Shown in pieces: positions 1-42,838 of a DNA stretch of 42,838 bases; the first letter of the stretch is position 1, and every line of letters begins with the position of its first letter. Location of the stretch: NCBI GenBank assembly GCA_019112985.1, contig DXIG01000019.1, positions 1-42,838 of the forward strand, written 5' to 3'. This stretch comes from Candidatus Butyricicoccus stercorigallinarum (GTDB lineage: Bacteria; Bacillota; Clostridia; Oscillospirales; Butyricicoccaceae). Both the position numbers and the translations under genes were made by a program. Below the pieces are notes generated by a model. It ran no database searches, was not told the origin of the DNA, and saw only the letters and a program-made list of their open reading frames with translations.

Positions 1-1
1 C

Positions 2-622
2 GGGCGGGTGACCGAAGGGGACATCCGCTTTCACGGCGAGAACCTGCTCGGGCAGTCGCGCGAGCAATGGCGGCAGCTGCGCGGCACGCGCATGTCCATG
101 ATTTTTCAGGACTGCGGCGGCACGCTCAACCCGATCCGGCGCATCGGGAGCCAGTTTGTCGAATACATTCGCACGCATCAGCGGACAGGCAAAGCGGAGG
201 CCTGGGCGCAGGCGCGCGCCATGCTGGACAAAATGCAGCTGGCGGACAGCGAAAACATCATGAAAAGCTATCCGCACCAGCTGTCCGGCGGCATGCGCCA
301 GCGCGCGGGAATCGCCATGGCCATGACCTTCGAGCCGGAGTTGCTGCTCGCAGACGAACCGACCAGCGCGCTCGACGTGACCGTACAGGCGCAGATCGTG
401 CGCGAAATGCTCGACCTGCGCGACCGGTTCGGCACGAGCATCATCATCGTCACACACAACCTCGGCGTGGCCGCGTATATGGCGGATCAGCTGATCGTCA
501 TGCAGCACGGCAAAGTCGTCGACCGCGGCACGCGGGAACAGGTGCTCGAACACCCCACCAGCGCCTACACCCGTTCTCTGCTGGAAGCCGTGCCGGAATT
601 GGAGGGAACGCGCTTTGTTTGA
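2..622 (+). CDS. Peptide-type ABC transporter ATPase, OppD-like (5' end missing)
   Basis: ATP-binding subunit of an oligopeptide/dipeptide-type importer, acting on the cytoplasmic face of the membrane. The reading frame is open to the window edge, so the N-terminus and Walker A lie outside. What remains holds the Q-loop (MIFQD), the ABC signature LSGGMRQR, Walker B with LLLADEPTSALD, and the switch histidine in IIVTHN. The tail is short and lacks the cysteine-bearing oligopeptide C-terminal extension seen in the next gene. It overlaps that gene by eight bases, so the two are almost certainly cotranslated subunits of one heterodimeric ATPase. The family is certain; the substrate is not, because permeases and a classical peptide-binding protein are not in view. 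Confidence 0.9.
   Translation, partial: GRVTEGDIRFHGENLLGQSREQWRQLRGTRMSMIFQDCGGTLNPIRRIGSQFVEYIRTHQRTGKAEAWAQARAMLDKMQLADSENIMKSYPHQLSGGMRQRAGIAMAMTFEPELLLADEPTSALDVTVQAQIVREMLDLRDRFGTSIIIVTHNLGVAAYMADQLIVMQHGKVVDRGTREQVLEHPTSAYTRSLLEAVPELEGTRFV
601..606 (+). promoter_or_regulatory. Ribosome binding site deciding the TTG start of the OppF-like gene
   Basis: GGAGGG lies eight bases before the TTG at 615. The first in-frame ATG, at 639, has no such site at proper distance. Confidence 0.7.
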
Positions 623-1592
623 ACCATCCGAACTGATTATGCAGACGCAGCACGTCGTCAGGCAGTTTCCCGCCGCGGGCGGGCGCACGCTGACCGCCTG
701 CAACGACATCAGCCTGAACATCTACCGGGGAAAGACCCTCGGCATCGTCGGGGAAAGCGGCTGCGGCAAATCCACCTTTGTCCGCATGCTGACCCATATG
801 GACACCCCCACCTCGGGCAGCGTTCTGTTCCACGGGACCGATACGCAGGCGCTGCGGGGCGAGGCGCTGCGCCAGCACCGCCGGCACATACAGATGGTCT
901 TTCAGGATCCGCTGGCGTCCTTCAACCCGAAAATGAAAATCATCGACATCCTGACCGAGCCGCTGTTCAACTTCGGCATGCTCTCCAAAGACAAAAAGGA
1001 GGAGAAGGCGCGCGAGCTGCTGCGCATGGTCGAGCTGCCGGAAGAGCTCCTCCATCGCTATCCGCACAGCATGTCGGGCGGACAGCGTCAGCGCGTGAGC
1101 ATCGCCCGCGCGCTCGCGCTCGAGCCCGAGATTTTGGTGTGCGACGAGGCGACCAGTGCGCTCGACGTTTCCATTCAAAAAACCATTCTTGCGCTGCTGG
1201 TGCGCCTGCAAAAAGAGAAACAGATCAGCATGGTGTTTATCTGCCATGACATCGCGCTCATCCGCTCGTTTGCGCACCAGATCGCGGTCATGTACCTGGG
1301 CGACGTGGTCGAGGTGCTGCCCGGTGAACACGTGGCGCAGGCCGCGCATCCCTACACGCAGGCCCTGCTCGGCGCGCTGTTCTCCGTGCGCATGGAGCGC
1401 AGGCGCGAGATCGCCGCCCTGCGGGGCGAAGCGCCAAGTCCGCTGGCACTGCCGCAGGGCTGTCCGTTCCAGACGCGCTGCCCGCACTGCACCGCGCGCT
1501 GCCAGGCGGAAAAGCCGCAGATGCGCCAAATCGGCTCCGGGCATTTCGCGGCCTGCCATCTGCTTCACGCGCAAAAGGAGGCGACTGTATGA
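615..1592 (+). CDS. Peptide-type ABC transporter ATPase, OppF-like
   Basis: Second ATPase subunit of the peptide-type importer, 325 residues. It shows Walker A GESGCGKS (about residues 46-53), the Q-loop MVFQDP, signature SGGQRQR, Walker B ILVCDEATSALD and the switch histidine in FICHD. A C-terminal oligopeptide-transporter domain contains GCPFQTRCPHC. Start is TTG at 615, supported by GGAGGG. Its TGA overlaps the ATG of the following lipoprotein gene (ATGA), which ties the two into one operon. OppF/DppF-class membership is clear; the transported compound is unknown. Confidence 0.92.
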   Translation: MFEPSELIMQTQHVVRQFPAAGGRTLTACNDISLNIYRGKTLGIVGESGCGKSTFVRMLTHMDTPTSGSVLFHGTDTQALRGEALRQHRRHIQMVFQDPLASFNPKMKIIDILTEPLFNFGMLSKDKKEEKARELLRMVELPEELLHRYPHSMSGGQRQRVSIARALALEPEILVCDEATSALDVSIQKTILALLVRLQKEKQISMVFICHDIALIRSFAHQIAVMYLGDVVEVLPGEHVAQAAHPYTQALLGALFSVRMERRREIAALRGEAPSPLALPQGCPFQTRCPHCTARCQAEKPQMRQIGSGHFAACHLLHAQKEATV

Positions 1593-2821
1593 GTAAGATC
1601 ATCGCGCGCGCGGCCATGCTGGCGCTGTCCCTGTGCCTGATCGCGGTCATCACCGCCTGCGACCGCAACGCCGTCTCGCAGGCGGACGATACACTCACCA
1701 TCGGCGTGGCGGTCTACGACCCGGACAGCGCGGAAATGCAGATGTTCGCCAACTACTACCGCGATTACATCGCCGAGGGATTTTCGGTCAAATTTTACTT
1801 TTCCGATCGCCTGACCTCGGCGGAAGACGAACAGGAATTTATCCGCGCCATGAAGGCGCAGGACGCGGACGGCATCCTGTCCTTTTTCGGCAACGACATC
1901 CAGCCCGTGCTCGAAACCTGCGCGGAGGAGGAGCTCTGGTATGTGCTCGGCTCTGGCACTCTGAGCGACGAGGATTTTGCGGCCGCAGACGAAAACCCCT
2001 GGTTTCTCGGAACGGTCGGCCCTGCCCCCGAAGAAGAAACCCGCGCGGGCGAGGACATGGCTGCGTATTTCTGGGAACAGGGCGCGCGCCGCATTCTGCT
2101 GCTGACCGGCGGCGCCGCGCAGAGCAACTACATGCACTATGCCCGCGCGCAGGGCGCGCTGCGCACGCTCGCACAACGCAGCGGCGCCGCGCTGCCCATG
2201 GCGGAGGAAGAGATTCTGCTGACCGGGGAAAATCTGACGTTTTCGCTGGGGGAAGCCAGCATCACAGTCAGCCCCGGCTACTACACCCGCGAGAGCGACC
2301 GCCCGTCGATCGACGAGGCGCTGAACGCCGGAACGTTCGACGCGGTTTTGGGCGTTTATGATCTGAACGACCTGCTGAACCGCATCGGCGGGAAGGAAAA
2401 CGCGCTGGGGCACAACATTGCGGTCGGGATGGTGGACTGCTTCTCCGAACAGAATTTTAGAAATTTCCGCGCGTCGGATGCCTACGGCAATTCGTCGGTC
2501 GACTATCTCGAGGGCAAGTACGCCTCCATGGCCGGTCCTGCGTTCGCCGCGCTGTACAACGCGGTCGCGGGCGACCTGGACGTTGTCTCTCCGGACGGCA
2601 AGGCGTTTCGTCTGCACCAGGACTTCTGGACGGCGCGCGGCCGGGACGAATTTTCCGAGCTGTACGGCTATACAACCGGCATATATGAGAACGCATACAG
2701 CTGTGCCGATCTGATGACGGTCATCCGCACGTATCAGCCGGATGCCGATTACGATGCGTTTGCCGCGCTGACCGAAGCCAGCGACGTGCCGTCGGTGCGC
2801 GCGCGCATTCTCTCCCGATAA
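1589..2821 (+). CDS. Lipoprotein resembling a type I periplasmic-binding protein
   Basis: Exported lipoprotein of 410 residues. The first 24 residues form a signal peptide ending in the lipobox ITAC (Cys24), so the mature protein should be anchored on the outer face of the membrane. The mature part alternates beta strands and helices (LTIGVAVYD, GILSFFGND, ILLLTGG, GVYDLND, VGMVDC), a pattern typical of sugar/LacI-type (PBP1) binding proteins rather than the SBP_bac_5 family that normally serves Opp ATPases. The ATG overlaps the OppF-like stop. By position it could be the ligand-binding subunit of the transporter or a sensor of the same ligand. Fold assignment is by pattern only. Confidence 0.65.
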   Translation: MSKIIARAAMLALSLCLIAVITACDRNAVSQADDTLTIGVAVYDPDSAEMQMFANYYRDYIAEGFSVKFYFSDRLTSAEDEQEFIRAMKAQDADGILSFFGNDIQPVLETCAEEELWYVLGSGTLSDEDFAAADENPWFLGTVGPAPEEETRAGEDMAAYFWEQGARRILLLTGGAAQSNYMHYARAQGALRTLAQRSGAALPMAEEEILLTGENLTFSLGEASITVSPGYYTRESDRPSIDEALNAGTFDAVLGVYDLNDLLNRIGGKENALGHNIAVGMVDCFSEQNFRNFRASDAYGNSSVDYLEGKYASMAGPAFAALYNAVAGDLDVVSPDGKAFRLHQDFWTARGRDEFSELYGYTTGIYENAYSCADLMTVIRTYQPDADYDAFAALTEASDVPSVRARILSR

Positions 2822-2828
2822 AGCATAT

Positions 2829-2866
2829 ATCCAGCGGCTGTGTAACGCGCAGCCGCTGGATTTGTG
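2829..2866 (+). terminator. Hairpin after the lipoprotein gene, probable terminator
   Basis: A perfect inverted repeat (arms 2831-2840 and 2850-2859, extendable by two A-T pairs, nine-base loop) starts ten bases after the stop codon. The following T-tract is weak (ATTTGTGT), so it may only attenuate transcription into the M14 gene. Confidence 0.6.
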
Positions 2867-2893
2867 TCGTAATCCCGATCATTTGGAGGTTTT

Positions 2894-3865
2894 ATGAAGC
2901 AAGCATTCTGGTTCAACACGCCGCCGGGAACAAAAGCGCGCTGCTTTGTGCCGGTGGACGGCGCCGCCGCCCTGCCCGCTGCGGTTGTGCGCGGCGCGGC
3001 GCCCGGCCGCACGGTTCTGATCACAGCGGGCATTCACAGCGCGGAATATGTAGGCATACAGGCGGCGATCGAGCTGGCGGACGAGCTGGAGCCGGCGGCA
3101 GTGTGCGGCTGTGTGATCATTCTGCCGGTTGTCAACCGCACCGGATTTGAGCACCGCACCATGAGCGTGGTGCACGAGGACGGCAAAAATCTCAACCGCC
3201 TGTTTCCGGGAGATCCAGACGGGACGCCGGGCGACCGCATCGCCTGGATGCTGAGCGCGTGCGTGTTCCCCCACATCGATTACTATATCGACCTGCACAG
3301 CGGAGACGGGTTCGAGGAACTGACGCCGTATATCTATTGTCAGGGTGCGGCAGACGCGCAGACCGCCCGGCGCTCGCGCGAGATGGCTATGCAGGCGGAC
3401 GTCCCCTATCTCGTCGCCTCTCCCCTCGCGCGCGGCGGCGCATACAACCATGCGGGCAGCATGGGCATCCCCGGCGTGCTGTTGGAGCGGGGCGGCATGG
3501 GCTGCTGGTCTCGCGCCGAAGTGGACGCGGACAAAAAGGACGTGCGCAACATGCTGCGCTTTCTCGGTGTACTGGGCGGTGTATCCGAGCCGCGCATTCA
3601 CACACCCGCCGACGTGGGAACCGTGATATACGAAACCGCACCGGCAACCGGCTGCTGGTATCCGGCAAAGCGGGCAGGCCAGCCGGTTGCCCGCGGGGAA
3701 TTGCTGGGCAGCATCTGCGACTACCACGGACGGACGCTCGCCGTCTGCCGCGCGCGGCAGGATGGTGTGCTGCTCTACCAGACCGCCACACTGAACATTT
3801 TACAGGATACGCCCATGGTGGCATATGGGCAAAGGCCACGGACGGAGGAACGCCAATGGAACTGA
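2894..3865 (+). CDS. M14-family zinc deacylase/carboxypeptidase (AstE/AspA-like)
   Basis: Predicted cytoplasmic zinc hydrolase of the succinylglutamate desuccinylase/aspartoacylase branch of M14, 323 residues. Zinc ligands are visible as H48 and E51 in GIHSAEY and H135 in DLHSGDG; E198 in GVLLERGG is the expected catalytic glutamate. The conserved NRLFPG motif follows about residue 100. A beta-rich C-terminal domain completes the family pattern. The start has an ideal site, TTTGGAGGTTTTATG. It follows the peptide-importer genes and overlaps the LysR gene by ten bases, so it may process the imported compound. Substrate unknown; peptidase or N-acyl amino acid amidohydrolase are both possible. 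Confidence 0.85.
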   Translation: MKQAFWFNTPPGTKARCFVPVDGAAALPAAVVRGAAPGRTVLITAGIHSAEYVGIQAAIELADELEPAAVCGCVIILPVVNRTGFEHRTMSVVHEDGKNLNRLFPGDPDGTPGDRIAWMLSACVFPHIDYYIDLHSGDGFEELTPYIYCQGAADAQTARRSREMAMQADVPYLVASPLARGGAYNHAGSMGIPGVLLERGGMGCWSRAEVDADKKDVRNMLRFLGVLGGVSEPRIHTPADVGTVIYETAPATGCWYPAKRAGQPVARGELLGSICDYHGRTLAVCRARQDGVLLYQTATLNILQDTPMVAYGQRPRTEERQWN

Positions 3866-4761
3866 AGCAGCTGCAATATTTTGTCGTCAGTGTGGACACC
3901 GGCTCGCTCAGCCGCGCAGCAAACGCCCTGTTCACCACACAGCCGCACATCAGCAAGACGATCAAGCTGCTCGAACAGGAGCTGGGCTTCTCACTGCTTG
4001 AGCGCGCGTCCACCGGCGTGCAGGTCACGGAAAAAGGAAAAAAGGTCTATGAATATGCGCGGCGTATGCTGAGCGAACAGCAGAAGATCGTCCTGCTCCG
4101 GCAGCAGGAAAACCGCAGCCTGATCCGCCTGAGCTCCATGCCGAACGGTGAGCTGGCGCGGCTGCTCGCGCTGTACATGCAAAAAAACAGCGCGCTTTCC
4201 GTGCGCTTTCAGGACGGCGCATTGGAACACGTGCTGCATCAGGTCTCCCACCATCAGGTGGAGCTCGGATTTATCTTTGTGTCCGATTATCAAAGTCAGG
4301 CGCTGAAAAATATGCTGCGGCACAAACGGCTGGAGTTTCACGAGCTCAAGCGCGCGCAGCTGGTGCTGTATGCCGGGTCGCACAATCCCTGTTACGCCCG
4401 CGACTGTGTCGGATGGGCAGAGCTGAAAAAGCTGTGCTTTGTGCAGAGCCGCGAGGAAGACATCTCCCTGTTCAGCTATGTGGGACACGTCAGGGACAAC
4501 CTGCTCGACTCGCACCACATGCGCGTGACGGCAGAGGTGTCCGGCGATTGCGCACTGCTCCAGATTCTCCGCCACACCGCGCTCGGCAACATCAGCTGCC
4601 GCCTGTGCGCGCACGGCGAACCGTCGGACGAGGTGCGCGCCATCCGCATCGAAGGGGCGGGCGCCGTGCAGTTCGGCTATGTCAAACGGATCAGCCACAC
4701 GGTCAGCGACGAGGAACGCAGCTTCCTGACATATCTGCGCGATTGTCTGGCAAATCCGTGA
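3856..4761 (+). CDS. LysR-family transcriptional regulator
   Basis: Regulator of 301 residues. The N-terminal winged helix-turn-helix is clear (MELKQLQYFVVSVDTGSLS, then AANALFTTQPHISKTIKLLE and LGFSLLERAS). The rest is a poorly conserved effector-binding domain. The ATG at 3856 has CGGAGGAA upstream and lies inside the end of the M14 gene. LysR regulators usually control adjacent genes, so control of the transporter/M14 operon is likely, but its position at the operon's 3' end on the same strand rather than divergent is slightly unusual. It converges on asnB with an 11-base gap and no good terminator between them. Confidence 0.9.
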   Translation: MELKQLQYFVVSVDTGSLSRAANALFTTQPHISKTIKLLEQELGFSLLERASTGVQVTEKGKKVYEYARRMLSEQQKIVLLRQQENRSLIRLSSMPNGELARLLALYMQKNSALSVRFQDGALEHVLHQVSHHQVELGFIFVSDYQSQALKNMLRHKRLEFHELKRAQLVLYAGSHNPCYARDCVGWAELKKLCFVQSREEDISLFSYVGHVRDNLLDSHHMRVTAEVSGDCALLQILRHTALGNISCRLCAHGEPSDEVRAIRIEGAGAVQFGYVKRISHTVSDEERSFLTYLRDCLANP

Positions 4762-4772
4762 ACGCGGACGCT

Positions 4773-6596
4773 TCAGCGCAGCGTCACGTGGTACAGCGCC
4801 ATCCAGTGGTGCAGCTGTAAGAAGTAGGCGATCGTCTGCGGTGTCTGCATGAGCTGTCCGTACCACGGCTGCGCGCGCTGGGCGCACAGCAGCTGCTCCA
4901 GCGCCTCTTTTTTCACGAAATCAAACATCGGCGACGTGCCCTCGTCGAGCACCTGGCGCAGCAGATTGGACACAGCACGCAGATACGACGGGTTGTGTGT
5001 TTTGGGATACGGGCTCTTTTTGCGCGTGCGAATCTCCTCCGGCAGCAGCCCGCGCACGGCCTCGCGCAGCAGTCCCTTTTCCATGCCGTGGAGATCCTTT
5101 TGATGCCACGGCACGTTGTACAGGTATTCGGCGATGCGGTGGTCACAGAACGGCACGCGCACCTCCAGCCCACTGAACATGCTCATGCGGTCTTTGCGGT
5201 CGAGCAGCGTCTGCATAAACCACTGCATATTCAGCCGCGTCATCTCCCGGATGCGCCGGTCATCCGGTTCGTCGCCGCGCACCGGCCGCACCCCGGCGAT
5301 GGTGCGCTGATAGCGTTCGTCGATGTACGCCGCCGCATCGATGCGCTCCCTCCACTCGTCGCGCAGAAACGAAGCGCGGTATGCCGTCGACTGCGCCCAG
5401 GGGAATCCCTGCCGGCGGCGCACCTCCGCGTCGCGGTACCACGGATAGCCGCCGAAAATCTCGTCTGCGCATTCGCCGGACAGCGCCACCGTGCCGATCT
5501 TCTTGATCTCGCGGCAGAACAGCAGCAGAGAGGCGTCCACATCCGCCATGCCCGGCAGGTCTCGCGCCTCGACCGCCTCGAACAGCGCCCGCACCAGCTG
5601 CGGCGTATCGATGACCACCAGATGATTTTCCGCGCCGATCGCCTCGTTCATGCGGGCGATAAACGCGTCGTCACTGTTGGGCTGAAAGTGCGACGCCTGA
5701 AAATATTTGTCGTTGTCCCGGTATGTGACAGAGACCGTGTGCAGCCTGCGCCCCTCCGCGGCATAGGCACGCGCGGCGATGGCGGACAGAATGCTGGAAT
5801 CCAGACCGCCGGACAAAAAGGTGCACAGCGGCACATCGGAGACCAGCTGCCGCGCGACCGCGTCGCAGACCAGCGCCCGCACGCGCGCCACCGTCTCCTC
5901 GGTGTTGTCCGTGTGCTCCCGGTCGTGCAGCGCCCAGTACTGCCGCAGGTGCACACCGCCGCGCCGGGAATAGGTTCCGCACCAGCCCGCCTGCACCTCG
6001 CGGATGCCGCAGAACACCCCGTACCCCGGCGTCCGCCCCGGTCCGACCAGCATCAATTCGGCCACCGCGTCCGCGTCGATGTGCGCGTCGATGCCCGGGT
6101 GCGCCAGCAGCGTCTTGATCTCCGAGGCGAACAGAAAGCTGCCGCCGGCTTCGGCAAAGAACAGCGGCTTGACGCCGATGCGGTCGCGCGCAAAAAACAG
6201 CGTCTGTTCGCGCGTGTTCCACACGGCAAACGCATAAATGCCGTTCAGCTTCTCCAGGCAGGCCTCTCCCCATTCCACGTAGGACGCCAGCAGCACTTCC
6301 GTGTCCGAATGGGTCGCAAAGCGATGCCCGCACGCCTCCAGCTCGCCGCGCAGCTGGCCGGTATTGTACAGCTCGCCGTTGTATACGATCACATACTCCG
6401 CCTGCCCCGCCCGCCGCGTCATCGGCTGGCGGCCGCCTTCGATGTCGATGACCGCGAGGCGCGCGTGAAGCAGCGCCGCCCCTTCCCCCTGCCACAGTCC
6501 GGTCTGATCCGGCCCGCGCCTGCGCATCGTCCGCTGCATCCGTTCCAGAACCCCGCGCGACGGGACGTCCCCCACCAGTCCTGCAATGCCACACAT
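4773..6596 (-). CDS. asnB: Asparagine synthetase (glutamine-hydrolysing)
   Basis: Makes asparagine from aspartate, glutamine and ATP. The protein has 607 residues. The start is fixed by the class II glutamine amidotransferase nucleophile Cys2 in MCGIAG; an ATG at this point has GGGAGG upstream, and the frame extending further is non-coding. The glutaminase domain includes RRGPDQTG and YNGELYN. The synthetase domain has the ATP pyrophosphatase loop FLSGGLDSS near residue 260 and later GECADEIFGGYPWY. Length fits the Bacillus AsnB/AsnO class. Divergent from the ATP-grasp cluster across a 330-bp control region. Some family members amidate other substrates, so a role linked to the neighbouring cluster is possible but unproved. 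Confidence 0.95.
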   Translation of the reverse strand: MCGIAGLVGDVPSRGVLERMQRTMRRRGPDQTGLWQGEGAALLHARLAVIDIEGGRQPMTRRAGQAEYVIVYNGELYNTGQLRGELEACGHRFATHSDTEVLLASYVEWGEACLEKLNGIYAFAVWNTREQTLFFARDRIGVKPLFFAEAGGSFLFASEIKTLLAHPGIDAHIDADAVAELMLVGPGRTPGYGVFCGIREVQAGWCGTYSRRGGVHLRQYWALHDREHTDNTEETVARVRALVCDAVARQLVSDVPLCTFLSGGLDSSILSAIAARAYAAEGRRLHTVSVTYRDNDKYFQASHFQPNSDDAFIARMNEAIGAENHLVVIDTPQLVRALFEAVEARDLPGMADVDASLLLFCREIKKIGTVALSGECADEIFGGYPWYRDAEVRRRQGFPWAQSTAYRASFLRDEWRERIDAAAYIDERYQRTIAGVRPVRGDEPDDRRIREMTRLNMQWFMQTLLDRKDRMSMFSGLEVRVPFCDHRIAEYLYNVPWHQKDLHGMEKGLLREAVRGLLPEEIRTRKKSPYPKTHNPSYLRAVSNLLRQVLDEGTSPMFDFVKKEALEQLLCAQRAQPWYGQLMQTPQTIAYFLQLHHWMALYHVTLR

Positions 6597-6820
6597 ATGC
6601 CCGGCCTCCCTTTCTTCATAACGCAAATCGGTTCCGGTCATGATATGCGCGCGGGCGCCGAAGTATGCCGTTTGGAGTATACCTCTTTAGAGTTATTTTA
6701 TACGTTTGTTGTGTTATAATTCTGCAAATTTTTCCGTTATATCACTCATTTTTGTATAATTTGTACGAATTTCTTCGTATTTTTTGGTGAGATACGCACT
6801 TCCGGATGCGGCGAAATCTC

Positions 6821-6850
6821 TTGACAATTCCCGCAAAAACATCGTACAAT
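6821..6850 (+). promoter_or_regulatory. Sigma-A promoter for the ATP-grasp cluster
   Basis: A perfect -35 TTGACA (6821-6826), an 18-base spacer and TACAAT (6845-6850). Transcription should begin near 6857, only about five bases before the terminator hairpin. Confidence 0.75.
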
Positions 6851-6861
6851 AATAAAGTAGC

Positions 6862-6899
6862 AAGGGTGCTCCAACAACTGGAGCACCCTTTTTCTTTTT
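6862..6899 (+). terminator. Intrinsic terminator/attenuator in the leader of the ATP-grasp cluster
   Basis: A perfect 11-bp stem (arms 6862-6872 and 6880-6890) with a seven-base loop runs into TTTTTCTTTTT. It sits between the promoter and the ATG at 6927, so it should stop most transcripts unless something prevents it. On the opposite strand there is no T-tract. Confidence 0.8.
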
Positions 6900-6926
6900 G
6901 CAATCCATAGAAAGGGAGAGGTTCCC

Positions 6927-8240
6927 ATGAAAGATATTATCGCCCACGGCGACAACATCAACGTGCTTCTCGCGCGGTACGGCGTGAAATTCGGCATATA
7001 CAAGAACGGAACATTTCACGAACAGCTGTTCCCGTTCGATCCGATTCCCCGCGTGATTCCGGCTGAGGATTTCGACTATCTCGAACGCGGCCTGCGCCAG
7101 CGCGTCGACGCACTCAATCAGTTTCTGGCGGACATCTACAGCCAGAAGCGCATCATTGCCGACGGCGTAATTCCGGAGGATTTCGTCTTTTCCTCCTCCG
7201 GCTACCTGCCGGAATGCGAGGGCATCATGCCGCCAGCGGGCATTTTCAGCCACATCTCCGGCATCGACCTCGTGCAGGCCAAGGACGGCACCTGGTATGT
7301 CCTGGAGGACAACCTGCGCATTCCGTCCGGCGCGTCCTATCCGCTGATCGCGCGCGAGCTCTCGCGCAAGGCCAGCCCGCGCGCCTTCCGTGAGCACGCG
7401 GTGCGCGACAACCGCAACTATGCCGACATGCTGCGCGAGACGATGGACAACGTCAATCTCGGCGGCATCAACGTCATTCTGACGCCCGGACGCTACAACG
7501 CCGCGTTTTTCGAGCACTCCTACCTCGCGGAAAAGACCAACAGCGTGCTGGCCATGCCGAACGATCTGTTCGTCCAGGACTGCAAGCTGTATTACCGCGA
7601 TGACCACGGCAGCAAGCAGCGCGTCGGCGCGGTCTACCGCCGTCAGTCGGACGAATTTCTCGACCCGTGCACCTTCCGCTCGGATTCGCTCATCGGCGTG
7701 CCCAACCTGATGGCGGCCTACCGCGCGGGCAACGTCGCCATCATCAACGCGCCCGGCAACGGCGTGGCGGACGACAAGGGCATCTACTACTTCGTCCCCA
7801 AGATGATCCGCTACTATCTGGGCGAGGAGCCCATCCTGCACAACGCGCCCACCTACCTGCCGATGTATCCGGAGGACAAACAGATCGTTCTGGAAAATCT
7901 GGAGCGTCTGGTCGTCAAGGACGTCGCGGAGGCCGGCGGCTACGGCGTCGTGTTCGGCAACAAGATGACCGGGCAGGAGCTGGCCGACTGGCGGGCGCTG
8001 ATCGAGCGCGAACCGCGCCGCTTCATCGCGCAGGAGGTCATCGATTTCCGCGATCTGGACATCATCGACGAGGGCAAGCAGGTGCCGCGCAAGGCCGATC
8101 TGCGCGCCTTTGTGCTCAGCGGCGCGGAGACCCGCGTCTGGGCCAGCGGCCTGACCCGGTTCTCGCGCAACCCCGATTCGTTCATCGTCAATTCGTCGCA
8201 AGGAGGAGGCTTTAAGGATACATGGGTACTATCTCGTTAG
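6927..8240 (+). CDS. Circularly permuted ATP-grasp protein
   Basis: Protein of 437 residues of the circularly permuted ATP-grasp family (formerly DUF404/DUF407), predicted to join a carboxylate to an amine with ATP. Family landmarks include the N-terminal region DALNQFLADIYSQKRI, the WYVLEDNLRIPSGASY segment, VLTPGRYNAAFFEH-like motifs, the INAPGNGVADDKGIYYFVPKMIRYYLGEEP stretch (two overlapping family motifs) and the C-terminal EAGGYGVVFG followed by FIAQEVIDF. The start has GGGAGAGG upstream. The stop overlaps the alpha-E gene by 19 bases. The ATP-grasp/alpha-E/transglutaminase trio is a known conserved neighbourhood, proposed on genomic grounds to make or modify small peptides; the actual product is unknown. 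Confidence 0.9.
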   Translation: MKDIIAHGDNINVLLARYGVKFGIYKNGTFHEQLFPFDPIPRVIPAEDFDYLERGLRQRVDALNQFLADIYSQKRIIADGVIPEDFVFSSSGYLPECEGIMPPAGIFSHISGIDLVQAKDGTWYVLEDNLRIPSGASYPLIARELSRKASPRAFREHAVRDNRNYADMLRETMDNVNLGGINVILTPGRYNAAFFEHSYLAEKTNSVLAMPNDLFVQDCKLYYRDDHGSKQRVGAVYRRQSDEFLDPCTFRSDSLIGVPNLMAAYRAGNVAIINAPGNGVADDKGIYYFVPKMIRYYLGEEPILHNAPTYLPMYPEDKQIVLENLERLVVKDVAEAGGYGVVFGNKMTGQELADWRALIEREPRRFIAQEVIDFRDLDIIDEGKQVPRKADLRAFVLSGAETRVWASGLTRFSRNPDSFIVNSSQGGGFKDTWVLSR

Positions 8241-8902
8241 AAAAAAGAGACAGCCTGTTCTGGCTGGGGCGCTATACCGAGCGCGTCTATACCACACTGA
8301 AGGCATTTTACGATTACTACGATCAGATGATCGACCGGCAGGCGGATTTGTACAAGAAGCTGTGCGAGCGGCTGGACATTCCGAACATCTATGAGAGCGA
8401 CGCCGATTTCATCCATCGCTTCCTGTTCGACAAGAACGACCCCAACTCCATCTTCACCTCGCTCAACCGCTCGTATGACAACGGCATCATGCTGCGCGAC
8501 GAGATCACCAGCGATTCGCTCGCCTACATTCAGATTTCCCTCGACATCTACGCGGCGTCCTCGCATTCCGATGTGCCCACCATGGCGTTGCTCCCCGTGC
8601 AGGACTACCTGCTCGCGTTCTGGGCGAGCATCGACGACAACGTGCTCGACCAGCGCTGCCGCAGCATCATCAAGTGCGGCCGCTATCTGGAGCGCCTCGA
8701 CCTGTTCCTGCGCCTGGGCTTCCCGACGCCGGACATCGAGCGCGCGCTGTGCAAAATGACGCCGCGCCTGCGTCAGAGCGGCATCGCCTATGACGAAGAA
8801 GTGCTCGATTCCCTGTACGCACGGGTGCGCGAATCCATGCTGCACACGCCCGGCTGGCGCCACGAATGCGCGCGTTCACTGATGACATTGATCACCGAAT
8901 GA
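8222..8902 (+). CDS. Alpha-E domain protein
   Basis: All-helical protein of 226 residues matching the alpha-E family (formerly DUF403): it opens with the hallmark SLFWLGRYTERV and contains VLDQRCRSIIKCGRYLERLD, with its conserved helix bearing paired charged residues. Its biochemical function is not established; it nearly always occurs beside, or fused to, the circularly permuted ATP-grasp protein. The ATG lies inside the end of that gene with AAGGAGGAGG about 14 bases upstream, so the two are translated together. It probably works as a partner of the ATP-grasp enzyme. Confidence 0.88.
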   Translation: MGTISLEKRDSLFWLGRYTERVYTTLKAFYDYYDQMIDRQADLYKKLCERLDIPNIYESDADFIHRFLFDKNDPNSIFTSLNRSYDNGIMLRDEITSDSLAYIQISLDIYAASSHSDVPTMALLPVQDYLLAFWASIDDNVLDQRCRSIIKCGRYLERLDLFLRLGFPTPDIERALCKMTPRLRQSGIAYDEEVLDSLYARVRESMLHTPGWRHECARSLMTLITE

Positions 8903-8917
8903 CAGAAGGAGACGCGT

Positions 8918-9709
8918 ATGAGAAAGCTGAATTTCACGCACTGCAAAAAGCTGCTGTTTGACACACCCGTCATTTCCCACAGCTTTTCCCTGCGGCTTGT
9001 TCCCCGCACGGATGACCGGCAGGTCATCTGCAACCTGCAAAAGGAAATCACCCCCGTCGAGCATCTGGCGCACGTCACCGACGAATGGGGCGCGCAGATG
9101 TACATCGGCGACTGCTACAGCGAACACACCTCGTTCTGCTACACGGTCTCCGGCATCGCGTGGGTGAAAAATACGCCGTATGTCGACGGCGCGCTGCACC
9201 CGATCTACCGCTATCCATCCGAGCTGACCCGCCCCGGCCCCGCGCTCGAAGCGCTGTACACCGGCGCCGCCATCATCGGCACGGATCCGGCGGAACGCGC
9301 GCAGCAGTGGATGCACCTGCTGTACAAGGCAATCGCCTACGAAAAAGGCGTGACCGACATCCACACGACTGCGGAGCAGGCCGCCGCCCTGCAAAAGGGC
9401 GTCTGCCAGGACTTTACGCACATCATGCTCGCCCTGTGCCGCCGCGACGGCATCCCCGCCCGCTATGTGGTCGGCTATCTGTTCGGCGAGGGCGAAACGC
9501 ACGCCTGGGTGGAGATCTTCGACGGCCGGCGCTGGTTCGGGCTGGACCCGACCAACGACTGCGTCATCGACGACGGCTATATCTGCCTGACGACCGGACG
9601 CGATTACAACGACTGCATTTTGGACAAGGGCTTTTTCCGCACGCCGGGCTATTCCGCCTGCACCGTCACACAAAAACAGGAGGTCTGCGTGACCGTACAG
9701 GACGCATAA
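8918..9709 (+). CDS. Transglutaminase-like cysteine peptidase family protein
   Basis: Protein of 263 residues with a transglutaminase-like fold. The catalytic triad is visible: C163 in GVCQDFTH, H195 in ETHAWVEI and D210 in LDPTND. The N-terminal 80 residues form the beta-rich segment usual in proteins of this kind. Start is well supported by AGAAGGAGACGCGTATG, 15 bases after the alpha-E stop. It is the third member of the conserved trio and could hydrolyse or transfer amide bonds formed by the ATP-grasp enzyme. The triad is intact, so the protein should be active; the substrate is unknown. Confidence 0.88.
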   Translation: MRKLNFTHCKKLLFDTPVISHSFSLRLVPRTDDRQVICNLQKEITPVEHLAHVTDEWGAQMYIGDCYSEHTSFCYTVSGIAWVKNTPYVDGALHPIYRYPSELTRPGPALEALYTGAAIIGTDPAERAQQWMHLLYKAIAYEKGVTDIHTTAEQAAALQKGVCQDFTHIMLALCRRDGIPARYVVGYLFGEGETHAWVEIFDGRRWFGLDPTNDCVIDDGYICLTTGRDYNDCILDKGFFRTPGYSACTVTQKQEVCVTVQDA

Positions 9710-9750
9710 TTCTTATGTGTTAGTAAATCATTAAAAAATATTCCACATTG

Positions 9751-9780
9751 ACCGACAAGAAGTATCTTTGTCGGTTATTG
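9751..9780 (+). terminator. Weak hairpin between transglutaminase and M14 genes
   Basis: Inverted repeat with arms 9751-9758 and 9768-9775. The T content after it is low (TATTG), so it is more likely a processing site or partial terminator than a full stop. Confidence 0.35.
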
Positions 9781-9802
9781 TGGCGTTATGGAGGGAGTAT
9801 TC

Positions 9803-10747
9803 ATGATACAGGAAGTGGTATCTGTCGGCCTTCCGGTCGATGAACGGTGGAAAATCATCAAAAACCGCCTCGTACCCGAATCCGGGCAGCGGGCGGACAT
9901 GAAGCGCATCTGCATCGTCACGGGCACGCACGGCGACGAGCTGGAGGGGCAGTACGTCTGCTACGAGGTCGCGCGCCGGATCCGGGAGCACATGGAGCTG
10001 CTCGACGGCATCGTCGACATCTATCCGGCGCTCAATCCGCTCGGCATCGACTCGATCACGCGCGGCATTCCGATGTTTGATCTGGATATGAACCGCATCT
10101 TCCCCGGCTCCAACACGAGCGCCACGGCGGAGCACGTCGCCGCGCAGATTATGAACGACATGAGCGGCGCGGACGTCGCGGTGGACATCCATGCCTCCAA
10201 CATCTTCCTGCGCGAGACGCCGCAGGTGCGTGTCAACGAGACGACGGCGGACAATCTCCTGCCCTACGCCAAGCTGCTCAACACGGATTTCATCTGGGTG
10301 CACGCCTCCGCGACCGTCCTCGAGGCGACGCTGGCGCACAGCCTGAACAAGACCGGCGTCCCCTGTCTCGTCGTGGAGATGGGCGTCGGCATGCGCATCA
10401 CAAAAGAATACTGCATGCAGCTCGTGGACGGCATCTTCCGCCTGATGTGCGAGCTGGGCATCTGGAAGGGCGAAGCGCCCGCCGTGCGTGAGCCGATCAT
10501 CTCGCGCGACGGACACGTCAGCTTCGTCAACGCCGAGGCCTCCGGCATTTTCGTCCCGTTCGTGGAGCACTGGCAGCGCGTCAACAAGGGCGACCATCTG
10601 GGCGACATCGTCAACCCGGCCACCGGCGAGATTCTGCACGCCGTGCGGGCGGATGTCACCGGGCGTGTGTTCACGCTGCGCGAGTATCCCGTCGTGTATT
10701 CCGGCTCGCTCATCGCGCGCGTGCTGGATGAAAGTGAGGAGGACTGA
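9803..10747 (+). CDS. M14-family zinc hydrolase (AstE/AspA-like), active-site intact
   Basis: Predicted zinc deacylase or carboxypeptidase of 314 residues. Zinc ligands H43 and E46 are in GTHGDE, H130 is in VDIHAS, and the catalytic glutamate is E192 in LVVEMG; NRIFPG is also present. The C-terminal domain is a beta-rich, lipoyl/barrel-like segment (GIFVPFVEHWQRVNKGDHLG). I chose ATG 9803 because GGAGGGAG ends six bases before it; the in-frame ATG at 9788 has no ribosome site. It is followed four bases later by a divergent paralogue that lacks these residues. Position after the ATP-grasp trio suggests a role in trimming or releasing its product. Confidence 0.85.
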   Translation: MIQEVVSVGLPVDERWKIIKNRLVPESGQRADMKRICIVTGTHGDELEGQYVCYEVARRIREHMELLDGIVDIYPALNPLGIDSITRGIPMFDLDMNRIFPGSNTSATAEHVAAQIMNDMSGADVAVDIHASNIFLRETPQVRVNETTADNLLPYAKLLNTDFIWVHASATVLEATLAHSLNKTGVPCLVVEMGVGMRITKEYCMQLVDGIFRLMCELGIWKGEAPAVREPIISRDGHVSFVNAEASGIFVPFVEHWQRVNKGDHLGDIVNPATGEILHAVRADVTGRVFTLREYPVVYSGSLIARVLDESEED

Positions 10748-10751
10748 GAAA

Positions 10752-11687
10752 ATGAATAAGGAAATCCTGTTTACCCTGCCCTCGCCCTACCGCGACACGC
10801 TCAACGTGACCGGCTACCGCTTCGGCCGCGGCGACAAGGCGGTCTGCATCATGGGCGCCATGCGCGGCAATGAGGTGCAGCAGCTCTACATCTGCGCCCA
10901 GCTCGTGCGCACGCTCGAGCAGTTTGAAAAGCGCAACATGCTGGTCAAGGGCAATGAAATTCTCGTCGTCCCCTCGGTCAACCACTATTCGATGAACATC
11001 GGCAAGCGCTTCTGGGCGATGGACAACTCCGACATCAACCGCATGTACCCGGGCTACGACCGCGGCGAGACGACGCAGCGCATCGCCGCCGGCATCTTTG
11101 AAAAGGTGCAGGGCTACCGCTACGGCATCCAGTTCGCCTCGTTCTACATGCCGGGCGACTTCATCCCGCACGTGCGCATGATGGACACCGGCTTCCAGTC
11201 CACCTCGCTGGCCAACCTGTTCGGCCTGCCGTATGTGCTCGTGCGCAAGCCGCGCCCCTACGACACAGGCACGCTCAACTACAACTGGCAGATCTGGGAC
11301 ACCAACGCATTCTCCCTCTACACCAAGGAGACCGACCACATCGACGAGGAATCCGCGCGCACGGCGATTGTCTCCGTCCTGCGCTTCCTCTCGCGCATGG
11401 GTATTTTGAAATACCACTGCCACAGCGGATACATCGCCTCCATCATTCAGGACGAGGAGCTGCGCTCGGTGCAGTCCCCCTGCGGCGGCATCTTTACCCG
11501 CGTCCGCTACCCCGGCGACGAGGTGTCCTACGGCGACGAGCTGGCGCAGATCACCCACCCGCTCGAGGGCTACGTCATGCAGCACATCTACGCGCCGTGC
11601 GACGGCATCGTGTTCTTCTCCCACTCCGCCCCGCTCATCAACGAGCAGACGACCGCCTTCCGCATCATCCGCCGGCTGCACGGTTAA
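10752..11687 (+). CDS. M14-like protein with lost zinc and catalytic residues (pseudoenzyme)
   Basis: Protein of 311 residues, clearly related to the preceding M14 protein: it keeps NRMYPG, the GNE glutamate (E41) and the C-terminal lipoyl-like domain (SPCGGIFTRVRYPGDEV). However, the first zinc histidine is R38 (GAMRGNE), the third ligand is F128 (IQFASF), and the catalytic glutamate is R165 (VLVRKPRP). Three of four key positions are therefore replaced, and catalysis by the usual mechanism is not expected. ATG 10752 has GAGGAGG upstream. It may be a regulatory or substrate-binding partner of its active neighbour. Its end overlaps by four bases the convergent gene that follows. Confidence 0.82.
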   Translation: MNKEILFTLPSPYRDTLNVTGYRFGRGDKAVCIMGAMRGNEVQQLYICAQLVRTLEQFEKRNMLVKGNEILVVPSVNHYSMNIGKRFWAMDNSDINRMYPGYDRGETTQRIAAGIFEKVQGYRYGIQFASFYMPGDFIPHVRMMDTGFQSTSLANLFGLPYVLVRKPRPYDTGTLNYNWQIWDTNAFSLYTKETDHIDEESARTAIVSVLRFLSRMGILKYHCHSGYIASIIQDEELRSVQSPCGGIFTRVRYPGDEVSYGDELAQITHPLEGYVMQHIYAPCDGIVFFSHSAPLINEQTTAFRIIRRLHG

Positions 11688-12112
11688 GCCAGCAGCTGCG
11701 CGCGAATTTCGTCGATGCGCTGTGCGCCGTATTCTTCGTTATAAATCGCGCGGATCGCGCGGTACATCAGCGCCGCATCCCAGTCGGGGTGCGGCGTTTG
11801 CAATGTCTGAAACAGGGCGCGCGCCGCCGCGCCCACCTCGTCCTGCCGATCCATCTTGCGAAAGCTGTCGGTGAAGTCGTCCGGATAATAGCCCCTGCCA
11901 AACAGGCTCTGGCAGCCCGGATTGAGGTCGTATTTCGACTGGTGCAGGTCGAACAGCAGCGCGTCGCGCTCCGGCTCGCCGCAGTCCTCCCCCAGCGCCG
12001 CCAGCGCGCGGCGCACCAGCGCGTTGCGCTCGTCCGTCATCTCGATGGGGTACAGCGAATAGGTCAGGCTGAAGACCGCGCCCAAGATCTGATTCTGATG
12101 CTCTCGTTTCAT
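11684..12112 (-). CDS. Conserved-looking hypothetical protein
   Basis: Small soluble protein of 142 residues that I do not recognise. It is rich in acidic and aromatic residues, has no signal peptide or membrane segment, and is probably mostly helical (RNALVRRALAALGED, DRQDEVGAAARALFQTLQ). The ATG at 12112 has a strong AGAGGAGGACATTTGT site. It lies 47 bases downstream of the lipoprotein gene on the same strand and may be cotranscribed with it. Its stop codon overlaps that of the convergent M14-like gene. Third-position GC is in line with its neighbours, so it is likely to be real. Confidence 0.7.
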   Translation of the reverse strand: MKREHQNQILGAVFSLTYSLYPIEMTDERNALVRRALAALGEDCGEPERDALLFDLHQSKYDLNPGCQSLFGRGYYPDDFTDSFRKMDRQDEVGAAARALFQTLQTPHPDWDAALMYRAIRAIYNEEYGAQRIDEIRAQLLA

Positions 12113-12159
12113 ACAAATGTCCTCCTCTGTCTCTGCTCGTGGGTGTGCGGCCGGCGCCG

Positions 12160-12666
12160 TCACGACGTGCCCAGCGTGTCTCCCCCGGCGTCGAGAAATT
12201 CGTACGACGTCAGCTGCGACGGCCAGTAAAACACATAGGGGTGTGCGCCCGGCGCGATCTCCCGCTCGTACACGCCCGCGGCGTCGGTGATGCGCACGCA
12301 CACGCAGGCGGGGTTGTTCACGCAAAACGCATACCCGTCGTTCCAATGCAGCACTGCGATATCCAGAACGTCGTCCGCGGTCTTGTAGGTGCGCACATAA
12401 GTGTACTGGTCCTCCCCTTTACATGTGACCTCCATCGGCAGATAGTAGTGCGCCTGATAGGCATTTCCGGAGATAAACCAGGCGAGCGCCTGTTCCCCGC
12501 GCACGCTCATGCCCGCATAGGCCAGCTCGATGGTGTCCGCCTCGGCGATGGGAATTTCCTCTCTGGCCTTCTGCACCAGCGCCTGCGTGCCGCGATAGGT
12601 TTTGGCGCAGCCGGCGAGCGAAGTACACAGCAGCCCCGCCAGCAGCAGGCAAATAAACCGTTTCAT
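12160..12666 (-). CDS. Small hypothetical lipoprotein
   Basis: Lipoprotein of 168 residues. The signal peptide MKRFICLLLAGLLC is followed by the lipobox SLAGC, so the mature protein should be anchored outside the cytoplasmic membrane. The mature domain looks beta-rich with several aromatic strands (AHYYLPMEVTC, YTYVRTYK, PYVFYWPS) and contains four to five cysteines. No family is recognised. ATG 12666 has AAAGGAGAG upstream. It is separated from the HAD operon by a good terminator and so has its own promoter, which I could not locate with confidence. Confidence 0.78.
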   Translation of the reverse strand: MKRFICLLLAGLLCTSLAGCAKTYRGTQALVQKAREEIPIAEADTIELAYAGMSVRGEQALAWFISGNAYQAHYYLPMEVTCKGEDQYTYVRTYKTADDVLDIAVLHWNDGYAFCVNNPACVCVRITDAAGVYEREIAPGAHPYVFYWPSQLTSYEFLDAGGDTLGTS

Positions 12667-12740
12667 GCCGCTCTCTCCTTTCCTTCCCCTGTACACTGTT
12701 CTGTTTTCAGTATATCCGATTTGCCGGCAAAAGCAAGTCC

Positions 12741-12772
12741 ATAAAAAAGCGGCGGCCGTGCAGGCCGCCGCT
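12741..12772 (-). terminator. Intrinsic terminator of the lspA-rluD-HAD operon
   Basis: A perfect 10-bp GC-rich stem (arms 12748-12757 and 12763-12772, five-base loop) is followed on the minus strand by TTTTTTAT. It begins eight bases after the HAD stop codon. Confidence 0.9.
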
Positions 12773-12780
12773 TGTCAGGC

Positions 12781-13593
12781 TCAAAAATGCTGATCCAGAT
12801 ATTCCACCACGCTCTGGAGCGCGTCGTGGTTGTTGTCGCGCACGACGACGTCCGCGGCCTCCAGCGTCTCCGCGCGCGCGTTCGCGGGCGCGAAGCTGAT
12901 GCCCGCGCTTTGCAGCATCGGCAGATCGTTCTGGCTGTCGCCGACCGTGCAGATCTTCTCCGGCCGGACGCCGAGATAATCCGCCACGCGGCGCACGCCG
13001 TCGCCCTTGTGCCCGCCCTTTCCGGTCATCTCATAAAAGATCGGCGTGGAAAAGGTCAGGTTGAAGTGCTCCTTCATCGGCTCGACAAAGGCGCGCACCG
13101 GCTCCATCTGCTCCGGCTTTCCGGTGAAGTTGATTTTGCCCCACTGCGCGCACGGCTCCGGAATTTCGTCGATCGGCATCTGCGTGTAGGGGATGTCCAG
13201 ATTGAGAAAATGCTCGCGCGAGGTGTCGTTCATGTTGCAGACATAGGAGCGGTCGAGCAGAAACACCTCGACGCCGATGTGCGGGAACTCCCGCATGACC
13301 GCGTGCGCCAGCGCCTTCGCGCGCTCGTCCAACCCTTCCATGTAGACAATCTCCTGCGTGCGCTCGTCGCAGATGATGGCGCCGTTCAGATAGACGCCCG
13401 GCGCGTTGCACGGCAGCTGCGCGCGGTAGACCTCCGTCGCGGGGCGCGTCCGCCCGGTGGCGATCGCAAAAAATCCGCCGTTCTGCGTAAAATAGCGCAG
13501 CGCCTCGATGGTCGCGCTGCCGATTTCGCGCTTGTCGTCGAGCAGTGTGCCGTCCATATCGGAGGCGAGTAAAATACCGTCAAATTTCCCCAT
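12781..13593 (-). CDS. HAD-family phosphatase, Cof type
   Basis: Sugar- or nucleotide-phosphate phosphatase of the Cof subfamily of haloacid dehalogenase hydrolases, 270 residues. Motif I is DMDGTLLDD, motif II lies in IATGRT, motif III is the lysine around GKGGHKGDGV, and motif IV is GDSQNDLPML. The region between motifs II and III is the mobile alpha/beta cap that sets specificity. The start codon overlaps the end of rluD by 14 bases, with GAGGAATCAAT as ribosome site. Specific substrate cannot be assigned. Confidence 0.92.
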   Translation of the reverse strand: MGKFDGILLASDMDGTLLDDKREIGSATIEALRYFTQNGGFFAIATGRTRPATEVYRAQLPCNAPGVYLNGAIICDERTQEIVYMEGLDERAKALAHAVMREFPHIGVEVFLLDRSYVCNMNDTSREHFLNLDIPYTQMPIDEIPEPCAQWGKINFTGKPEQMEPVRAFVEPMKEHFNLTFSTPIFYEMTGKGGHKGDGVRRVADYLGVRPEKICTVGDSQNDLPMLQSAGISFAPANARAETLEAADVVVRDNNHDALQSVVEYLDQHF

Positions 13594-14503
13594 ATTGATT
13601 CCTCAATTTCTGTAATACGGTGGTGAAATACGCCGGAAGCGGCGCTTCAAATGTCATGCGTTCTCCGCTCGACGGGTGCGTCAGCGTCAGCCTGCCCGCG
13701 TGCAGGCACTGCCCGCCCAGCTTCCATTTGTCCTTTGCCGGGCCGTACAGCGGGTCGCCGATGATCGGGTGCCCGATGTGCGCCATGTGCACGCGAATCT
13801 GATGCGTGCGCCCCGTCTCGAGCAGAAAGGTCAGATACGTATAGCCGCGGTAACGTTCGAGCACCTCGTAGTGCGTGACCGCCTCGCGCCCGCCCTCGAC
13901 GACCGCCATCTTCTTGCGGTCCAGCCGGTGGCGCGCGATGGGCGCGTCGATGGTGCCCTTGTCCTCGCGCGGCGCGCCGTACACGACGGCGTAATAGCGC
14001 CGTCCGGCGGCGTGCTCCTGAATCTGCTGCGCGAGCGCCTGATGCGCGCGGTCGTTTTTCGCCACAACCAGCAGCCCGCTCGTGTCCTTGTCGATGCGGT
14101 GGACGATGCCCGGGCGAATCTCGCCGTTGATGCCGGAGAGGCTGTCGCCGCAGTGGTACAGCAGCGCGTTGACCAGCGTGCCGCTCCAGTTTCCCGGCGC
14201 GGGGTGAACCACCATGCCGCGCGGCTTGTTGACCACGACGATGTCCGCGTCTTCATAGACGATGTCCAGCGGGATGTCCTCCGGGACGACCTCCGACAGC
14301 TTCGGCTCGGGCAGCTCGACCCAGATCTCCCCGCCCGCCGCCGCTTTGGCGTTTTTCCGCAGCGGCGCGCCGGACAGCGTGACGCACCCGTCGCGCATCA
14401 GGTTCTGGATAGCGGAGCGCGTCAGCTCCGGCAGCTGCTCCGCGAGCAGCCGATCCAGCCGCTTGCCCGCGTCCTCCGGCTTTACCTGCACAATCTGTCT
14501 CAT
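13580..14503 (-). CDS. rluD: Ribosomal large-subunit pseudouridine synthase, RluD family
   Basis: Converts uridines in 23S rRNA to pseudouridine. The protein has 307 residues, an N-terminal S4 RNA-binding domain (KRLDRLLAEQLPELTRSAIQ) and a catalytic domain with HRIDKDTSGLLVV carrying the catalytic aspartate. Later LETGRTHQIRVHM is the usual family motif. It starts in an ATGA overlap with lspA and is preceded by GAGGAG. The lspA-rluD pairing is common in Firmicutes (B. subtilis ylyB). The exact target uridine cannot be read from sequence. Confidence 0.93.
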   Translation of the reverse strand: MRQIVQVKPEDAGKRLDRLLAEQLPELTRSAIQNLMRDGCVTLSGAPLRKNAKAAAGGEIWVELPEPKLSEVVPEDIPLDIVYEDADIVVVNKPRGMVVHPAPGNWSGTLVNALLYHCGDSLSGINGEIRPGIVHRIDKDTSGLLVVAKNDRAHQALAQQIQEHAAGRRYYAVVYGAPREDKGTIDAPIARHRLDRKKMAVVEGGREAVTHYEVLERYRGYTYLTFLLETGRTHQIRVHMAHIGHPIIGDPLYGPAKDKWKLGGQCLHAGRLTLTHPSSGERMTFEAPLPAYFTTVLQKLRNQYGEI

Positions 14504-14973
14504 CTGCGCGTCTGCTCCTCCGGGTCTCTGTGCTGGAACAGATAGTACACGGCGAACAGCGCCACGCCGACCGTGACATAGATATCCGCGATGTTGAACA
14601 CCGGGAACCGGATGAACAGCACCTCGATCATGTCCACGACATACTGATGCACTGCGCGGTCAATGGCGTTGCCGACCGCGCCCGCGCACACGACCAGCAG
14701 GCTGACCTTTCCCCAGACATTCTGGATGAGGTTCCTGCTGAACGCATAGATAATGGCGCCGACAACCAGCAGCGCGAGCAGAAGAAACAGCCAGGTCTGA
14801 TCTTCCAGCAGGCTGAACGCCGCACCGCGGTTTTCCACATAGGTGAGCTGCAAGACGCCCGGAATCAGCGGAATGCTGCCCATCGGCGCGAGCACCGTGA
14901 CCGCCCAGTATTTGACCACCTGGTCAACCAGCACCATGGCGAACACGGCCAGCAGCGTCATGAGAATTGTCAA
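14500..14973 (-). CDS. lspA: Lipoprotein signal peptidase II
   Basis: Membrane aspartyl protease that removes signal peptides from prolipoproteins, such as the two lipoproteins in this window. The product has 157 residues with four predicted membrane helices. The active-site regions are VENRGAAFSLL, GAVGNAIDR (first catalytic aspartate) and VFNIADIYV (second). I chose TTG 14973 because AAGGGGGA lies ten bases upstream; the next ATG (14961) is 22 bases from it, and the frame further upstream runs through the ileS terminator. The gene lies just after that terminator, so it depends on readthrough or a hidden promoter. Confidence 0.92.
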   Translation of the reverse strand: MTILMTLLAVFAMVLVDQVVKYWAVTVLAPMGSIPLIPGVLQLTYVENRGAAFSLLEDQTWLFLLLALLVVGAIIYAFSRNLIQNVWGKVSLLVVCAGAVGNAIDRAVHQYVVDMIEVLFIRFPVFNIADIYVTVGVALFAVYYLFQHRDPEEQTRR

Positions 14974-14983
14974 TCGGGATCGT

Positions 14984-14990
14984 CCCCCTT
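14984..14990 (-). promoter_or_regulatory. Ribosome binding site deciding the TTG start of lspA
   Basis: AAGGGGG on the minus strand, ten to eleven bases before the TTG at 14973. No ATG has a comparable site. Confidence 0.5.
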
Positions 14991-14991
14991 T

Positions 14992-15024
14992 CAAAAAAGA
15001 GGCAGAGGACGTGTCCTCTGCCTC
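14992..15024 (-). terminator. Intrinsic terminator of ileS
   Basis: An 11-12-bp perfect stem (14999-15009 with 15014-15024) followed on the minus strand by TTTTTTGA, beginning 13 bases after the ileS stop. Confidence 0.88.
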
Positions 15025-15036
15025 AGCGTGTCTCAA

Positions 15037-17823
15037 TTATCGGCTGACAACAGAAGCGCAGCGTGCGCACAGGCACGGATGCTCTGCGTTTTCACCGACC
15101 GTCGGATCGTAGATCCAGCAGCGCGCGCACTTCTCGCCTTCCATGCGGCTGACCGCAATGCGGATGCCGCCGAGCGCGCTGTATTCGTCGCCCTCGCCGT
15201 CGCCGCTCTGCACGACAACCTGGGAGACGATGCACAGCTTGGCCAGATCCTGTCCGCAGTGATCCAAAAATTCCTTGCCGGCCGCCGACGCGGTGATGAC
15301 GACCTTCGCCTCCAGCGGCTTGCCGATCAGCTTGGCGCCGCGCGCCTGCTCCAGCGCCTTGTTGACGTCGTCGCGGACGGCGATGATCTTGTCCCACTGA
15401 ATCAGCGCCGCCTCGTCGAAGGCCAGCGCCGCGTCATAGGACGGCATATCGTTGAACAGGATGTTGCGCAGGTCGTCGCCCTCGCGGTGCGGCATCGCAT
15501 GCCAGATCTCATCCGCGGTGAAGCAGAGGATGGGCGAGATCATGCGGACCAGCGCGTCCAGAATGCGGTAAATCGCGGTCTGCGCGGACAGACGGCTCAG
15601 GCCGTCGTCGCAGTACAGGCGGTCCTTGATGACGTCCAGATAGAAGTTGGACATATCGACCACGCAGAAGTTGTGAATCGCGTGCGTGACCGTGTGGAAC
15701 TCGTAGCTGTCGTAGGCGGCGCGCACGCGGCCGACCAGGTCGTTGCACTTCATCAGCGCCCACTTGTCCAGCTCCAGCATCTGGTCGTATGCCACCATCT
15801 GATCGACGGTGAAGCCGTCCAGATTGCCCATGATGTAGCGCGCCGTGTTGCGGATCTTGAGATAGTTCTGCGACAGCTGCTTGAACATCTTCTTGGAGAT
15901 CTTCATGTCGACGCGGTAATCCGCCGAGGAGACCCACAGGCGCAGCAGATCCGCGCCGTATTCCCTGGTGATCTCCTGCGGGCTCATGCCGTTGCCCTTG
16001 GACTTGGACATCTTCTGGCGCTCCTCGTCGACGATCATGCCGTGGGTGATGACCGTCCTGTACGGAGCGGTGCCCTTGGTGGCGATCGCGGTCAGCATGG
16101 ACGACTGGAACCAGCCGCGGTACTGATCATTGCCCTCCAGATAGACGTCCGCCGGATAGGTCAGATCGTCGCGCTCGTCCATGACGGCCGCGTGGCTGGA
16201 GCCGGAGTCAAACCAGACGTCCATCGTGTCGGTCTCCTTGGTGAACGAGCCGCAGCCGCATTCGCACTTGATGTCATCCGTCAGGATGTCGTCCGCGTCC
16301 ATATCGAACCAGGCGCTCGTGCCGTGCGCGCGGAACAGATCGGCCACCAGCTTGATGGTCTTCTCGTTGACGATCGGCTTGCCGCACTGCTTGCAGAAGA
16401 AGATCGGGATGGGGACACCCCAGGTGCGCTGGCGGGAGATGCACCAGTCCGAGCGCTCCTGAATCATCGAGGTCATGCGATCCTCGCCCCAGGCCGGAAT
16501 CCACTGGATGTCGTGACACGCCTTCACAGCATCGTCCTTCAGCGCGTCGACAGAGCAGAACCACTGCTCCGTCGCGCGGAAGATGATCGGGTTCTTGCAT
16601 CTCCAGCAGTGCGGGTAGGAGTGCTCGATGGTCTCGACCGCGAGCAGGGAGCCCTGCGCCTTCAGGTCGTCCAAAATGACCGCGTTGGTCTTTTCATAGT
16701 ACATGCCGGCGTATTTGCCCGCGTCCTCGGTCGCATAGCCCTTGCTGTCGACCGGAACGATCATCGGGATCTCCGGATACTTCTGGCAGACGATGAAGTC
16801 GTCCGCGCCGAAGCCCGGCGCCGTGTGGACGCAGCCGGTGCCGGCGTCCAGCGTGACGTGCTCGCCGACGATGACGAGCGATTCGCGATCCATCAGCGGG
16901 TGCTGGGTGGTGATGTACTCCAGCTCCGCGCCCGAAATCGTGCCGACGATCTCATACGAATCGATGTGCGCGGCCTGCGCGACCGCGGAGATCAGGTCGG
17001 TGGCCAGGATATAGATCTCGCCGTTCGGCACCTTGACGAACGAATATTCAAAGTACGGGTTGACGGAAATCGCGAGGTTGCCCGGCAGCGTCCAGGTCGT
17101 CGTCGTCCAGATGACGAAGTAGACGTTCTCCGCCGTGCCCAGGACGGCGGAAATCTTGCCCTTGTCATCCTTGACGGCGAACTTGACGTAAATGGACTCA
17201 CAGGTGGAGTCTTTGTACTCGATCTCCGCCTCAGCCAGCGCGGTCTCGTCGTGCGGGCACCAGTAAACCGGCTTCAGACCTTTGTAGATATAGCCCTTCT
17301 TCGCCATTTCGCCAAAAACCTCGATCTGCTTGGCGACGAAGTCGTTGGTCAGCGTCAGGTACGGGTGATCCCAATCGCCGACCGCGCCGAGGCGCTTGAA
17401 CTGCTCGCGCTGCGTGTTGACGTGCTCCAGCGCGAACTCCTTGCACTTTTCGCAAAACTCCTTGCTGCTGACCTTGTGGCGGTCCAGACCGAACGCGGCG
17501 ATGGCCTGACGCTCGATCGGCAGGCCGTGGGTATCCCAGCCCGGAACATACGGCGCCTTGTAGCCGGTCATGTTCTTATAGCGGATGATAAAGTCCTTGA
17601 GGATCTTGTTGAGTGCGTGTCCCAGATGCAAATTGCCGTTTGCATACGGAGGGCCGTCGTGCAGAATAAACAGGGGCTTGCCCTCGTTTTTCTCCATCAA
17701 TGTATCGTAGATGCGATCCTCTTCCCACTTGGCCAGAAATTCCGGCTCGCGCTTGGGGAGCCCCGCGCGCATCGGAAATTCCGTCTTGGGAAGATGAATG
17801 GTCTTGTTGTAGTCCTGCGGCAT
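15037..17823 (-). CDS. ileS: Isoleucyl-tRNA synthetase
   Basis: Charges tRNA-Ile with isoleucine; 928 residues, the usual bacterial-type length. The class I signature HLGH is at residues 66-69 and KMSKS lies near residue 600 (QKMSKSKGNG). The editing domain sits between, and the C-terminal zinc finger is CARCW...CLCARC. Start has AGAAAGGAG upstream. It follows divIVA by 97 bases, as in many Firmicutes. No T-box leader fits in that gap, which is notable because Firmicute ileS genes are often T-box controlled. The gap does hold two short GC hairpins (17848-17861 and 17863-17878). Confidence 0.98.
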   Translation of the reverse strand: MPQDYNKTIHLPKTEFPMRAGLPKREPEFLAKWEEDRIYDTLMEKNEGKPLFILHDGPPYANGNLHLGHALNKILKDFIIRYKNMTGYKAPYVPGWDTHGLPIERQAIAAFGLDRHKVSSKEFCEKCKEFALEHVNTQREQFKRLGAVGDWDHPYLTLTNDFVAKQIEVFGEMAKKGYIYKGLKPVYWCPHDETALAEAEIEYKDSTCESIYVKFAVKDDKGKISAVLGTAENVYFVIWTTTTWTLPGNLAISVNPYFEYSFVKVPNGEIYILATDLISAVAQAAHIDSYEIVGTISGAELEYITTQHPLMDRESLVIVGEHVTLDAGTGCVHTAPGFGADDFIVCQKYPEIPMIVPVDSKGYATEDAGKYAGMYYEKTNAVILDDLKAQGSLLAVETIEHSYPHCWRCKNPIIFRATEQWFCSVDALKDDAVKACHDIQWIPAWGEDRMTSMIQERSDWCISRQRTWGVPIPIFFCKQCGKPIVNEKTIKLVADLFRAHGTSAWFDMDADDILTDDIKCECGCGSFTKETDTMDVWFDSGSSHAAVMDERDDLTYPADVYLEGNDQYRGWFQSSMLTAIATKGTAPYRTVITHGMIVDEERQKMSKSKGNGMSPQEITREYGADLLRLWVSSADYRVDMKISKKMFKQLSQNYLKIRNTARYIMGNLDGFTVDQMVAYDQMLELDKWALMKCNDLVGRVRAAYDSYEFHTVTHAIHNFCVVDMSNFYLDVIKDRLYCDDGLSRLSAQTAIYRILDALVRMISPILCFTADEIWHAMPHREGDDLRNILFNDMPSYDAALAFDEAALIQWDKIIAVRDDVNKALEQARGAKLIGKPLEAKVVITASAAGKEFLDHCGQDLAKLCIVSQVVVQSGDGEGDEYSALGGIRIAVSRMEGEKCARCWIYDPTVGENAEHPCLCARCASVVSR

Positions 17824-17920
17824 GAAACCGTGCTCCTTTCTAACTCTGGCGCCCAGGCGCCGGCCGCCGTCCGGCGGCAGCTCTATATCGCAAACAGCCC
17901 GCGCTGTTTATCGTCTCTGT

Positions 17921-18643
17921 TTATGTATTCGCGTCCGCCGGAGAGCCGCTGACCTCGACGGTAAACTGGGTCTCCTCCATGCCGTTCCGTCGGGAGGCAT
18001 GCGATGCGTCCGCAAAAATTTTCAAAATGTCGTCCGGAATCTCCGTTCCGGCAGTGTGTGGTTCGCGCAGCGGCGCGGCCGGCTCCACCGGTCCTTCCAC
18101 ATGGCTCTCCAGCGTCTCGCTCTGCACGGTCTGGCCGGAAATCGAGGCAAAGTCCAGCCCGACCTGCTCCGGAATCGCCGCGATGCGCTCGCTCTGCTCG
18201 CGGAAGGCGCGCGTCATCTTGTCGATGAACACCGCGCACTCGCGCTGCGCCAGGCGCAGGCGCGCCTGCTCCTGCGAGGCCTGAATCTGATACTGCCGGA
18301 TGATCGCCTCGCACTGGCTGGAGGCGTCCGCCTTCATCTGCTCGGCCTGCGTCCGCGCGCGGGTGAGCAGCTCTTCCGACTCGTCCGTCGCCTTCCGGGT
18401 CGTCTGCTCCGCCACATTCTGCGCCGTCATCAGCGCCTGACGGATGCCGCTCTCCACCCGGCGGTATTCCTCGATCTTGTCCACCAACACCTTGAGCTTG
18501 GCGCGCAGCTCCGCGTTCTCCTTTTCCAGCGCTTCCATGTCGTCCGCAGCCTGATCGAGCAGCGAATCCACGCTTTTGGTATCATATCCGCCGAAAACGG
18601 CCTTTTCGATCGAGTACTCCCGCAATTCTCTGGAACTTAACAT
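17921..18643 (-). CDS. divIVA: Cell-division/polar protein DivIVA
   Basis: Coiled-coil scaffold that binds curved membrane at division sites and poles. The product has 240 residues. The N-terminal lipid-binding region resembles the DivIVA pattern (SIEKAVFGGYDTKSVDSLLDQ), followed by coiled coil from about residue 35 to 160 (MEALEKENAELRAKLKVLV) and an acidic, probably disordered tail. ATG 18643 has AGGAGGTCAGT. It lies in the classic position before ileS. Gene ylmH, usually between ylmG and divIVA, is absent here. Confidence 0.9.
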   Translation of the reverse strand: MLSSRELREYSIEKAVFGGYDTKSVDSLLDQAADDMEALEKENAELRAKLKVLVDKIEEYRRVESGIRQALMTAQNVAEQTTRKATDESEELLTRARTQAEQMKADASSQCEAIIRQYQIQASQEQARLRLAQRECAVFIDKMTRAFREQSERIAAIPEQVGLDFASISGQTVQSETLESHVEGPVEPAAPLREPHTAGTEIPDDILKIFADASHASRRNGMEETQFTVEVSGSPADANT

Positions 18644-18683
18644 ACTGACCTCCTGCAATCCGGCAGTGCGCGACTGGCGGAAA

Positions 18684-18717
18684 ATAACTGGAAAATGGCC
18701 GGGCAGAAAACCCGGCC
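18684..18717 (-). terminator. Probable terminator after ylmG
   Basis: Seven-bp GC stem (18697-18703 with 18711-18717) with a loop of seven bases, followed on the minus strand by ATTTTCCAGTTATTTT. The T-tract is interrupted, so it may be leaky and divIVA may have its own promoter. Confidence 0.55.
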
Positions 18718-18742
18718 GAAGAAACACTGTGCGAACCAGCAA

Positions 18743-19006
18743 TCAATACAATGCATACAACAGGCTCTGCGCCATCGCCAGAAGGAAAAACGCCAGCAAC
18801 GTCGAAAAATCGAACGGCATGGTGCGCAGCGAACGAAAGCGACCGAGAAAACTGCGGCAGGGCGCGACCATCGGTTCTGTCACCGCGTACAGCATCTCGC
18901 CGATGCGCGAGGCCTGCACCTGCGGAAACCACGAGATGAGCGCGCGAAAAACAAGCAGCCACTGCAGCAGATTGAGCAGCCGGATTGTCAGATAAACAAT
19001 AATCAT
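18743..19006 (-). CDS. ylmG: YggT/YlmG family membrane protein
   Basis: Small membrane protein of 87 residues with two hydrophobic helices (MIIVYLTIRLLNLLQWLLVF near the N-terminus and STLLAFFLLAMAQSLLYALY at the C-terminus) and the family loop ALISWFP...ITEPMVAPCR-like segment between them. YlmG proteins are linked to division and membrane-protein organisation, but the mechanism is unclear. The start could be ATG 19006 or a TTG four codons upstream; neither has a strong ribosome site. It follows sepF by 43 bases. Confidence 0.85.
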   Translation of the reverse strand: MIIVYLTIRLLNLLQWLLVFRALISWFPQVQASRIGEMLYAVTEPMVAPCRSFLGRFRSLRTMPFDFSTLLAFFLLAMAQSLLYALY

Positions 19007-19049
19007 GGTATATCTCAAAACATCCTAACGCTTGGCCGGAAGGCGGCGG

Positions 19050-19538
19050 TCAGAACTTCATGCCGCTGTTTTCCAGCTCACTGATGAGGTCGTCGCCGAC
19101 GATCTCGACGTCCAGCGGCGTGATCAGATAGGTGTTGCTGGCGACGCGCTTGATCTTGCCCTCGATGGCGTAGGTGACGCCGCTGAGGAAGTCGAGCATG
19201 CGCTTGGACACTTCCTTATCGGTCGATTCGAGGTTGAGCACGACGGTCATCTTGTTCTTCAGATGGTCGGCGATGTCCGCGACGTTGTTGAACTGATCTG
19301 CCTTGACCAGCACAACCGCCAGGTGGGTCGTCGCGCTGATGTTGACGACGCGATTGTTGCGGTGCGGCTGAACCTGCGTGCGCGCCGCCTCAACCGACTC
19401 GGATGCAGCAGGCTCCGGGCGGCTGTAATAGGACGGCGCTTCCGGCTCTTCGGACTCTATGGTCTCGTCGTCCAGCTCATAGTCGTCGTCATCTACTTCT
19501 CCGCTGACCCAGCGCTTGAATTCATTCATAAATCCCAT
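19050..19538 (-). CDS. sepF: Cell-division protein SepF
   Basis: Binds FtsZ and the membrane and helps assemble the division septum. The protein has 162 residues: a short amphipathic N-terminal membrane helix (MGFMNEFKRWV), an acidic linker (residues 13-60), then the conserved SepF domain with VVVLNLES and MLDFLSGVTYAIEG. ATG has AGGAGGAAGCAG upstream. It has a likely promoter of its own with a palindrome at the transcription start (19558-19580). Confidence 0.95.
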   Translation of the reverse strand: MGFMNEFKRWVSGEVDDDDYELDDETIESEEPEAPSYYSRPEPAASESVEAARTQVQPHRNNRVVNISATTHLAVVLVKADQFNNVADIADHLKNKMTVVLNLESTDKEVSKRMLDFLSGVTYAIEGKIKRVASNTYLITPLDVEIVGDDLISELENSGMKF

Positions 19539-19556
19539 TTTCTGCTTCCTCCTGAA

Positions 19557-19580
19557 TGGAACATTGTTCCAATTATATCA
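19557..19580 (-). promoter_or_regulatory. sepF promoter with palindromic operator-like sequence
   Basis: On the minus strand an extended -10, TGATATAAT (19580-19572), starts at the yggS stop codon itself. It is followed at once by the perfect 15-bp palindrome TGGAACAATGTTCCA (19571-19557), where transcription should start. No good -35 is visible. A bound repressor here would block initiation. Confidence 0.5.
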
Positions 19581-20282
19581 ATAATGGCGGGCTCCAAAAA
19601 TAGCCGTACCCAGCCGGACAATCGTTGCTCCGCAGGAAATGGCCTCTTCGTAATCGGCGCTCATTCCCATTGACAAGCAGTCCATGGAGATATTATCGTA
19701 TTTTTTTGCCGATATGTCAATAAATAGTTTGGACATTCTGTCGAAATAAAGAGTTTTTTCTTGATTTGGCTGCGGTTTTGGTGGAATTGCCATCAAACCG
19801 CGAACGCGAACGTGCTTCAATTCGGCAATTTGCTCGACGACGGAATCCAGCTCGTCCGGGTCGATGCCCAGCTTGCTCTCCTCCCGGCCGATGTTGACCT
19901 CCAGCAGGACATCCTGACAGATTCCCGCCTTCGCCGCCTCCTTCTCGATCACGCGCGCCAGCTTGAGCGAGCTGACCGACTCGATCAGCGAGACCTTGCC
20001 GATGAGATATTTGACCTTGTTGGTCTGAAGCGTGCCGATAAAATGCAGCGGACAGCCGTCGTATGCGTGCTGCTCGTACTTTTCCAGCAGCTCCTGCACG
20101 CGGTTTTCGCCGCACACATCCACGCCCGCCGCAATCGCCGCGCGCACGCGCGCCGCGTCGTTCATCTTGGTCGCGGCCACCAGCCGGATGTCCTCCGGGC
20201 GGCGCCCCGCCCGGATCGCAGCCTGCGCAATGCGCGCACGCGCCTGCGCGACATTTTCTTCGATTTGCTTTTGCTCTGTCAT
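19578..20282 (-). CDS. yggS: PLP homeostasis protein, YggS/YlmE family
   Basis: Pyridoxal-phosphate-binding TIM-barrel protein involved in balancing cellular PLP and amino acid metabolism, not an enzyme of known reaction. The product has 234 residues. The PLP lysine is in VAATKMN; other family landmarks are FIGTLQTNKVKYL, LLEVNIG, LSMGMSADYEEAI and RLGTAIFGARHY. The start overlaps the HlyD-like stop (ATGA). About 19665-19830, coding for the C-terminal third, is clearly AT-richer than the rest of the gene, with codons such as ATA, AAA and TTT that are rare nearby. The frame is intact throughout. Confidence 0.93.
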   Translation of the reverse strand: MTEQKQIEENVAQARARIAQAAIRAGRRPEDIRLVAATKMNDAARVRAAIAAGVDVCGENRVQELLEKYEQHAYDGCPLHFIGTLQTNKVKYLIGKVSLIESVSSLKLARVIEKEAAKAGICQDVLLEVNIGREESKLGIDPDELDSVVEQIAELKHVRVRGLMAIPPKPQPNQEKTLYFDRMSKLFIDISAKKYDNISMDCLSMGMSADYEEAISCGATIVRLGTAIFGARHY

Positions 20283-21562
20283 CTCATTACCTTCTTGTCA
20301 TCCAAATCTTTTGCTTCCACAATGATGTCGTCGCCCGCGACCAGCGAGTCGTTCCCCGTCACGTTCTGCTCGACGATGTAAAACTCGTCGCCCTCGAACA
20401 GCGGCTCGATTTTCTTATAGCGCGCCACGTCGTTGGACAGCACATAGACGCCCATCTCGTCGTCCTGCATACGCACCGCGGACTTGGGCACCTTGAGGCC
20501 GGAATAGGACGCCACGACAACCGTCGCGACCTGCTTGCGCATGGAGATGAGATCCTTGTTCATGTCCTGCGACTGGAAAATGACCAGCGTGTCCCCGCTG
20601 TCCACGTCATCGCGGATGGACGTCACCGAGGCCTGCACGTCCTGGCTGACCTGCGCAAAGCGCAGCTTCACCGTCTCGCCCTGCGTCAGGTGCTCCGCCT
20701 CCGTGTCGGACACCCGCGCGGCAAAATACCACGTGTAGCCGGAGATGATCTTGCCCTTGCCGGAGGCGGCGGACTGCTTTTCGTCCGCCAGCTTGTCCAG
20801 CCCGGACAGCGTGAGCTCGTCGATGACGTCCGGCGTGAGCACTTCCTCATAGCCGTCGACCGACTCGCAGAAATAGCCCGCATACGGCGAGGTGAGCTCG
20901 GATGTCTTGCCGTTCAGCCGCTCCTCCAGCGACTTCGCCTGCGATTCCAGACTCGCGAGCTCCGCGTCGATGTTGTCGCTTCCGCCCTCCAGCGAGCCGC
21001 TCTTGAGCGCGAGCTGCCGCAGCTCCGAGGTGAGCAACTCCATCTGCCCCAGCGTCGCGCCCTCCGCTTCGCTGCTGATCGCGTTCATCTGGGCGATGAT
21101 CTTCTGGTTGAGCTGGCTGGAATTGGTGCTCGTCGACGACATGGTGCGCAGCGTATCCAGCTGCTCGATGTTGTCGCGTATGTTCTTCAGCTCGCGGCTG
21201 ACCGTCAGCGCCTCCTCGTCGGCGTATTCCGTGACGAGCGACGCGCCCTGGGCGACCTTGTCGCCTTCGGAATAATTATATTCTACCGTATCGCCCTCCG
21301 CAATATCAATGATATTTTCCTCGCGGATGAAATACCCCGTCGTCGAGAACGAATCGTCCATGTTGGTCTGGACGGCCGGCGTCGTCCGGATCGGGTTGTA
21401 GTGGTTGACGGCGAAGCTGACCGCGCCGTACAGCAGGATGAGCGAAAACACAAGGATGGGCACGCAGAGCGAGCGGTTGATCGTAAAGCGCCCGATGCGC
21501 ACCGCGCGTCTCGTCCTGCCTGCGGAATTTCTCCGTTTCAGCGGAGACCATTTGAATGCCAT
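20279..21562 (-). CDS. HlyD-like membrane-anchored protein
   Basis: Protein of 427 residues with a single N-terminal membrane anchor (about residues 32-52, SLCVPILVFSLILLYGAVSF), a basic cytoplasmic tail, and a large external part. The latter has a beta-barrel/lipoyl-like start (STTGYFIREENIIDIAEGDTV, then GDKVAQG), a coiled-coil hairpin around residues 115-210 and a C-terminal barrel domain (GLKVPKSAVR). This is the layout of HlyD/membrane-fusion adaptors. Related single genes sit beside sepF/yggS in many clostridia without an obvious transporter, so a wall- or division-related role is possible. CAGGAGTAA precedes the ATG. Confidence 0.8.
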   Translation of the reverse strand: MAFKWSPLKRRNSAGRTRRAVRIGRFTINRSLCVPILVFSLILLYGAVSFAVNHYNPIRTTPAVQTNMDDSFSTTGYFIREENIIDIAEGDTVEYNYSEGDKVAQGASLVTEYADEEALTVSRELKNIRDNIEQLDTLRTMSSTSTNSSQLNQKIIAQMNAISSEAEGATLGQMELLTSELRQLALKSGSLEGGSDNIDAELASLESQAKSLEERLNGKTSELTSPYAGYFCESVDGYEEVLTPDVIDELTLSGLDKLADEKQSAASGKGKIISGYTWYFAARVSDTEAEHLTQGETVKLRFAQVSQDVQASVTSIRDDVDSGDTLVIFQSQDMNKDLISMRKQVATVVVASYSGLKVPKSAVRMQDDEMGVYVLSNDVARYKKIEPLFEGDEFYIVEQNVTGNDSLVAGDDIIVEAKDLDDKKVMR

Positions 21563-21591
21563 AGAAAGTTACTCCTGTCGGCAGGTTCGGG

Positions 21592-21831
21592 TTACGCCGT
21601 CTCCCTCCGTCCGCCGGACAGATCCAGCCTGCGCTGCGGAATCACTGTGGAGATCGCGTGCTTGTAGATCATCTCCTGCTTGCCGTCGCAGTCAAACAGG
21701 ATGACAAAGGGATCAAAGCCGCGCACAATGCCGCGAAGCTGGAAGCCATTGGTCAAAAAGACGGTCAGCGGAACCTTTTCCTGCCGCGCCTTGTTCAAAA
21801 AGGTGTCCTGTAAATTGATTTCCGTTTTCAT
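21592..21831 (-). CDS. hfq: RNA chaperone Hfq
   Basis: Sm-like hexameric RNA-binding protein that pairs small RNAs with targets. The product has 79 residues. Sm1 is [25 protein letters not shown] (family consensus region), and Sm2 contains the YKHAISTV segment corresponding to the YKHA motif. The short C-terminal tail is typical of Firmicutes. ATG 21831 has GGGAGGAT upstream; frame extending further upstream overlaps miaA and is not coding. The miaA-hfq order is conserved widely. Confidence 0.96.
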
Positions 21832-21868
21832 TATAGAGCAATCCTCCCGCGTTGTATAGATGCTTTTC

Positions 21869-22810
21869 TTATGGTACACCCCAGCCGGCCAAAATTTCTG
21901 TCGCTTGTCGGAGAACCGCGGAAAATTCATCGGGAGAATTGTAATACAGCCAGCGGACGCGGGCATCGCGCCGCAGCCAGGTCAGCTGGCGCTTGGCGTA
22001 ATTGCGCGAGGCGCGTTTGAGCGTTTCGAGACACTGCGCCAGCGGCGCTTCCCCGCGCAGGTACGGCAGCAGCTCCTTGTAGCCGATCGCCTGCCCCGCC
22101 GTGCCGGTCAGCGCGCCCTGCTCCCACAGGCGGCGCGCCTCCTCGAGCAGCCCCTGCTCGACCATCTGATCGACGCGCCGGTCGATGCGGTCGTACAGCG
22201 TCTGCCGGTCGGTCGGGCACAGCGCGAACAAAATCGCGTCGTACTTCGGCTCCGCGCGCTTGTTGCGCGCGTTCAGCTCGTCGATGGTCATACCGGTCTG
22301 CTGGTATACCTCGAGCGCGCGCACGACGCGCTTGACGTTGTTTTCATGGATGCGTTCGGCGGATTTCGGGTCGACCGCGCGCAGCATTTCGTGCAGCGCG
22401 TGCGCGCCCTGTTCGCGCGCGATCGCCTGATACGCTTCGCGCGCCGCCGTGTCCGTCTCGTCGCCGGAAAAGGTGCTGCCCTCGATCAGCGCGTCGAGAT
22501 ACAGCCCCGTGCCGCCGCAGACGATCGGGATGCGGCCGCGCGCGAGAATCTGCTGCGCGCAGGCGTCCGCCATCTGCTGATAGCGCGCCACGGAAAAGCG
22601 CTCGCCCGGCTGCGCCACATCGAACATGTGGTGCACCACGCCGTCGCGCTCCGCCAGATCCGGCTTGGCCGTGCCGATGTCCATGCCGCGGTACAGCTGC
22701 ATGGAATCGGAGGAAATGATCTCGGTTTGCAGCTGCTTGGCCAGCGCGATGGACAGCGCGGTTTTGCCCGACGCTGTCGGGCCTGCGATACAGATCAGCT
22801 TCGGTTTCAT
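21869..22810 (-). CDS. miaA: tRNA dimethylallyltransferase
   Basis: Adds a dimethylallyl group to A37 of tRNAs reading UNN codons, the step before MiaB. The product has 313 residues. The P-loop GPTASGKT is at residues 10-17; other landmarks are [31 protein letters not shown] and the C-terminal [14 protein letters not shown] 22810 overlaps the mutL stop (TGATG); a GTG one codon earlier is an alternative. The neighbouring miaB suggests coordinated tRNA ms2i6A synthesis from one operon. Confidence 0.96.
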
Positions 22811-24789
22811 CACTGGTTCACCCGCTTAAACAATTTGTCCAGCTCGTATTTTGTCAATCGAACTGTGACCGGCCGGCCGTGCGGACAGCAGGTCACCGCC
22901 GGGTCGCGCAGCACGCGGTCGCACAGCGCCTGCATCTCCTGCACGCTCGTCCGGCTGCCCGCTTTGATCGCGGCCTTGCAAGAGACGGTGTGAATCAGCT
23001 CATCCAGCCGGTCGGGCACGGGCGTGCGCCGGTCCATCAGCTTTTGCGCCAGCTCCGTTACCGTCACGGCGATGTCGCCCGCGTCCAAATAGGCGGGCGC
23101 TTCGCGCACCGCGACGCTGTGCTGGCCGAACGGCTCCATGGCGAAGCCGAGCGCCTGGATGCGCGCCAGCTCGTCCATGACCGCCGCGTATTCCTCGCCG
23201 GACAGGTCGACGACGACCGGCGCGAGCAGCATCTGTGTCGGAATCTCCACCTGCCCGCGCAGCTGGTTGAACAGCAGGCGCTCGTGCGCCGCGTGCTTGT
23301 CGATGAGGATCAGCCCGTCCTCGTCCTCCGCGAGAATATACGTTTCAAAGCAGCTGCCGATGACGCGCGCCGGCGGCAGATCGACCGCCAGCCCCTCTGG
23401 GGGCGCCGGTTCCTCCCGGACGGCGGGCGCTTCGGGCTCATCCGCTGCCGGAATCGACGTCACGGCGGCAGCCGGTCTGTCCGCCGTCCCCTGCGGCATG
23501 CTGAGCGCCTGCTCGTCGCGCTCGTCCACCTCGACGAACGGCAGAAAGCCGCTGCGGCGCGGGACGCGGCGCTCCTCCGCGCGATAGGCGGACGGGTGCC
23601 GGACTTCTCCGACGGCCTTAACTGTCTGCGCCGGCGCGCGCACGGCCGGTTCGACGGCCTTGACTGTCTGCGCCGGCGCGCGCACGGCCGGTTCGGCAAT
23701 CTCGCCCGTCTGCACTTGCGCTGCGGGCTGCGGCGCGGATTCATCCGGCACATCCGCCGCCGGGCGCGCGGGTCTGGCCTGAAATTCCGGGATGTTGTCG
23801 TCGCCCGCCAGCGCGGTCTTGCACGCGGCGTAGACGGCGGAAAACACCTGCTTTTCCTGCGCAAACTTGACCTCCGTCTTCGCCGGATGGACGTTGACGT
23901 CCACCTGCGACAGCGGCAGCCGGATGCACAGGCAGCCGTATGGATATTTTCCCGTGATGATGCTGTTGCGGTAGGCCTCCTCCATCGCCGCCTGAATCAG
24001 CTTGGACTTGATAAACCGTCCGTTGACAAAAAAGTGCTGATAGGTGCGGTTGCCGCGCGGCGCATGCGGCTTGGAGATATAGCCCCAGACCTGCACGCCG
24101 CCGCGCTCCTGCTCCGGCACCTCGATCAGGTTTTTGGACAGCTCCCTGCCGAAGACGCTGAACACCGCGTTCTTCAGGCTGCCCCCGCCGGGCGAATGGA
24201 ACACGTCCTTTCCGTCCCGGATGCAGCGGAACGTGATCTCCGGGTGGCTCTCCGCCGCGTGCTCCACCACAGACAGGACATAGCCCGCCTCGGTGAAGTC
24301 CTTCTTCAAAAATTTCATACGCGCGGGCGTGTTGTAAAACAGGTCGCGGATGACAAAGGTCGTGCCCTCCGGACAGCCCGCCGGTTCATTTTTCCGAATC
24401 TCCCCGCCTTCCAGAGACAGGTGCACGCCCTCCACGCAACCCGCCTGCTTGGTGAACAGATCGACCCGCGCGACCGCGCAGATCGCCGCCAGCGCCTCGC
24501 CGCGGAAGCCCAGCGTGCCGATGGCCTCCAGATCCGCGCGCGTGCGGATCTTGCTCGTCGCGTGCCGGCGGAACGCGACCGGCGCGTCCTCCGGCGACAT
24601 GCCGCAGCCATTGTCGCAGATGCGCAGATAGGAGATGCCGCCGTGCTCCAGCTCGACCGTGATCTGCGTCGCCCCGGCGTCAATGGCGTTTTCCACCAGC
24701 TCCTTGCAGACAGACGCCGGGCGCTCGACCACCTCGCCCGCGGCGATCAGATCCGCCATCTGCGGGTCCAGTTCGTGAATCACTGCCAT
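22810..24789 (-). CDS. mutL: DNA mismatch repair protein MutL
   Basis: Links MutS mismatch recognition to strand incision. The product has 659 residues. The GHKL ATPase domain carries VVERPASVCKELVENAIDAG, DNGCGM and GFRGEAL. A long proline/alanine linker follows. The C-terminal domain has the endonuclease metal motif in variant form (DKHAAHERLLF) and CPHGRP, so it should nick DNA as in other non-enteric bacteria. The linker contains a nearly perfect 42-bp tandem duplication (23611-23694) encoding the 14-residue unit EPAVRAPAQTVKAV twice. AAAGGGGG precedes the ATG, 19 bases after mutS. Confidence 0.96.
   Translation of the reverse strand: MAVIHELDPQMADLIAAGEVVERPASVCKELVENAIDAGATQITVELEHGGISYLRICDNGCGMSPEDAPVAFRRHATSKIRTRADLEAIGTLGFRGEALAAICAVARVDLFTKQAGCVEGVHLSLEGGEIRKNEPAGCPEGTTFVIRDLFYNTPARMKFLKKDFTEAGYVLSVVEHAAESHPEITFRCIRDGKDVFHSPGGGSLKNAVFSVFGRELSKNLIEVPEQERGGVQVWGYISKPHAPRGNRTYQHFFVNGRFIKSKLIQAAMEEAYRNSIITGKYPYGCLCIRLPLSQVDVNVHPAKTEVKFAQEKQVFSAVYAACKTALAGDDNIPEFQARPARPAADVPDESAPQPAAQVQTGEIAEPAVRAPAQTVKAVEPAVRAPAQTVKAVGEVRHPSAYRAEERRVPRRSGFLPFVEVDERDEQALSMPQGTADRPAAAVTSIPAADEPEAPAVREEPAPPEGLAVDLPPARVIGSCFETYILAEDEDGLILIDKHAAHERLLFNQLRGQVEIPTQMLLAPVVVDLSGEEYAAVMDELARIQALGFAMEPFGQHSVAVREAPAYLDAGDIAVTVTELAQKLMDRRTPVPDRLDELIHTVSCKAAIKAGSRTSVQEMQALCDRVLRDPAVTCCPHGRPVTVRLTKYELDKLFKRVNQ
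23611..23694. repeat. 42-bp tandem duplication in mutL linker
   Basis: Two copies, 23611-23652 and 23653-23694, differ by one base. The unit length is a multiple of three, so the frame is kept. Confidence 0.9.
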
Positions 24790-24808
24790 GCGGCGCAGCC
24801 CCCTTTCC

Positions 24809-27403
24809 TCATTCGACCAGTTTCTTCAGTTGATAGACCAGATTGAGCGCCTCAATCGGGGTCATCGTGTTGATATCGACCGCGCGCAGCTTTTCCGCCA
24901 CCTCGTCCGACTGCATCCCCAGCAGGGAAACCTGTTCGTCCTCCGGCGCGTCCGTCAGCTCGCGCAGGTCGATGTGGGGCGCGGTCGCCTCCAACTCCTT
25001 GAGAATCTGCTTGGCGCGGCGCAGCACCGGCTTCGGGACACCCGCCAGCTTCGCCACCGCGATGCCGTAGCTGTCGTCCGCGCCGCCGGGCACGATCTTG
25101 CGCAGGAACGTGATGTCGTCGCCGCGCTTTTTGACCGCGATGTTGTAGTTCTTGATGCCGTCGATCAGGTCCTCCAGCGCGGTCAGCTCGTGGTAATGCG
25201 TCGCAAACAGCGTGCGCGCGCCCAGCTTTTTGGGGTCGGCGATGTATTCCACCACGGCGCGCGCGATGCTCATGCCGTCGAAGGTGGACGTGCCGCGCCC
25301 GATCTCGTCCAGAATCACCAGGCTGAACCGCGTCGCGTTGGCCAGAATATCCGCGACCTCGCTCATCTCGACCATGAACGTCGACTGTCCGCTCGCCAGA
25401 TCGTCCGACGCGCCGACGCGCGTGAACACGCGGTCGGCGATGCCGATGCGGGCGGATTTCGCGGGGACAAACGAGCCCATCTGCGCCAGAATGGTGATCA
25501 GTGCGACCTGGCGCATGTACGTCGACTTGCCCGCCATGTTCGGGCCGGTGATGACCGCGACGCGGTTCGCGCGGTCGTCCAGCAGCGTGTCGTTTGCGAT
25601 GAACATCGCGTCGCGCAGCACGCGCTCGACGACCGGGTGCCGCCCGTCGCGGATGTCGATGACGGAGGAATATTCGACCTCCGGGCAGCAGTAGTTGTAG
25701 CGATCCGCCACCTCCGCCAGCGAACAGAGCACATCGGTCTGCGCCAGCGTCTGCGCCGTCGTCTGAATGCGGTGCACGGCGGCGGAAATCTGCTCGCGCA
25801 CCTCGGTGAACAGCTGATACTCCAGATCAGTAATGCGCTCCTGCGCCTGCAACACCGTGTTTTCGTACTGCTTGAGCTCCTCGGTGATGTAGCGCTCGCA
25901 GTTTGCGAGCGTCTGCTTGCGCACATAGTGCGCGGGCACGCTGTCCGCGTGCTGGCGCGACACCTCGATGTAGTAGCCAAACACGCGGTTGTAGCCCACC
26001 TTCAGCTTGGCGATGCCCGTCGCCTCGCGCTCGCGCTGCTCGATCTCCGCAATCGCGCCCTTTCCGCCGGAGGCGATGTCGCGCAGGCGATCCAGCTCCC
26101 CGCTGTAGCCCGCGCGGATGAAGCCGCCCTCGCGCAGCGAAAACGGGGGATCGTCCACAATTGCCGACTGGATGAGCAGCTTGATGTCCTCCAGCTCGTC
26201 CATCGATTCGCACAGCACGCACAGCATGGACGCCTGGCACTGCGTCAGCTCCGCGCGGATGGCGGGCACGTGCTCCAGCGTCGCGCACATGCTGCGCAGG
26301 TCGCGGCAGTTCGCCGTGCCGTAGACGATGCGGCTGATGAGGCGCTCCATGTCGAACACCTGCCGCAGCTCGTCGGTCAGCGCGCTGCGGCGCACCAGAT
26401 CCGCTTTCAACTCTCCGACCGCCCGCTGCCGCTGGGCGATCTGGTTGGGATTGCGCAGCGGCTTGCTCATCCACTGCCGCAGCAGGCGCGCGCCCATCGC
26501 GGTCTGCGTCTTGTCCAGCACCCACAGCAGCGAGCCCTTTTTCTCCTTGGCGCGCATCGTCTCAAACAGCTCGAGATTGCGCCGGGCGTTCATGTCCAGC
26601 TCCAGATACTGCCCCTGATGGTACAGCTGGATGGTGTCCATGTTGGACAGGTCGGATTTCTGCGTGTCCGCCAGATAGGTCAGCAACGCGCCGACCGCGC
26701 ACACGATCGCCGTGTGGTTTTCCCATGCGTCGCCGTCCAGGTCGGCAAAGCGCGCGCGCACTAATTTCATGCAGGCGTCCAGCTCGTAATCCGACGCGCG
26801 CATCCGCTCCACGCCGCACGCGATGTTGTTGTGCAAAAAGTGCATGAGCTGTCCCTCGTCTGCGGCCGCCGGATTGACCAGCGTCTCGCGCGGCAAAAAC
26901 CGCCCCAGCTCGTTCATCACATAGGCGTTCCCGCTGCCGCCGGGCATGTCGGTCGCCAGCATCTCGCCGGTCGTGATGTCGGCGAAGCACACACCGGCGC
27001 CGGATGCGCTCAGAAAGACGGACGCGATGTAGTTGTTGCAGTCCTCCTCCAGCATGGACGCCTCGATGACCGTGCCCGGCGTGATCGTGCGGATGATCTC
27101 GCGCCGGACCAGGCCCTTCGCCTTCTTCGGGTCCTCCACCTGCTCGCAGATGTGCACCTTGTGCCCGTTTTTGACCAGCTTTGCGATGTAGCTCTCGCAC
27201 GAGTGAAACGGGATGCCGCACATCGGCGCGCGCTCCTCCTGGCCGCAGTCGCGCCCGGTCAGCACGAGGTCGAGTTCCTTCGAGGCGATTTTGGCGTCCT
27301 CGTAAAACATCTCGTAAAAATCGCCCAGACGGTACAGCAAAATGCCGTCGCAGCTGTTTTTGATTTCAAAATATTGCCGCATCATCGGCGTCAGTTCAGC
27401 CAT
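24809..27403 (-). CDS. mutS: DNA mismatch repair protein MutS
   Basis: Recognises mispaired DNA. The product has 864 residues. The mismatch-contacting motif is GDFYEMF (F29 and E31). The ATPase domain holds Walker A GPNMAGKS, the ABC-like segment STFMVEMSEVADIL and Walker B LVILDEIGRGTST; a helix-turn-helix and a C-terminal helical tail follow. ATG 27403 has AAAGGGAT and gives the conserved start MAELTPMMRQY. It overlaps the miaB stop by eight bases. Confidence 0.98.
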   Translation of the reverse strand: MAELTPMMRQYFEIKNSCDGILLYRLGDFYEMFYEDAKIASKELDLVLTGRDCGQEERAPMCGIPFHSCESYIAKLVKNGHKVHICEQVEDPKKAKGLVRREIIRTITPGTVIEASMLEEDCNNYIASVFLSASGAGVCFADITTGEMLATDMPGGSGNAYVMNELGRFLPRETLVNPAAADEGQLMHFLHNNIACGVERMRASDYELDACMKLVRARFADLDGDAWENHTAIVCAVGALLTYLADTQKSDLSNMDTIQLYHQGQYLELDMNARRNLELFETMRAKEKKGSLLWVLDKTQTAMGARLLRQWMSKPLRNPNQIAQRQRAVGELKADLVRRSALTDELRQVFDMERLISRIVYGTANCRDLRSMCATLEHVPAIRAELTQCQASMLCVLCESMDELEDIKLLIQSAIVDDPPFSLREGGFIRAGYSGELDRLRDIASGGKGAIAEIEQREREATGIAKLKVGYNRVFGYYIEVSRQHADSVPAHYVRKQTLANCERYITEELKQYENTVLQAQERITDLEYQLFTEVREQISAAVHRIQTTAQTLAQTDVLCSLAEVADRYNYCCPEVEYSSVIDIRDGRHPVVERVLRDAMFIANDTLLDDRANRVAVITGPNMAGKSTYMRQVALITILAQMGSFVPAKSARIGIADRVFTRVGASDDLASGQSTFMVEMSEVADILANATRFSLVILDEIGRGTSTFDGMSIARAVVEYIADPKKLGARTLFATHYHELTALEDLIDGIKNYNIAVKKRGDDITFLRKIVPGGADDSYGIAVAKLAGVPKPVLRRAKQILKELEATAPHIDLRELTDAPEDEQVSLLGMQSDEVAEKLRAVDINTMTPIEALNLVYQLKKLVE

Positions 27404-28850
27404 GGTATCCCTTTCCCACAACCCTGCCGTACAGCGCGCGCAGGGAGGTTCGCTCTATGACGACATCGACAAACGCGCCGATGTCCAGCCCGTCGCCGCG
27501 CACCAGCACGAGCAGTCCGCCGTCCGTGCGGCCGCAGTGCGTGTAGTCGCTCTCCTGTTTTGCATTGGACAGGCCGTCGATCAGCACGGACAGCTGCCGG
27601 TTCTGATAGGCGTCCTGCCGCTGTTGGTTGATGGCCTCCTGCGTTTGCAGCAGGCGGTCAAAGCGCGCGTGCTTTTCCTCGGCGGGCGTGCTGTCCGGCA
27701 TGTCCGCTGCCGGTGTTCCGCTGCGCCGGGAGTACAGGAAGGTGTACAGCAGGTCGTACTGCCCCCGGCGCACGACGTCCAGCGTGCCCTGAAAATCCTC
27801 CTCGGTCTCCCCCGGAAAGCCGACGATGATATCAGAGGACAGCACGAGGTCGGGCATGTACCGCCTCGCCTGCTCGAGGAGGGCGAGATAGCTCTCCTTC
27901 GTGTAGCCCCGGTTCATCTTTTTCAAAATCGCGTCCGAGCCGGACTGGAACGGCAGATGGAGCTGGTGGCAGATGTGCCGGCCGTTCGCCATCGCCGCAA
28001 ACAGCTTTTCCGACGCATCCTTCGGGTGGCTCGTCATAAAGCGCAGGCGGTATTCGCCCGGCACGGCGTCCAGCCGCGTCAGCAGGTCGGCGAAGTCCAT
28101 GCCGATGCCCAGGTCTTTGCCATAGGAGTTGACGTTCTGCCCAAGCAGCGTGATGTCCTTATAGCCGTCCGCGACCAGCTGCCGCAGCTCCGCCTCGATG
28201 TCCTGCGGCTGCCGGCTGCGCTCGCGCCCGCGCACATACGGGACGATGCAGTAGGTGCAGAAATTGTTGCAGCCGTACATGATGGACAGCCACGCGTGGC
28301 AGCCCTCGTCGCGCTGCACCGGCAGTCCCTCGGCGATTTCGCCCTTCGGGTCGCCGGAGATGTCGAAAATGCGCTTGCTGCCGCTCAGCCGCCGCAGAAG
28401 CAGCTCCGGGAAGCGCCACAGCATGTGCGTGCCGAACACGAGATCGACGCGCGGATAGCTCTTTTTGATCTTTTCCGCGACGTGCTCCTGCTGCACCATG
28501 CAGCCGCACATGCAGATGGTCACATCCGGCCGCGTCTCCTTGAGGTGCGTATACCGCCCCATGATGCCGAACACGCGCTTTTCCGCATGCTCGCGCACGG
28601 CGCAGGTGTTGACCACGATGACATCCGCCGTCTCCGCGTCCGGCGTGCGCACATAGCCCATCTCCGCCAGCATGCCCGCGATGCGCTCGGTGTCCGCCTC
28701 GTTCTGCTGGCAGCCGAACGTCTGGCAAAAGAAGCGCGGCGCGTCCGGGCGCAGGGCGTTGCGGCGCCGGAGCTGCTCGATGCAGTCCAGCTGGCGCGCG
28801 ATCTCCGTCTCGGGTACTTGTCTTGAGGTAAAATCTATCATTGCTTTCAC
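27396..28850 (-). CDS. miaB: tRNA-2-methylthio-N6-dimethylallyladenosine synthase
   Basis: Radical SAM methylthiotransferase that turns i6A37 into ms2i6A37 in tRNA. The N-terminal domain binds an auxiliary 4Fe-4S cluster (TFGCQQNEAD, NTCAVRE, GCMVQQ cysteines), the radical SAM core has GCNNFCTYCIVPYVRGRE with CxxxCxxC, and a TRAM domain ends the protein. Length is 484 residues from GTG 28850, which has GGGAT five bases before it; ATG 28841 three codons on is an alternative. It partners MiaA, encoded downstream in the same run. Confidence 0.96.
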   Translation of the reverse strand: MKAMIDFTSRQVPETEIARQLDCIEQLRRRNALRPDAPRFFCQTFGCQQNEADTERIAGMLAEMGYVRTPDAETADVIVVNTCAVREHAEKRVFGIMGRYTHLKETRPDVTICMCGCMVQQEHVAEKIKKSYPRVDLVFGTHMLWRFPELLLRRLSGSKRIFDISGDPKGEIAEGLPVQRDEGCHAWLSIMYGCNNFCTYCIVPYVRGRERSRQPQDIEAELRQLVADGYKDITLLGQNVNSYGKDLGIGMDFADLLTRLDAVPGEYRLRFMTSHPKDASEKLFAAMANGRHICHQLHLPFQSGSDAILKKMNRGYTKESYLALLEQARRYMPDLVLSSDIIVGFPGETEEDFQGTLDVVRRGQYDLLYTFLYSRRSGTPAADMPDSTPAEEKHARFDRLLQTQEAINQQRQDAYQNRQLSVLIDGLSNAKQESDYTHCGRTDGGLLVLVRGDGLDIGAFVDVVIERTSLRALYGRVVGKGYHG

Positions 28851-28862
28851 ACTATCCCATTG

Positions 28863-29531
28863 TCATCGAAATTCATTCAGCTGCGCGTCGTACACCATCA
28901 GATGGTGGTATTCCGCGCCATCCGGGGTGTACTGCGGCAGCTCGCGGACGAGCACCCGGGTCAGGTATTCCGGGCTGAGGTTGTTGTTGCCCGCGCCCAG
29001 AACCGCATAGGCGCGCACGCAGTCGCCGTCCGGCTCCAGCGTGATGCCGCGCATGTAGTCGCGCAGGTTGACTTCCTTCTCCCCGCGCTTGGATTTTTTG
29101 AGGACAGTCAGATGGTCGCGCGCAAACAGCGCCTCCGCCGCCGGCACAAAGCCCGCCGGCACGCCGTCGTCAAATTCCCAGGTGATTTCAAACTTGGAGT
29201 ACGCGATGTCGCGCACCTTGCGCCCTCCGTCCGCCAACGGATAGATCTCCTGCACGGACAGCCCGGACGGCATGACGGCGTTCAGGCGCTGCACCGCGTC
29301 CGCCGGAATCTGCTCCGCTGTGCAGTTGAAATCGAGAAACTCCCACTCGCCGGAATAGCCGGTGGAGAGCGGCAGCGCCACGGAAATATAGATATGCGGA
29401 TTGAAGCCCTCGGTGTACCAGACGGGCAGATGCGCGCGCGCAATGGCGCGCTGCATGCAGTGCATCAGGTCGAGGTGCGAGATATACGCGGCTTCGTCCG
29501 TTTTGGAAAAACGCATTCTTGCTTTAAACAT
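28863..29531 (-). CDS. DUF2344 (TIGR03936-type) radical-SAM partner protein
   Basis: Protein of 222 residues that accompanies the upstream radical SAM protein in many clostridia; in some bacteria the two are fused. Recognisable segments are the N-terminal ARMRFSKTDEAAYISHLDLM and WYTEGFNPHIYISVALPLS. The function is unknown, though rRNA or tRNA modification has been suggested from context. ATG 29531 has AAAGGATG at good spacing, while GTG 29540 lies too close to it. It overlaps the radical SAM gene by eight bases. Confidence 0.85.
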   Translation of the reverse strand: MFKARMRFSKTDEAAYISHLDLMHCMQRAIARAHLPVWYTEGFNPHIYISVALPLSTGYSGEWEFLDFNCTAEQIPADAVQRLNAVMPSGLSVQEIYPLADGGRKVRDIAYSKFEITWEFDDGVPAGFVPAAEALFARDHLTVLKKSKRGEKEVNLRDYMRGITLEPDGDCVRAYAVLGAGNNNLSPEYLTRVLVRELPQYTPDGAEYHHLMVYDAQLNEFR

Positions 29532-31365
29532 GACAGGCACATCCTTTCATCAGACCGGCGGCGCCGCAGCCCGCGCACTGCTCCAGGCAGGAGGGCGTCG
29601 GCTCCGCACGGCGCGAGCGCTCCCACTCGCGCTTGAGGTGCTCCTTGCTCGTGCCGCAGCCGATGTGATCCCACGGGAACACCTCGTCCAGCGGGCGCTG
29701 GCGGTTGGCGTAAAACGCCGGGTCCAGCCCGCAGGCGCGGAAGGCGTCCAGCCACTTGTCGTAGTCGAAGCACACGTCCCAGCCGTCCATCTTGCAGCCG
29801 GAGCGCCAGGCGGTGTACAGCGCCTGCGCCACGCGGCGGTCGCCGCGCGCAAACACGGCCTCCAGATAGCTCGTGTCCGAATCGTGCCAGCGGAACGTCA
29901 CATTTTTCGTCTTCATGACGGTGCGCAAATACGCCGTCTTCTCGTCCAGCTCCCGCTTGGTCACCTGCGCGTCCCACTGGAACGGCGTCTGCGGCTTGGG
30001 CACGAAGCAGGACGCCGACGCCGTGATGCGCACGCCGCGCGCCTTGTTGGGCGTGTTGCACTTCCAGCAGTAGGCGATGTCGCGGCACAGCTGCGCCATC
30101 TCGTCGAAATCCTCGTTGGTCTCGGTCGGCAGACCCATCATAAAATACAGCTTGACGTTGTTCCAGCCGCCCTGGAAGGCGCAGGTGCACGCATGGAGCA
30201 GATCCTCCGCCGTCAGGTTTTTGTTGATGACGTCGCGCAGGCGCTGGCTCCCCGCCTCCGCGGCGAAGGTCAGGCCGCTCTTGCGCACCTTCTGCACGCG
30301 CTCCATCAGCTCGAGGCTGAACGAGTCGGCGCGCAGCGACGGCAGCGACAGGCTGACGCGGCGCGCCTCACAGAAATCGAGCAGCCGGTCCGCCAGCTCC
30401 GGCAGCTCGGAATAGTCGCTCGTGGACAGCGAGGAGAGCGAAATCTCCTCGTAGCCGGAGTGCTCCAGCACGGCCTCGGCCTGCCGCAGCAGCGTCTCCG
30501 CGCTCTTTTTGCGCAGTGGGCGGTAGGTATGCCCCGCCTGGCAGAAGCGGCAGCCGCGCGGGCAGCCGCGGAACAGCTCGACCATCGCGCGGTCGAAGAC
30601 GATGTCGGTCGACGGCACGACGAAGTATTCCGGATAGTACATGCTGTCCAGATCGCGCACGATGCGCTTTTGCACAAACGCCGGCGCGCCGTCTTTCGGC
30701 GTGACCGCCCGCACCGTGCCGTCGTCGTTGTAGCTGACGTCGTACAGCGACGGGACGTAGACGCCCTCGATGTGGCAGGCCTGGCGCAAAAATTCCTCCT
30801 TGCTCCAGCCCTCCCGCTTTGCCCGGCGGTACAGGTCGGTAAATTCGATCATGAGCTCCTCGCCGTCGCCGATCTGGAAGGCGTCGACAAACGGCGCGAG
30901 CGGCTCCGGGTTGTAGGCGCACGGGCCGCCGCAGACGACGAGATTTTTCAGCCCCTTGCGCTCGCTGGCGTACACCGGGATGCCGCCGAGGTCGAGCATA
31001 TTCAAAATGTTGGTAAAGGACAGCTCATATTGCAGCGTAAAGCCTAAAATGTCCAGCTCCGCGATGCTGTCGCCGCTTTCCAGACCGTACAGCGGGAGAT
31101 CCGCCGCGCGCAGTTCGTCTTCCATATCAATCCACGGCGCAAACACGCGCTCGCACCACACGCCGTCCTGCGCGTTGAGCAGTCCGTAGAGGATGCGGCT
31201 GCCGAGATGCGACATGCCGACCTCGTAGGTATCGGGAAAGCACATGCCGAACCGCAGATCGACGCCGCTTTTGTCCTTGATGACGGAACCCCATTCGCCG
31301 CCGACGTAGCGCGCCGGCTTTTGCACGCGCGGCAGGATTCGTTTGAGCTTTCGAGAGAGCTTCAT
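29524..31365 (-). CDS. B12-binding-type radical SAM protein (TIGR03960-like)
   Basis: Protein of 613 residues. The N-terminal part resembles a cobalamin-binding-like domain (LRFGMCFPDTYEVGMSHLGSR, then GGPCAYNPEPLAPFVDAF). The radical SAM core carries the iron-sulfur motif RGCPRGCRFCQAG, and the C-terminus has more cysteines (CLEQCAGCGAAGLMKGCAC) that could bind another cluster. Together with the DUF2344 protein it forms a conserved clostridial pair of unknown reaction. It is the first gene of the run leading to hfq, starting 36 bases after a terminator. Ribosome site GAGGTACTGATATG. Confidence 0.87.
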   Translation of the reverse strand: MKLSRKLKRILPRVQKPARYVGGEWGSVIKDKSGVDLRFGMCFPDTYEVGMSHLGSRILYGLLNAQDGVWCERVFAPWIDMEDELRAADLPLYGLESGDSIAELDILGFTLQYELSFTNILNMLDLGGIPVYASERKGLKNLVVCGGPCAYNPEPLAPFVDAFQIGDGEELMIEFTDLYRRAKREGWSKEEFLRQACHIEGVYVPSLYDVSYNDDGTVRAVTPKDGAPAFVQKRIVRDLDSMYYPEYFVVPSTDIVFDRAMVELFRGCPRGCRFCQAGHTYRPLRKKSAETLLRQAEAVLEHSGYEEISLSSLSTSDYSELPELADRLLDFCEARRVSLSLPSLRADSFSLELMERVQKVRKSGLTFAAEAGSQRLRDVINKNLTAEDLLHACTCAFQGGWNNVKLYFMMGLPTETNEDFDEMAQLCRDIAYCWKCNTPNKARGVRITASASCFVPKPQTPFQWDAQVTKRELDEKTAYLRTVMKTKNVTFRWHDSDTSYLEAVFARGDRRVAQALYTAWRSGCKMDGWDVCFDYDKWLDAFRACGLDPAFYANRQRPLDEVFPWDHIGCGTSKEHLKREWERSRRAEPTPSCLEQCAGCGAAGLMKGCACHV

Positions 31366-31401
31366 ATCAGTACCTCATACAAAATCATTGGTTTATCCAC
31401 C

Positions 31402-31440
31402 CCAAAAGAAAGGAGCTCTCCGACCAGTTGACCGAAGAGC
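31402..31440 (-). terminator. Intrinsic terminator of the coiled-coil gene
   Basis: Eleven-bp stem with some G-T pairs (31415-31425 with 31430-31440) followed on the minus strand by TCCTTTCTTTT. Separates the coiled-coil gene from the radical SAM run. Confidence 0.78.
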
Positions 31441-31475
31441 CCGCTTGTGCAGGGTTCAGGCTTGCGTTTCACACA

Positions 31476-32387
31476 TCACGGCGCGTCATCCGTCTGCTCC
31501 GTCTCCGCGCCGGACGGCTCCTGTCCGTCCGCCTCGTCCGGCGTGCCGAACAGTTTCTGATGGCGCTCGAAGTCCGTGCGGCGCTCACAGTAGGCGTGCT
31601 CCAGACGCAGGGTCTCCTTGAGCAGCACCTCCAGCTCGGAGGAAAACGACTCCAGCTCCTCCACCGCGTCCAGCTTGGCAAACGAGATGATCTTCATGTA
31701 CTTGCCCACCGCCAGGTGCAGCTTGACCTGCGCGCGGTTGAGCTCGCCGTACTCCATCTCGTTGATGATCTGCTGCAGCTCCGCGCGGATGCCCAGCGTC
31801 ATGAGCTGGAAGACCACGCGGTCGGCGGGCACGATCAGGCGGGTTTCATACCGCGTCAGCAGCTGCTCGAGCAGCTTGTTGTTCGCCTCGTGCATGATGT
31901 GCAGGTCTTCCATCTTATAGGAGTGCATCTTCAGGCCGACGGATTCCTCCGTCAGGCGCAGCTCCTCCAGCTCCTCCGGCGTCATGTCCAGATCGTCCGG
32001 AAAGCCGGTCGTGCTGTAGTGGGAAATTGCCGCGCGCATCGCCTTGTAGAGGTTCGCCATGCAGTAGACCTGCCGCTCGCAGTCTTCAAAGTAGGTCTTC
32101 GCCTTTTCCAGCTTGATCTCCATCTGCTCTAAATTTTCCGCCGCCTGCGCCTCGCGCTGCGCGTAGTCCGCCACGATGGCCTCGCGCTCCTCCGTCACCT
32201 GACGGTGGATGGCGATGACGATGTCGTCCTTTCTGGCGATGGTCTCCTCGCGCGCGCGCAGCTCCTCCTGCGCCTGCGCGAGCTTTTCCTCCAGCTCCCG
32301 CAGGCTGACCTCCGCTTCCGCAATTTTGGAGCGCGTCGCATGGAGCGCCTCGCGCGCGTTGAGCAGTTCTTTCATGCTTTCAAACAT
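31476..32387 (-). CDS. Coiled-coil protein of unknown function
   Basis: Soluble protein of 303 residues that I do not recognise. The first 110 residues are strongly heptad-like coiled coil (AEAEVSLRELEEKLAQAQEE). A middle helical region follows, and there is a second helical stretch (residues 190-275) with a hydrophobic core. The C-terminus is acidic and probably disordered. No signal peptide or membrane segment. AGGAGATACACC precedes the ATG and a promoter (32450-32478) and terminator bracket it, so it is a single-gene unit. A scaffolding or cytoskeletal role would fit but is a guess. Confidence 0.75.
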   Translation of the reverse strand: MFESMKELLNAREALHATRSKIAEAEVSLRELEEKLAQAQEELRAREETIARKDDIVIAIHRQVTEEREAIVADYAQREAQAAENLEQMEIKLEKAKTYFEDCERQVYCMANLYKAMRAAISHYSTTGFPDDLDMTPEELEELRLTEESVGLKMHSYKMEDLHIMHEANNKLLEQLLTRYETRLIVPADRVVFQLMTLGIRAELQQIINEMEYGELNRAQVKLHLAVGKYMKIISFAKLDAVEELESFSSELEVLLKETLRLEHAYCERRTDFERHQKLFGTPDEADGQEPSGAETEQTDDAP

Positions 32388-32449
32388 TGGTGTATCTCCT
32401 ATCCGGACTCAGCCGTTGTGTAAATCCAAATCTGATTAAAAGTAAGATT

Positions 32450-32478
32450 ATTGTACTACCGAAACGCCATTTTCGCAA
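32450..32478 (-). promoter_or_regulatory. Sigma-A promoter of the coiled-coil gene
   Basis: TTGCGA (32478-32473), 17-base spacer, TACAAT (32455-32450) on the minus strand. The leader would be about 55 bases. Confidence 0.6.
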
Positions 32479-32493
32479 TAGCTTCAGCGAATT

Positions 32494-32530
32494 CCGGCGA
32501 AAAAGCCGGAGAAATTTCCCCGGCTTTTCG
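32494..32530 (-). terminator. Terminator after the interrupted gene
   Basis: Nested inverted repeats: AAAAGCCGG (32501-32509) with CCGGCTTTT (32520-32528), and an alternative CCGGC/GCCGG pairing at 32494-32509. On the minus strand a T-run follows the CCGGC arm. It ends transcription of the 3' half at 32565. Confidence 0.7.
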
Positions 32531-32564
32531 CGTCTGTTCCGTCAATATCGCCTGTTTTTGCATC

Positions 32565-32987
32565 TCAGCCGCAGCGCGGCGGGCGCTCACAGCGGCAATC
32601 GCCGCCGGCCGGCTTGCGGCAGCCGCAGCCGTCCGCGCTGTCGCGTCTGGCCGGGAAGAATTCCTCCACCGGGAAGTCAAACCGCTCGAACATCTCGCAC
32701 GGGTCCTCCGGGCGTCCGCAGCTCCCGTCGTCTCCGGTGCAGCTGCAATCCTTGGCGGGCATGCAGATGTCGTAGGCCGGCATGAGCAGCTGGATGTCGC
32801 GCTCCAGACGGAGGATGGAGAACTGGCCGAGCGTGACATAGAGCTTTTTGACGTCGGTGTCCAGAATGATGTCGTCTCCGAACAGGCAGCCGATGTTTTC
32901 CGGCACCTTGTTCAGCTCGCAGCAGCAGCCGCAGCGGCAGCCCGGCTCCACCATCTTTGCCGAAAGCAGCAGCGGGTCAAGGGTCTC
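32565..32987 (-). CDS. 3' half of a cysteine-rich gene interrupted by a recombinase element
   Basis: Encodes the last 140 residues of a protein whose first half is at 34899-35354. From the shared GAGACC the frame reads ETLDPLLLSAKMVEPGC, then a Cys-rich stretch (CRCGCCCELN), LYVTLGQFSILRLERDIQLLMPAYDICMP-type core in two pieces, and a tail of cysteines (CGCRKPAGGDCRC). It has no start codon with a ribosome site in its own right; an in-frame ATG at 33014 would lie inside the recombinase gene. From memory, both halves belong together in one conserved protein of spore-forming clostridia; its function is unknown. Cysteine richness recalls spore-coat or exosporium proteins. Confidence 0.85.
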   Translation of the reverse strand, partial: ETLDPLLLSAKMVEPGCRCGCCCELNKVPENIGCLFGDDIILDTDVKKLYVTLGQFSILRLERDIQLLMPAYDICMPAKDCSCTGDDGSCGRPEDPCEMFERFDFPVEEFFPARRDSADGCGCRKPAGGDCRCERPPRCG

Positions 32988-34200
32988 TGTCTGTGCCCCC
33001 GCCGTCGGACGCATCCGCCCCGCGCCGCCACGCGATGTGCACCGTCCGATCCGCGTCCAGCCGTATGCCGGACAGCAGGCGGGCGAGCTGCGCGTGCCCC
33101 AGCTCGCGCACGCAGGGCGCGTCCTCCGGGACGATCTCGCGCAGACAGCGCTCCAGCAGATCGAACAGCACCGGCTCCGGGATGGTCGCAGCGTTGGCGC
33201 AGGCGGTCTTGTCGCGGTCGTGCCGCCAGCACATCCAGTACCGCCGCCCGCCGCGCGTGCGCGGCGAACAGGCGCCGCCGCACATCCCGCACACGAGCAG
33301 CCCGCTGAGCGGCAGCTTTGGCCGGCGCGCCGCGCCGCGCTTCCCCTCCGCCGCCAGCGCGCTCCGCCGCGCCAGCTCCCGCTGCACCGCGTCAAATTGT
33401 CCGCGCGGGACAATCGCCCAATCGGGCCGCGCGTGGAAAAACCAATCCTCCGGCGGCAGCGCGCGCACCGTGCCGTCGAGATAGTCCACGACCTGGCTTT
33501 TGTGGTTGACCAGCGTGCCGCCGTACACCGGATTGCGCAGGCAGCGGCGCACGCCGCGCGCGTCCCATTTCTTTCCCAGCTTGGTCGGCACGCCCCTGCG
33601 GTTGAGCTCCTGCGCGAGGCGCGCCGTCCCCCAGCCGTCCAGATAGCGCGCAAACAGAAATCGGACGACCTCCGCCTCCGCCGGGCAGATGCGCAGCGTG
33701 AACAGATCCACGCGGTTGTAGCCGTACAGCATCGGCGGCACGCGCCCCTTTTTCGCGTTGAGCTCCTTGCCGAAGCGCACACGCCGGGACAGGTTTGCGC
33801 TCTCCTCCTGCGCGAGCGAGGCGTAGACGGTCAGGATAAATTCCGAGTCGCCCAGGCTCTCCTGCCCGGACGACAGAAAGCGCACGGCAATCCCCAGCTT
33901 CCGGAGCGCCCGAACCGCCTGTAAGCAGTCGACGGTGTTGCGCGCAAAGCGCGAGATGTCCTTGACCGCCACGAGGTCGAACGCGCCGCGCGCCGCGTCC
34001 GCCATCATGCGCGCGAACTGCCCGCGCCGCCGCAGCTGCCGCCCGGACACGCCCTCGTCCGCGTAAACCGCGGTCAGCTCCATGCCCTCCCGCGCGGCAT
34101 ACTGCGCAAAAAACTCCTTCTGGTGCGCAAGACTGTCCAGCTGCTCCTCCTTTTTGGTCGAAACGCGGCAATAGGCCGCCAGCCGCACCTTATGCGCCAT
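32977..34200 (-). CDS. Serine recombinase of the large (SpoIVCA/TnpX-like) class
   Basis: Site-specific DNA recombinase of 407 residues. The resolvase domain starts at once with LAAYCRVST, placing the nucleophile at Ser14, and continues with YADEGVSGRQLRRRGQF, VKDISRFARN and FLSSGQESL-like motifs. A recombinase domain follows (GYNR, then RNPVYGG), and a zinc ribbon has CGMCGG...CWRHDRDKTAC. It lacks the long C-terminal coiled region of 500-residue relatives. ATG 34200 has no good ribosome site and overlaps an upstream small frame, suggesting coupling. The stop codon TGA lies outside the element in host sequence (CTTGAC). Most likely it catalyses integration and excision of its own element. 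Confidence 0.92.
   Translation of the reverse strand: MAHKVRLAAYCRVSTKKEEQLDSLAHQKEFFAQYAAREGMELTAVYADEGVSGRQLRRRGQFARMMADAARGAFDLVAVKDISRFARNTVDCLQAVRALRKLGIAVRFLSSGQESLGDSEFILTVYASLAQEESANLSRRVRFGKELNAKKGRVPPMLYGYNRVDLFTLRICPAEAEVVRFLFARYLDGWGTARLAQELNRRGVPTKLGKKWDARGVRRCLRNPVYGGTLVNHKSQVVDYLDGTVRALPPEDWFFHARPDWAIVPRGQFDAVQRELARRSALAAEGKRGAARRPKLPLSGLLVCGMCGGACSPRTRGGRRYWMCWRHDRDKTACANAATIPEPVLFDLLERCLREIVPEDAPCVRELGHAQLARLLSGIRLDADRTVHIAWRRGADASDGGGTDRDP
32982..32987 (-). repeat. Direct-repeat core at the element's 3'-half junction (attR-like)
   Basis: GAGACC on the minus strand, in frame as Glu-Thr. The same hexamer lies at 34899-34904 at the other junction. Confidence 0.8.
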
Positions 34201-34303
34201 CGCGCCGCGCCGCAAGCGCCCGAAAGACGGCGGCAATCCACGCCGCGCACTGCAAATGATCGGATTGCACGCGGTAATCGGACGCGCGCAGAGCTTTTCC
34301 CAT
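34190..34303 (-). CDS. Possible 37-residue leader peptide upstream of the recombinase
   Basis: Small frame beginning MGKALRASDYRVQSDH and ending ALAARRDGA. It has a strong ribosome site, GGAGGG seven bases before its ATG, whereas the recombinase has none. Its stop overlaps the recombinase start (ATGGCGCATAA), so ribosomes ending here could restart on the recombinase. It may be only a coupling leader, or a small accessory protein such as a directionality factor. There is no homology I can recognise. Confidence 0.45.
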   Translation of the reverse strand: MGKALRASDYRVQSDHLQCAAWIAAVFRALAARRDGA

Positions 34304-34342
34304 ATGGCATCCCTCCTACCCGCTGTTATATGCAAATCACCG

Positions 34343-34371
34343 TTGCGTTTTGCCGCAAAACCGCCTACAAT
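34343..34371 (+). promoter_or_regulatory. NUDIX promoter with an internal dyad
   Basis: TTGCGT (34343-34348), 17-base spacer, TACAAT (34366-34371). An inverted repeat GTTTTG-CCG-CAAAAC (34347-34361) covers the end of the -35 and the spacer and could be a repressor site. Confidence 0.6.
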
Positions 34372-34397
34372 AACTTTGAGAGGAGGGAGATTCTCCC

Positions 34398-34874
34398 ATG
34401 AGAAACACCACGCTGTGCTACATCGAGCACAACGGCAGCTATCTGATGCTGCACCGCACCAAAAAGGAAAACGACCAGAGCCACGACAAATGGCTGGGCA
34501 TCGGCGGAAAATTCGAGGACAAGGAGAGCCCCGAGGAATGTATTCTGCGCGAAACGCGCGAGGAGACCGGCCTGACGCTGACCCGCTACCGCTACCGCGG
34601 CATCGTCACCTTTGTCTCCGACGTCTGGGAGACCGAATACATGCACCTGTTCACAGCGGACGGCTTCACGGGCATGCTGACCGACTGCGACGAGGGCGAG
34701 TGCCGCTGGATTTCCCGCGAGACGCTGCTGTCGCTGCCCATGTGGGAGGGCGACCGCATCTTTCTCAACCTGCTGTTTGACCCGGAGCAGCCGTTTTTCT
34801 CGCTCAAGCTGGAATATCAGGGCGATGCGCTTGTGTATGCCGCCAAGGACGGCGTGCCGCTGCCGCTGGACTGA
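34398..34874 (+). CDS. NUDIX hydrolase, MutT/8-oxo-dGTPase type
   Basis: Hydrolyses a nucleoside diphosphate linked to another moiety, plausibly oxidised nucleotides. The product has 158 residues, starting MRNTTLCYIEHNGSYLML. The NUDIX box occupies residues 37-59 and matches GX5EX7REUXEEXGU (GKFEDKE...RETREETGL). The ribosome site is GAGAGGAGG. It lies wholly within the recombinase element, divergent from the recombinase, and ends 24 bases before the attachment core. Similar proteins are ordinary chromosomal genes in clostridia, so the cargo may have been captured. Part of its antisense strand is an open continuation of the interrupted gene's 5' half. Confidence 0.92.
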   Translation: MRNTTLCYIEHNGSYLMLHRTKKENDQSHDKWLGIGGKFEDKESPEECILRETREETGLTLTRYRYRGIVTFVSDVWETEYMHLFTADGFTGMLTDCDEGECRWISRETLLSLPMWEGDRIFLNLLFDPEQPFFSLKLEYQGDALVYAAKDGVPLPLD

Positions 34875-34898
34875 CGCAGTTCCGAAGCCTGCGGCACC

Positions 34899-34904
34899 GG
34901 TCTC
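34899..34904 (-). repeat. Direct-repeat core at the element's 5'-half junction (attL-like)
   Basis: GAGACC on the minus strand, in frame as Glu-Thr, within GGTC-GA-GACC. Matches the copy at 32982-32987. Confidence 0.8.
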
Positions 34905-35354
34905 GACCACTGCCTCCGGCTTGTTCGCCTTCTCCATCGTCTGCGCGTCAGGACAGCCGCCCTGCGAGGAGAAAATGCGCGCCGTGCCCTCGCTGCCGTA
35001 CAAAATCGCGCGCTTGTCGTAATAGGCAAGGCCGCACAGCTCCTGCGCGCAGCCGCAGCCTGTGCTGACCTCTGCGAAGATTTTGTAAAAATAGCGCACA
35101 TCGACGCTGAAAAAGCCCCGGTTGAAGTCCACCGGCTGCACGTCGATGTCCACCCACAGCAGCTCCGCGCGGCGCGGCTTGATGCTCGTGGAGCGCTCCA
35201 GCAGCTCCTGGGAGCAGCGCGTCAGGTAGACGCGCAGATCGCGGATGCACTCCTTCGAGCGGCACGAATCGAAGATCTTTTTCGCGTGTATGCAAACCGC
35301 CTCGCGAATCTGCGTGTCGCCGCATACGGGACCGGGCGTTACTCGTTCACTCAT
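34899..35354 (-). CDS. 5' half of a cysteine-rich gene interrupted by a recombinase element
   Basis: Encodes the first 152 residues of a protein completed at 32565-32987. It begins MSERVTPGPVCGDTQIREAV, then CIHAKKIFDSCRSKECIRDL, LLWVDIDVQPVDFNRGFFSV, FYKIFAEVSTGCGCAQELCG and FGSEGTARIFSS-like segments, and reaches KPEAVVET at the junction. ATG 35354 has GGAGGGAG. Without excision the frame runs on through the antisense of NUDIX to 34365, giving a nonsense tail. Joined with the 3' half at GAGACC the protein would have 290 residues reading AVVE-T-LDPLLLSAK. Function unknown; a sporulation role is suspected from family memory and a possible late-sporulation promoter. Confidence 0.85.
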
Positions 35355-35384
35355 AGCTTCTCCCTCCATGTTGAGATTCTGAAC

Positions 35385-35411
35385 CATACTATGCCGTCGG
35401 GAAAGAAAGGT
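35385..35411 (-). promoter_or_regulatory. Possible sigma-K-like promoter of the interrupted gene
   Basis: On the minus strand AC (35411-35410), 16-base spacer, CATAGTATG (35393-35385), close to the sigma-K pattern AC-N16/17-CATANNNTA with one -10 mismatch. Short motifs of this type arise by chance, so this is tentative. Confidence 0.3.
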
Positions 35412-35942
35412 GTTTTTCCCGCGCCGCCGCCCGAGGAGGTGGACATTATCACCGCACAAGACTATCAGGCCTGGACACAGCCGCTGCGCCGGCGGCCGCG
35501 CCTGCTGCGCGCCATGCTGCTGCTCAACCGCGCGCTGCCGCTGCTGCTGTACGCGCTCTACCCGCTGCTGCTGCTTTTTCTGTGGCTGTCGCACGACGGC
35601 CGGTTCGCGCGCGTGCTGCTCACGCCGGGCATCTCCTTTGTCCTGCTCTCGATGTTCCGCGACCGCTTCAACGCGCCGCGCCCCTACGAAGCGCTCGACA
35701 TCGACCCGCTGATCCACAAAAGCACCCGCGGGCACTCGTTCCCCAGCCGCCACGTGTTTTCCGTCTCCGTCATCGCGTGCGCGTTCTGGTACATCGTCCC
35801 GCCGCTCGGCGCCGCGCTGATGCTGTGCGCCGTTCTGACGGCCGTCATCCGCGTGCTCGGCGGCGTGCATTTTCCGTGCGACGTGCTCGCGGGGCTTGCC
35901 ATCGGCGTGCTCGCCGGTTTGGCCGGCTTTGTGCTGCTGTAA
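35391..35942 (+). CDS. PAP2-family membrane phosphatase
   Basis: Lipid or undecaprenyl-pyrophosphate-type phosphatase of about 183 residues with four to five membrane helices. All three PAP2 motifs are visible: R-x6-RP in RDRFNAPRP, PSRH in GHSFPSRHVFS, and R-x5-H-x3-D in RVLGGVHFPCD. The start is uncertain: ATG 35391 has only a weak ribosome site and lies in the promoter region of the divergent gene; GTG 35439 is another possibility. The metallophosphatase gene follows 14 bases later. Confidence 0.88.
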   Translation: MPSGKKGVFPAPPPEEVDIITAQDYQAWTQPLRRRPRLLRAMLLLNRALPLLLYALYPLLLLFLWLSHDGRFARVLLTPGISFVLLSMFRDRFNAPRPYEALDIDPLIHKSTRGHSFPSRHVFSVSVIACAFWYIVPPLGAALMLCAVLTAVIRVLGGVHFPCDVLAGLAIGVLAGLAGFVLL

Positions 35943-35956
35943 AGGAGGGGAACGCG

Positions 35957-36601
35957 ATGGCGACCTACGTGCTTTCCGACCTGCACGGCGACTGGATTCA
36001 TTTCCGTCTGATGCTGCTCAAAATCCGCTTTTCGCGGGCGGATCACCTGTACATCCTCGGCGATGTCGTCGACCGCGGCCCTCACGGCATCCGGCTGCTG
36101 CAATTCATCCGCCAGCAGGAAAACATGACCCTGCTCCTGGGCAACCACGACCTGATGCTGCTGCAATCGCTCCCGCACTTCGACGACCCGGACGGCGCGG
36201 CGTGGTTCGATCCGCAGACCTATGCCGAGCTGCGCCGTCTGTCCGCACCGGAGCGCGCGCAGCTGGCGCGCGATCTGGCCGCGCTGCCGCTGTATCTGAC
36301 GGTGTCCGCGGGCGGACAGGAGTATTTTCTCGTGCACGCCAGCCCCGCGCCGCCGGGCGTCTCCGGCATGGACGCGGTGGAGTACTATCTCTGGCATCGC
36401 GTCTCCCCCGGCGACGTGTTTGACGTCCCGGTCATCGCCGGGCACACGCCCACCGCCTACTATCAGCAAACGGTTCCGCTGCGCATCTGGCGAAACGGCA
36501 ACTACACGGACATCGACTGCGGCACGGCGTTTCGCGCGGCTGTGCCCGGCGCCTGCCTCGCCTGCCTGCGCCTGGACGACAACAAAGAATTTTATGTATG
36601 A
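35957..36601 (+). CDS. Calcineurin-like metallophosphatase (PPP family)
   Basis: Cytoplasmic phosphoesterase of 214 residues with two-metal motifs in order: SDLHGD (residues 7-12), LGDVVDRGPHG, LGNHDLM, VHASP and GHTP. The GDxVDRG/GNHD spacing marks the PPP-type, including PrpE-like dinucleoside tetraphosphatases and protein phosphatases. ATG 35957 has AAAGGAGGGG. It probably forms an operon with the PAP2 gene. Substrate cannot be told from sequence. Confidence 0.88.
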   Translation: MATYVLSDLHGDWIHFRLMLLKIRFSRADHLYILGDVVDRGPHGIRLLQFIRQQENMTLLLGNHDLMLLQSLPHFDDPDGAAWFDPQTYAELRRLSAPERAQLARDLAALPLYLTVSAGGQEYFLVHASPAPPGVSGMDAVEYYLWHRVSPGDVFDVPVIAGHTPTAYYQQTVPLRIWRNGNYTDIDCGTAFRAAVPGACLACLRLDDNKEFYV

Positions 36602-36618
36602 CATGGCAATGCCGCGCG

Positions 36619-36659
36619 ATCTGTGGTAGAATAACCATGCCACATCGGTGACGGATGTG
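36619..36659 (+). promoter_or_regulatory. Likely aroD promoter and leader hairpin
   Basis: Extended -10 TGGTAGAAT ends at 36632 without a clear -35. A small inverted repeat CACATC/GATGTG (36641-36659) follows in the leader. Confidence 0.4.
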
Positions 36660-36685
36660 ATTACCATAGAGGAGAGAAGCATCGT

Positions 36686-37441
36686 ATGAAAGAAGTTTGC
36701 ATCAAGGGCTGTTCCATCGGAACCGGCCTGCCGAAAATCTGCGTTCCGATTGTCGCGCACACCATGCGCGAGCTGTTTGCCCAGGCGCGCGCCACGAACA
36801 ACAAGACGTTTGACATCGTCGAATGGCGCGTGGACTGGTTTGAAGGGTTTGACGACCCGGAGATGGTGCGCCGCGCCGCGCGCGTTCTGCGCGGCATTTT
36901 GGACGAAAAGCCCATCCTGTTCACATTCCGCAGCAAAAAAGAGGGCGGCGAGGCCGAGGTCGATCCGGCATACTATGTCGAGCTGAACCGCATCGCCGCC
37001 GCGGAAGGCCTGGCCGACATGATCGACGTCGAGCTGTTTTCCGGCGACGCGGTCGTCCGCCAGATTGTGGAGCACGCGCACGCCGCCGGCGTCCCGGTCA
37101 TCGTCTCCAGCCACGACTTTGAACAGACGCCGCCGCACGACGAGCTGGTCGCGCGCCTGCGCCGCGCGGAGCAGCTGGGCGGCGATATCCTCAAAATCGC
37201 CGTCATGCCGCGCGACAGCCGCGACGTCCTCAATCTGCTGGGCGCGACCGAAGAGGTCTCGCGCACCAGCGAGCACCCGGTGGTGTCCATGTCCATGGGA
37301 CAGCTGGGCATCATCAGCCGCCTGAGCGGTGAAATCTTCGGCAGCGCGATGACGTTCGGCACCATCGGTTACGCCTCCGCGCCCGGACAGATCGGCATCG
37401 AGCCGCTGCGCGCGGTGCTGGAGCTGCTGCATCAGAAATAA
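36686..37441 (+). CDS. aroD: 3-dehydroquinate dehydratase, type I
   Basis: Third step of the shikimate pathway, dehydrating 3-dehydroquinate through a Schiff base. The product has 251 residues. Catalytic residues line up even by number with the enteric enzyme: E46 and R48 in VEWRVD, H143 in SSHDF and Schiff-base lysine K170 in DILKIAVMP. The C-terminal SMGQLGIISRLSGEIFGSA is also typical. AGAGGAGAG precedes the ATG. A terminator follows immediately; no other aromatic pathway genes are in view. Confidence 0.97.
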   Translation: MKEVCIKGCSIGTGLPKICVPIVAHTMRELFAQARATNNKTFDIVEWRVDWFEGFDDPEMVRRAARVLRGILDEKPILFTFRSKKEGGEAEVDPAYYVELNRIAAAEGLADMIDVELFSGDAVVRQIVEHAHAAGVPVIVSSHDFEQTPPHDELVARLRRAEQLGGDILKIAVMPRDSRDVLNLLGATEEVSRTSEHPVVSMSMGQLGIISRLSGEIFGSAMTFGTIGYASAPGQIGIEPLRAVLELLHQK

Positions 37442-37471
37442 TCCGCGCGCCCGCCGGGCGCACGGCAAACA

Positions 37472-37510
37472 ACCGCCGGTCTGCGACGACGTCAGACCGG
37501 TGGTTTTCTA
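37472..37510 (+). terminator. Intrinsic terminator of aroD
   Basis: Twelve-bp stem with one G-T pair (37472-37483 with 37493-37504) followed by TTTTCTATT. It overlaps the last codons of the convergent trxB-like gene. Confidence 0.82.
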
Positions 37511-38415
37511 TTCTCCTGCAAATAGCGCTCGACGGAGGCGACACAGCAGGCGCCGTCCGCCGCCGCGGTCACGGCCTGCCGCAGGCGCTTGCTCCGGATA
37601 TCGCCCGCCGCAAACAGGCCGGGAACGCCGGTCGCCCCGTCTTCCCCCGCCGCCAGATATCCCGCCGCGTCGCGCGCGGCCTCCGGCGGCAGCCAGCCGG
37701 TGTGCGGCACCGCGCCAATCGCCACAAACACGCCGTCCACGGCGAGCGCGCGCGTCTCGCCCCGCGTCTGCACCGTGCAGCCGGTGACCGCGTCCGCGCC
37801 GTAAATGTCCCGCACGACCGTGTCCCACAAAACAGTCACATTTTGCCTCGTGCGCAGCAGCGCCTGCCGCCGCCGGTTGGCGCGCAGGGTGTCGCGCCGG
37901 TGTACCAGATAGACGCGCGCCGCCAGGTCGGACAGAAATAGGGCGTCGTCCACGGCGGTATCGCCCCCGCCGACGACGGCGACGGTTTTTCCGCGAAAGA
38001 ATGCGCCGTCGCAGGTCGCGCAATACGACACGCCGCGCCCGATATATGCCGTTTCCCCCGGCACCTCCAGCCTGCGCCGCTGTGTGCCGGTCGCGGCGAT
38101 GACCGCCCGCGCCCGATATCGCACGCCATCCGCACACTGCACCTCCCAATCCACGCCCGCGCGCGCAACGCGCACGGCTTCCGCCGTCTCAAACACACTG
38201 CCCAGCGCCTCCGCATGCCGCCGCATGGCCTGCGTCAGCGCGAACCCGGAGATGCGCGCAAAGCCGGGATAATTGTCCACCTGCACAGCCTCCGCCAGCT
38301 GTCCGCCGCCCACGCCGTCGCGCTCGAGCGTGCGCGCCTCCAGCGCCGCCCGCTGGGCGTAAATGGAGGCGCTCAGCCCGGCGGCGCCCGCCCCGATGAT
38401 GACCAGATCCAACAA
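37492..38415 (-). CDS. Thioredoxin reductase-like flavoprotein
   Basis: FAD/NAD(P)H disulfide reductase of 307 residues. The FAD-binding site is GAGAAGLSA, the redox pair is C132/C135 in CATC, the NAD(P)H site is VVGGGDTAVDDA, and GVPGLFAAGDIR closes the FAD site. Unlike typical TrxB it has HRRDTLRANRR, the dinucleotide-contacting segment, consistent with NADPH. Start is TTG 38415 with GGAG five bases before it; there is no ATG near. It stands alone between terminators, without thioredoxin beside it. Confidence 0.92.
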   Translation of the reverse strand: MLDLVIIGAGAAGLSASIYAQRAALEARTLERDGVGGGQLAEAVQVDNYPGFARISGFALTQAMRRHAEALGSVFETAEAVRVARAGVDWEVQCADGVRYRARAVIAATGTQRRRLEVPGETAYIGRGVSYCATCDGAFFRGKTVAVVGGGDTAVDDALFLSDLAARVYLVHRRDTLRANRRRQALLRTRQNVTVLWDTVVRDIYGADAVTGCTVQTRGETRALAVDGVFVAIGAVPHTGWLPPEAARDAAGYLAAGEDGATGVPGLFAAGDIRSKRLRQAVTAAADGACCVASVERYLQENRKPPV

Positions 38416-38420
38416 TACCG

Positions 38421-38429
38421 CTCCACTCC
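38421..38429 (-). promoter_or_regulatory. Ribosome binding site deciding the TTG start of the trxB-like gene
   Basis: GGAGTGGAG on the minus strand, five bases before TTG 38415. Confidence 0.6.
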
Positions 38430-38480
38430 GTTTCTGTTCGGAATGCCGTTAGTATGCCGGGTGCGCGGCGGATTTATGCA

Positions 38481-38548
38481 AAAAAATCCCGCCTCCGGGC
38501 GGAGACGGGGCAGCAAAAACCGGCACAGCCTTGCGGTCGTGCCGGTTT
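38481..38548 (-). terminator. Tandem intrinsic terminators of pyk
   Basis: First hairpin: 38517-38526 with 38539-38548, followed on the minus strand by TTTTTGC. Second: 38488-38496 with 38501-38509 (one mismatch), followed by seven T residues. Together they give strong termination. Confidence 0.88.
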
Positions 38549-38565
38549 GTCCGTGATGCAACGAA

Positions 38566-39990
38566 TTATTTGCCGGTGACAACCTGAACCTTAATCATGT
38601 TGGTCGTGCCGGAGACGCCCAGCGGGACGCCGGAGGTGATGACGGCGATATCGCCCTCGTTCATCATGCCCTGATCTCTGGTGGTGTCCAGCGCATAGTT
38701 GAACAGATCGAAGACGTCCTGACGCTCCTCGATGAGAACCGGGCTGACGCCCCATACCAGATTGAGCTGATGGGCGACCGTCTCGGACGGCGTGCAGCCG
38801 ATGATGTCACAGCCCGGGCGATAGCGTGCGATCATGCGCGCCGCGCGGCCGGACTTGGTTACGGTGACAATCGCGCGCGCGTTAAGGTCGTGCGCCGTCG
38901 TACAGGTCGCGTGACAGATCGCGTCCGTGATGTCCGGATTGGCCTTTCTGTCGCGGACGAAAAAGCGCTTGCGGTAGTCGATGTCCTGCTCCGTGCGCTC
39001 CGCGATGCGGACCATCATCGTCAGCGCCTCCACCGGATACAGGCCGGCGGCCGTCTCGCCGGACAGCATGATCGCGCCGGTGCCGTCGTAGATGGCGTTT
39101 GCGACGTCGGTGACCTCCGCACGGGTCGGGCGCGGGTTCTTCATCATGGAATCGAGCATCTGCGTCGCGGTGATAACCTGCTTGCCCGCCAGAATGACCT
39201 TCTTGATGAGCAGCTTCTGGATGGACGGAACGTCCTCCTCCGGAATTTCGACGCCCATGTCGCCGCGGGCGATCATGATGCCGTCCGCCAGCGCAATGAT
39301 GCCGTCGATGTTCTCGACGCCCTGCTGGTTTTCGATCTTTGCGATGATGCTGATCTCCTCGCCGCCGTTCTCATCCAGCAGCAGGCGCAGCTGCTGTACG
39401 TCGTCCGGCGTGCGGACGAACGAGGCCGCGATGAAGTCGACGCCCTGCTCGATGCCGAACTTGATGTCGTCCTTGTCGCGCTCGCTCAGGTACGGGATGG
39501 ACAGATGCACGTCCGGCACGTTGATGCCCTTGTGGTTGGAAACTGCGCCGTCGTTGAGCACGCGGCACAGGATGTCCTGCTCCTGCGTCTGCTCGACGCG
39601 CAGCTCGATCAGGCCGTCGTCGATCAGAATGCTCGTGCCCGCCTGCACGTCCTGATACAGATCGGGATAGGTGATCTGAATCTTCTCCGGCGTGCCCAGG
39701 CAGGGACGCGGAGTCAGGCGGAGGATTTCGCCCTTCTTCAGAAAGATCTTGCCGTCCTTCATATCTCCCGTGCGGATTTCCGGACCCTTGGTGTCCAGCA
39801 AAATGGCGATCGGAAGTCCAAGCTCTTCGCGGACGGCCTTCATGCGGTCCATGCGCTGCTTGTGCTCCTCATGCGAGCCATGCGAAAAATTGAAGCGCGC
39901 GACGTTCATGCCCGCGCGCGCCATGCGGCGCAGCACAGAAATGTCGTCGGTAGACGGACCCATCGTACAAATAATCTTCGTTTTTCTCAT
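38566..39990 (-). CDS. pyk: Pyruvate kinase
   Basis: Transfers phosphate from phosphoenolpyruvate to ADP at the end of glycolysis. The product has 474 residues: MRKTKIICTMGPS at the start, FNFSHGSHEEH, LLDTKGPEIRTG, the catalytic lysine and metal region IIAKIENQQGVENID, then ARGDMGVEIP and ATQMLDSM. It ends at the normal C-terminal domain and lacks the PEP-utiliser extension of Bacillus enzymes. ATG 39990 has GAGGTATTTTGGTT. A near-perfect promoter and a structured 147-base leader lie upstream. Confidence 0.98.
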   Translation of the reverse strand: MRKTKIICTMGPSTDDISVLRRMARAGMNVARFNFSHGSHEEHKQRMDRMKAVREELGLPIAILLDTKGPEIRTGDMKDGKIFLKKGEILRLTPRPCLGTPEKIQITYPDLYQDVQAGTSILIDDGLIELRVEQTQEQDILCRVLNDGAVSNHKGINVPDVHLSIPYLSERDKDDIKFGIEQGVDFIAASFVRTPDDVQQLRLLLDENGGEEISIIAKIENQQGVENIDGIIALADGIMIARGDMGVEIPEEDVPSIQKLLIKKVILAGKQVITATQMLDSMMKNPRPTRAEVTDVANAIYDGTGAIMLSGETAAGLYPVEALTMMVRIAERTEQDIDYRKRFFVRDRKANPDITDAICHATCTTAHDLNARAIVTVTKSGRAARMIARYRPGCDIIGCTPSETVAHQLNLVWGVSPVLIEERQDVFDLFNYALDTTRDQGMMNEGDIAVITSGVPLGVSGTTNMIKVQVVTGK

Positions 39991-40032
39991 AACCAAAATA
40001 CCTCACAAAAAAACACCCTACAAAAATACCCC

Positions 40033-40138
40033 AGGACATGGATGCAAAGAAGCCCTGCCGCGCTGCGCTTTCGCGCCGCGCGGGCCGGCCGCGCGGTTTT
40101 CGCCGGTTCGCCGGGAGCAAAATATGCCCAGATGTCCT
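40033..40138 (-). ncRNA. Structured 5' leader of pyk
   Basis: The predicted RNA 5' end AGGACAT (40138-40132) pairs with ATGTCCT (40039-40033), enclosing a very GC-rich stretch with CCGCGCG/CGCGCGG and other hairpins. T-rich sequence follows the closing helix. No known riboswitch class is recognised. Confidence 0.4.
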
Positions 40139-40143
40139 ACAAA

Positions 40144-40172
40144 AATTATACCATATTGCACAAAATTCGTCA
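40144..40172 (-). promoter_or_regulatory. Sigma-A promoter of pyk
   Basis: TTGACG (40172-40167), exactly 17 bases, TATAAT (40149-40144) on the minus strand. Confidence 0.88.
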
Positions 40173-40275
40173 ATTGGTTTTATGCACGATTAACAAGTTC
40201 TTTACATTTTGAAGAAATCTATGTATCCCCGCCCATAATTTGTCCCATTCCCCGCGTTTTATGCCGCTCCGTGGA

Positions 40276-40343
40276 AGAAAAATGCCCGGATTGCGCAGGC
40301 GCTTCTCCGGGCACGGTATACAGAAAAACGGCGTCTCACGCCG
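40276..40343 (-). terminator. Tandem terminators of the NagD-type HAD gene
   Basis: CGGCGT/ACGCCG (40329-40334 with 40338-40343) overlaps the stop codon and is followed by TTTTTCTG. Then 40283-40290 with 40306-40313, followed by ATTTTTCTTCC. Confidence 0.82.
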
Positions 40344-41115
40344 AGGGCGGGATTTCGCCGACGCCGGACAGCACAAGGCGCGGCCGGTACGGGAAGTTGT
40401 TGATGTCCTCCGGCGCGGTCACGCCGGACAGCACGAGCACGGTGTCCAGACCGGATTCGATGCCCGCGATCATGTCGGTGTCCATGCGGTCGCCGACCAT
40501 CGCGGCCTCCTCGGAATGCACGCCGAGCATGCGCAGGCCGGTGCGCATCATCAGCGGGTTGGGCTTTCCGACAAAATACGCCTTCTTGCCCGTCGCCCGC
40601 TCGATCGGCGCGATCAGCGCGCCGCAGCCGGGCACAATGCCGCTCTCGGTCGGGCCGGTGATGTCGGAATTGGTGCCGATCAGCTTGGCGCCCTTGTTCA
40701 CCAGACGGATGGCGCGGACGATGTTGTCATAGCTGAACGACTCCGGCTCTCCGATGACGACGTAATCCGGGTCCACCTCGTTGACCGTGATGCCCGCCGC
40801 AAACAGCGCGTTTTGCAGGCCGTGGTCTCCCACGACATAGGCGCTGCATCCGGGCGCCTGGTGGCTCAGAAAGCTGGCCGTCGCCAGTGCGCTTGTGTAA
40901 AAATGCGACTCATCCACCTCCAAGCCCATGCGCGCCAGCTTCTGCTGGAGCTCCTTCGGCGTGTAGTGGCTGGAGTTGGTCAGGAACAGAAAATGCTTCC
41001 CCTCCTTTTGCAGCCAGTCGACAAATTCGCGCACACCGGGGAGGATTTTGTTCCCGTGGTAGATCACACCGTCCATATCGCAGATAAATCCGGATTTGCT
41101 TCTCAAACGATCCAT
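40336..41115 (-). CDS. HAD phosphatase, NagD/glycerol-phosphatase type
   Basis: Class IIA HAD hydrolase of 259 residues. Motif I is CDMDGVIYHG, motif II is FLTNSSHYTP, the C2 cap domain lies between, the motif III lysine is in YFVGKPNPLMM, and motif IV is MVGDRMDTDM. Relatives dephosphorylate sugar phosphates, glycerol phosphate or nucleoside monophosphates, often in metabolite repair. ATG 41115 has AAGGAAAG. It is a single-gene unit between a promoter and its own terminators. Confidence 0.93.
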   Translation of the reverse strand: MDRLRSKSGFICDMDGVIYHGNKILPGVREFVDWLQKEGKHFLFLTNSSHYTPKELQQKLARMGLEVDESHFYTSALATASFLSHQAPGCSAYVVGDHGLQNALFAAGITVNEVDPDYVVIGEPESFSYDNIVRAIRLVNKGAKLIGTNSDITGPTESGIVPGCGALIAPIERATGKKAYFVGKPNPLMMRTGLRMLGVHSEEAAMVGDRMDTDMIAGIESGLDTVLVLSGVTAPEDINNFPYRPRLVLSGVGEIPPSA

Positions 41116-41173
41116 ACTTTCTTTCCTTCTTTCTGTCATCAGAATAGCCGTCGGGCGCGACGACCCTGTATTC

Positions 41174-41202
41174 AAGGTAGCAGACAGACGCGGACATGTC
41201 AA
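41174..41202 (-). promoter_or_regulatory. Promoter of the NagD-type HAD gene
   Basis: TTGACA (41202-41197), 17 bases, TACCTT (41179-41174). It overlaps the T-run of the preceding terminator. Confidence 0.55.
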
Positions 41203-41249
41203 ATAAAAATTCCCTCATATATCGCAATTCGCGCAAATATATGAGGGAA
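41201..41249 (-). terminator. Intrinsic terminator of the pho operon
   Basis: Twelve-bp stem (41210-41221 with 41238-41249), sixteen-base loop, followed on the minus strand by ATTTTTATTT. It starts five bases after the regulator's stop. Confidence 0.88.
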
Positions 41250-41253
41250 AGGT

Positions 41254-41928
41254 TCAACCAATTTTGTAGCCCACACCGCGTATGGTCTGAATTTTGCTTC
41301 CGTCGTCCTCAATTTTCCGGCGCAGCGTATTGATGTGGATGTCCACGGTGCGCGTCTCGATGTCGAAGCCGGTGTCCCACACGTGCTCCATGATGCTCTC
41401 GCGCGTGACCACGCGCCCCTGGTTTTCCAGCAAAAACCACAGCAGCTTGAACTCCTTCCGCGTCAGGTGGATTTCCTCGCCGCGCAGCGTGACAATGTGG
41501 CTGTCTTCAAAAATGGACACGTCGCCGTAGGTATAGGACGTCTCCGCCCGCTCCGCCTTCGCCCCCGCGCGCCGCGCGAGCGCGCGGATGCGCGACAGCA
41601 GCTCGAGAATGCCGAACGGCTTGACAATATAGTCGTCCGCGCCCAGATCCAGCCCGACCACCTTGTCCATCTCCGACGATTTCGCCGTCAGCATAATGAC
41701 CGGCAGGGCCGCGGTCTGCTCGGACGCGCGCAGCCGCTTCAGAATGGACAGGCCGTTTTCGTCCGGCAGCATGATGTCGAGCAGAATCATGTCCGGGAGG
41801 CGGGTGCGCAGGGCGGCGTTCAGCTCCCGCCCGGTCTCAAAGCCGCTCGCCTCAAAGCCGTTGCCGTTGAGCGCGTACAGCAGCATCGTGCGGATGCTCC
41901 TGTCGTCCTCAACCAGATAGATGTTCAT
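41254..41928 (-). CDS. OmpR/PhoB-family response regulator
   Basis: Two-component regulator of 224 residues. The receiver domain has the acidic pair in VEDD, phospho-acceptor D51 in LLDIMLPD, T81 and K103 in VKPF. The DNA-binding domain is the winged helix of OmpR type (LTRKEFKLLWFLLENQGRVV, then TVDIHINTLRRKIEDDG). It follows phoU by 17 bases, so it most likely controls the phosphate genes as PhoB/PhoP. No histidine kinase follows; a terminator comes at once. The kinase must lie elsewhere. Confidence 0.92.
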   Translation of the reverse strand: MNIYLVEDDRSIRTMLLYALNGNGFEASGFETGRELNAALRTRLPDMILLDIMLPDENGLSILKRLRASEQTAALPVIMLTAKSSEMDKVVGLDLGADDYIVKPFGILELLSRIRALARRAGAKAERAETSYTYGDVSIFEDSHIVTLRGEEIHLTRKEFKLLWFLLENQGRVVTRESIMEHVWDTGFDIETRTVDIHINTLRRKIEDDGSKIQTIRGVGYKIG

Positions 41929-41945
41929 GCCGTCTCACCCGTGCT

Positions 41946-42605
41946 TCAGCCCAGCACCCGCATCTTCTTGTGCGTTCCGGTGATGGAAAACTCCACCCAT
42001 TCGGAGATGTTGACCGCGTGGTCGCCGATGCGCTCGAAGTACTTGGCGATCATCATGATGTCCATCGCCTGCTCCGCGTCCTCCATCGTCTCGTGGATGC
42101 GCTCGACCAGCACGGTGCGCGTCTCGGCGAACAGCTCGTCCACCACGTCGTCGTATTCGATCACCGCATGTGCCGCCGCGAGGTCGCGCGCGACAAAGGC
42201 GTCGATCGAATCGCGCACCATCTTGATGGTGGCCTCCGCCATGTGGGACAGCTGCTTGGGCGCGACATAGGACGGCTTTTCACACAGGAACAGCGTGACC
42301 TCCGCGATGTCCTCCGCGAGGTCGCCGATGCGCTCCAGGTCGGTGATCATCTTGAGCGCGGTGGAGATCTCGCGCAGGTCGCGCGCCACCGGCTGCTGCT
42401 GCAGCAGCAGCTTGAGGCAGATGCTCTCGATCTCGCGCTCCTTCTCGTCGACATCCTTGTCGCCCTCCATGGTCATGCGCGCCAGATCGGCGTCGTACCG
42501 CTTGAGCGCCTCGACCGCACGGCTGATCGCGGTCTCCACCAGGGCGGCCATCGACACCAGATCCTCGTGCATCTTGTTCAGTTCTCTGTCAAAACGGTTT
42601 CTCAT
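41946..42605 (-). CDS. phoU: Phosphate signalling protein PhoU
   Basis: Links the Pst phosphate importer to the PhoR/PhoB system and represses it when phosphate is plentiful. The product has 219 residues, all helical, made of two PhoU repeats with the metal-binding patterns ITDLERIGDLAEDIAE and IAKYFERIGDHAVNISE. ATG 42605 has TAGAGGTGTGAG. It lies 13 bases after pstB, the normal operon order. Confidence 0.96.
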   Translation of the reverse strand: MRNRFDRELNKMHEDLVSMAALVETAISRAVEALKRYDADLARMTMEGDKDVDEKEREIESICLKLLLQQQPVARDLREISTALKMITDLERIGDLAEDIAEVTLFLCEKPSYVAPKQLSHMAEATIKMVRDSIDAFVARDLAAAHAVIEYDDVVDELFAETRTVLVERIHETMEDAEQAMDIMMIAKYFERIGDHAVNISEWVEFSITGTHKKMRVLG

Positions 42606-42618
42606 TCTCACACCTCTA

Positions 42619-42838
42619 TCATCCGAAGCGTCCGGTAATGTAGTTTTCTGTTCTCTGATCCTTCGGCATGGAGAACAGCTCCTCGGTCTTTTCAAATTCA
42701 ATGACCTCGCCCAGCAGGAAAAACGCGGTCTTGTCCGATACGCGCGTGGCCTGCTGCATGTTGTGCGTCACAATGACGATGGTATATTCCTTCTTCAGCT
42801 CCTGCACCAGATCCTCCACCTTCATCGTGGAAATCGGG
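42619..42838 (-). CDS. pstB: Phosphate ABC transporter ATPase PstB (C-terminal part)
   Basis: Cytoplasmic ATPase of the high-affinity phosphate importer. Only the last 73 codons are present; the frame enters from the right edge. Visible are PIST from the post-Walker-B segment ALDPIS, the switch histidine in [20 protein letters not shown], the glutamate-rich LLGEVIEF and the typical end [13 protein letters not shown]. This ending is diagnostic of PstB. Walker motifs lie outside the window. Confidence 0.93.

Follow-up and report, generated by a model that had tools for sequence, protein, structure and literature searches.

Two minus-strand reading frames in a Candidatus Butyricicoccus stercorigallinarum contig (DXIG01000019.1) lie on either side of a recombinase gene and a NUDIX gene. 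Are they two genes, the remains of one, or a single gene that is rebuilt when the intervening DNA is removed? The window, which is the whole stretch analysed (42,838 nucleotides), contains both frames, with the 5' part starting at ATG 35354 and the stop codon of the 3' part at 32565. Each contains GAGACC in the same codon phase (34904-34899 and 32987-32982), and joining at this hexamer gives 290 codons and a stop without interruption. These observations bear out a sequence-only reading in which one gene is interrupted by a 1.9-kb serine-recombinase element. The features of the locus, all on the minus strand except the NUDIX gene, are as follows.

35385 to 35411, minus strand: promoter-like site of SigK type ahead of the split gene, AC-N16-CATAGTATG (pattern match)
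34902 to 35354, minus strand: codons 1-151 of the split gene, forming its 5' half (reading frame and homologues)
34899 to 34904, minus strand: left GAGACC copy, predicted attL core (sequence, compared across relatives)
34889 to 34898, minus strand: inner arm on the left, GGTGCCGCAG, in inverted orientation to its counterpart on the right (GTGCC/GGCAC; arms by eye)
34398 to 34874, plus strand: gene for a NUDIX hydrolase, oriented divergently to the recombinase gene (domain search)
34324 to 34332, minus strand: CATATAACA, resembling a -10 box of mother-cell type, upstream of the recombinase (by eye, without control)
32977 to 34200, minus strand: serine recombinase, 407 amino acids from ATG 34200, start uncertain (Resolvase, Recombinase and Zn-ribbon domains)
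32988 to 34904, minus strand: inserted element, 1,917 bp with one repeat copy counted (frame joining)
32988 to 33000, minus strand: right inner arm GGGGGCACAGACA (arms by eye)
32982 to 32987, minus strand: right GAGACC copy, predicted attR core (sequence, compared across relatives)
32565 to 32987, minus strand: 3' half of the split gene, including the stop codon (reading frame; relatives lack a conserved start codon there)

The joined 290-codon product has 3,464 protein homologues at E <= 0.001. Uninterrupted homologues spanning both halves, which the sequence-only reading had proposed as a check, are common: among the matches listed (120 of 3,464), 118 cover at least 78% of the joined protein. 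The remaining two (P0069 and P0112) are 5' halves from close relatives, in which departure from the gene occurs at this same codon. Close relatives among the listed matches have only split copies or clearly different whole copies. The break in the window's gene follows codon 150 of the joined frame and, in a structure model, falls where the fold is modelled with confidence. As in skin-type elements, one frame is split and rejoins in phase, according to the joined frame, the homologues and the break codons of relatives, and a site-specific recombinase adjoins an att end. The product is probably a cysteine-rich component of the spore coat or envelope.

Within the window's family, the gene is in two or three pieces in 15 of 68 gene-positive genomes, with breaks near residues 30, 77 or 150. 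Five other genomes of the genus have the same break codon and a related recombinase, so the split is more than chance. All 17 relatives opened at the residue-150 site carry a related recombinase (44-81% identical), which is co-oriented with the host gene in all 18 genomes when the window is included. Seventeen of the 18 share the break codon, in phase; the other (G034) is broken some five codons farther upstream, likewise in phase. Two frames without a recombinase between them, the arrangement held in the earlier reading to contradict a split, are absent from these 18 genomes. One genome (G006) has a whole gene at the same place, without the NUDIX gene or a close recombinase; precise loss of the element there was not significant (AU p = 0.077). 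Two further candidates (G099 and G100) were rejected as splits because their contigs end there. Another (G176) was rejected and left uncounted, its two matched parts being 36 bp apart on one contig in a frameshift-like arrangement.

Six genomes have elements of only 1.4 to 1.9 kb, the smallest being that of G173. The 6-bp repeat is not common to all relatives; instead, an in-phase acidic codon (GA-) is found at both sides. Because this codon is what the relatives have in common, and is the pattern that the comparison script was set to look for, the exact crossover dinucleotide is a deduction. The NUDIX gene lies inside the element in all six split genomes of the genus. Apart from the NUDIX gene, the recombinase and frames overlapping them, the window's element has no frame of at least 80 amino acids. 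A 78-amino-acid frame overlaps the recombinase start and could encode a directionality factor. In one species, the only pyruvate kinase copy found in the genome is within that species' cassette. Scans for sigma-70 promoters (0 and 2 promoter-like sites) and terminators (6 and 7 terminator-like sites, above shuffled means of 2.5 and 3.3) were not decisive, and a scan of viral contigs for attP-like patterns gave three uninformative matches from which nothing was drawn.

The window's recombinase has the Resolvase and Recombinase domains of canonical large serine recombinases, and a Zn-ribbon domain. Its homology begins near ATG 34200, with a ribosome-binding-site-like GGAGG about 110 bp upstream, and its stop codon sits within the 3' half of the split gene. 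The CATATA of its -10-like box is present in all six split genomes of the genus. The best-scoring NCBIfam model is XisF, the recombinase of the fdxN element, which is excised developmentally in heterocysts, but the score of 108 bits is below the cut-off of 375, and membership was rejected. By alignment, the stretch from the Zn ribbon to the C-terminal end, where PMC5025042 and PMC5814800 place the coiled coil, is missing from the window's protein and present in six full-length relatives. In 11 of the 17 relatives at the residue-150 site, the Zn-ribbon part is missing as well (by alignment; Pfam-checked for G239 and G010), and these short recombinases, which end before the Zn-ribbon/coiled-coil part, fall in two separate clades. 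Deletion of the coiled coil reduces the activity of LI integrase to about 2% and abolishes that of phiC31 integrase (PMC10754689), so a short recombinase may be weak or need a helper. Loss of the Zn-ribbon/coiled-coil part could also do away with the gate known to control directionality.

Both halves and the recombinase appear to be under selection. In 11 pairs of split genomes, dN/dS is 0.006-0.26 for the 3' half and 0.04-0.18 for the recombinase; for the 5' half it is 0-0.11 in 10 pairs, and one further pair is saturated. Three pairs of G006 with a split genome were left out of the 3'-half values. Synonymous divergence of the element is similar to that of the gene in most split pairs. In five 5'-half comparisons within the group f69, outside G173/G369, dS is much lower than in the 3' half. 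Gene and recombinase trees are concordant in six f69 genomes, and the f69 tree from the 5' half alone disagrees weakly with the others (support 43). For the group g1, trees containing G006 with its initial trimming were left out and corrected G006 was used instead. The low dN/dS and the similar divergence of element and gene indicate that, in the split lineages, the insertion is not a recent event and has not inactivated the gene. Because halves and recombinase are under selection in species that share the split, the element is likely removed on cue and the gene rebuilt.

The cue is suggested by the region upstream of the gene. Of 61 loci, 46 have a SigK-type promoter-like site ahead of the gene, where 0.55 would be expected; among random windows, 37 of 3,000 contain one. 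The strict pattern is missing from 15 of the 61 loci, including 5 of 22 split copies; among these loci, G173 has a CATACTATG box and no AC. SpoIVA is present in 101 of 105 strong gene-positive genomes, versus 119 of 188 others. A sporulation role fits this promoter-like site and the SpoIVA co-occurrence, and the host is predicted from sequence to belong to the late mother-cell (SigK-type) spore genes. We consider it likely that the 1,917-bp element splitting this predicted spore gene is excised during sporulation, which would restore the 290-codon frame. Thus, of the two options in the sequence-only reading, the very small developmentally excised element gains support from the selection on halves and recombinase, the SigK-type site and SpoIVA.

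Excision might instead be random or stress-induced in growing cells, giving a subpopulation with a rebuilt gene, as in phase variation, and no tie to the mother cell. Such switching would produce the same anatomy and the same selection on both halves. The C. difficile skin recombinase is itself constitutively expressed (PMC5025042), and in C. botulinum yin was found excised at every time point (PMC10747680). However, the SigK-type site, the SpoIVA co-occurrence and the lack, among listed close relatives, of whole copies that are not clearly different make this explanation unlikely. A selfish element that landed in a dispensable gene, leaving it dead in these genomes, is improbable. Several unrelated recombinases do target this gene at several sites, as expected for a tolerated target, and a complete genus member (G009, 100%) and two less complete ones lack a gene match. 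Against this, the selection and divergence data also disfavour the recent inactivating insertion that was the other option of the earlier reading, and no stop was reported in the matched parts within the window's genus. That the halves are separate polypeptides that assemble, which the break inside a modelled fold would in principle allow, is very improbable, because relatives share no conserved start codon in the 3' half (G239 has none in frame), for which reason this half was rejected as a protein of its own, and in small elements the recombinase frame runs into it.

If the element is indeed excised during sporulation, the recombinase would join attL to attR in the mother cell, where the full-length cysteine-rich protein would then be made, and the forespore would retain the element. 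Since the recombinase gene and the host gene point the same way, the former may be transcribed from the host gene's own promoter; excision would separate the two, so the reaction would be self-limiting. Perhaps no recombination directionality factor is needed, because the region with Zn ribbon and coiled coil is missing from most small-element recombinases (in the window's, only the coiled-coil stretch is absent).

The skin element in sigK of Bacillus subtilis and Clostridioides difficile likewise carries a large serine recombinase and interrupts a mother-cell sporulation gene, whose frame is restored by excision (PMC5025042 and PMC6957869). The window's element differs in its host gene, its 1.9-kb size and its lack of phage genes. 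Also, excision of C. difficile skin requires a directionality factor, and the recombinase of that element contains both Zn ribbon and coiled coil. The gin element in gerE of Bacillus cereus ATCC10987 is, like the window's, a non-phage element with a serine recombinase in a small sporulation gene, and is developmentally excised. In contrast, it is 28.6 kb and has three recombinase genes and the directionality factor GirX (PMC5595907). Sporulation genes also harbor yin (yabG, Clostridium botulinum), vfbin (spoVFB) and SPbeta (spsM), which are described as prophages or prophage-like and occupy genes other than the window's; yin is reported from one strain only (PMC10747680).

A literature search, in which coverage of subscription journals was limited, found no report of this gene as an element target, which is not proof. 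New relative to known skin-type elements are the unnamed host gene, the very small size and recombinases short of the Zn-ribbon/coiled-coil part. A broader picture, which we offer tentatively and as rather less than an even bet, is that clostridial lineages have turned an unnamed spore gene into a shared landing pad and recombination switch, with two-gene cassettes as the smallest elements. The recombinase would have shed its directionality domain at least twice and be driven by the host's late promoter, so that switching on the gene would set off a single round of self-repair, with no directionality factor involved. The pyruvate kinase cassette would be one that dividing cells cannot afford to lose.

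If the proposed excision is real, programmed excision extends beyond the few genes named in the available literature (sigK, spsM, gerE, spoVFB, spoVR, spoIVFB and yabG), to a host gene split in many uncultured clostridia by elements much smaller than those described there. The elements are compact enough for reconstruction in vitro, and the short recombinases make it testable whether a serine integrase without Zn-ribbon and coiled-coil domains can join attL to attR unaided. For annotation, one spore gene may appear as two fragments in many genomes.

The two minus-strand frames that the sequence-only reading took for one interrupted gene were confirmed, and both contain GAGACC in one codon phase.

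Features of the split gene in the window
from 35354, minus strand: 5' part, beginning at ATG
34904-34899, minus strand: GAGACC of the 5' part
32987-32982, minus strand: GAGACC of the 3' part
to 32565, minus strand: 3' part

Joining the frames at GAGACC gives, as proposed, 290 in-frame codons and a stop, and leaves out a 1,917-bp insert that encodes a serine recombinase (Resolvase, Recombinase, and Zn ribbon domains) and a divergent NUDIX protein. Searching the joined protein against a database, the check that the earlier reading had called for, yielded 3,464 homologues at E <= 0.001. Full-length homologues span both halves (118 of the 120 matches listed have coverage of at least 78%), and the two exceptions among those listed, proteins P0069 and P0112, are 5' halves from close relatives and depart from the gene at the codon where the window's 5' half does. 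These matches indicate that the two halves were formerly one gene and that the nearest relatives among the matches listed are split too. A conserved start codon for the 3' half was not found among the split relatives compared, and a search of the literature available to us listed no report of this gene.

The joined protein was used to search 60 genomes and then 87 genomes of the window's family, both sets including the window's own genome. The gene was matched in 68 of the 87 family members, and in 15 of these it is divided into two or three pieces. Within the window's genus, it was matched in 9 of 12 genomes and is split in six and whole in three (G006, G007, and G011). Six more family members (G021, G065, G075, G078, G099, and G100) have one part only, which may reflect contig ends. 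A class-level search with homologue P0012 matched 125 of 293 genomes, 105 of them below E 1e-20; in this stronger group, at least 13 genomes show a clean pair of parts with the break near residue 150.

Genomes with a broken gene (G000 is that of the window)
Family, gene in pieces: G000, G003, G004, G005, G008, G010, G032, G034, G035, G036, G062, G068, G069, G071, G076
Family, break near residue 30: G004, G005, G035
Family, break near residue 77: G032 and five genomes of genus g6
Family, break near residue 150: G000, G003, G004, G005, G008, G010, G034, G036
Class, clean pair broken near residue 150: G000, G048, G123, G137, G149, G173, G200, G217, G239, G273, G290, G340, G378 (parts on different contigs in G123, G149, and G200)

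In both G004 and G005, the gene is broken twice. At the first of their two breaks, as in G036 and the five g6 genomes, no single insert can be read through, since the flanking pieces come from separate contigs.

Elements were compared in 18 genomes in which the gene is broken near residue 150 (the window and 17 relatives). All 17 relatives carry a recombinase with 44 to 81% identity to the window's, and in 18 of 18 it is co-oriented with the split gene and terminates in or near the 3' half. For recombinases at or near the residue-30 and residue-77 breaks and in G037, eight matches have 24 to 31% identity to the window's; that of G032 is too distant to match and is visible as a reading frame. 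An in-phase acidic codon (GA-) occurs on both sides, at the same place in the gene, in 17 of the 18 splits; because the script searched for this codon at the break, a GA crossover core is only a deduction. The break in G034 lies about five codons upstream of the common site, at a 10-bp identity and also in frame, with about 46 kb separating the halves. Read by eye, the inner arms are inverted repeats around the core (TGCGGCACA / TGTGCCGCA in the window's genus, GTGACAC / GTGTCAC in most genomes of f69, a group of six split genomes), and they are arranged as expected of an attP site. Insert lengths come from the 15 genomes in which a single locus contains both halves. The larger inserts (loci L044, L045, L069, and L073) hold what we take, from first residues, to be ordinary cell genes (ClpB-like, FabF-like, ABC transporter, and polysaccharide genes).

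Lengths of inserts and recombinases
Insert, G173: 1,380 bp
Insert, G003, G004, G008, G010: 1,470 to 1,495 bp
Insert, G273: 1,632 bp
Insert, window: 1,917 bp
Insert, other eight genomes of the 15: 2,318 to 7,745 bp
Recombinase, G003, G004, G005, G008, G010: 287 to 305 aa
Recombinase, G173, G239, G273, G290, G340, G369 (f69): 281 or 282 aa
Recombinase, G034, G036, G048, G137, G217, G378: 485 to 520 aa

The window's recombinase (403 to 407 aa) has retained the Zn ribbon but not the segment found after it in full-length relatives, where the coiled coil should lie. The 11 short forms stop after the Recombinase domain (Pfam domains were checked in G239, G010, G048, and G036). The recombinase tree separates them into an f69 clade (support 100) and a clade of the window's genus (70), and f69 joins the full-length forms of G137 and G217 (87) and of G034 (75), so at least two shortening events are probable. 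With a 281-aa form as query and matches limited to at most 492 aa, 56 of the 120 listed are shorter than 300 aa, some perhaps as contig fragments, and 64 have 365 to 492 aa. In published accounts, the phiC31 directionality factor attaches to the zinc domain, where the coiled coil is located (PMC5814800), LI integrase without its coiled coil gives 2.2% attL x attR recombination without the factor, and phiC31 integrase without it loses activity (PMC10754689). Unaided excision by the short natural recombinases would be plausible. The only Recombinase-domain protein in the window's genome is that of the element.

Also in the window, a 78-aa frame (34074-34310, minus strand) begins at a sequence resembling a ribosome-binding site and overlaps, in another frame, the start of the recombinase, an arrangement reminiscent of skr-spoIVCA in skin (PMC6957869). 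That sequence directly precedes the recombinase start in the five remaining split genomes of the genus. In G173 (L064 2316-2289), a hairpin followed by Ts covers the ribosome-binding site 5' of the recombinase and may damp its translation; by eye, similar letters precede the recombinase in G273, G290, and G369, and not in G239 and G340.

Other observations concern the element's cargo. In the G005 genome (94% complete), the sole match to pyruvate kinase is L036 1975-3447 (G005:C137), between the NUDIX gene and the recombinase of a 3.2-kb element; the window's pyruvate kinase (38566-39996) lies outside the element. In G011 and G007, a NUDIX orthologue (74-75% identical) is directly upstream of the whole gene and divergent from it (L085 1988-2458 and L003 2449-2919), whereas in the rest of the genus it sits within the element.

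G006 is a possible natural empty site. Its whole gene adjoins PAP2 and AroD, the same neighbours that the split gene has in G008 and G010 (read from L084, whose coordinates match the G006 place). In its genome, a NUDIX match was not found and the best recombinase is at most 37% identical. Gene trees place it with the split G004 and G008 (support 77; 89 on codon positions 1+2), and an alternative placement stays unrejected (AU p = 0.077).

The motif AC-N15-17-CATANNNT[AG] is found upstream of the gene in 46 of 61 loci (73 had a usable 5' match, of which 5 lacked a start and 7 were dropped as duplicates or for an internal start; 80 loci gathered later are outside this count), compared with 0.55 expected from first-order Markov sequences and 37 matches among 3,000 windows drawn at random from those loci. 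Among split copies, 17 of 22 have such a site, the exceptions being G173, G217, G062, G068, and G076. According to PMC3789822, the -10 element is common to SigE and SigK of C. difficile, and the two are distinguished at -35 by ATA versus AC. SpoIVA is present in 101 of the 105 strong gene-positive genomes versus 119 of 188 others; it was found in the window's genome and in G009, which is without the gene.

The gene's predicted late promoter would probably read through the 5' half and on into the element. G173 has a 5' half whose end overlaps a GAF-domain gene (ATGA), with the recombinase and then the 3' half downstream on the same strand, so transcription of the recombinase from the host promoter would be the simplest reading there, although the region upstream of the gene in G173 has CATACTATG without AC. 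A CATATA box 5' of the recombinase in the window's genus suggests that it may have its own mother-cell promoter there. Because the recombinase gene of the small elements stops in or at the 3' half, excision would part it from an upstream promoter. Such an element would probably work like skin, gin, yin, vfbin, and SPbeta, and differs from them in host gene, size, and recombinase.

Nei-Gojobori dN/dS was estimated for 11 of 30 possible pairs within two split groups; the ratios are rough because many dS values exceed 1, and pairs share branches. The ratio is 0 to 0.11 for the 5' half in 10 split pairs (saturated in G000/G005), and across 11 pairs it is 0.006 to 0.26 for the 3' half and 0.04 to 0.18 for the recombinase. 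For G000/G003, these values are 0.11, 0.19, and 0.18, respectively; in the whole-gene pair G007/G011, the ratios of the two halves are 0.085 and 0.070. The 3' half of G239/G340 has dN 0.007 and dS 1.12. Among G239, G273, G290, and G340 (L065, L066, L067, and L070; five pairs computed), dS is 0.17-0.69 in the 5' half versus 1.12-2.55 in the 3' half, perhaps through recombination. In most pairs, dS is similar for recombinase and 3' half (1.37 and 1.35 in G003/G005; 1.47 and 1.60 in G004/G008), and less alike in G239/G340 (0.62 and 1.12). Within f69, the recombinase and gene trees have the same topology. The low dN/dS, the similar dS, and this agreement of trees indicate that the element is old in two split lineages, and that the gene it interrupts is still evolving as a protein.
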